DNA from: Oscillospiraceae bacterium
GTDB lineage: Bacteria; Bacillota; Clostridia; Oscillospirales; UBA929
Direction: 5' to 3'
DNA length: 36,379 nucleotides
NCBI GenBank assembly: GCA_031253545.1
Contig: JAIRWH010000030.1
Coordinates: 1-36,379 of the forward strand
Shown here: positions 1 to 36,379 of the stretch, piece by piece
How the letters are laid out: every line of letters starts with the position of its first letter
How positions within the stretch are numbered: the first letter of the stretch is position 1
Made by a program: the position numbers and the translations under genes
The notes under the pieces: model-generated
Told to the model about the DNA's origin: nothing
The model's database searches: none
What the model saw: only the letters and a program-made list of their open reading frames with translations

Positions 1-131
1 CCATGACGGCAAACGTGTTTCGCGAGGACATAGAGAAATGCTTGGAGACGGGCATGAACGGCCACATCGGCAAGCCGTTTGACCCGGGCGAGTTCTTCGA
101 GGCGCTACGCAGGTTTTTATCCGCGCGGTAG
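1..131 (+). CDS. Response-regulator receiver domain protein, C-terminal fragment (partial, 5' end outside window)
   Basis: The frame open from the window edge to the TAG at 129-131 encodes the last ~43 residues of a receiver (REC) domain. MTAN is the beta4 region with the conserved Thr, and the later GKP carries the conserved Lys of beta5. The segment closely matches the C-terminus of the hybrid kinase at 9697-13635 ([13 protein letters not shown] here, MTANVFKEDIDKC there), so the parent is probably a paralogous hybrid sensor kinase ending in REC. The ATG at position 3 is an internal methionine, not a start. Without upstream sequence the full architecture cannot be stated. Confidence 0.8.
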
Positions 132-394
132 GTTTACAAAGGAAAGCCTTTCACGCGGACGTTATGGCCGCGCCCCGTCCCCCCCTCCCCGTCTGCCGCC
201 AGCCGTATCTGTTCCGTTTCGGGGTCGGCTTGAATATTATAACGCGTCGGGCGCTTATGTTTGCGATAATGTTCTGTCGGCTCTTGCCGCGCCGATTGCG
301 GAACTTGAGGATACGCGCCCCGGGCGGTAAACCGTTCGGCAAGTCAAGGAAGCGGCGGGACAAGTATTAGTGAAGTATAATCCGAGGGTTAAGC
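132..394. other. Gap with no supported gene
   Basis: Between the receiver-domain stop and the terminator I see only short overlapping ORFs without convincing ribosome sites or recognisable protein motifs. An isolated TATAAT at 376-381 (plus) has no matching -35 box at 16-18 nt. Nothing else is supported. Confidence 0.5.
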
Positions 395-424
395 AAAACC
401 GGGGCTTTGCGGCCCCGGTTTTTT
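395..424. terminator. Bidirectional intrinsic terminator
   Basis: A perfect stem (AACCGGGGC 397-405 with GCCCCGGTT 412-420, loop 406-411) is followed on the plus strand by six T (419-424) and on the minus strand by four T. It sits just after the CCA end of the minus-strand tRNA-Val and can also stop plus-strand readthrough from the receiver-domain gene. Confidence 0.85.
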
Positions 425-499
425 GGTGGACGCTGACGGAATCGAACCGCCGACCATCCGCACGTCAAGCGGATGCTCTACCGGCTGAGCTAAGCGTCC
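424..499 (-). tRNA. tRNA-Val (anticodon GAC), CCA encoded
   Basis: The reverse complement folds into a standard cloverleaf. The acceptor strands are GGACGCT (493-499) and AGCGTCC (428-434). The D-arm contains TTAGCTCAGCCGG. The anticodon stem TCCGC/GCGGA encloses the loop TTGACGT with anticodon GAC, and the T-loop is TTCGATT. Discriminator A is at 427 and the encoded 3' CCA at 424-426. It lies about 50 nt downstream of dnaX on the same strand and upstream of a T-rich hairpin, so it may be cotranscribed with dnaX or have its own promoter. Confidence 0.95.
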
Positions 500-549
500 T
501 CACCCGAATGTAATGATACCACACCCGCGGCGGATATGCAAAGCCTTTT

Positions 550-1986
550 TCATATCTCCGTCACTATGCCCTTGTTGTCTTGCGCCAAGGCGTCCAGCGA
601 GCGGAGCGCGGGGGCGGGAGGCTCCCCCGCAATCACGCGGTGCTCGCCGGGAAACTTTGCGGCAAGCCGCGCGGTGAAGTCCGATTCGCGCAGCATCTTG
701 GCGGCAAACTCATCGTATACGGTAACGCGGAGGCCGGAGGGAGTTTCCTCTATTCTCGCGCTTTCCAAGTACCCGGCGCACAGCGGGCCGGCCTCGGCGG
801 CCACGCGCGAGAGTATATCCCCCGGCGGCGGCGCGGGGCGTTCGGCGGCGGGCGGGGCGGGGGCGGGTTGTGTCCGCGCGGCGGATTCCGCGGCGGGGGC
901 GGGGGCGGACGGCGGGGGCTCCGTCCGCGCGGCGGGCGGGACGGTGGGGGCGGCGGCAAGGGAGCAGAGTTTAATTACGCAAAGCTCCGCGTCTATGCGG
1001 CGGCCTATGCCCGATGTTTTGCCCGCGGCAAAACCGCGCAGCTGCGTGAGCATATCCACGGCGCGCTCGGCGGGCAACGCGGCGGCTTTGCCGCGCAAGG
1101 CGTCCATGAGCGCGGAACGGAGCAATAGGGCAAGCTGTTCGAGTAACACGGGCGGCTCGGCGCCGCCGGCGTACATCTCGTCGAGTTTGGCTAACGCGGC
1201 GGCGGTGTTGCCCTCGATAATAAGACCGAGCCAGTCGCGTATGTCCGGCGAGCCGGTAAGCCCCAACAGTTTACGCACGGACGGGGTGTCTACGGGAAGG
1301 CCCCCCGATGCGGCAAGGCATTGGTCAAGCAGGGATATGCCGTCGCGCATGGAGCCGTCGGCGCTCTCGGCCAGCAGGGCGGCCGCGTCGGGCGCGAGAA
1401 CCGCGCCCTCGGTCTTTGCCAAGACCTGCAGCCTGTCCGCTATTATCTCCGGCGAAAGGCGCGCGAAGCGGAAGCGCTGGCAGCGGGAGACCACCGTGGC
1501 GGGCAGTTTGTGCGGCTCGGTGGTGGCTAAGATGAACAGCACATGGGGCGGCGGCTCCTCCAATGATTTGAGCAGGGCGTTGAACGCGCTCACCGAGAGC
1601 ATATGCACTTCGTCTATTATGTATACCTTGCGGCGCAACGCGGCGGGCGTGTAGGCAAGCTCGTCGCGCACGGCGCGTATGTCGTCCACGCCCGTGTATG
1701 TGGCGCCGTCAATCTCCACCACGTCCACGGCGCTTTCGGAGAGTATGCTCTCGCAAGCGGGGCATTTATTGCAGGGGTCGCCGCCGGAAAGGCTTTCGCA
1801 GCAGGCGGCGCGGGCGAGTATGCGGGCGCAGGTGGTTTTGCCCGTGCCGCGCGAGCCGATGAACAGGTAGGCGTGGGAAAGCCGCCCTTGCTCGCTTTGG
1901 CGGCGCAGGGAAACCGTGATGTGGTCTTGGCCGCGCACGTCGCCGAACACGAGCGGGCGGGATTTGAGGTACAGCGCTTGATACAC
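550..1986 (-). CDS. dnaX: DNA polymerase III subunit gamma/tau
   Basis: This is the clamp-loader ATPase subunit that loads the beta clamp on DNA at the replication fork. The 478-residue protein begins MYQALYLKSRP, typical of DnaX. It has a Walker A motif GSRGTGKTT near residue 45, a zinc-binding cysteine cluster (residues ~62-79, ending CNKCPAC), Walker B/DE-box DEVHMLS near 120 and a sensor-1 region near 150 (LATTEPHKLP). A Pro/Ala-rich linker at ~347-395 precedes a short C-terminal domain. The start is a GTG at 1986, with GGAG nine bases upstream. It lies 3 nt after the stop of the membrane protein gene, so the two are probably cotranscribed. The Pro/Ala linker produces strong GC skew and long shadow ORFs at 750-1130. 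Confidence 0.95.
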   Translation of the reverse strand: MYQALYLKSRPLVFGDVRGQDHITVSLRRQSEQGRLSHAYLFIGSRGTGKTTCARILARAACCESLSGGDPCNKCPACESILSESAVDVVEIDGATYTGVDDIRAVRDELAYTPAALRRKVYIIDEVHMLSVSAFNALLKSLEEPPPHVLFILATTEPHKLPATVVSRCQRFRFARLSPEIIADRLQVLAKTEGAVLAPDAAALLAESADGSMRDGISLLDQCLAASGGLPVDTPSVRKLLGLTGSPDIRDWLGLIIEGNTAAALAKLDEMYAGGAEPPVLLEQLALLLRSALMDALRGKAAALPAERAVDMLTQLRGFAAGKTSGIGRRIDAELCVIKLCSLAAAPTVPPAARTEPPPSAPAPAAESAARTQPAPAPPAAERPAPPPGDILSRVAAEAGPLCAGYLESARIEETPSGLRVTVYDEFAAKMLRESDFTARLAAKFPGEHRVIAGEPPAPALRSLDALAQDNKGIVTEI

Positions 1987-1989
1987 GGC

Positions 1990-2688
1990 TTAAAACTCCG
2001 CCGATTCGGCGGGCAGGGGCACGGCGGCCGGAGGCGCGGCAACCGGGGGCGGCACCGCGCCGGGCGGCACGGCGGTGATAACGGCGGCGGGGGCGGGGGC
2101 GGGAGCGGGTTCGGCGGCGAGGTCGCCGTCGGGGGCGGTTGGCTCCCCCGGCTCGTCTTCCGCCGTTTCCTCCGGCGGCGGGTCGGGTATGGGCAGCAGT
2201 ATGGCCCTGTATGACTGAATCACGGCGTTGAGCGCCGCCACGGTGACCACCCCGGCGGCGAAGGCGGAGGCTCGCGGCAGGGTTTCGGACAAAAACGGCA
2301 ACAGGCGCGAAAGGGCGCAGAGGTAAAACGCCGTATCCAAAGCGCCGATAATGCGGCCCGCGTCCCATGTGCGGGCAAGGCGCGAGAGGGAGGAAAAGAA
2401 GAATACGAGCAGCAACAGCGAGACGAGCGAACGCGCCACCAATATGAGCAACGGCCACGCTCCGCCTTGCAATAATTGCAGCATAAACGCAAGCTCCGGC
2501 ACGGAAACCGCGAAGGCAAATGTGCGCAAGCGGGAAAAGCTCGGCTCGTGCTCGGCGAGTATGCCCGCCGTGACGGCGATAACGAGCATGCCCACGATGT
2601 CCGGCAGTATGTTGAAACCAAACACGCGCAAATCCGCGAGCAAAAACACAAGCCCCGCGCCCGCCGCGAGTATGGTCTTAATCCGCAA
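1990..2688 (-). CDS. Small multi-pass membrane protein of unknown function with Pro/Ala-rich tail
   Basis: I do not recognise a named family. The protein starts RIKTILAAGAG and has about four to five hydrophobic segments: residues ~5-22, ~28-45, a longer pair around 60-100, and one around 140-165 near the ALNAVIQSYRAIL motif. The cytoplasmic-looking tail is very rich in Pro, Ala and Glu. I place the start at the TTG at 2688, because the minus strand carries a near-perfect GGGGAGGTG seven bases upstream. The in-frame ATG at 2718 overlaps the predicted -10 box (TATAATG), so it should not be in the mRNA. It is 3 nt upstream of dnaX, suggesting one transcript. Confidence 0.65.
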   Translation of the reverse strand: MRIKTILAAGAGLVFLLADLRVFGFNILPDIVGMLVIAVTAGILAEHEPSFSRLRTFAFAVSVPELAFMLQLLQGGAWPLLILVARSLVSLLLLVFFFSSLSRLARTWDAGRIIGALDTAFYLCALSRLLPFLSETLPRASAFAAGVVTVAALNAVIQSYRAILLPIPDPPPEETAEDEPGEPTAPDGDLAAEPAPAPAPAAVITAVPPGAVPPPVAAPPAAVPLPAESAEF

Positions 2689-2716
2689 TCGCCGCACCTC
2701 CCCGCCCGTTTTTTTC

Positions 2717-2746
2717 ATTATACAGCATACGCGCGGCAAAGCGCAA
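2717..2746 (-). promoter_or_regulatory. Predicted sigma-A promoter for membrane protein-dnaX
   Basis: On the minus strand TTGCGC (2746-2741), an 18-nt spacer and a perfect TATAAT (2722-2717) are seen. Transcription would start near 2710, downstream of the ATG at 2718 and upstream of the TTG start at 2688. Confidence 0.6.
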
Positions 2747-2799
2747 GTGGGCGCGGCATAATCGGCGCGTTTTCCGCCTTGCGGCTTTCCGCGCGGGCG

Positions 2800-4356
2800 C
2801 TATTTCGCCGTTTCGTGGTATTCTTCCTCCGCGTTTATGCTCCAAAGCGCCGCTTTGTCGGTGGCGGAGGTCAGGCCGGAGGCGATAAGGCGCGCGGCCT
2901 CAAAGCCCGTGAGCATGGAATGGTCCATGTTGTTGTATCGGTGTTGCCCGTTTCTGCCTATGCAGTATAGATTGCCAATGGTGTCCAAATACCCGCGCAG
3001 CGCGGGGAAGCGCTCATACGCGCCGAAGTAGCCCGGATACGCCTTTGGCACGCGCAGCACCACCGCGTCCCTCACGGCCGTGCCCGGCGCGGTGACGCCG
3101 ATTTTTTCAAGCTCCGCCGCCGCCATCTTTATAAACTCGCCGTCCGGCGTTTGCCACATGCCGTCGCCCTCGCGGCAAAAATACTCCAGCCCCAGCCACA
3201 CGCCCTTTGCCCCGCCCGCCATATACGGCGACCAGTTGTTGAAGATTTGCAGCCGCCCGATTTTCACGTCGCGCTCCTGCACATATATCCAGCAGTCCGG
3301 CACAAGCGAGCCGACCGCGCGCATACGGGTCTTGTTTTTCAGGGCGAGCTTATCCACGAGCAGCCCCGCGGTCATGAAGTCGCGGTAGGGCAACGCGGCG
3401 GCGGTTTCGCGCGCGCCCTTCGGCACCGCCTCGCGCGGGGCTATGGCGGCCACAAGGTCGGCTATGGGCATGGACGACACAAAGCTGTCGCAGGCGATTA
3501 CCTCCTCGCCGTCCGGCCCGCGCGCCGTCACGGACGCGACGCGCCCGTCCGCGATATTCACGCCCGTCACGGCCACGCCGAGCCGCACTTTGCCGCCCGA
3601 AGATACCACGTCGGCGGCGAGCGCCTCCCAAAGCTGCCCGGGGCCGAGCTTGGGGTAGTAGAACTCCTCAATGAGCGAGGTTTCGCCGCCGCCGCTCTTG
3701 AAAAGACCCGTCACGGCCTTCCAGAGCGAAAGCCCCTTTATCCTCTGCGCCCCCCAGTCCGGCGCCATCTCGCGCGGCGACACGCCCCACACCTTCATGT
3801 TGTAATCCTCGAAGAACATACGGTACAGCGGCTTGCCGAAGCGGTTGACCATGAAGTCCTCCAGCGTCTTCTCCTCCCGCCGGCGCAGCCGCGCCCCTAT
3901 GTAGCCGAAACCCGCGTGCAATGTGCGCGGCAGCCCCAGCGCGGCGATTGTGGCGAGCGAAAGGGAGATGGGGTAGGCGAAGAACTTGCGCAGGTAGAGT
4001 ATGCGCGAGCAGCGTCTGCGCAGCAGCATAACGCGCTCGTCTTTCTCCGGGTCCGGGCCGCCGGGCGAAAGGTTCCGCCCGCGCCCCATGGCCTCGTCGT
4101 CGGCGGCGGGCGCGCCCTGCAGGGGAAACAGCCCAAGCCAGAAGTCCATGACCCTGCCGCTTTTGGAAAAGAAGCGGTGGCCGCCTATGTCCATCCTCAT
4201 GCCGTTATGCACATGGGTGCGCGAAATGCCGCCTATGTGCCGCGCGGCTTCGAGCACAATCACCTCCGCGTCCGTTACGCGCAGCAACTCATGGGCGGCG
4301 GTAAGCCCCGCCGGCCCCGCCCCCGCCACCACCACGGTTTTCCTCATCCGCCACAT
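2800..4356 (-). CDS. NAD(P)/FAD-dependent oxidoreductase (protoporphyrinogen-oxidase / amine-oxidase-like fold)
   Basis: The 515-518 residue flavoprotein has an N-terminal Rossmann dinucleotide motif ([17 protein letters not shown]), followed by an acidic strand end (VIVLEAA) and the GG-doublet ([13 protein letters not shown]) typical of the GR2/amine oxidase family. A central [22 protein letters not shown] segment marks the subgroup related to UDP-galactopyranose-mutase-like and desaturase-like enzymes often linked to envelope or glycan metabolism. The FAD-closing region lies near the C-terminus ([18 protein letters not shown]). The substrate is not evident. The start is either ATG 4356 or the internal ATG at 4347 (MRKTVVV); ribosome-site spacing does not decide. 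It is monocistronic and divergent from gapdh. Confidence 0.8.
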
Positions 4357-4434
4357 CCGCCTTCCTTCCCGTGCCCGGCTGCCTGCCTTGCCCCCGCGCG
4401 CGCCTTTCCCGTTTGTCTTCGTACGCGCTTATCC

Positions 4435-4463
4435 ATTTTACCTTTTATGCCGCCCGAAGGCAA
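4435..4463 (-). promoter_or_regulatory. Predicted sigma-A promoter for the FAD oxidoreductase
   Basis: The minus strand shows TTGCCT (4463-4458), a 17-nt spacer and TAAAAT (4440-4435), about 80 nt upstream of the start codon. Confidence 0.7.
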
Positions 4464-4509
4464 CCCGCAAATACGCGGGGCTACCCGCCGCCGCTTTCGC
4501 ATTTTGTGC

Positions 4510-5584
<1,075 letters not shown>

Positions 5585-5602
5585 ACCAAACCCGCCCGGA
5601 CA

Positions 5603-5631
5603 GCGCGCGGGGGCGAAACGCCCCCGCGCGC
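5603..5631 (+). terminator. Strong GC hairpin after gapdh (terminator-like, no U-tract)
   Basis: A perfect 13-bp stem (GCGCGCGGGGGCG 5603-5615 with its complement 5619-5631) closes an AAA triloop 18 nt after the gapdh stop. No T-run follows, so it may be a 3'-end stabiliser or a U-tract-less terminator. Confidence 0.55.
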
Positions 5632-5666
5632 CCTATAGCGGTACTTTACAGGCGGAGGCTTTTGTC

Positions 5667-6215
5667 ATGCGCGGCAGCATAGCGCGCAAAGTGGCTTTGG
5701 GAGCGCTGTTTGTGGCGCTTGACATCATATTCGCGCGGTTTTTCTTCGTGTATCTGCCCCCGGGCTCCACCCTCGTGCGCCTAAGCCCGCAGTTTTTGGC
5801 TTACGCGCTCGCCGGAAAAGTGCTGGGGCCTTGGTTTGCCGCGCTCACGGCGCTTGCCGGCGATTTGTTGGGTATGCTCGTAAACCCCGCCGGGCTGAGT
5901 TTCCTGCCGGGTATCTCCGTTGTGGCCGCCCTTGAGGGGCTGCAATACGGCCTTTGGCTGCGTTGGCGGCCCATTTCGCTGTGGCGCTGCGCCGTCGCCG
6001 TCGCCTGCGACGTGTTTGTGCTGTCGCTGGGCGTAAAGACTTTCTTCGTGCTGCTGTATTTCACGGACAGCGCCGTCACGCTTTCCGCCTACGCCGCCGC
6101 CGCGCGGGCGGCGCTGCCGTGGCGTTTGCTGCAAGCGGCGCTGTACGCGCCTTCGCTCGCGCTTGTGCTCAGAGCCCTGCAAAGGGCGCGCGTCTTTACC
6201 GGAAAATGGAGATGA
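5667..6215 (+). CDS. ECF transporter S component, folate (FolT-like) family
   Basis: Membrane-embedded substrate-binding subunit of an energy-coupling-factor importer. The 182-residue protein has about six hydrophobic segments. The N-terminal KVALGALFVALDIIFARFF pattern, with a polar or charged residue inside the first helix, and the downstream GDLLGMLVNPAG segment fit the folate-family S components. The substrate (folate or a related compound) is inferred from family resemblance only; the shared ECF ATPases and T subunit are not in this window. GGAGG lies eight bases before the ATG. The stop overlaps the likely mnmG start (ATGA), so the two are translationally coupled. Confidence 0.75.
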   Translation: MRGSIARKVALGALFVALDIIFARFFFVYLPPGSTLVRLSPQFLAYALAGKVLGPWFAALTALAGDLLGMLVNPAGLSFLPGISVVAALEGLQYGLWLRWRPISLWRCAVAVACDVFVLSLGVKTFFVLLYFTDSAVTLSAYAAAARAALPWRLLQAALYAPSLALVLRALQRARVFTGKWR

Positions 6216-8032
6216 GGGAAGGGTGTTTCCACGCCGGGAGCTACGATGTGGCCGTTGTCGGCGCGGGGCACGCGGGGGCGGAAGCCGCCCTCGCCGCCGC
6301 CCGCCTGGGCGCCCGGACGCTTCTGCTCACGCTCCACTTAGACGCTGTGGCGAATATGCCCTGCAACCCGTCCATAGGCGGCTCCGCCAAGGGGCAGCTT
6401 GTGCGCGAGATTGACGCTCTCGGCGGGGAAATGGGCAAAGCCGCTGACGCGTGCTGCCTGCAACGGCGTGTGCTCAACCGGGGCAAGGGGCCGTCCGTGC
6501 GCGCGCCGCGCGCGCAGGAATGCCGCCGCTCCTACCACGCCTACATGAAGCGGACACTGGAAACGCAGGAGCGCCTCACCCCGGCGCAGGCGGAAGTCAC
6601 GGACATTGCCAAAGACCCTTCCGGCGTTTTCAGCCTGTACACCGCCACAGGCGCGGCATATACGGCGAAGGCCGCGGTAATCGCCTGCGGCACATATCTG
6701 TCCGCCCGCGTCATCGTGGGGGCGCACACGCGCGAGAGCGGGCCGGACGGCCTGCAAGCCTCGTATGCCTTAGCGCCCGCGCTGCAAAGGCTCGGCATAC
6801 CCATGCGCCGCTTCAAGACGGGCACGCCGCCGCGTGTGCTCTCGCGTGGCGCGGACTTTATGCTTATGCAGCCCCAGCCCGGCGACGAGGACGCGCCGCC
6901 TTTCTCTTTTTCCACCTCCGCGCCTCCCCCCAACAAAGCGCTCTGCCACCTTACCTACACCACGGAGGAAACCCACGCCATTCTGCGCGAAAACCTTTCC
7001 CGCTCCCCGCTGTACTCCGGCGTTATAAAGGGCGTGGGGCCGCGCTACTGCCCGTCCATTGAAGACAAAGTGGTGCGTTTTGCCGATAAGGCGCGCCACC
7101 CCGTGTTCGCGGAGCCCCTTGGCGGCGACACGGAGGAGCTGTATTTGCAAGGGTTGAGTTCGTCTATGCCGGAGGAGGTGCAGCGCGCCGTGCTGCGCTC
7201 GGTGCCGGGGTTTGCCCGCGCGGAGATGACAAGGCCGGGTTACGCCATAGAATACGACTGCGCCGACCCCCTCGCCCTCAAGCCCACCTTGGAGAGCAAG
7301 GCCACGCCGGGCCTTTTCGGCGCGGGGCAGTTTTGCGGTTCGTCCGGCTACGAGGAGGCGGCGGCGCAGGGCTTGGTGGCGGGTATCAACGCCGCGCTCT
7401 ACGCGGCGGGGAAAGAAGGCGTTACGCTCGACAGGGCGGGCTCGTATATCGGCACGATGATAGACGACTTGGTTACGCGCGGCACGGAGGAGCCGTATCG
7501 CATGATGACCGGGCGCAGCGAATACCGTATGCTGCTGCGGCAAGACAACGCCGATTGGCGGCTTATGCCCCTCGGCCACAGTATCGGACTTGTGCATAAG
7601 CAAATATATGGCGCTATGCTGGAAAAATACGCCCGCGTGTTTGCCGAGGTCGAGCGCCTGAAAACCACGCACCGCCCCCCCGGAAAGAGCCTCGCCGAAC
7701 TGCTGCGTATGCCCGGGCGCGCCTACCGCGAGCTGACCTCGGCGGACGGAAACGCGCCGACTCTAACCGCGCAGGAAGCCGAGCAGGTGGAAATCATCGT
7801 CAAATACGAAGGCTACATCAGGCGGCAGGAAGCCTCGGCCGCGGCGGCCCGCCGCATGGAAGACCGCAAGATTCCGGAGGATATGGACTACGCCCTGCCG
7901 CCGGGCTTGCGCGCCGAAGCGCGGCAAAGGCTCTCCGCCGTGCGGCCGCGCACCTTCGGCCAAGCCTCGCGCGTGTCGGGCGTAACCCCCGCGGACCTCG
8001 CGGCGCTCATGCTTTGGCCGGGCAAGCAGTAA
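6212..8032 (+). CDS. mnmG: tRNA uridine-5-carboxymethylaminomethyl modification enzyme MnmG (GidA)
   Basis: FAD-dependent enzyme that, with MnmE, installs the cmnm5 group on the wobble uridine of several tRNAs. It shows the N-terminal FAD motif YDVAVVGAGHAGAEAALAAA, the active-site PCNPSIGGSAKGQLVREID region, the second catalytic cysteine in KALCHLTYT, and the C-terminal MnmE/tRNA-binding helical domain ending GVTPADLAALMLW. The ATG at 6212 overlaps the folT stop and gives 606 residues; ATG 6206 would add two residues. A reading frame open further upstream lies inside folT and is not coding. mnmE is not nearby. Confidence 0.93.
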   Translation: MREGCFHAGSYDVAVVGAGHAGAEAALAAARLGARTLLLTLHLDAVANMPCNPSIGGSAKGQLVREIDALGGEMGKAADACCLQRRVLNRGKGPSVRAPRAQECRRSYHAYMKRTLETQERLTPAQAEVTDIAKDPSGVFSLYTATGAAYTAKAAVIACGTYLSARVIVGAHTRESGPDGLQASYALAPALQRLGIPMRRFKTGTPPRVLSRGADFMLMQPQPGDEDAPPFSFSTSAPPPNKALCHLTYTTEETHAILRENLSRSPLYSGVIKGVGPRYCPSIEDKVVRFADKARHPVFAEPLGGDTEELYLQGLSSSMPEEVQRAVLRSVPGFARAEMTRPGYAIEYDCADPLALKPTLESKATPGLFGAGQFCGSSGYEEAAAQGLVAGINAALYAAGKEGVTLDRAGSYIGTMIDDLVTRGTEEPYRMMTGRSEYRMLLRQDNADWRLMPLGHSIGLVHKQIYGAMLEKYARVFAEVERLKTTHRPPGKSLAELLRMPGRAYRELTSADGNAPTLTAQEAEQVEIIVKYEGYIRRQEASAAAARRMEDRKIPEDMDYALPPGLRAEARQRLSAVRPRTFGQASRVSGVTPADLAALMLWPGKQ

Positions 8033-8137
8033 CGCGGCGATTCGCCGCCGCGATAAATGGGCGCGAGGGGTTTCGCCGCCGGTTCGCGAAGCAACGGATT
8101 AACTGCTTATGCAGTAAATAACGAAAGGAGCAGCCAC

Positions 8138-8689
8138 ATGAACGAAGTATTAAACTGTATCGCGTCGCGGTATTCCTGCCGCGATTACACAGGCGAGCCG
8201 CTCACGAAGGAGCAGGTAACCGCCTTGGTCAACGCCGCGCTCGCCTCGCCGAGCGCCATGAACCGCCAACCGTGGAAGGTCATAATAATCACCGACAAGG
8301 CGCTGATTGACGAGATGGACGCGGCCGCCATGGATGTGCTGTCCCGCGCGGACAGCGCCGCCTTTGGGCGCATAAACTCGCGCGGCGGCAAGATGTATTA
8401 CAACGCCCCGTGCATGGTAATGGTCGCCTCGGACGGCTCCAAGTTCGCCGACTGCGACTGCGGCATACTGAGCCAAAACGTGAGCCTCGCGGCTCATTCC
8501 ATGGGCTTGGGCAGCGTAATCTGCGGCATGGCGCGCATAGCGCTCGAATCGCCCCGGGGCAAGGAGTTTTTGGGCCGCATGGGCTTTCCCGAAGATTATG
8601 TGTTCGGCATGGCGGTGTTGGTCGGCAAGGCCGGGAGCGCGAGGGAGCCGCACGAACTTGACATGGGCAAGGTGTCTTTCGCGGAATGA
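8138..8689 (+). CDS. Nitroreductase family FMN-dependent oxidoreductase
   Basis: Small flavoprotein of the nitroreductase superfamily, likely a homodimer using FMN and NAD(P)H; the physiological substrate is unknown. The 183-residue protein opens with IASRYSCRDYTGEPLTKEQ, whose SxRxY/F element binds the FMN phosphate. It continues with ALASPSAMNRQPWKVIIIT (FMN and active-site loop) and has the central dimer helix around SLAAHSMGLGSVICG. The start ATG at 8138 has GAAAGGAG seven bases upstream, supporting this choice over the upstream in-frame codons. Its stop overlaps the next start (ATGA), giving a two-gene operon with ymdB. Confidence 0.88.
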   Translation: MNEVLNCIASRYSCRDYTGEPLTKEQVTALVNAALASPSAMNRQPWKVIIITDKALIDEMDAAAMDVLSRADSAAFGRINSRGGKMYYNAPCMVMVASDGSKFADCDCGILSQNVSLAAHSMGLGSVICGMARIALESPRGKEFLGRMGFPEDYVFGMAVLVGKAGSAREPHELDMGKVSFAE

Positions 8690-9459
8690 CGCTGCTGGCA
8701 ATCGGCGACGTGTGCGGCGAGCCGGGTCTGCGCTGCTGCGAAAGGCACCTGCGTGCCCTGCGCCGTGATTACGGCGCGGATATATGCGTGGTCAACGGCG
8801 AAAACGCCGATGTGCTCGGCATACTCCCCGCGCAGGCGCGAAGGCTCACGGAGGCCGGGGCGGACTTTGTGACGCTGGGCAACCACACATGCCGCAAACG
8901 TCAGATAATACCATACTTAGACGAGGAACCGCGCCTGCTGCGCCCCGCCAACTACGGCGAGGCCATGCCCGGCAGGGGCTTTGCCGTGACCACCCTGCGC
9001 GGCGGCAAACGCCTGTGCGTGGCAAACCTGCTCGGGCGGCTCAACTGCGACTGGAACACAGAAAGCCCGTTTGCCGCGCTCGACAGGCTCATAGCCGCCG
9101 CGGGGGCGGAGCTGTATGCCGTGGACTTCCACGCCGAAGCCACCAGCGAAAAGGCCGCCTTGGCCTACTACGCCGACGGCCGCGTCTGCGTGTTGTTCGG
9201 CACGCACACCCATGTGCAGACCTCCGACGAACGCGTTTTGCGCGGCGGGCTCGGCTTTATAACCGACCTGGGCATGTGCGGCGCGGCGGATTCCGTGCTG
9301 GGTGTGGAGCCGGAGCAAAGCGTGGCGTACTTCACGGGCGGCCCGCCTTCGCAATATCGGTGCCCTTCGGGGCAAGCCGTTATCGAGGGCGCGGTCTTCA
9401 CCGTGGACGAGGCCTCGGCGCGCTGCGCGGCGGTGGAGCGAATCAGGCTGCGGGTATAG
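8686..9459 (+). CDS. ymdB: YmdB-family metallophosphoesterase (cyclic nucleotide phosphodiesterase)
   Basis: Predicted cytoplasmic dinuclear-metal phosphodiesterase. Bacillus YmdB acts on 2',3'-cyclic nucleotides and influences biofilm gene expression. The 257-residue sequence carries the family's metal and catalytic motifs in order: IGDVCGEPG at the N-terminus, VNGENAD near residue 38, TLGNHTCRKR near 65, DFHAEATSEK near 148 and GTHTHVQTSDE near 175. The length fits this family. The start overlaps the nitroreductase stop by four bases, indicating translational coupling. In many Firmicutes ymdB follows rny; here it does not. Confidence 0.9.
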   Translation: MTLLAIGDVCGEPGLRCCERHLRALRRDYGADICVVNGENADVLGILPAQARRLTEAGADFVTLGNHTCRKRQIIPYLDEEPRLLRPANYGEAMPGRGFAVTTLRGGKRLCVANLLGRLNCDWNTESPFAALDRLIAAAGAELYAVDFHAEATSEKAALAYYADGRVCVLFGTHTHVQTSDERVLRGGLGFITDLGMCGAADSVLGVEPEQSVAYFTGGPPSQYRCPSGQAVIEGAVFTVDEASARCAAVERIRLRV

Positions 9460-9467
9460 GCAAAACC

Positions 9468-9515
9468 GGGTTCGAGATGGTGTAAAGCATAATTACTTTA
9501 CACAACCCCGAACCC
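9468..9515. terminator. Long stem-loop between convergent ymdB and hybrid kinase genes
   Basis: An outer stem (GGGTTCG 9468-9474 with CGAACCC 9509-9515) and an inner stem (TGTAAAG 9481-9487 with CTTTACA 9496-9502) form a two-part hairpin. On the minus strand it is followed by GGTTTTG, so it can terminate the hybrid-kinase transcript. On the plus strand no T-run follows. Confidence 0.6.
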
Positions 9516-9619
9516 TTGCGGCCGCGCCAATTGCCGGCGCGTATCGGAGAGCGTTACAATCGTCCCCCTTCCCGGCCGTTCACTGTTATCCGTCAACCGT
9601 AATCTGTTCGCGCCCCGCC

Positions 9620-9692
9620 GCCCCCCGTCCGCAACTCCCCGTCCCCTAACCACTAACCACTAACCACTAACAACTAACAACTAACAACTAAA
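9620..9692 (+). repeat. Heptamer array A (TAACCAC/TAACAAC)
   Basis: A C-rich head (CCCCCCGTCC...CCCCGTCCCC) is followed by three TAACCAC-type and three TAACAAC-type 7-mers in perfect register, ending TAAACCCCT. It sits four bases beyond the hybrid-kinase stop, between convergent genes. Related arrays occur at about 13.75, 17.84, 17.9, 21.66 and 36.1 kb. Confidence 0.9.
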
Positions 9693-9696
9693 CCCC

Positions 9697-12600
9697 TCAG
9701 GCGTCTCCCAAATACTTCCGCAGCGCGGCGGTCACTTCGTCAATGTCGAGCGGCTTGCCGATATGCCCGTTCATGCCCGCCTGAACGCACTTATCAATAT
9801 CTTCCTTGAACACGTTGGCCGTCATCGCCACAATGGGCACCCTCGCCGCTTCCGGCGAGCCGGAGGCGCGTATCTGCCCCGTGGCCGTGTAGCCGTCCAT
9901 CTCCGGCATCTGCAAGTCCATGAACACCATATCGTATCGCCCCGGGTCAGACAGGAACATGCTCACGGCCTCCGCCCCGTTTTGGGCGCAGTCTATCTCC
10001 AAACCCGTGGGTTCGAGCAAGGATATAACAATCTCGCGGTTAATCTCCACGTCCTCGGCGAGCAGTAATCGCTTGCCCCGCAGCGTCAGGCGCGGGGCGG
10101 CGGGCGCGCGTTCGCTCTCGGCGTGTCCGAGCTCCCGCTCCAAGCAAGAGGCCACGGCGGAGAAAAAGAGCGGCTTGGGCAAAAACGATGTCACGCCCGC
10201 CTCGGCGGCGCGGCCTTGCAGGTTGTTCCATTCCGCGGCGGACGCGAGCAGCACGAGCGGCCCGCCGCCCTTGGCGCCGATTGCGCGGGCAAGCTCCAAG
10301 CCGTCCATGTCGGGCATATTTTGGTCTATGAAATACAAGTCGTAGCTGCCGTGCTCGGCAATCATGGCAAGCGCGGCCAAGCCGGAGGGCGCGGTGTGGC
10401 ACACTATACCCAGCCTTTCCGCCGCGTCCGTGAAGAAACCGCCCGCCTCGCCGTCCGCGTCCGCGGCAAGCACACGCCGCCCACGCGGTATGGAATAGCC
10501 GGAATCGTCCCCGTTGCTGCCGCGGGCAAGGCACGCCGTAAACGAAAACACCGCGCCGTTGCCCGGCTGCGATTCCACCCATATGGCGCCGTCCATCATC
10601 TCCACGATATTCTTGGAGATTACAAGCCCCAGACCCGTGCCGCCGTATTTGCGCGTTATGCTCGTCTCCGCCTGCGTGAACGCGGAAAACAGCCGCTCCT
10701 GCTGCTGCGCGCTGATGCCGATGCCCGTGTCCGCCACGGAGATAAGCAGCTCGCACACGCCCCCGCCCTCGCTGAGCAGCTGCGCGCCGAGCCGGATAGC
10801 GCCGTGTTCGGGCGTAAACTTCACGGCGTTGGTGAGCAGGTTGGTAATCACCTGCGCTAAGCGTTGGTCGTCGCCGACAAGCGTTTGCGGTATGAGCGGG
10901 TCTATATGCACGGTGAGCTTTTGGTGCTTTTCGCCCACGCGGAAATTGATAACGTCCACCACGCGCTGGAACATCCGCTCGAAGTCAAACTCCGTCACGG
11001 AGAGCGAAAACTTGGAAGCCTCGATTTTAGACATATCGAGCACGTCGTTTATCACGCCGAGCAGGTGGCGCGAGGCCTCCTGTATCTTCTGTATGGCGTA
11101 GTCCTTCTTTATAATGTCGCGCGCCCCCGCGCCGATTGAGGCCATGCCGATAATGGCGTTCATGGGCGTGCGGATTTCGTGGCTCATATTGGCGAGGAAG
11201 TTGCTCTTGGCCCGGCTTGCCTGCTCGGCGCGCTTGCGCGCGTCCTCAATCTCCGTCACGTCGTTGCTCACGACGATATACCCGATTTTCTCCCCGTCCC
11301 GGTTGAGCAGATAATTGGCCACGCCCTTGTAATAATGCCCGCTGTCCTCCTGATACAGCACCTCCGCCTCGCGCCCGCCCAAAAGCGCCGTGATGGGGCA
11401 ATACGGCGAGCCGTGCGGGTATATGCTTATGTCGTTGTAGGAAAGCCCGATTACCTCGTCTAAGCCCTTGCCGATAAGCTGCTGCGCGCGGTTGTTGATA
11501 TAGATGATGTTGTAGTCCATGTCCACAATGGAAAGCGGCTCGCTGACGCTCTCTTCCAAGCTGTCCGCCATATCGTTGAAGGATTTCGCCAATGTGCCGA
11601 ACTCGTCGCGCGAGGCGGAGTCTATGCGGAACTGCCGCTCGCCGGAGCGGTAGCGCGAGATGCCGTCTATAAGCAGCTTGATATTGTCCGTGAGGAACGA
11701 GGAAAGCAGCAGCGCCGTGAGCACGACGAGCATAAGCAGAAACAGGCTTGTGCCGGCGAGGCGCAGCGCGTTCACGCGCATATTGCTCTCAATCTCCGCT
11801 GTGAGCGACATGCCCGTGGCGGCGGCGGGGGCGGTGAAGTCGTCCAGGCCCGCGCCGATTGTCACGAACGCGAACCCGCGCTTTGAGCCGCCGCGCTCTT
11901 CGGGCGCGTAACGCCCCGTGTAATAACCCACGGACGCGGCGGTGGTGAGCTTATACAGCCCGCTCCACAGTATGTAAAACGAGCCGCTCCCGCCGTTTTG
12001 CGTGAGGTTCATCCATCCCGTGCACTGCGGCGCGTTGTTCAGGTAGCGCCCGTCCAAACCCACGAAGCCCGCCTTCGTGAGCGCGGCGGCGGGCGTTTTG
12101 TCGCGCGATTGGTAATCGAGCAGAAAGCCGCCTTCCGGGTTTACCGCCGCGTTGCCTTGCCCGTCGCGCAGCACCCGCTCGCCAAACTGCGGCAGCAGCT
12201 GCCTGTCGTCTATATTCTCGCTCAGAAACTCGCCCCAACTCACTCCCTCGCCGCCGGGCGAGAGCTCGTCCCACGCGGGGTTGGCCGCGAGCCAGTCCGC
12301 CCCGCCCGCCTGTTGCCAGGCATGGTAAGGCGTGCCGGGGGCGCTGTCCGCCGCGGTGCCGGAAGCGAGGATTTTCGCTCCCGCGGCGTCTTTGATAAAG
12401 CCGCCCGCGGCGTAGTCGCGCAAATAATCCGCCGTGCCCTCCAACCAGGGTACCTGCGCCTCGCCCGTGAGCGGGTTGTAGCCCACGATGGAATGGTGGC
12501 GCGGGTGGCAGATGCTGCGGCACATATAGTCCCATATAAAGGCGTAGTTGCCGTCGAAGGCGGAGGGCAGGGCGGTGTACCGCTCGTTCATGGGGGTGAT

Positions 12601-13635
12601 ATAGTCCACAAACTCCATGATATGGTCGTGGTTGAGCGCCGCGGTCACATAACCCGCCACCTCGCCGCCGCTGTCCGTCACGGGCGAGGCCCAGCGCACG
12701 ATGCCCTCGAAGCGCCGCCCCACGGGGTTCTCGCGCCCGGCGTAAGCCTGCGAGGCCGCCATTTTCACAAACTCGTCCTCCGGCAGGGTGGCTATAACGC
12801 GCAGCAAGTCGTGGTTCGGGTGCTCCGGCGGCACGCTTCGCAAAACCCCCGGCGTGTACATGCCGATATAGTTTGTGCCCACGTACGCGCCGATAACCTC
12901 CGACACATATATCTCGCCGACGGCAAGCGCGCGCAGCTCCCCGAAATATGTCTCCGCCTTCACATATGTGTTGGTTCTGTCGGCCACGTTCTTCAGCGCC
13001 GTGTCGAGCGGGTATAAGGTTTTGGCGCCGTTCGGCTCGACGTATTTATACACTTCGTTGCCGTCTGTGTCCACAAAGGTAATCTCGTCGTAAAGCGGGC
13101 GCATCGCGCGTTGCAACCCGTCCGGCGGTCTGTAATTAAAGCCGCTGCCATACAGCACATCCTCGTTTTCCGAATTGACGGACACAGCGCCGCTCGCGGG
13201 CGCGGGCGGGTCTGCCTGCACCCATGTCATGCCGTCGGCGGAAAGCGCCCACTGCCCGCGCTCCGTCAACGCGCTTTTAGCCTGCGCGGCAAAGAGCGCG
13301 TAGTTTTCTTCCGAGGGCGTGAGGGAGGCCAGATAGAGTATATCCGTGTCGCGCGCGCGCAGGAAATCGGCGAGCGCCGCCGCCGTGGTGGTGGTTAGCC
13401 GCTCGATATTCTGCACGGCGATGGTGTTCAGCGCCGAGGCCGAGTCGGTCACGGCCATGTCGCGTATAAGCCTGCCGAGCGTGGTTATCTGGTTGAGGGC
13501 GAGCGCGGTAATGAGGATGATGGGGATAGCCTTCACCGTGAGGAAAATCAACACAAGTTTGGGGCGCAGCCGCAAGCCGCTTTTATTCAGCAGCCGCGCG
13601 AAAAGGCCCACGCGCCTTTCTTTTCCGTCCCTCAT
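9697..13635 (-). CDS. Large transmembrane hybrid sensor histidine kinase (extracellular sensor-HAMP-PAS-HisKA-HATPase-REC-REC)
   Basis: The ~1312-residue kinase has TM1 at about residues 25-48 and an unusually large extracellular region of about 570 residues containing Cache-like strands. TM2 (~620-645) is followed by HAMP (~645-700), PAS (~700-800), HisKA with the phosphoacceptor in NMSHEIRTPMN (His ~819) and HATPase (N-box NLLTNAVKFTP ~940, G-box GGTGLGLVISKN ~1005). Two receiver domains follow: REC1 with Asp in FIDQNMPDMDG (~1105), REC2 with Asp in FMDLQMPEMDG (~1236) and MTAN/GKP near the end. The extracellular part contains CRSICHPRHHSIVGYNP near residue 371. I choose ATG 13635 because it gives the cleaner N-terminus; a GTG at 13671 is possible. 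No output regulator is adjacent, and the ligand is unknown. Confidence 0.92.
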   Translation of the reverse strand: MRDGKERRVGLFARLLNKSGLRLRPKLVLIFLTVKAIPIILITALALNQITTLGRLIRDMAVTDSASALNTIAVQNIERLTTTTAAALADFLRARDTDILYLASLTPSEENYALFAAQAKSALTERGQWALSADGMTWVQADPPAPASGAVSVNSENEDVLYGSGFNYRPPDGLQRAMRPLYDEITFVDTDGNEVYKYVEPNGAKTLYPLDTALKNVADRTNTYVKAETYFGELRALAVGEIYVSEVIGAYVGTNYIGMYTPGVLRSVPPEHPNHDLLRVIATLPEDEFVKMAASQAYAGRENPVGRRFEGIVRWASPVTDSGGEVAGYVTAALNHDHIMEFVDYITPMNERYTALPSAFDGNYAFIWDYMCRSICHPRHHSIVGYNPLTGEAQVPWLEGTADYLRDYAAGGFIKDAAGAKILASGTAADSAPGTPYHAWQQAGGADWLAANPAWDELSPGGEGVSWGEFLSENIDDRQLLPQFGERVLRDGQGNAAVNPEGGFLLDYQSRDKTPAAALTKAGFVGLDGRYLNNAPQCTGWMNLTQNGGSGSFYILWSGLYKLTTAASVGYYTGRYAPEERGGSKRGFAFVTIGAGLDDFTAPAAATGMSLTAEIESNMRVNALRLAGTSLFLLMLVVLTALLLSSFLTDNIKLLIDGISRYRSGERQFRIDSASRDEFGTLAKSFNDMADSLEESVSEPLSIVDMDYNIIYINNRAQQLIGKGLDEVIGLSYNDISIYPHGSPYCPITALLGGREAEVLYQEDSGHYYKGVANYLLNRDGEKIGYIVVSNDVTEIEDARKRAEQASRAKSNFLANMSHEIRTPMNAIIGMASIGAGARDIIKKDYAIQKIQEASRHLLGVINDVLDMSKIEASKFSLSVTEFDFERMFQRVVDVINFRVGEKHQKLTVHIDPLIPQTLVGDDQRLAQVITNLLTNAVKFTPEHGAIRLGAQLLSEGGGVCELLISVADTGIGISAQQQERLFSAFTQAETSITRKYGGTGLGLVISKNIVEMMDGAIWVESQPGNGAVFSFTACLARGSNGDDSGYSIPRGRRVLAADADGEAGGFFTDAAERLGIVCHTAPSGLAALAMIAEHGSYDLYFIDQNMPDMDGLELARAIGAKGGGPLVLLASAAEWNNLQGRAAEAGVTSFLPKPLFFSAVASCLERELGHAESERAPAAPRLTLRGKRLLLAEDVEINREIVISLLEPTGLEIDCAQNGAEAVSMFLSDPGRYDMVFMDLQMPEMDGYTATGQIRASGSPEAARVPIVAMTANVFKEDIDKCVQAGMNGHIGKPLDIDEVTAALRKYLGDA

Positions 13636-13678
13636 ACCCGTTTCCCGCTTTCTCGCGTTATCGGAATACACTAAACCA

Positions 13679-13708
13679 ATTATGCGGCAAGCGCGGCGCT
13701 TTTGTCAA
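13679..13708 (-). promoter_or_regulatory. Predicted promoter for the hybrid kinase
   Basis: The minus strand has a perfect TTGACA (13708-13703), an 18-nt spacer and CATAAT (13684-13679), about 45 nt upstream of the ATG at 13635. Confidence 0.6.
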
Positions 13709-13746
13709 TACGCCCCCCGCCGCGTATTTCCCCGCCCCCGCCGCAA

Positions 13747-13784
13747 CCCCGTCTCCTAACCACCGGCAACCGGCGACTAAACGG
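13747..13784 (+). repeat. Degenerate heptamer array B
   Basis: CCCCGTCTCC is followed by the 7-mers TAACCAC, CGGCAAC, CGGCGAC and then TAAACGG. The 7-base period and the CCCCGTC head match the other arrays, but the units have diverged. Confidence 0.6.
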
Positions 13785-13882
13785 TTGCGGCCATTCCACG
13801 CTTCCCATGATATACCGTATACCTCCGTTGCGCCGTAAGAGCCGTTGTTTTTCCCGTAAGATTGAGCGTCCGCGGGCTGTGC

Positions 13883-13909
13883 TTGACGTATTTGCGGCGG
13901 GCGTATAAT
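13883..13909 (+). promoter_or_regulatory. Possible upstream promoter of the chemotaxis receptor leader
   Basis: TTGACG (13883-13888) and a perfect TATAAT (13904-13909) are 15 nt apart, which is short for sigma-A. It precedes a Shine-Dalgarno and a tiny ORF at 13927. Confidence 0.4.
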
Positions 13910-13926
13910 AATCGGGGAGGCGAAGT

Positions 13927-13974
13927 ATGGGTACAGGCAGGGCGGGAAGACGGGAGCGGTACCCTTTGGGTTGA
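13927..13974 (+). CDS. Candidate 15-residue leader ORF
   Basis: GGGGAGG (13914-13920) lies six bases before an ATG that opens a 15-codon ORF (MGTGRAGRRERYPLG, then TGA). It is Arg/Gly-rich and resembles no family I know. Its position between a candidate promoter and the receptor promoter suggests either a leader peptide or chance; no coding signal beyond the ribosome site supports it. Confidence 0.25.
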   Translation: MGTGRAGRRERYPLG

Positions 13975-13981
13975 CAGACTT

Positions 13982-14015
13982 TTTGCGGTAAGCGCGATTG
14001 GCCGCTTCCCGCAAA
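13982..14015 (+). promoter_or_regulatory. Inverted repeat just upstream of the receptor promoter
   Basis: TTTGCGG (13982-13988) plus AAGCG (13990-13994) pair with CGCTT (14003-14007) plus CCGCAAA (14009-14015): 12 bp with one mismatch and an 8-nt loop. No T-run follows on either strand, so it is more likely an operator or RNA hairpin than a terminator. Confidence 0.45.
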
Positions 14016-14023
14016 GAAAGCGG

Positions 14024-14052
14024 TTGAATGTCGCGCGGAGATATGTTATGAT
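14024..14052 (+). promoter_or_regulatory. Predicted sigma-A promoter for the chemotaxis receptor
   Basis: TTGAAT (14024-14029), a 17-nt spacer and TATGAT (14047-14052). The expected start near 14059 gives a leader of about 65 nt. Confidence 0.75.
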
Positions 14053-14123
14053 TTACCGAGAAAAGGCCCTGCCGCCTTGCCGCCGCGCGGGCGCGCCGAT
14101 TTTACGCTAAGGAGGGTTCGCGT

Positions 14124-16103
14124 ATGAAACTGAAGAGCCTGGGGCTGAAAATTTCCATAAGCGTGACCGTTGTTATTCTGGCGCTTGTGTTGGTCACAAT
14201 CAATATCGTCACGGTGGCAAGCGACCTCATGCTGTCGCAGCTCGCGCCGGTGGGCTCCAAGGGCGCGAACACAACGCTTGTCTACGAGATTCAGGAGCTG
14301 CAAAACGAGGCGTATATCCACGCGCAGAAAATCGCGGCCTCGGCGCAGGTGGCGGACGCGATTACGCGCGGCGACGCGGACGGCTTGGAGCGCGCGCTCG
14401 CCCCCTTTCGCGACGGGGTGGACTCCATAACGGTGTGCGACCGGGACGGCAACGCGCTCGTTGCCCTAAACGGCGGCGAACACGCCGTAAACTCGCCGAA
14501 CCAAACGTCCCTCCTTGCGGCGCTTGGCGCGCCGGAGGGCGTGAGGACGATTGACAAAGAAGACGGTTACGGGATTTTCACCGCCGGAAGCGTGGCTATA
14601 AGGGACAACGGGGAGAGTATCATAGGCGCGGTGTCTTGCGGCCATGACTTGTCGCTGTCGAAATATGTGGACGACATCAAGCAGAAAAGCGGCTGCGAGG
14701 CGACTATTTTTGACGGCGACACGCGCCTGAGCACAACCCTCATTAACGAAAACGGCGACCGGGTTATCGGCACAAAAGCCGGCGAGGCTGTGATAGACGC
14801 GGTATTAAGGCGGCAAAACACCTATCAGGCGAATATCCAGCTGTTTGGCAGCGAGTACGCCGTGTGTTATTCCCCGCTCGTTGCGGACGGCAAGGCCGTG
14901 GGTATGCTGTTTGCGGGCATGAGCCTTGACACGGTGTTAGGCGAGCAGCGGGAGATGACGGTGCAGCTCATTGCGGTGTCCGTGGCCGCGGGGGTCGCCG
15001 GTATCCTGCTGATTTTCGCGCTCAGTATTTTCCTAATCAATAAGCCGCTGAAAAAGATAGACGCGTTCGCGAATAAAATCAAAAACGGGGATATGGGCCT
15101 TTCCGATTCCACCCCGTCTACGATAAACGTGCGAACCGCAGACGAGGTGGGCAAGCTCGCGCGTACCTTAGAGCAGGCATACGCGCAACTGAAAGGGTAT
15201 ATCGGGGAAATCAGGGAGCGCATGGAGAGCTTGGCCTCCGGCGATTTGACCGCGGAAAGCGCGTATAACTTCAAGGGCGACTTCACCCTTATAAAGGATT
15301 CGATAAACGGCATTGTGCGCAACCTCAGCCGGACGATGACGGAGATAGACAACTCCTCCCTGCAGGTGGCCGGAGGCGCGAAACAGGTGGCCGACGGCTC
15401 CCGGGCGCTCGCCGACGGCTCCACACAGCAGGCCGCCACCGTGAAACAGCTTTCGTCCGCCGTATCCGATTTGTCTAAGAAGACAAAGGACAACGCCCGG
15501 CAGGCCTTTCGCGCCGCCACGCTTGCCGATACGATTAAGAACAACGCCGAAAAGGGCAGCCACCAGATGGATGAGATGATGAACGCCGTGGAAGAGATAA
15601 CGCAGGCAAGCCGGAATATCGGCAACGTAATCAAGGTCATAGACGACATAGCGTTCCAAACCAATATCCTCGCCCTGAACGCCGCCGTGGAAGCCGCGCG
15701 CGCGGGGCAGCACGGCAAGGGCTTCGCCGTTGTGGCCGAGGAGGTGCGAAGCCTTGCCGCCAAGAGCGCGGAGGCGGCAAAAGAAACCGGCAGCCTTATT
15801 ACGAACTCCATAGAAAAGGCGAACTTGGGCGCGCAGATTGCCGGGGAGACCTCCGCGAGCTTGGCGGAGATTGTGGCCGGTATCAACGAGAGTAACCTGA
15901 TTGTGGGCGAAATCGCCAAGTCCTCCGAGGAGCAGGCGTCGGAGATTACCAACATCAACAGCGGCATTGAGCAGGTGTCGCAGATTATACAGCAAAACAG
16001 CGCCACGGCCGAGGAAAGCGCCGCGGCATCGGAGGAAATGAAGGGGCTTTCCGATGTGCTTCAAGGCTCAATCTCGCAGTTTAAGCTGAAAAACGGCGGT
16101 TAG
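14124..16103 (+). CDS. Methyl-accepting chemotaxis protein with extracellular Cache-type sensor
   Basis: Transmembrane chemoreceptor of 659 residues. TM1 is at about 9-31, followed by an extracellular Cache-like domain (~32-275) and TM2 (~278-302). A HAMP domain begins at [11 protein letters not shown], and a second HAMP-like segment contains [13 protein letters not shown]. The cytoplasmic signalling coiled coil follows, with the highly conserved tip [18 protein letters not shown] and [12 protein letters not shown] around residues 510-550. The ligand is unknown. AAGGAGGG precedes the ATG with good spacing. No che or flagellar genes are in the window, so the receptor is an orphan that would signal to a CheA/CheW system elsewhere. 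Confidence 0.95.
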
Positions 16104-16145
16104 GGCGCGTTGCCGCGATTCGCCGCTCCCGGCTGTCCGGCCGTA

Positions 16146-16174
16146 TTGACTTATGATTTGCGCGGGCGTATAAT
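16146..16174 (+). promoter_or_regulatory. Strong sigma-A promoter for rnpB
   Basis: TTGACT (16146-16151), a 17-nt spacer and a perfect TATAAT (16169-16174). Seven bases later the RNase P RNA begins. Confidence 0.9.
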
Positions 16175-16180
16175 TAGCTT

Positions 16181-16533
16181 TGCGAGTCGGCTGAGCAGCC
16201 GCCTTCACGAATGCCGAAAGGCTGTGGGGGAGGAAAGTCCGGGCTCCACAGGGCGAGGATAACGGGTAACACCCGCCGCAGGCGACTGCCGGAAAAGGGC
16301 AACAGAGATATACCGCCCGATGTATTTCGGGTAAGGGTGGAAAGGCGAGGTAAGAGCTCACCGGTTCCTCGGGTAACCGGGGAATCCTGTAACCTCTATC
16401 CGGAGCAACACCGCATATGGGGAATATGGCCGGCCCGGCTTCCCCGGAGGTGGCATTGAGCCGTTTGGTAACAATCGGCCCAGATAGATGGCTGCTTTAA
16501 ATGACAGAACCCGGCTTACAGGCCGACTCGCAA
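16181..16533 (+). ncRNA. rnpB: RNase P RNA (catalytic M1-type RNA)
   Basis: RNA component of ribonuclease P, which removes 5' leaders from pre-tRNAs. The ends pair as helix P1 (GCGAGTCGGC near 16182 with GCCGACTCGC near 16522). The universally conserved 5' core GAGGAAAGTCCGGGCTCC lies near 16230. The matching 3' core ACAGAACCCGGCTTACAG lies near 16504 and completes P4. The length of about 353 nt is normal for the bacterial class. No clear T-rich terminator follows; the next ribosome site begins only about 10 nt later. Confidence 0.97.
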
Positions 16534-16558
16534 CCGAAAAACCGGGGAGGTAACGGAT

Positions 16559-17128
16559 ACGCGCGCGTGGGAGGAACTTGAAGCGGCCTGCAAGGCTTGC
16601 GAGAGGTGCGAGCTTTGCCGCACACGCAGGAGTGTGGTGTTTGGGGAGGGGCGGCGCGACGCGGAGGCCATGCTTGTGGGCGAGGGGCCGGGCGAGACCG
16701 AGGACAACACGGGCAGGCCGTTCGTCGGGCGAGCCGGGAAGCTGCTGGACAGTATGCTCGCGTCCGTGGGCATTGAGCGTGGCGAGGTGTATATAACCAA
16801 TATTGTGAAGTGCCGGCCGCCGCGTAACCGCGACCCCGACTTTTTTGAGCAGAACAACTGTTTGCCGTGGCTGCGTGAGCAAACGCGGCTGATTTCGCCG
16901 AAAATCATCGTGTGCTTGGGGCGGGTGGCCGCCATGCGGCTGATTCGCTCCGATTTTCATATATCCGCGGAGCACGGGCGCATTGAGCGAAAGGGCGCTT
17001 TTAATATGATGGCCATATACCACCCATCGTATCTGCTGCGCTCGCCGCAGATGCGGCCGGAGACGTTTGCGGACTTGAAGGTGTTGGAGAGGTTTCTGAA
17101 CGAAAACCGCCCCGCGGGCGCGGGTTGA
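16559..17128 (+). CDS. Uracil-DNA glycosylase, family 4 (4Fe-4S type)
   Basis: Base-excision-repair enzyme that removes uracil from DNA. It shows the N-terminal CERC of the iron-sulfur cluster, the catalytic motif GEGPGETEDNTGRPFVGRAG, two further cluster cysteines (VKC near residue 82 and NNC about 16 residues later), and motif 2 YHPSYLLR near the C-terminus. The first standard start codon in frame, GTG 16634, would remove the essential CKACERCELC region. The only good ribosome site (GGGGAGG 16544-16550) points to an ACG at 16559, eight bases downstream. I annotate from that ACG, giving about 189 residues, with the start uncertain. It lies directly behind rnpB and may share its transcript. 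Confidence 0.85.
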   Translation, partial: TRAWEELEAACKACERCELCRTRRSVVFGEGRRDAEAMLVGEGPGETEDNTGRPFVGRAGKLLDSMLASVGIERGEVYITNIVKCRPPRNRDPDFFEQNNCLPWLREQTRLISPKIIVCLGRVAAMRLIRSDFHISAEHGRIERKGAFNMMAIYHPSYLLRSPQMRPETFADLKVLERFLNENRPAGAG

Positions 17129-17165
17129 CAAACCGGCCGACCGATGATACAGTATATACTGTATC
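17125..17165 (+). promoter_or_regulatory. Promoter with perfect 20-bp palindromic operator upstream of the toxin-antitoxin pair
   Basis: TTGACA (17125-17130, overlapping the UDG stop) and TACAGT 17 nt downstream form a promoter. The palindrome GATACAGTAT/ATACTGTATC at 17146-17165 overlaps the -10 region. This fits autoregulation by the antitoxin or the MazEF complex. Confidence 0.7.
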
Positions 17166-17191
17166 CTATTATACCAAAGGGGTGGTTTTCT

Positions 17192-17464
17192 CTGACAGGG
17201 GCAAAGACCGTCCGCGTAAACCGTTGGGGCAACGGGCTTGGCATCCGCCTGCCAAAGGAGTTCACAGACAAGGCGGGCATCACCGAATCGTCGCGGCTGG
17301 ACGTGAGGCCGACCGCCGACGGGCTGCTGATAACCCGCGCCGAGGAACCGCGCAGGCACATCCCGCTCGCGGAGCGCTTGCAAGGCTGGAGCGGGCAGCC
17401 CTACGAGCTGTCCGACGAAGATACCGCGTGGGTCGCCATGCGGGCAATCGGGGATGAATCGTGA
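17192..17464 (+). CDS. MazE-like antitoxin (AbrB/SpoVT-type swapped-hairpin DNA-binding domain)
   Basis: Antitoxin that should neutralise the adjacent MazF toxin and repress their promoter. The N-terminal KTVRVNRWGNGLGIRLPKEF is the classic MazE/AbrB beta-strand DNA-binding motif; the acidic C-terminal tail would wrap the toxin. The frame has an ATG at 17144, but that codon lies upstream of the predicted transcription start and next to the palindrome. The downstream CTG at 17192, about 10 bases after AAAGGGG, gives a normal 90-residue antitoxin and is preferred. Its stop overlaps the toxin's GTG start. Confidence 0.8.
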   Translation: MTGAKTVRVNRWGNGLGIRLPKEFTDKAGITESSRLDVRPTADGLLITRAEEPRRHIPLAERLQGWSGQPYELSDEDTAWVAMRAIGDES

Positions 17465-17805
17465 ACGGCGGTGTCAAACAGGGCGACATCATCAAACTCG
17501 ACATGGGTTCCGGCTTGGGTCACGAGCGGCACGGCTACCGTCCGGCAATCGTAGTCTCCAACACATCCCTCTCGCGGGCGAGCAAGCTGACAATCATTTG
17601 CCCCATAACAAACACCGACAGGAAAAGCCCGTTGCACGTCCGTTTAGACGGATTGGCGACCACCGGTTTTGTGATGTGCGAACAGGTCAAGGCCGTTGAC
17701 CTGAACAAACGGCGGCACGAGTGGGTAGAAACGGTTTCCGACGACATACTTTGGGATATATGCGACATTATCCAAGGTTCGGTTGAGGTTGAAACCGTCG
17801 TGTAA
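17461..17805 (+). CDS. MazF/PemK-family endoribonuclease toxin
   Basis: Sequence-specific mRNA interferase. The 114-residue protein has the family signatures KQGDIIKLDMGSG at the N-terminus, HGYRPAIVVSN around residues 22-33, the ICPITNTDRK strand-loop and the GFVMCEQVKAVDL core strand. The start is a GTG at 17461 that overlaps the antitoxin stop (GTGA), giving tight coupling. The complete pair looks intact and functional. The cleavage specificity cannot be read from the sequence. Confidence 0.92.
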   Translation: MNGGVKQGDIIKLDMGSGLGHERHGYRPAIVVSNTSLSRASKLTIICPITNTDRKSPLHVRLDGLATTGFVMCEQVKAVDLNKRRHEWVETVSDDILWDICDIIQGSVEVETVV

Positions 17806-17820
17806 CCCCCCGCCCGCCGT

Positions 17821-17859
17821 ATTAGTTATTAGTTGTCAGTTGTCAGTTGTCAGTAGACG
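17821..17859 (-). repeat. Heptamer array C-left (inverted orientation)
   Basis: Read on the minus strand this is CGTCTAC followed by three TGACAAC units, TAATAAC and TAATAC. It lies 15 nt after mazF, in opposite orientation to array C-right. Confidence 0.85.
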
Positions 17860-17871
17860 AGGGCTTCGCCC

Positions 17872-17933
17872 CCGCACCCCCGTTCATTCGTCCCCCGCGC
17901 CCCGTCCACTAACCACTAACCACTAACCACTAA
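17872..17933 (+). repeat. Heptamer array C-right
   Basis: The C-rich head (CCCGCACCCCCG...CCCGTCC) is followed by four perfect CCACTAA units (17906-17933). It ends CTAGGGA, immediately before the ribosome site of the response regulator gene. Confidence 0.9.
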
Positions 17934-17951
17934 CTAGGGAAGGCGGAGGCG

Positions 17952-18620
17952 ATGAAGCGGACAATCTACGCCCTTGAAGACGACCCCGCGCTGCGGGAAC
18001 TTTACCTCTACACTTTGGAGCGCGAGTTTAACTGCCGTTGCTTCGGCGAAAGCGGCGAGCTGTTTGCGGCAATGGGCGAGGGCGCGCCCGACCTTATCCT
18101 CTTAGACATTATGCTCCCGGGCGAAGACGGTTTCGCCGTGCTCTCGCGCCTGAAATCCTCCGCCTTCGCCGCCGTGCCCGTCATCATGGTCTCGGCGAAG
18201 GGCGAGGAAATCTCCAAGGTCAAGGGGCTTGACATGGGCGCGTGCGACTACATCGCCAAGCCATTCGGGGTGCTGGAGCTTGTGGCGAGGGTGAACGCGC
18301 ACCTGCGCGACGCGCCCTCCGCCTTGCAAACGCTCACGCACAAGGACATCACCGTGGACGACACGCGCCACGCGGTGTTGGTGCGGGGGGCGGCCGTCCG
18401 TGCCACGCTCAAGGAATACAACCTCCTGCGCTACCTTTGCGAGCGCCCGGGCGCGGTGCGCCGCCGCGAGGACATCTTCCGCGCGGTGTGGGGCGAGGGC
18501 TATATGGGTGAAACGCGCACGCTCGACATACATATCCGGCAGCTGCGCGAAAAGCTCGCCGTTGCCGGGAGCGAAGCGTCTATCCGGACTGTGCGAGGGG
18601 TGGGTTACACGTTAGTATGA
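17952..18620 (+). CDS. OmpR/PhoB-family DNA-binding response regulator
   Basis: Two-component transcription factor of 222 residues. The receiver domain has acidic residues EDDP at 9-12, phosphoacceptor Asp51 in LILLDIMLPGEDG, the conserved Ser/Thr position in VMVSAK, and Lys in IAKPFG near 103. A winged-helix domain (~125-222) contains the typical EYNLLRYLCERPG and RTVRGVGYTLV. GGAAGGCGGAGG precedes the ATG. Its stop overlaps the start of the kinase (ATGA), so the two form a coupled operon. Similarity is to PhoP/PhoB-type regulators, but no phosphate genes are nearby, so the stimulus is unknown. Confidence 0.94.
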   Translation: MKRTIYALEDDPALRELYLYTLEREFNCRCFGESGELFAAMGEGAPDLILLDIMLPGEDGFAVLSRLKSSAFAAVPVIMVSAKGEEISKVKGLDMGACDYIAKPFGVLELVARVNAHLRDAPSALQTLTHKDITVDDTRHAVLVRGAAVRATLKEYNLLRYLCERPGAVRRREDIFRAVWGEGYMGETRTLDIHIRQLREKLAVAGSEASIRTVRGVGYTLV

Positions 18621-20320
18621 AACGGCGCGTATTTTTGTCCGCGGCGCTCTCGCTGTGCGCGGGGCTGTTGCTTTTCTTCGCGGCGAGCGTATACGTCACC
18701 CGCGCGAACAACCTCTCGCTCGCGAAGGATATGGTGGCGGAGGCGGCGCGCCTGTGCGCGGGGCTGTATGCCTCCGGCGGCGATTTTTCCGCGCCGCAGG
18801 GCGCGAGCGCGCTCACGCGCATTACCGTAATCGCGTCCGACGGCTCGGTGCTTTCAGACAGCCGCCCGATTGACAGGGACTTATTGGAAAACCATTTGGA
18901 CAGGCCGGAGGTGCAGGCGGCGCTGCGAGGCGCGCCGGAGGCTTTCGTGCGCCGTTCGGACACGCTCGGCACCGAGCTGCTCTACTACGCGCTCAAAGTG
19001 GACACGGACGGCGGGGACTATGTGTTTGTGCGCGCCGCGCTGTCGCCCGCGAGAATCGAGTCATACCTTTCCCGTTCGCTGCCGCTCTTAGCCGCGCTGC
19101 TGCTCATCTCTCTGCTGCTCGGCTTTGAGCTTGCCCGCCGCACGGCCGAGCGCGCCCTCGCGCCGCTGCAATCGGTAATACAAAGGCTGCGTTTGCTGCA
19201 AAGCGGCGCGAGGGCCGAAAAAGGCTCCTCCGGCGAATACAAATATGAGGAAATCGCGGCCCTGGCGCGGGAGATTGACGAAGTGGCCGGGCTGCTGCAG
19301 GAGAACATGGGCGCTTTGCAGGCGGAGCGGAGCAAGCTGCGGCATATAATAGACAATATCGCCGACGGGATTTTCGCCGCCGACGGGGATATGAACGTGG
19401 TTATGCTCAACGCCTCCGCCATGAGTATATTCGGCGTGACGCCGGAAGTGGCGGGAAAGCACTTGAACTACCTCACATACCACAGGGCTTTGACCTCGGC
19501 CGTGCGCGAGGCCGCCGGGGGCAAGACCGCCCTGTTTGACATGGAAAAAGACGGCAGGACATATCTTGTGACGGTAAAACCCCTGCCGCACACCGGCCTT
19601 TCCGCAGCCGTGCTCTCCGACGTAACGGAAAGCCGCGAAAGCGGCAAGCGCCGCGAGGAGTTCTTCGCCAATGCCTCGCACGAGCTGAAAACGCCGCTCA
19701 CCGCCATAAAGGGCTTCGGCGAGCTTGCGTCGCTGCACAATAAAGACGGGGATATACAAAAGTATTTGGACGGCATAACGCGCGAGACGGAACGTATGCT
19801 GCGCCTTATAGGCGAGGTGCTGCGCCTGTCCGAGCTGGAAAACACCCCTGCGCTCCGCCCCGAACCCGTGCGGCTTGAAGAGGTGGTTGCCGAGGTGCGC
19901 GAGGCCATGCTGCCAGCCATAGCGGAAAAGCGGGTGGATTTCGCCTTCGGCGGCGAGGCGGAGGTGCAAGCCGAACGGGAGCATTTGTATGAGCTTGTGA
20001 AGAATCTCGCGGAAAACGCCGTGCGCTACAATAACCCCGGCGGCTCCGTGCGCGTGAGCGCGGAGGGCGGCGGCGCGCCGCGCCTTGTGGTGAGCGACAA
20101 CGGCATTGGCATATCGCCCCGGGAGCAGACGCGGATATTCGAGCGTTTTTACCGCGTGGAGAAAAGCCGTTCGCAAAACAGCGGCGGCACGGGGCTGGGG
20201 CTTGCCATCGTCAAGCACATCTGCGCGCTGTATGGTTGGAAACTGCTGCTCAAAAGCCGCCCCGGCGCGGGCACGGAGATAACCGTGACCTTTGGCGGCG
20301 GCAGGGGCGACACCGATTGA
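18617..20320 (+). CDS. PhoR-like sensor histidine kinase
   Basis: Membrane kinase of 567 residues paired with the upstream regulator. TM1 covers about residues 6-26, the extracellular sensor ~27-150, and TM2 ~155-173. HAMP-like linker and coiled coil follow, then a PAS domain (~240-340; IADGIFAADGDMNVVMLN). HisKA has His355 in NASHELKTPLTAIKGF, and HATPase carries NLAENAVRYNNPGG (~463), SDNGIGI (~495) and GGTGLGLAIVKH (~525). The domain order matches PhoR/WalK-type kinases. It overlaps the regulator gene by four bases and is followed by a bidirectional terminator. Confidence 0.94.
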   Translation: MKRRVFLSAALSLCAGLLLFFAASVYVTRANNLSLAKDMVAEAARLCAGLYASGGDFSAPQGASALTRITVIASDGSVLSDSRPIDRDLLENHLDRPEVQAALRGAPEAFVRRSDTLGTELLYYALKVDTDGGDYVFVRAALSPARIESYLSRSLPLLAALLLISLLLGFELARRTAERALAPLQSVIQRLRLLQSGARAEKGSSGEYKYEEIAALAREIDEVAGLLQENMGALQAERSKLRHIIDNIADGIFAADGDMNVVMLNASAMSIFGVTPEVAGKHLNYLTYHRALTSAVREAAGGKTALFDMEKDGRTYLVTVKPLPHTGLSAAVLSDVTESRESGKRREEFFANASHELKTPLTAIKGFGELASLHNKDGDIQKYLDGITRETERMLRLIGEVLRLSELENTPALRPEPVRLEEVVAEVREAMLPAIAEKRVDFAFGGEAEVQAEREHLYELVKNLAENAVRYNNPGGSVRVSAEGGGAPRLVVSDNGIGISPREQTRIFERFYRVEKSRSQNSGGTGLGLAIVKHICALYGWKLLLKSRPGAGTEITVTFGGGRGDTD

Positions 20321-20420
20321 CGTTATCGCGCAACGACCGCGCCACGGTGCTCCAAGCGTACCACACGGTGTCGCCGTTTATCGCGGCTAAGGCGATGCTC
20401 GTTATCCTTTTGCCTAACAT
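20250..20420 (-). CDS. Candidate 56-residue ORF with strong ribosome site, antisense to the kinase 3' end
   Basis: The minus strand carries AGGAGG eight bases before an ATG at 20420. The ORF begins MLGKRITSIALAAINGDTV and runs to a TGA at 20250, its second half antisense to the kinase gene. No family is recognised and the Arg/Pro-rich C-terminal half looks like non-coding readthrough. It could be the truncated 5' end of a gene disrupted by rearrangement. Confidence 0.2.
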   Translation of the reverse strand: MLGKRITSIALAAINGDTVWYAWSTVARSLRDNVNRCRPCRRQRSRLSPCPRRGGF

Positions 20421-20488
20421 TGATGTTTCCTCCTGTCTTTTTTGTTTTTGGCGTTGTTGCCAGGTAATCAGCTTAGAATGGAAACAAC

Positions 20489-20526
20489 AAAACCGACCTC
20501 ACGGTGATATTCGCGAGGTCGGTTTT
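20489..20526. terminator. Bidirectional terminator between kinase and lipoprotein genes
   Basis: A perfect 12-bp stem (AAAACCGACCTC 20489-20500 with GAGGTCGGTTTT 20515-20526) closes a 14-nt loop. T-rich tails occur on both strands (minus: TTTTGTTGTTT), as expected between convergent genes. Confidence 0.85.
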
Positions 20527-20563
20527 ATGTTATGTTGCTGCTTTATGATTTGGGGCGATGGTA

Positions 20564-21550
20564 TTAGTCGAATTTTAGGAGCTGTGTATAATACTTAGCT
20601 ACTTCATCACAATCAAGGTTCAAATAATCTACATACTCAATAGAAAAATTGTTGTCCCCGTCGAGCGAAAAAAGATATGTAACCGGTATATCATCTATCT
20701 CCACCAAGACAAAAACTTCGTCCCCCCTCCTATAATTAGCCCAATGTTTTTTGGCAAGTTCTTCCGTATATGCGCGGGCGGATATTATTTCAATGTTCGG
20801 CAACTTTGGGTTGTCTAAGTTGTAGAGTATAAAATTGTTGCCTGATTGTTCGCTGTTTTTCACGGGAACGTAGCCGCCACTATATTTTACGTTATCAAGG
20901 TCGTCTTTGTCGTTGCGTATGTAGTCTGCAATCATTTCATAGCATGTGTTTGTAGTAATATTCTTTCCCCTGTAAGTGATTTGTTGCAAGCTCTGGTATC
21001 CATAACTCCAGCGTCCGTATTTTAGATAAAAATTGACCAAATCCCTTGTGTCTTTGTGTTCGGAATCAAGCAACGCCATGAATTTGTCATATTGCCATTT
21101 GTATTTGCCGTAAATAATGTCATAGAGTTTGTCTTCGTTGAGCTCCAATCCAAATACATCGTACAGTTCCTTGAATCCCATTTCGTTTTGCTGTTTCAAC
21201 TTTTCAAAACTCGCGGCACCGATATTTAAGTTATTCCACATACCGAGATATAGACCACCACCACCATTCATCGGCGTTGTCCTTGGGTCTTCCGTCAATG
21301 TAGACTGCGCCCTAAACTTGCCGTCCTTCGAGAGGGCGGGGTCTATGGACGGAGAAGGCTCGGCTTCCGAGGGAGAGGGCGAGGGTGAGGGGGACGGGGA
21401 ATCGCTCGGCGACGCCGGGGTGCTTGGCGTGGGTTGCGAGGGCGAGGGGGAATTGGCGGGGGCGCTTGGGGACGGGGAGGAACCGCCCGCGCAGGCGGCG
21501 AGGGCGAGCAATAAGGAGAGGATAAGGGCGAATATTACGGTCTTTTTCAT
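20564..21550 (-). CDS. Lipoprotein of unknown function with Ser/Pro-rich stalk
   Basis: I do not recognise a family for the mature domain. The protein begins MKKTVIFALILSLLLALAAC, a type II signal peptide with lipobox LAAC. A low-complexity stalk of Ser-Pro repeats (~residues 23-70) then spans the wall. The ~260-residue C-terminal part is rich in Tyr, Asp, Asn and Lys, with no catalytic motif seen. The start is the ATG at 21550 with GGAAG upstream; a longer frame to 21622 would run through the promoter. Codon use is clearly AT-richer in the mature region than in the flanking genes, suggesting acquisition by transfer. It is monocistronic. Confidence 0.75.
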   Translation of the reverse strand: MKKTVIFALILSLLLALAACAGGSSPSPSAPANSPSPSQPTPSTPASPSDSPSPSPSPSPSEAEPSPSIDPALSKDGKFRAQSTLTEDPRTTPMNGGGGLYLGMWNNLNIGAASFEKLKQQNEMGFKELYDVFGLELNEDKLYDIIYGKYKWQYDKFMALLDSEHKDTRDLVNFYLKYGRWSYGYQSLQQITYRGKNITTNTCYEMIADYIRNDKDDLDNVKYSGGYVPVKNSEQSGNNFILYNLDNPKLPNIEIISARAYTEELAKKHWANYRRGDEVFVLVEIDDIPVTYLFSLDGDNNFSIEYVDYLNLDCDEVAKYYTQLLKFD

Positions 21551-21592
21551 TGTGAGATACTTCCTTCGTATAATTTGAGTATGACCGTGTAG

Positions 21593-21622
21593 AGTGTAAC
21601 ACAAGGGCGAGGGGGTTGTCAA
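21593..21622 (-). promoter_or_regulatory. Predicted promoter for the lipoprotein
   Basis: On the minus strand a perfect TTGACA (21622-21617), an 18-nt spacer and TACACT (21598-21593). The -35 box starts seven bases from the end of heptamer array D. Confidence 0.65.
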
Positions 21623-21628
21623 GGGGTT

Positions 21629-21690
21629 TTAGTTGTTAGTGGTTAGGGGTTAGGGGACGGGGGACGAGGGGACGGGGGAGCGGGGGGTGG
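21629..21690 (-). repeat. Heptamer array D with G-quadruplex-prone plus strand
   Basis: On the minus strand a long C-rich head (with repeated CGTCCCC) is followed by TAACCCC, TAACCAC, TAACAAC and TAAAACCCCT. The plus strand therefore carries consecutive runs of four or more G separated by 2-4 bases, a strong G-quadruplex pattern. Confidence 0.85.
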
Positions 21691-21812
21691 GGGCCGGTGT
21701 TTATCAGTTTGCTAAGTGTGTGGTAATGCCGGCAAAAGCGTGTGTTTTGGGCGAAGGGGCGCTTGCGGCGGCTTTTCGGTTTTTTTGGCATTAGGAGTAA
21801 CGAAAATTCTTC
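21691..21812. other. Gap with no supported gene (lipoprotein-acetyltransferase intergenic)
   Basis: This divergent intergenic stretch contains short overlapping frames only. No protein family is recognisable and no ribosome site stands out before the acetyltransferase promoter. Confidence 0.4.
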
Positions 21813-21841
21813 TTTACAACTCCGCGCAATCGTGGTACAAT
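21813..21841 (+). promoter_or_regulatory. Extended -10 promoter for the GNAT gene
   Basis: TTTACA (21813-21818), a 17-nt spacer and TACAAT (21836-21841) preceded by TG at the extended -10 position. It leaves a leader of about 170 nt before the acetyltransferase. Confidence 0.75.
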
Positions 21842-21863
21842 GGGCGCAAACTATTGGGACAGG

Positions 21864-22017
21864 GATGTTTCGAGGTGTTCTGTGGTGGCAAATCCCGCGA
21901 GTGTCCGGGTTGTGCTACGGTGGCATTGCGTCGGGGTACCGTTCTTTTACGCGATGGCGGGTGCGGAACGGGCGAGGCGGGGAAATTTATATACACCCTT
22001 ATATTAGCGAGGTATGA
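21864..22017 (+). CDS. Candidate 50-residue upstream ORF in the GNAT leader
   Basis: This frame (MFRGVLWWQIPRVSG...) starts 16 nt after the expected transcription start and ends at a TGA inside the ribosome-binding region of the acetyltransferase. The ribosome site is weak (ACAGGG) and no family is recognised. It may be a leader ORF, a remnant, or chance. Confidence 0.2.
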
Positions 22018-22019
22018 CA

Positions 22020-22513
22020 ATGCAAAAGGAAAAAGAGCTTATCCTTCTGCTGAATGTTTCAAATCTGCCTGAATATGCAGATGTAATTCGTAAAAGTTTT
22101 GCGACGGTAGCGCAAGATTTTGGTTTTACACGCGATAATTGCCCCGGACACATCGGTTTTATCACAGACGAACGGCTAGAAAATAAAATAAAAGATGGCT
22201 ATTATCCTTACGGTTACTTTATAGGCGAAAAACTTATTGGCTTTTTTCGCTTACATATATAAGCGACGGTGTTTATCAAATGAATGATGTATCTGTTTTA
22301 CCGGAATATCGTCATCTTGGATACGGAAAAGCTTTATTGAATTTTTGCAAATCAAAGATTAAGGAGTTTGGCGGGAATAAAATAGAAATTGGTATTATTG
22401 AAGAAAACACAAAGCTCAAGAATTGGTATGCCGAAAATGGTTTTGTGCATACAGGAACAAGAGAATATGAAGACCTGCAGTTCATCGTAGGACACATGGA
22501 ATGTAGATTATAA
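22020..22513 (+). pseudogene. GNAT-family N-acetyltransferase, frameshifted
   Basis: Two adjacent frames together make one GCN5-related acetyltransferase. The first (ATG 22020 to TAA 22260-22262) ends GYFIGEKLIGFFRLHI. The second continues ISDGVYQMNDVSVLPEYR, then HLGYGKALLNFCKSK (acetyl-CoA-binding loop) and the C-terminal NWYAENGFVHTGTREYE. The frame changes by one base in about 22242-22262, next to a run of six T. GAGGT lies seven bases before ATG 22020, so that start is preferred over 22014. The gene is AT-rich relative to its surroundings. The break could be a real inactivating deletion, a sequencing error in the T-run, or, less likely, programmed frameshifting. Confidence 0.8.
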
Positions 22514-22571
22514 GCAAACTCCCGATGAGCGTTGATAGCATTCGGCACTCGCAATAATCGGGATTATCCGA

Positions 22572-22610
22572 GCAAAGCGGAACGCCCCCGTTTGGAGCGT
22601 TCCGCTTTGC
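22572..22610. terminator. Perfect 14-bp hairpin between convergent GNAT and tnpV
   Basis: GCAAAGCGGAACGC (22572-22585) pairs completely with 22597-22610 across an 11-nt loop. There is no T-run on either strand, so termination is inferred only from its place between converging genes. Confidence 0.5.
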
Positions 22611-22612
22611 CG

Positions 22613-22960
22613 TCAGGCGTAAATCACCTCTTTGAGCATCGCCTGTTCCGCAACCCTGCGAGCCTCCGCCATGTGCCCCGCCCGGACCGGCCCGGCGGCG
22701 GGCTTGTCGGGCGGTGGTCTGAGCGTCAGGATGTCCTTCATGATTGCGTCAAGCCGCTCGTGTGCCGCCGCTTGGACTTCGCGCAGGTGGGGGAACAGGC
22801 GTTCGCCGAGCAGCAGCCTGCCGTACAGTATGGGCCTGTGTTCCCGCAAGTACGCCCTCCGCATTCGCCCGTACTGTCCGAGCGGCGGGGCTCCGGGCGG
22901 GTCGCCGAGGGTTATGTCGGGTAGGTAATAACCCCCGCGCAGGGTGTAGGTAAGTTCCAT
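22613..22960 (-). CDS. TnpV-family transposon-encoded protein
   Basis: The 115-residue protein begins MELTYTLRGGYYLPDITL and contains GQYGRMRRAYLREHRPILY and a second conserved helix FPHLREVQAAAHERLDAIM. This is the layout I know for TnpV of clostridial Tn4451-like integrative elements. Its role in transposition is poorly defined. No serine recombinase or other transposition gene is beside it, so it is probably a stranded remnant of an element. GGAAAG lies upstream of the ATG. It is the best evidence that the 20.3-23.3 kb stretch is mobile-element derived. Confidence 0.8.
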   Translation of the reverse strand: MELTYTLRGGYYLPDITLGDPPGAPPLGQYGRMRRAYLREHRPILYGRLLLGERLFPHLREVQAAAHERLDAIMKDILTLRPPPDKPAAGPVRAGHMAEARRVAEQAMLKEVIYA

Positions 22961-22981
22961 AGACAGTTTCTTTCCGCGGCA

Positions 22982-23239
22982 TCAAAGCCGCTCCGCGCAA
23001 GCGATTGTGTCTGCAAACAGGACGGTCGCGCGTAATGTAGTAGGTATCCCATTTGAAATACCCTTTACATTTACATTGTAAATCCTTCCGCGCTTACTCC
23101 GAGGGTATGGGCTATCATGGGCGCGGGGCGGCAGCCGTTCGGCATATTCGCTATAAGACACCTGTCTTCCAAGGTCGGGTACTTGTATCTCCCCGCCGCC
23201 GCGCAGCCTCCCCGGTATGGGCAAAAAGCCCGTAATCAA
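22982..23239 (-). CDS. Unrecognised 85-residue ORF upstream of tnpV
   Basis: An open frame of modest length ends 21 nt before the tnpV start on the same strand. It includes a VSYSEYAERL segment reminiscent of the first helix of small excisionase-like HTH proteins. The following residues (PPRAHDSPYPRSKRG) do not continue an HTH, while a neighbouring frame reads IAHTLGVSAEG. It may be a frameshifted remnant of a small regulator or non-coding. Confidence 0.25.
   Translation of the reverse strand: MITGFLPIPGRLRGGGEIQVPDLGRQVSYSEYAERLPPRAHDSPYPRSKRGRIYNVNVKGISNGIPTTLRATVLFADTIACAERL
23069..23083. promoter_or_regulatory. 15-nt palindrome ATTTACA-T-TGTAAAT
   Basis: A perfect AT-rich inverted repeat with a single central base lies in a GC-rich surrounding, upstream of tnpV on the minus strand. 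It has the form of an operator for a dimeric regulator; no partner is identified. Confidence 0.4.
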
Positions 23240-23251
23240 GGGCGGGAAAAG

Positions 23252-23273
23252 CGTTGGGCTTACGTTGGGCTTA
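23252..23273 (+). promoter_or_regulatory. Tandem 11-bp direct repeats upstream of the xylA promoter
   Basis: CGTTGGGCTTA occurs twice back to back (23252-23262 and 23263-23273), followed by a partial third copy (GGGGCTT). The 11-bp step places both copies on nearly the same DNA face, about 42-63 bp upstream of the -35 box, as expected for an activator site. Confidence 0.55.
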
Positions 23274-23314
23274 ATTATGGGGCTTGAGCGCGCAAATTTT
23301 CTGCTTGATTTTAG

Positions 23315-23344
23315 TTGACAAACGTGCCGCGAATGTGCTTTACT
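23315..23344 (+). promoter_or_regulatory. Predicted xylA promoter
   Basis: A perfect TTGACA (23315-23320) is followed after 18 nt by TTTACT (23339-23344); TACTGT at 20 nt is an alternative. The weak -10 fits activator dependence. Confidence 0.55.
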
Positions 23345-23379
23345 GTATGTAACCGAGACTTACTGAAAGGGTGAACCGC

Positions 23380-24687
23380 ATGGACATTTTCCCCATCGGC
23401 AAAATCGCCTACGAAGGTAGCCGCAGCGCCAACCCGCTTTCCTTCAAGTATTACAACCCCGACGAGCCCATCGCCGGAAAGCCGATGCGCGAGCACCTCA
23501 AGTTCGCGCTCAGCTGGTGGCACACGATGTGCGGCGGCGGCACGGATATGTTCGGCACGGACACGGCCGACAAGCGTTTCGGCGCCACGGAGCCGCTCGA
23601 CATCGCCCGCCGCAAGGCGCAGGCGGCGTTTGAGCTGATGGAAAAACTCAGCGTGGATTACTTCTGTTTCCACGACCGCGACATCGCCCCCGAACAAGGC
23701 TCGCTTGCCGAGAGCAACAAAACGCTCGACGTGATGACCGAAGAGCTTGCCTCCCTTATGAAGGCCACGGGGAAGAAGTGCCTTTGGGGCACGGCGAATT
23801 GTTTTTCCAACCCGCGCTATATGCACGGGGCGGGCACCGCGCCGAACGCGGACGTGTTCGCCTTCGCCGCCGCGCAAATCAAGAAGGCCATTGAGATTAC
23901 CGTGAAACTCGGCGGCAGCGGCTATGTGTATTGGGGAGGCCGCGAAGGCTACGAGACGCTGCTCAACACCGACATGGGCTTGGAGCAAGACAACCTCGCC
24001 CGTTTGCTGAAAATTACGAGCGAATACGGCCGCTCCATAGGCTTCAAGGGCGATTACTACATCGAGCCCAAGCCGAAGGAGCCCACAAAGCACCAATACG
24101 ACTTCGACGCCGCCACGGTAATCGGCTTCCTGCGCCATTACGGGCTGGACGAGTTTAAGCTCAACATCGAGGCCAATCACGCCACCTTAGCCGGGCACAC
24201 GTTCCAGCACGAGCTTCGCACGGCGCGCGTGGCGGGTATGTTCGGCTCCATAGACGCAAACCAAGGCGATATGCTGCTCGGTTGGGACACCGACCAATTC
24301 CCCACCAACGTGTATGATGCCGTATACTGTATGTATGAGGTGCTCAAAGCCGGCGGGTTTACCAACGGCGGCCTGAACTTCGACAGCAAGCAACGGCGCG
24401 GCTCCTACACGCACGAAGACATTTTCCATGCCTATATCGCCGGCATGGACACGTTTGCCTTCGGCCTGCGGGCCGCGTTGCGCCTGATTGAAGACGGGCG
24501 TATAGACGGGTTTACGCGGAAGCGTTACGAAAGCTGGAGCGGCGGTATCGGCAAAGACATCATCTCCGGCAAGGCCACCATAGAGGACTTGGAGCGCCAC
24601 GCGCTTGCTATGGGCGACGTGACCACCAACACCAGCGGCCGCCAGGAATATTTGGAGGCTGCGGTCAACCAGGTGCTGTGGGGGTAA
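23380..24687 (+). CDS. xylA: Xylose isomerase
   Basis: Converts D-xylose to D-xylulose in the cytoplasm using divalent metal ions. The 435-residue protein matches the longer (group II) enzymes. It shows [18 protein letters not shown] with the catalytic His, [29 protein letters not shown] (metal-binding Glu and Lys), [18 protein letters not shown], and [19 protein letters not shown] near residue 290. I choose ATG 23380, with GAAAGG ahead of it, over the GTG at 23371. The 3' end overlaps the convergent esterase gene by 23 nt. No xylulokinase is in the window. Confidence 0.97.
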
Positions 24688-26401
24688 TCTCCATCTCAAA
24701 GGGCGGGGCGGGAAGCCCCGCCTTGTTGCGTATTAGTGTGCCGGAGGGCGTGTCTTCCCACGCGTAGCGTACTGTGTCGCCCTCCACGGCAAAGCACGTT
24801 TCCTTTACGCACTCCACCCTCATCTCGCCCTCGCTGCCGCAGTCGAACACGGCGTATACGCCGCCGCCCGGCTCGCGTTCGCAGCGCAACGGCTGCGGGC
24901 CGAGGTATTGCGCGTCTTTGTCGCCGTACACCTCGTTCATTGCCGCTTGCGCCAAACGCGCGCCCACGCTCTTTTTATCGGACGGGTGCAGGTCGTTCCA
25001 TTCGCCGAGGTCAATGGCCGTGACCATAGCGGTGCGAGGCACGGAAAGGCACCGGCGCTGCTCCTCGCGCAGCTGCGGCCAACCGCTGTCTGTATAGCCG
25101 GGAGCACCGAAATTGGGCAGTTGCACGTACAACACGGGGAAATCGCCTATGCGCCACCTGCGCCGCCAATCGCCCACCATGCGGGCAAACTTGTCTTTGT
25201 AACCGTCGGGCGCGTGGGTGTTGCTCTCGCCCTGATACCAGAGCGCGCCCCTGACGGGAAACGCGGCGGCGGGGGCGAGCATGCCGTTGTACAGCCCCGC
25301 CGGCTCTTTTTCAAACATCACGGCTTCCCGCAGCGGCTCGCGCGCCGCGATGCCCGGCTGAAAACGCCAACCCGACGTGAGGTCAATTACGCAACCGTCT
25401 ACGGTGAGGGCGTAGGGCTTATCCGGCACAAAGCCGCCCACATCGCGGCAGCTCACCACGCGCAAAAGCAGGTTGTTGCGTCCGGCTTTGAGAAGGCCTT
25501 CGGGCACATTGTAGCGGCGCGGGGGGTATTGGTAGGTAATCGCGCCCACGAGTTGGCCGTTTATATATGTTTCGTCGGAGTCGCGTATGCAGCCGAGCTC
25601 CAATAAGCCCGGCCTGCCCGCCTTGTCGGGGGGGCAGTCGAAGTCCGCGGTAAACCAAAACGAGCCGTTTTTGCGCAGGTCGGGGTGGGCGCCCCAATCG
25701 GCGGTGGGGTTTATCGGCTGCCACAGCGCGCTGTCGGGGTTTTTTTCCTCCGCCCGGAGCGCGGCGTGCCAAGCGCGTTCGCGCTCCGCGTCCGCGTCTT
25801 GCGCTTTCTTCACGTCTTGCGCGTTTTTATACGCGGATTGCCCGCCGCCTTCGGGCATCCACGCCTCCACGGTGGAGCCGCCCGCCGCCGCGTTGATTAA
25901 GCCGATGGGCACGTCATACCGCCGCCGCAGCTCTTTTGCGAAAAAATACGGCACGGCGTAAAAACGCTCTATGCTTTGCGGGGTTACCGCTTCCCAGCTT
26001 TCGTTTGAGCCATAGTCGTCGGCGGGAGCCTCAAAGAGGAAACGGCGCGTGACGAGAAACTGACGTATCAGCCCGTCGGAAGCCCGCGCTTCCTCCGGGG
26101 TGCGCCACACTACCCTGTGCATGGGCATTTCCATGTTGGATTGCCCGCCGCACAGCCACACGTCGCCCACATACACGTCTAAGAGGGCGACATCGCCCGC
26201 CACCAATGTGTGCGGACCTCCCGCCCGCGCGGGCGGCAGTTCGGCCGCCCATTTGCCGTCCATGCCCGCCGCCGCCTCGCATGAATTGCCGAGGAAGCCC
26301 ACGGTCACTTTTTCGCCCGGGTCGGCTTTGCCCCAAACCCTCACGGGCGCGTCGCGCTGCAGCACAAGCCCGTGGGAAAACAGGCGCGCGAGGGTAATCA
26401 T
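24665..26401 (-). CDS. SGNH/sialate O-acetylesterase-family carbohydrate esterase
   Basis: Predicted intracellular deacetylase of acetylated sugars; in this locus most likely of acetylated xylo-oligosaccharides rather than sialic acid (inferred from neighbours). The 578-residue protein has an N-terminal beta domain beginning [18 protein letters not shown], the nucleophile block [11 protein letters not shown] with Ser88, the [16 protein letters not shown] block, an inserted jelly-roll-like domain (~residues 215-330), the block WYQGESN, and the catalytic DLHPSDK near the C-terminus. There is no signal peptide. The start overlaps the GH3 stop by four bases, so it is the last gene of the xylan operon. 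Confidence 0.9.
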
Positions 26402-28488
26402 AGCGTGATTGCCGCTTTGAGCGGCGCTTGGCCATATAGCCGCACACTCTGCGCGTCGGGCCGGCAGAAGCCCGCGTGGAGCGTGTGTTCGCCCCGGACG
26501 ACCACGGGGTCGCCGTGTTCGTTATATCGGGCGAAGGCGTTCGCGGCGAGTGTGACGGTTACTTCCCGGCTCTCGCCGGGCGACAGCGCCACGCGCGCGA
26601 ACCCCGCCAAGGCGTGAATCTCCCTTTGCCCCGGGGTTTCCACATATATTTGCAGCTTTTCGGCGGCTTTCATCTCGCCCGTGTTTTTCACGGTGACAAC
26701 GCATTTATGCTCGTCCGCATCCAAGCCGGACAGCTCGAAGGAGGAGTAGCCCAAGCCGAAACCGAAGGGGAAGAGCACCTCGCCCTTGAAGTAGCGGTAT
26801 GTGCGGTTTGCCATGCCGTAATCGCAAAAGTCGGGCAAGTCGGCCGTGCTTTTGTAGAACGTGACGGGCAGCTTGCCTTCGGGGCTGTAACGCCCGAACA
26901 CGGCATCCGCGATGGCTTTGCCGCCGCAAGCGCCCGGGTAAAACGCCTGAATGATGGCCGCGAACTTGCCTTCCAAGCCGTCGAGCGTGAGCGCGCTGCC
27001 GGAGAGCAGCACGAGTATTACGGGTTTTTCGCCCGCGGCGGCGAGTACCTCGCGCATGAGGGCGCGTTGGGAATCGGGCAGCTCCAAGCCGGGCTTATCA
27101 CCGCCCACGGAGAAGCTGCTCACGTCGTTTTCCTCGCCCTCGATATCCGCGTCTAAGCCGAGGCAGAGCACAACCACGTCGCTGCGCTTGGTTACCGCGC
27201 GCGCCTCGGCCAATCTATCGCCCTTTTCGCTCAACCCGGAGACGCTTTCCTTATACAAATGCGCGCCTTCGGCAAACAGCACGCGCGCGCCGAGCGGCTC
27301 TATTAACCTGCGGAAACCCGTGAGCGGTGTGATGTGGGCGGAAGCGCGGCCCTCGTAGTTGCCTTGCAGGGCGCGGCGGCTGTCCGCGTTGGGGCCGATG
27401 ACGCCGAGGGTGGTTACGGCTTGCCTTTGGAGCGGCAAGATGCCGTTGTTTTTCAGCAGGCAAAGCCCGCGCCGCGCCGCTTCCAAGTTTAGTTCCCTGT
27501 GCGGGCAGCTGTCCACGGCTTCAAAAGGCGTGGACACATATTCCTCGTTTTCCGGCGCGCCGAGCAGCCCCAGACGCATGCGCGCCGTGAACAGGCGGGT
27601 GACCGCCGTGTCTATCTGCGCCTCGGTGAGCATGCCGTCTTCCACCGCGCCCTCGCAATGGCCGAAGAGGTTGCCGCAGTTTACGTCGCAGCCGTTTTCC
27701 ACGGCAAGGGCCACGGATTCGCGGGGTGTGCGCGTGACTTTGTGGTGTTCGTGGAAATCTTTGACGGCCCAGCAGTCGGACACCACATGGCCGTCGAAGC
27801 CCCACTTGCCGCGCAGTATGTCGCGCAGCAACAGTTTGGAGCCGCAGCAAGGCTCGCCGAGCGTGCGGTTATACGCGCCCATCACGGCCTCCACCCGCCC
27901 CTCGCGCACAGCCGCCTCAAAAGCGGGCAGGTAGGTGTTCCAAAGGTCATACATATCGCACTCGGCGTTAAACTCATGGCGCAGGCTTTCCGGGCCGGAA
28001 TGTACGGCGAAGTGCTTGGCGCAGGCCGCCACCTTCAAGCCGTTGCGGTCGGGGCCTTGCAGCCCGCGTATGAACGCCACTCCGAGGCGCGCCGTGAGAT
28101 ACGGGTCCTCGCCGTAGGTTTCGTGGCCGCGCCCCCAGCGCGGGTCGCGGAAGATATTGATGTTTGGGCTCCAAAACGTCAGCCCTTTGTATATGTCGCG
28201 GTCGCCTTCCTCGACAAACGCGTGGTATTTCGCGCGCGCCTCCGTGGATATGGCGCTTGCCACCTCGTATAAAAACTCTTCGTCCCACATGGCGGCAAGG
28301 CCGATTGCCTGGGGGAACATCGTGGCTGTGCCGGAGCGCGCCACGCCGTGCAGGGCTTCGTTCCACCAGTTATAGGCGGGTATATCGAGCCTCGGCACGG
28401 CGGCGGCTTTGTGGAGCATCTGCCCCACCTTTTCGGAAAGCGTCAGCTCGGCCGTGAGCGCCGCCGCCTCTTTTTTGATGTCGTACAC
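26398..28488 (-). CDS. Glycoside hydrolase family 3 (beta-xylosidase / beta-glucosidase)
   Basis: The 696-residue exo-acting hydrolase should release xylose (or glucose) from the non-reducing end of oligosaccharides. It has the GH3 N-terminal barrel with NWWNEALHGVARSG and FWSPNINIFRDPRWGRG, the KHFAVHSGPES loop, and the nucleophile Asp in HVVSDCWAVKDFHEHH (~residue 237). The SDC form is common in GH3 beta-xylosidases. A C-terminal alpha/beta sandwich and a fibronectin-III-like domain follow. There is no signal peptide, so it acts on imported substrate. The start is GTG 28488 with AAGGGGG eight bases upstream. A strong hairpin separates it from the binding-protein gene. Confidence 0.94.
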   Translation of the reverse strand: MYDIKKEAAALTAELTLSEKVGQMLHKAAAVPRLDIPAYNWWNEALHGVARSGTATMFPQAIGLAAMWDEEFLYEVASAISTEARAKYHAFVEEGDRDIYKGLTFWSPNINIFRDPRWGRGHETYGEDPYLTARLGVAFIRGLQGPDRNGLKVAACAKHFAVHSGPESLRHEFNAECDMYDLWNTYLPAFEAAVREGRVEAVMGAYNRTLGEPCCGSKLLLRDILRGKWGFDGHVVSDCWAVKDFHEHHKVTRTPRESVALAVENGCDVNCGNLFGHCEGAVEDGMLTEAQIDTAVTRLFTARMRLGLLGAPENEEYVSTPFEAVDSCPHRELNLEAARRGLCLLKNNGILPLQRQAVTTLGVIGPNADSRRALQGNYEGRASAHITPLTGFRRLIEPLGARVLFAEGAHLYKESVSGLSEKGDRLAEARAVTKRSDVVVLCLGLDADIEGEENDVSSFSVGGDKPGLELPDSQRALMREVLAAAGEKPVILVLLSGSALTLDGLEGKFAAIIQAFYPGACGGKAIADAVFGRYSPEGKLPVTFYKSTADLPDFCDYGMANRTYRYFKGEVLFPFGFGLGYSSFELSGLDADEHKCVVTVKNTGEMKAAEKLQIYVETPGQREIHALAGFARVALSPGESREVTVTLAANAFARYNEHGDPVVVRGEHTLHAGFCRPDAQSVRLYGQAPLKAAITL

Positions 28489-28517
28489 GGACGTAACCCC
28501 CTTTTTGTAAAGGAACC

Positions 28518-28543
28518 GGGAGCCGCCGTTACCGGCGGCTCCC
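28518..28543 (-). terminator. Intercistronic hairpin between the binding-protein and GH3 genes
   Basis: An 11-bp perfect stem (GGGAGCCGCCG 28518-28528 with 28533-28543) and a 4-nt loop. On the minus strand no immediate T-run follows, so partial termination or 3'-end protection of the upstream binding-protein mRNA is more likely than full termination. Confidence 0.6.
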
Positions 28544-28572
28544 GCGTGCGCTGGTGGCGGAAAAGGCGGCGG

Positions 28573-30297
28573 TTAACCGTTTGCCGCGTCCCACTTCTGG
28601 GTGCGCTCTTCTATGATTGCCCGAACCCCGGCAAGCATCCATTCCTCGTAACCGTCGTCGTAGACCTTGTCGAAGTTTGCCACGCTCGTGGCTATGGCGT
28701 TGGTAAGGAAGCTGTCGCGCTTGTCTTTCAGTAAGGTGCCCATGCCGGACTCGGCCGTTACCGCGCCCAAACCGGGCGAGGGATAGTAGTAGCCGTTGGC
28801 CGCGCCTTTTTGCATGGCGTCTTTCACTATGTCGGGGGAAATGCCCGTGTACGCGCCTCCCGCGCCGGCGAGCGCCGTGAGCGGGTCGCCCGGCCAATAG
28901 CCGTTGAGCACGATGAGCTGGTCAAGGCCGGTGGGGGAGTTGATGATGTAGGGCAGGAGGTCGGGGGTGTCGTTGTTGATGGTAATCAGGGAGAAATTGC
29001 CCTCGTCGTCTATCTGGTAGTTTTTGCCTTCCGTGCCGAGCTGGAGGTATACTATGACATCGGGGTGGCAGAGCCAGTCCACATAGACTATGGAAGCCAA
29101 GGGCTCTTTGTTGGTCTTGGGGAAGAAGATTTTGCGGTCTACGATTTCCATGTTGAACTTCTTGGTGACGCCGGCATCGTTTTTAAACGGGTCAATGGCG
29201 ATGAACCCGGCATCCGGGCCGTTGTTCGCCATAATGGTTACGTTGATGCCCGAACCGGAGCCGCGGAAGGGGTAATCCCAGTTGTGGATAAACGAACCAA
29301 CGAACCCGGCGCGCAGCATATCTTCCTCGGGGGTTTGGTCGCTGCCGGAGCCGTACAGGCCGAAGTCTTGCCAAATCAGTTTGTCGTTGTACCATTTGTT
29401 CAGCAGGCGCACGGATTCTTTGTAGTTGGGGTAGCAGACGTGGCGGTCGTCGTAGCCGAGGATATACTCGTCTCTCGCGCTCATCTCCGGCGGGAAGAAC
29501 GACACGGCGAGGTTTTCCGTGCGCCAGCCCACGTCTGTGCTGAGCACGAAGGGAACCATCTGCGCCGCGTCCGCGCCGAGGAGCAACTCGGCGTTGTCGC
29601 GGAAGGCCACGAGCATATTCTCGAACTCTTGCCGCGTGGTGGGTTCGGGGAGGTTGAGCTTGGCGAGCCAGTCGGCGCGAGCGAAGGTGTTCATGCGCTG
29701 CGTAACGGTGCGCCTGCCCTCAATCCAGAATATTTGCTTGGTGTCGGGGTCCTGCGAATAGTGGAGCAGGTATTCGCCCAATACGTCCCACATATAGGTC
29801 AGCTGGTCTTTGTGGCCGTCTATGTACGGCTGCAAGTCCCACACGGCATCCATGTCGGCGTATTGCTGAATGGCCGCGTGGTTGTAGGTGACGCAGACAT
29901 CGGGGGCGGTATTGGCGGCAAGCCATGTGGGGATAATCTCGTCTTCCGGGAAGCGGGGCATGGGCACGAACTCTTTGATGCGCACGTTGCAGTCGTTGAG
30001 GAACTTGTCTTTCGCCCAGTCGGTGTACATGTTGTCGTGCGCGTCGGTGCGCCCTGTGCCGGAGCTGCGCTCGAAGATTTGCACGGTAATCTCTTTCGTT
30101 TCATCGAAGCGCCAGTAGCCGTTGACGAACTGCGCGCCCTCGATGGCGGAGGCGGGGGGCGCGTCGGAAGGGGTGGTTGACGGCGACAAGATGGGGCTGG
30201 ACGGGGACGGGTCCTCCGGCGGGGCGAGCGAAGTGCTTGTGCAGGCCGCGAGGACGAGCATGGATAGAGCCAAGAGAATGGTGAGCGCCTTTTTCAT
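28573..30297 (-). CDS. Extracellular solute-binding lipoprotein of a sugar ABC transporter
   Basis: This is the substrate-capturing component of the importer made with the two permeases upstream. The 574-residue protein has the type II signal peptide MKKALTILLALSMLVLAAC with the lipid-anchored Cys, a short Ser/Pro stalk, and a large family-1-type binding fold resembling the long LplA-like proteins (NTAPDVCVTYNHAAI region near 130). Aromatic residues suited to stacking on sugars are frequent. AGGAGG precedes the ATG. Genomic context suggests xylo-oligosaccharides bearing (methyl)glucuronic acid as ligand; this is inferred, not read from binding residues. Confidence 0.92.
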   Translation of the reverse strand: MKKALTILLALSMLVLAACTSTSLAPPEDPSPSSPILSPSTTPSDAPPASAIEGAQFVNGYWRFDETKEITVQIFERSSGTGRTDAHDNMYTDWAKDKFLNDCNVRIKEFVPMPRFPEDEIIPTWLAANTAPDVCVTYNHAAIQQYADMDAVWDLQPYIDGHKDQLTYMWDVLGEYLLHYSQDPDTKQIFWIEGRRTVTQRMNTFARADWLAKLNLPEPTTRQEFENMLVAFRDNAELLLGADAAQMVPFVLSTDVGWRTENLAVSFFPPEMSARDEYILGYDDRHVCYPNYKESVRLLNKWYNDKLIWQDFGLYGSGSDQTPEEDMLRAGFVGSFIHNWDYPFRGSGSGINVTIMANNGPDAGFIAIDPFKNDAGVTKKFNMEIVDRKIFFPKTNKEPLASIVYVDWLCHPDVIVYLQLGTEGKNYQIDDEGNFSLITINNDTPDLLPYIINSPTGLDQLIVLNGYWPGDPLTALAGAGGAYTGISPDIVKDAMQKGAANGYYYPSPGLGAVTAESGMGTLLKDKRDSFLTNAIATSVANFDKVYDDGYEEWMLAGVRAIIEERTQKWDAANG

Positions 30298-30347
30298 GGT
30301 ATCCCTCCTAAAATATTTTTAGCACGAGGTGCTAAATCGCGGCGGTA

Positions 30348-31217
30348 TCAGCCTTTTTCCGAGCCGAGCGTAACACCCGCCACAAAGTAACGCTGCAGCC
30401 ACGGATAGACGAGGAGGATGGGTATGGTGGCGAACATGACCGACGCCATTTTGGCGGTTTCGCCGATGCCTATCACGTCGGGCATATCGGTGGGGTCGAG
30501 CGACTGCAACCCGCGGGTGAGGTTATAGAGAAGCAGCTGGATGGGGAAATACTTCTTTTGGGTCATGTCGAGGAAGTAGAGCGCGTCGGTGTAGCTGTTC
30601 CAGCGACCCACGGCGTAAAAGAGCGCGAGGGTGGCGATGACGGAGGTGGAGAGCGGTATGTAGATACTCACGAGCACGCGTATGGGCCCGGCGCCGTCTA
30701 TCTCCGCCGATTCGCGCATACTGTCGGGTATACCGTAGAAGAAGCTGCGCATGATAATGGTGTTGAATATGGAAAGGCAGTAGGGGATAATAAGCACCGG
30801 CCATGTGTTGAGCAGACCCACGTCTTTCAGGAGGAGGTACATGGGGATGGTGCCCGCGCCGAAATACATGGTGAAGATGATGAACGTATTGAAGAAGCCC
30901 CGCCCTTTGAGTTTGTCGTAGATGAGCGGGAAAGCCGTCATGGTGGTCATTACGAGCGAGAGCAGCACACCGAGTACCGTGATGAGCGCCGTCCACCAGA
31001 GGGAGCGCGTAAACGCGCTGTCGCGGAGGATGGTTTGGTAGGCGATTACGTTGGTGCCCTTGGGCACGAGGAAGACCTCCTTGCGCATGAGGAACTCGCC
31101 GCCGGAAAGCGAGCGGGCGGCTATGTTTACCATAGGCAGCACGCAAATCAGAGCCACGAGCAGGCAGATAAACGCGATTATGAGGTCTGTGAACTTGGTG
31201 GCTTTGGACTTAATCAT
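30348..31217 (-). CDS. Sugar ABC transporter permease, LplC/MalG type
   Basis: Membrane permease of 289 residues with six predicted helices. The N-terminus (FTDLIIAFICLLVALICVLP) is the first membrane helix. The cytoplasmic EAA loop is ESAEIDGAGPIRVLVSIYIPLS near residue 190, which contacts the ATPase. The C-terminus LQRYFVAGVTLGSEKG is the usual ending of the LplC group. It follows the LplB-type gene by 16 nt and precedes the binding-protein gene. No ATPase is encoded here; such systems usually borrow a shared MsmK/MsmX-type ATPase. Confidence 0.94.
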   Translation of the reverse strand: MIKSKATKFTDLIIAFICLLVALICVLPMVNIAARSLSGGEFLMRKEVFLVPKGTNVIAYQTILRDSAFTRSLWWTALITVLGVLLSLVMTTMTAFPLIYDKLKGRGFFNTFIIFTMYFGAGTIPMYLLLKDVGLLNTWPVLIIPYCLSIFNTIIMRSFFYGIPDSMRESAEIDGAGPIRVLVSIYIPLSTSVIATLALFYAVGRWNSYTDALYFLDMTQKKYFPIQLLLYNLTRGLQSLDPTDMPDVIGIGETAKMASVMFATIPILLVYPWLQRYFVAGVTLGSEKG

Positions 31218-31233
31218 GTAACATCGGCCTCCC

Positions 31234-33228
31234 TTATATCACGCCGCGTTCGCCGAAGCGCTTGGCGGTGAAGTTGGCGGCGAAGAGGAACACAAGACAG
31301 ACCACGGACTGGAATATGCCCACGGCGGCGGTGATGGAGTATTGCTGCGCCGTTAGGCCGCGCAGGTAGACGAAGATGGAGATGTTGTCGGAAACTTGCT
31401 GGACGAAAGCGTTGCGCAGGGCGAAGGCGCGCTCGAAGTCGCTGCCGAGGATGCCGCCCATGCGCATGATGAAGAGGATGACGATGGTGGAGCGCAGCCC
31501 GGGGAGCGTGATGTGCCAGATTTTGCGCCAGCGGCCCGCGCCGTCTACCACGGCGGCCTCGTAGAGTTCGGGGTTGATGTTGGTGATGGCGGCAAGGTAG
31601 ATAATCGTGCCCCAACCGGCGCCCTGCCATATACCGAGCACCACATACATTACCACCCATTGCGCGTTGATGTTAAACGGGTCTACCGTGGGTATGCGCA
31701 GAGCCTCGAACATGGCGTTTACAAGCCCGTCGGAGGGCCTGAACAGCTGCAGGGCGAGCGAGGCGACGATGACCCACGAGAGGAAGTGCGGCATGTAGAA
31801 GATGGTCTGGGTTACGCGCTTGAAGCGGCGGAAGGAAAGTTCGTTGAGCAGTATGGCCAAGATGACGGGCGCGGGGAAACCGAATATGAGGTCGAGGCCG
31901 TTGAGCATGAGGGTGTTACGCAGGGCTAAGTAGAAATCGCGGGTTTGGAAGGCCTTGATAAACCACTCGAAGCCGTAATTGGAACCCCAAGGCACGTCCC
32001 AGACGGGGATGATGATGTTGTTGATTTTCGCGCCGATTTGGATGTAGAGCATGGGGATATACTTGAAGACGACGAGGTATACGATGGGTGTGAGCAACAG
32101 CAGGTAGAGCGTCCAGTACCTGCGGAAATAGTTGCCCGTCCTGCGGCGGGAGACGGGGTTGAAGGTTTCCGCCACGGAGTCTTTCCAAGTGTAGGCGAGT
32201 TTTTCCGGCTCCACCATGTAGAAGGCGCGCGAAGCCTGCGCGGAGGCGGGCACATAGAGGCGGGTCTCCTTAGCGCGGAAGGCGAGCATGCTCGCGCGGT
32301 TGAACCCGAGCAATACCCAAAGGCCGAGGGTGAGCGCCGTGAAGACGGCGTTGCGGACTATGAGCAGGAAGTAGCCGTTAAAGACGGCGGGGTAGGTGAG
32401 GCGGTAACCGTCTACCACGGTGTTTTCGATTTGCCACTTCAAGAGCTTGGAGCGGTACCACGGGATGAGGACTATGGCGGCGATGAAGAGCAACACCGCG
32501 GACCATATCAGTGTGGTGGCCTCGTTGTAATAGACCTTTTCGGTGAAAGCGGACGGCTGCCCCGTGAGCGCGTTGTAGATGGTCTTTTGCGCCAACGACC
32601 AAAGGTGCATGGTGGGCCTTGTGACGTTGGGGCGGGTGGAGAGGTATTCCCACAGCCTGTCGGAATGTTGGCGCACGGGAATAAGCCCCATCATGCAGAG
32701 GATGGCGAAAGGCACCGCCACCACGACGATTTTGGAGAAGGTGATGTGGAGGAAGTTGCCGGTGAAGCCGGATTTGTACGACCCTTCCCGGTTGCCGCCG
32801 CCGGCGCGTGTCACGCGCGAGGAAATGTATTTTTCCACGGCCACGTTCGACAAGCCGGAGAGCCAATACAGACCCAATGTGCCCACGCTGAGGGCGCTGA
32901 TTTTGAGGAAGAAAAGGGCGGTGGGCAGCAGGCCGCCTTCGTAGGTGAGCTTTTCGCCGTTTACGCGCATATTGCGGACGCGTTCGACGGTGCGTATGGC
33001 GGCGGCAAGCGGGCCGCAGACAAAGCTGAGCGCCGCGGCGGCAATGAGCGCCGGGAGCAGGCCGGGGTAATTCATGGAAACGATGATGGCAAGGAAAAGC
33101 GCGACAGGCGCGGCGGGGAAGAGCAGAAACCCCGATATGCGGCGAAGAATCTGCGCGGGTATGCGGCTTTCGTAGCGCGAATCGCCCGCTTTGTCCATCC
33201 ATTCGCCGCGCGTTAGCTCCTCAGGCAT
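31234..33228 (-). CDS. LplB-type sugar ABC permease fused to an N-terminal membrane module with two DUF898-like repeats
   Basis: From residue ~365 this is a normal LplB permease: RRYWTLYLLLLTPIVYLVVF, KYIPMLYIQIGAK, the pore segments and the EAA loop ELYEAAVVDGAGRWRKIWHI, ending AKRFGERGVI. Usual family members are about 300 residues; this one has 664. The extra N-terminal part has about seven hydrophobic segments and two similar blocks, NGEKLTYEGGLLPTALF..LSVGTLGLYWLSGL (~90-128) and DGYRLTYPAVFNGYFLL..LTLGLWVLLGF (~275-311). These resemble the DUF898 pattern of a beta hairpin followed by a TLG-W helix. I use ATG 33228 with GAGGAG six bases upstream; the TTG at 33234 is less likely. The frame is uninterrupted, so the fusion appears real. 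Confidence 0.88.
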   Translation of the reverse strand: MPEELTRGEWMDKAGDSRYESRIPAQILRRISGFLLFPAAPVALFLAIIVSMNYPGLLPALIAAAALSFVCGPLAAAIRTVERVRNMRVNGEKLTYEGGLLPTALFFLKISALSVGTLGLYWLSGLSNVAVEKYISSRVTRAGGGNREGSYKSGFTGNFLHITFSKIVVVAVPFAILCMMGLIPVRQHSDRLWEYLSTRPNVTRPTMHLWSLAQKTIYNALTGQPSAFTEKVYYNEATTLIWSAVLLFIAAIVLIPWYRSKLLKWQIENTVVDGYRLTYPAVFNGYFLLIVRNAVFTALTLGLWVLLGFNRASMLAFRAKETRLYVPASAQASRAFYMVEPEKLAYTWKDSVAETFNPVSRRRTGNYFRRYWTLYLLLLTPIVYLVVFKYIPMLYIQIGAKINNIIIPVWDVPWGSNYGFEWFIKAFQTRDFYLALRNTLMLNGLDLIFGFPAPVILAILLNELSFRRFKRVTQTIFYMPHFLSWVIVASLALQLFRPSDGLVNAMFEALRIPTVDPFNINAQWVVMYVVLGIWQGAGWGTIIYLAAITNINPELYEAAVVDGAGRWRKIWHITLPGLRSTIVILFIMRMGGILGSDFERAFALRNAFVQQVSDNISIFVYLRGLTAQQYSITAAVGIFQSVVCLVFLFAANFTAKRFGERGVI

Positions 33229-33243
33229 ACGCAACTCCTCGAT

Positions 33244-35148
33244 TCATATAGATATTACCCTGCCGGCCTCGTCGGGTATGCCTGAGAGCCGGAAGAAAAA
33301 GGTGTTGAACACATCGCGCCATTGGCGGGCGTTTTCCGCCTGACGGCGCAGCCGTTCGGCCACATTGGCGAATATTTCCGCGTCCACCGCGCCTTCCAAG
33401 GCACCCCAGCGGGCGATGAGCTCCTCGGCCTGCGCCGCGCCCAGAAAGTGGAGGTCGTAGAGGGTTTGCAGGAGGGTTTTGCCGCTTTTGAGCTTGCGGG
33501 TGTATTCCGCGCGGTGGAAAAACAGGAGCAATTCCTCCGGGCAACGGTCTATGTCGCCGTATAGGTCGGCCACGGGCGGGGCGTATTGCAGGGAAAAGCC
33601 CGTGCCCGAAGGGCTTCGGTCTATGCCCACGGCGCGGCGGTCGGCGCGGTGGTAGGTGCCCCACTTGGAAAACTCGTAGCCGAGCGGGTCCGGGCCGTAG
33701 TGGTAGTGGGGGGTCACGAACCAGCACATGCCGAGGGGGGTGGTGTAGTTTTCGTAGATACGGCGCGAATCGAGCAACATATTCTGAACCACGCCGCGCG
33801 CCTCGCCGTTGAACATAAGGCCGCACCATTGGCCGGCTATGTCTTCGGGCGGCGAGAGCGGCGACCAGGCGAGACGGCCGAAGGCGAACAGATTGGCGGC
33901 GGCAAGCGCGTGACCGCACCAGTTTGAGTCGTCGCCGGTGTTGGCCACCCCGGCAATGGAACTGACCGCGCCGCCGGCGAAATCGGCCACGCGGCCTTTT
34001 TCGCGCAGGCGGGTGTCGAAGGTGAGGGTGTCGCTCCAAAGGGGCGCGAGGTAGCATAAATCCACCTGCTGGCCGGTGTATTCGCCGGTGATTTGGAACT
34101 CCAAGGCTTGGGCGGTGTTGGGCATGGCGCCGAGCAGCGGCGATACGGGTTCGCGGATTTGGAAGTCGTAGGGGCCGTTTTTGACTTGCAAGACCACGTT
34201 GGGCGCGAACTTGCCGTCTATCGGGCGAAACGCTTCGTAGGCGGCCTTGGGCCTGTCGGTCTCCCTATCGCGCCAGTCTTGCTTGCAGTTGTATACAAAG
34301 CAACGCCAGAACACGAAACCGCCGTGAGGCGCGATGGCTTTCGCCACGAGGTTGGCGCCGTCGGCTTGGTCGCAGCCGTCGTATTGATACGGACCGGGCT
34401 GGTTTTCGCTGTCGGCTTTGATGAGCACGCCCAGCAGGTCGGGCACATGGGAATAGATGAGGTTCATGCGTTCGCCCCACCAACGGGCGGATTCGCCGCT
34501 GCGCGGGTCGGCGTGGGTGAGGTCGCCGAGCATGACGGGGGAGGCGTAGCTCACGGAGAGGATAAGCCTCACGCCGCAGGAGCGGAATATGGCGGCGAGC
34601 GCCGCCACCTGCGGCAGCAAGTCCGGCGTGATGAGGCGCGCGGCATCGGGCCGCACGTTGACGTTGTTTATCGCCACGGCGTTGACACCCACGGACGCGA
34701 GCAAGCGCGCGTAGTGGTATATGCGTTCCTCGGAATAGGAAATCCCGCCGCCGGAGAAAAAGAGCGAACGGCCGGCGTAGCCGCGCTCGATAGTGCCGTC
34801 CATGTTGTCCCAATGGTTGATGATTCTGTGGGTAAACGCGGGGGCGGAACGCAGGGTGAAACCGTCGGGCGGCTGCTCGCCGCCGCGCAGCAAAAAGCCG
34901 AGAGAGTGCGCGCCGTATAGGACGCCTGTAGCGCCGCCGGACACGCGCCAGACCCCGGCCTGCTTTTCAAGCAGGTAGCCCTCGCCCTCGCCTTCGACGC
35001 GCAAGTCGAAACTCCCGGCCACGGCGAGGTTTTGCCAAAGGTCGGCAAGCTCGGCGCGGGCGGTGTCTTGCGGCGAGAGAGAAACGCGCGCCTGCGCGGC
35101 GCGCGGCAACCAACAATCGGCGAATGAGGTGTTGTTTATATCGCACAC
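33244..35148 (-). CDS. Alpha-glucuronidase, glycoside hydrolase family 67
   Basis: Removes (4-O-methyl-)glucuronic acid from the non-reducing-end xylose of xylo-oligosaccharides. The 634-residue protein is slightly shorter than most GH67 enzymes. It has the family hallmark NHWDNMDGTIERGYAG at ~111-126 and, by alignment spacing, all three catalytic acids: Glu248 in KADSENQPGP, Asp328 in KNGPYDFQIREP and Glu356 in ITGEYTGQ. The 28-residue gap between the last two equals that in Geobacillus AguA. There is no signal peptide, so it is cytoplasmic. The start is GTG 35148. It is the first gene of the six-gene minus-strand operon, divergent from the AraC regulator. Confidence 0.95.
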   Translation of the reverse strand: MCDINNTSFADCWLPRAAQARVSLSPQDTARAELADLWQNLAVAGSFDLRVEGEGEGYLLEKQAGVWRVSGGATGVLYGAHSLGFLLRGGEQPPDGFTLRSAPAFTHRIINHWDNMDGTIERGYAGRSLFFSGGGISYSEERIYHYARLLASVGVNAVAINNVNVRPDAARLITPDLLPQVAALAAIFRSCGVRLILSVSYASPVMLGDLTHADPRSGESARWWGERMNLIYSHVPDLLGVLIKADSENQPGPYQYDGCDQADGANLVAKAIAPHGGFVFWRCFVYNCKQDWRDRETDRPKAAYEAFRPIDGKFAPNVVLQVKNGPYDFQIREPVSPLLGAMPNTAQALEFQITGEYTGQQVDLCYLAPLWSDTLTFDTRLREKGRVADFAGGAVSSIAGVANTGDDSNWCGHALAAANLFAFGRLAWSPLSPPEDIAGQWCGLMFNGEARGVVQNMLLDSRRIYENYTTPLGMCWFVTPHYHYGPDPLGYEFSKWGTYHRADRRAVGIDRSPSGTGFSLQYAPPVADLYGDIDRCPEELLLFFHRAEYTRKLKSGKTLLQTLYDLHFLGAAQAEELIARWGALEGAVDAEIFANVAERLRRQAENARQWRDVFNTFFFRLSGIPDEAGRVISI

Positions 35149-35230
35149 CTGCCTTCGGGGCGAAATACGAAAAACGCCGAACGAAACGCGCGGGGGTGAG
35201 AGGGTGGCGCGACGCTTCCGATACTTGTCG

Positions 35231-35259
35231 TTGCCATTGTAACATAGGCGTGATATAAT
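35231..35259 (+). promoter_or_regulatory. Promoter of the AraC gene, overlapping the divergent operon promoter
   Basis: TTGCCA (35231-35236), a 17-nt spacer and a perfect TATAAT (35254-35259) on the plus strand. Confidence 0.75.
35236..35244 (-). promoter_or_regulatory. Extended -10 promoter of the xylan operon
   Basis: The minus strand reads TGTTACAAT (35244-35236), an extended -10 without a good -35, as expected for an activator-dependent promoter. It shares base 35236 with the -35 box of the divergent AraC promoter and leaves a leader of about 80 nt. Confidence 0.6.
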
Positions 35260-35313
35260 CGCTATGCAGTTAGTAAACTATTTCCTGTAATAAATAAAGG
35301 TGGCGACGCGCTG

Positions 35314-36096
35314 ATGACGGATTTTGAGAAACTGTTCCCCGACGTTATACACTGCGCGGGCGGAAAATACGCCCCCGACCGGGTTGTCGCGCAGGGCAGG
35401 GCGGATTGCCACAGCCTGACGTATGCGCTCGGCGGCAAGGGCGTTTACAGCGCGGACGGCGAACGGCTGGATGTGGGGGCGGGGGATATGCTGTACGCGG
35501 CACCCGGTTCCTTTCGTAAGGCGCACATTTACCCCGAAGAACACATGGAGCTGTATGCGGTAAACTTCAAGCTGCGCGCCGGCCAAACGCTGCCGTTTCC
35601 CGCCATAAGCCACCCCGGGTGCCGCCCGGCGCTCATGGAACTCTTCGTCCGGCTGACGCGCGTGTGGGCGGAGAAAGAGCCGTATTTCGCCGTGGAGGCC
35701 CGGGGGCTGACATTGCAAATCATATGCGCATTGGCGCGGGTGCCGGAGTCCGGCGGCGCGGACAGGCGCGCCGACCCGAAAGTGGAGCGCGTGAAGGCCT
35801 ATGTGCGGGAAAACTACACCCAGCCGCTCTCTGTGCCCGCCCTCGCGCAGTTGGTGGGGCTGAACCCCGTGTACTTCGGCTCGCTGTTTATGCGTTCGGA
35901 ACAATGCAGCGTGAAGGAATACATCAACAGGATGAGAATAAACCGGGCGCTGGAAATCCTCCGCACGGAAAACCTGCCCGTGGTGGACGTGGCGCTCGCC
36001 TGCGGCTTCGGCGACGCTTTCTACTTCTCGCGCGTATTTAAGGAGTTGGTGGGCGTGCCGCCCTCCAAGCTCCGGCGCGGCGGTTCCGCGCAGTAG
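35314..36096 (+). CDS. AraC-family transcriptional regulator
   Basis: Likely ligand-responsive activator of the divergent xylan operon. The 260-residue protein has an N-terminal cupin-like sensing domain (~residues 15-100; AGDMLYAAPGSFRKAHIYP) and a C-terminal double helix-turn-helix (~160-255). The first helix pair is around LSVPALAQLVGLNPVYFGSLF and the second around VVDVALACGFGDAFYFSRVFKELVG, the classic AraC signature. AAAGGTGG precedes the ATG by about ten bases. The ligand is probably a xylan-derived sugar, from context only. It may also act on the direct repeats upstream of xylA. Confidence 0.93.
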   Translation: MTDFEKLFPDVIHCAGGKYAPDRVVAQGRADCHSLTYALGGKGVYSADGERLDVGAGDMLYAAPGSFRKAHIYPEEHMELYAVNFKLRAGQTLPFPAISHPGCRPALMELFVRLTRVWAEKEPYFAVEARGLTLQIICALARVPESGGADRRADPKVERVKAYVRENYTQPLSVPALAQLVGLNPVYFGSLFMRSEQCSVKEYINRMRINRALEILRTENLPVVDVALACGFGDAFYFSRVFKELVGVPPSKLRRGGSAQ

Positions 36097-36122
36097 GGCT
36101 CCGCGCAGCGGCGCTCGGCGCA

Positions 36123-36167
36123 ACCCCCGTCCACTAACCACTAACCCCTAACCACTAACAACTAACC
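36123..36167 (+). repeat. Heptamer array E
   Basis: CCCCCGTCCAC is followed by TAACCAC, TAACCCC, TAACCAC, TAACAAC and TAACCAATG. It lies 27 nt after the araC stop and has the same polarity (C-rich head to A-rich tail) as arrays A and C-right. Confidence 0.9.
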
Positions 36168-36328
36168 AATGATTTTAACACTCTGTTTATGGATTTTTGT
36201 CGGCAGTAAGCGATATGTCCGCTCTACCGTACTCTGCGCTTGCTAAACGCAACGCGTCGAAAGACCGGCTATCAAATGTCAATACAAGGAGCAGAAAAAG
36301 TTGAAGATTTTTGACACGGGATAAACAA
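36168..36328. other. Gap with no supported gene at the right edge
   Basis: This AT-richer stretch between array E and the terminal hairpins has only short frames. An isolated TTGACA (36311-36316) has no convincing -10 before the window ends. Confidence 0.4.
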
Positions 36329-36359
36329 ACACCCCAACAGAGGGCGGGGTGTCCCGCCC
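36329..36359 (-). terminator. Hairpin region, probable terminator for a gene entering from beyond the window
   Basis: ACACCCC (36329-36335) pairs with GGGGTGT (36346-36352); on the minus strand this stem is followed by TTGTTT. An overlapping alternative stem GGGCGGG (36342-36348) with CCCGCCC (36353-36359) excludes the first. Confidence 0.5.
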
Positions 36360-36379
36360 GTGAAAGGGGCTGTGCCGCT

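Follow-up and report, generated by a model that had tools for sequence, protein, structure and literature searches.

A tandem DUF898 module fused to an LplB-type permease in a probable aldouronate importer of gut-type Clostridia

Related importers and the DUF898 family

The aldouronate utilization cluster of Paenibacillus sp. JDR-2 combines a GH67 enzyme with an ABC transporter (PMC4765114). In the window (the whole stretch of 36,379 nucleotides that was analyzed) GH67 is likewise encoded together with an ABC importer, here one that probably takes up aldouronates; in the passages considered, the description of the JDR-2 cluster makes no mention of a DUF898 fusion, the loci being compared by description (PMC4765114). 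The alginate importer AlgM1-AlgM2/AlgS/AlgQ2 (PDB 4tqu) has in common with the locus a permease that aligns end to end, an AlgQ2-like binding protein and a uronate-oligosaccharide context. However, AlgM1 has approximately 300 amino acids (aa) and no DUF898 module, whereas the permease gene of the window encodes 664 aa. Accessory domains located N-terminally to an ABC importer permease have a precedent in GlnPQ-type importers, but the fused parts are substrate-binding domains in that case and DUF898 in the window (PMC8025302).

DUF898 (PF05987) includes E. coli YjgN and small clostridial and enterococcal proteins, e.g. E. faecalis OG1RF_10877, whose S-x-F-D-G start, W-x3-HT(V/I)(D/E)G-x-RL hairpin and TLG(I/L)Y helix recur in both DUF898 units of the fusion. 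The family is widespread and, to our knowledge, has no known functional mechanism. A low-biofilm transposon mutant has been reported for it in E. faecalis. The DUF898 members sampled elsewhere either stand alone or are linked to parts other than permeases, in contrast to the junction with a permease found here. The fusion also differs from stand-alone members in that each unit's initial helical part has grown into two full membrane helices, and a loop of about 51 residues, predicted to lie outside, has been added to unit 2 compared with the small proteins. Tandem DUF898 plus LplB constitutes a new domain architecture and a rare functional context for DUF898.

A duplicated DUF898 module fused to an LplB-type permease

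The fusion gene (31234..33228, minus strand) is a single open frame of 664 codons' worth of protein (664 aa) that starts with an ATG at 33228, immediately preceded on its 5′ side by the ribosome-binding site 'gaatcgaggagttgcgt', and stops at 31234-31236. Two Pfam domains exceed their curated cut-offs. BPD_transp_1 covers residues 450-657 (E=1e-14, 55.1 bits, cut-off 26.4), and the closest solved protein, AlgM1, aligns over residues 368-663 (E=3.6e-63), which bears out the initial annotation of an LplB-type permease, here delimited as residues 367-664 (31237..32130, minus strand). Because these alignments cover residues ~367-664, nothing is missing from the permease core, and the ~365 residues ahead of it are additional. 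The typical LplB length of ~300 residues is also exceeded in the two relatives described below (653 and 722 aa), and the excess corresponds to the added module.

The second domain, DUF898, spans residues 42-330 with 30.7 bits against a gathering cut-off of 28, so that the suspected DUF898-like nature of the N-terminal part was recovered by the profile search. Unit 1 (residues ~17-141; 32806..33180, minus strand) has an SxxY/F start, two membrane helices, an NGEKLTY hairpin (residues 90-96; 32941-32961) and VGTLGLY at residues 115-121, with TLGLY at 32866-32880. Unit 2 (residues ~153-325; 32254..32772, minus strand) has an SGFTGNF start, two membrane helices, a DGYRLTY hairpin (residues 273-279; 32392-32412) and ALTLGLW at residues 298-304, with TLGLW at 32317-32331. 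The motif (N/D)G-x-(K/R)LTY proposed initially is therefore present in both blocks and the second motif holds for block 1, while block 2 reads ALTLGLW and not (V/L)(G/T)TLGLW. Across the three fusions, both units share one layout: their beginning resembles that of stand-alone DUF898 proteins, most of them reading S-x-[FY]-x-G, and it is followed by two membrane helices, a hairpin of the form (V)xG-xxL-xY and, in most copies, a TLGL helix.

The similarity of the two blocks was assessed with hhalign. Unit 1 and unit 2 matched small clostridial DUF898 proteins (E=1.3e-10, score 58, and E=5.5e-14, score 76, respectively) and each other (E=2.3e-8, score 47; mean 10.7 and maximum 16 in 100 column shuffles). 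The controls, i.e. 100 column-shuffled versions for each comparison and windows taken from the permease, did not exceed 18 and 13, respectively, against real scores of 47-76. Stand-alone DUF898 proteins from across Clostridia align with fusion residues ~240-323. The front half of the protein thus consists of genuine duplicated DUF898 units, as had been supposed, fused to an otherwise normal LplB-type ABC permease. A linker (residues 326-366; 32131..32253, minus strand) joins unit 2 to the permease in all three fusions and is among their least conserved stretches.

Occurrence, origin and selection

Homologous fusions were found in two other species of the same family: JAIRUE010000067 (653 aa, 60% identical to the window protein) and WRIZ01000004 (722 aa, 53%). 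Their DUF898 scores are 37.6 and 28.3 bits (cut-off 28), and BPD_transp_1 is also above its cut-off in both. The co-occurrence with GH67 envisaged in the initial annotation extends to them, the order GH67 – fusion – LplC – binding protein being identical in all three species. Since the window genome is a 96-contig assembly, we considered whether assembly or annotation had joined two genes, or whether one frame yields two proteins. The same fusion with an aligned junction in two independent assemblies refutes a join. An internal translation start producing a normal LplB was likewise rejected: none of the starts near residues 326-352 is conserved in all three fusions, and only the GTG at residue 326 of the window protein is preceded by a ribosome-binding-like sequence. 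We therefore regard an artefact of either kind as extremely improbable.

In searches with a profile of the module, the fusion was present in 3 of 18 genomes of the family and in the same three among 394 genomes of the order; only the window was fused among 391 genomes of the class and among 398 of the phylum. The remaining matches were to DUF898 proteins that lack a permease, and their frames nearly always measured 90-180 aa. Longer permease-free frames (751 aa in genome G151, 302 aa in G636, 453 aa in G480) contain repeats of DUF898 alongside zinc-ribbon-like or different non-permease segments. The long, different C-terminal part of the 751-aa frame (L035, G151:C248) resembles Sel1-like repeats by eye. 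When 85,000 species genomes were scanned for a pattern, an approach that relies on conserved stretches and would miss distant fusions, the two relatives were the sole fusions returned beyond the window. No fusion was found on the viral contigs of IMG/VR, and plasmids gave no match. In IMG/VR, 46 viral or prophage contigs (L085-L130) carry a small DUF898 gene. Several of these genes lie no more than tens of bases from a contig end, which suggests either cargo or a host gene located at the prophage boundary.

A further comparison comes from other GH67 neighbourhoods of the class. Ten of 20 contain an LplB-type permease; these frames are at most 374 aa long (one of them truncated where the stretch ends), and none includes DUF898. 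The pairing of GH67 with LplB is hence ordinary and the fusion is not, in line with the initial view that this is no standard architecture; it was also absent from the other importers sampled.

A tree built from 27 LplB-type permeases places the three fused proteins in a single clade (support 100/98) nested among unfused LplB proteins of the same family. A single origin is accordingly likely, and judging from these sequences the fusion most likely arose once, within one family of related gut-type Clostridia, and has persisted in three or more species. Among unfused permeases, the closest relatives (58-60% identical) adjoin LplC and binding-protein genes, with no GH67 as far as their contigs reach. 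The tree pairs the window permease with that of genome G010 rather than G010 with G007 (95/84), although G007 and G010 belong to the same genus; horizontal transfer of the operon or differential loss may explain this.

Identity among the fusions is 40-49% for the module and 70-73% for the permease, and is especially low in the linker; residues 241-335 are the most conserved part of the module. Between the window and L063, differences at codon positions 1/2/3 amount to 0.38/0.28/0.54 in the module and 0.23/0.14/0.46 in the permease. As position 2 of the module differs by 0.28 compared with 0.54 at position 3, the codon comparison indicates that the module is under purifying selection, looser than that on the permease.

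These data bear on a reading in which lplB acquired, on its upstream side, a duplicated DUF898 gene that either keeps an unrelated membrane function or only anchors or stabilises the protein, with transport unaffected. DUF898 proteins elsewhere work as separate small proteins, and closely related unfused permeases (those 58-60% identical) serve ordinary importer operons. A possible precursor state, in which a stand-alone DUF898 gene lies beside LplB, was looked for at 97 other DUF898 loci with flanks of up to 3 kb in each direction; none showed it, so nothing hints at an older functional tie. On the other side, the module is intact and, by the above comparison, under purifying selection in three diverged species, in a constant operon position. 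We rank such a passive fusion nearly as likely as the accessory role proposed below.

Operon, ATPase and possible role of the module

The gene upstream of the fusion encodes a GH67 alpha-glucuronidase (33244..35148, minus strand; Glyco_hydro_67M E=7e-126, 67C E=6e-81) and is preceded by a divergent gene for an AraC-family regulator (35314..36096, plus strand; HTH_18 E=2e-18). Further genes on the minus strand encode the LplC-type partner permease (30348..31217; BPD_transp_1 E=5e-10), a lipoprotein-like substrate-binding protein (28573..30297), a GH3 beta-glycosidase, probably a beta-xylosidase (26398..28488), and a SASA-family carbohydrate esterase, probably an acetyl-xylan esterase (24665..26401). 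A xylose isomerase gene lies on the plus strand (23371..24687; TIGR02630, 680 bits, cut-off 533). At the thresholds applied, neither Pfam nor NCBIfam yielded a match for the binding protein, which was classified as AlgQ2-like on a weak match (E=4e-5); its identity across the three species is 42-46%, i.e. it is about as divergent as the DUF898 module. From this context we infer a gene set of the kind expected for glucuronoxylan fragments, and the operon probably specifies an aldouronate (glucuronoxylan-fragment) importer served by a shared MalK-type ATPase.

The operon itself showed no ATPase gene. A single MalK-type ATPase gene (OB_MalK match) lies elsewhere, on another contig, in all three fusion genomes, and the window genome contains eight permease matches to the query. 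Sharing of the ATPase is the simplest reading of these observations. The initial annotation had raised the possibility that the module gates the permease, or alters how the permease couples to or recruits the shared ATPase, and cytoplasmic DG-hairpins together with the linker could conceivably reach the coupling region. The EAA coupling motif is nevertheless intact (EAAVVDGAGRWRKIWHITLP, residues 557-576, at 31501-31560), and its core is invariant across the three fusions (pattern EAAxxDGAGxxxxxxxITLP), which speaks against altered coupling. Recruitment needs no special module either, because unfused LplB importers of the same genome would likewise depend on the lone MalK-type ATPase. We consider this group of roles quite unlikely, ATPase recruitment being the least needed.

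The arrangement of the module in the membrane can be proposed from hydropathy, alignment and charge bias. Provided that the LplB core has its usual orientation, with the N-terminus inside, the charge bias favours a topology in which the hairpins and the ends of the TLG helices are cytoplasmic, the TLG helices do not cross the membrane, and residues 53-59 and 186-236 lie outside. In the relative L064, an insertion of ~54 residues where unit 1 has its TLG turn adds a membrane segment; the orientation of the permease is preserved in both proteins only if that helix is non-spanning in the window protein, which supports this placement. The predicted extracytoplasmic loop of unit 2 (residues 186-236; 32521..32673, minus strand), absent from small DUF898 proteins, is a candidate docking surface.

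Structure prediction (AF2) of the full-length fusion reached a mean pLDDT of 50, with moderate confidence only in the unit cores (for unit 1 mostly ~57-84 over residues 31-140); in these cores the TLG helix of either unit is interrupted at TLG. For a small DUF898 protein (28 sequences) the pLDDT was 85 and the last helix is unbroken. As the two models disagree on the TLG helix, the topology stays a proposal. Sequence and fold searches, the latter made with the small DUF898 model, revealed no PDB relative of the module. The full-length model was too weak for fold searching or the derivation of contacts and was set aside; consequently, contacts between module and permease, or loop and binding protein, are predicted by no tool.

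The maltose importer offers a comparison in terms of how such a protein may work: MalF, the permease on the side corresponding to LplB, likewise has extra N-terminal membrane segments and an outside loop, though its sequence match to the fusion is restricted to the permease core. The P2 loop of MalF is much larger than the outside loop of the fusion. It moves around MalE and is quieted when MalE binds (PMC8134467). By analogy with MalF, the role that we find likeliest is bracing combined with binding-protein contact. The best explanation as a whole, to which we assign a probability of roughly 40%, is a genuine single-origin fusion whose accessory module braces the permease and contacts the binding protein of an aldouronate importer. 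The module would be an accessory element in the membrane, located next to LplB, with its DG-hairpins and chain ends in the cytoplasm and its TLG helices dipping into the membrane without crossing it. The ~51-residue loop of unit 2 (residues 186-236) would project outside, where the lipoprotein binding protein would find an additional contact, while the module as such would brace the permease heterodimer, acting neither as a pore nor as an ATPase binder. The imported aldouronates (glucuronic acid-decorated xylo-oligosaccharides, as the gene context suggests) would then be degraded by GH67, GH3, the esterase and xylose isomerase, with ATP hydrolysis supplied by a shared MalK/MsmX-type ATPase.

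The position of GH67 directly upstream in all three fused loci also raises the idea that the module tethers a partner, e.g. a surface xylanase or cytoplasmic GH67, and thereby couples hydrolysis to uptake. For Paenibacillus sp. JDR-2, a functional coupling between the depolymerisation of xylan and the uptake of oligosaccharides has been reported (PMC4765114). Yet the module contains no known protein-binding motif, its predicted cytoplasmic hairpins are short, and GH67-linked importers elsewhere lack it, so we find tethering unlikely. The ten unfused GH67-linked permeases also imply that the module is not required for the aldouronate substrate class.

The accessory role favoured here would add a new type of accessory domain to type I ABC importers. 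A broader and rather doubtful extension is that DUF898 is a membrane accessory domain able to act on ABC importers, and that two units, remodelled to include an outside loop, serve as a novel docking or stabilising subunit built into an oligosaccharide importer; if true, this would give the first functional handle on the orphan DUF898 family. A selected, probably single-origin fusion with a well-understood transporter makes DUF898 function open to direct test.

Both permeases of the G010 importer are enlarged at the N-terminus: DUF898 unit 1 carries an extra membrane insertion of ~54 residues, and the LplC partner (L003 3250-4332, G010:C4) has an N-terminal membrane extension of ~70 residues that by eye is not DUF898-like.
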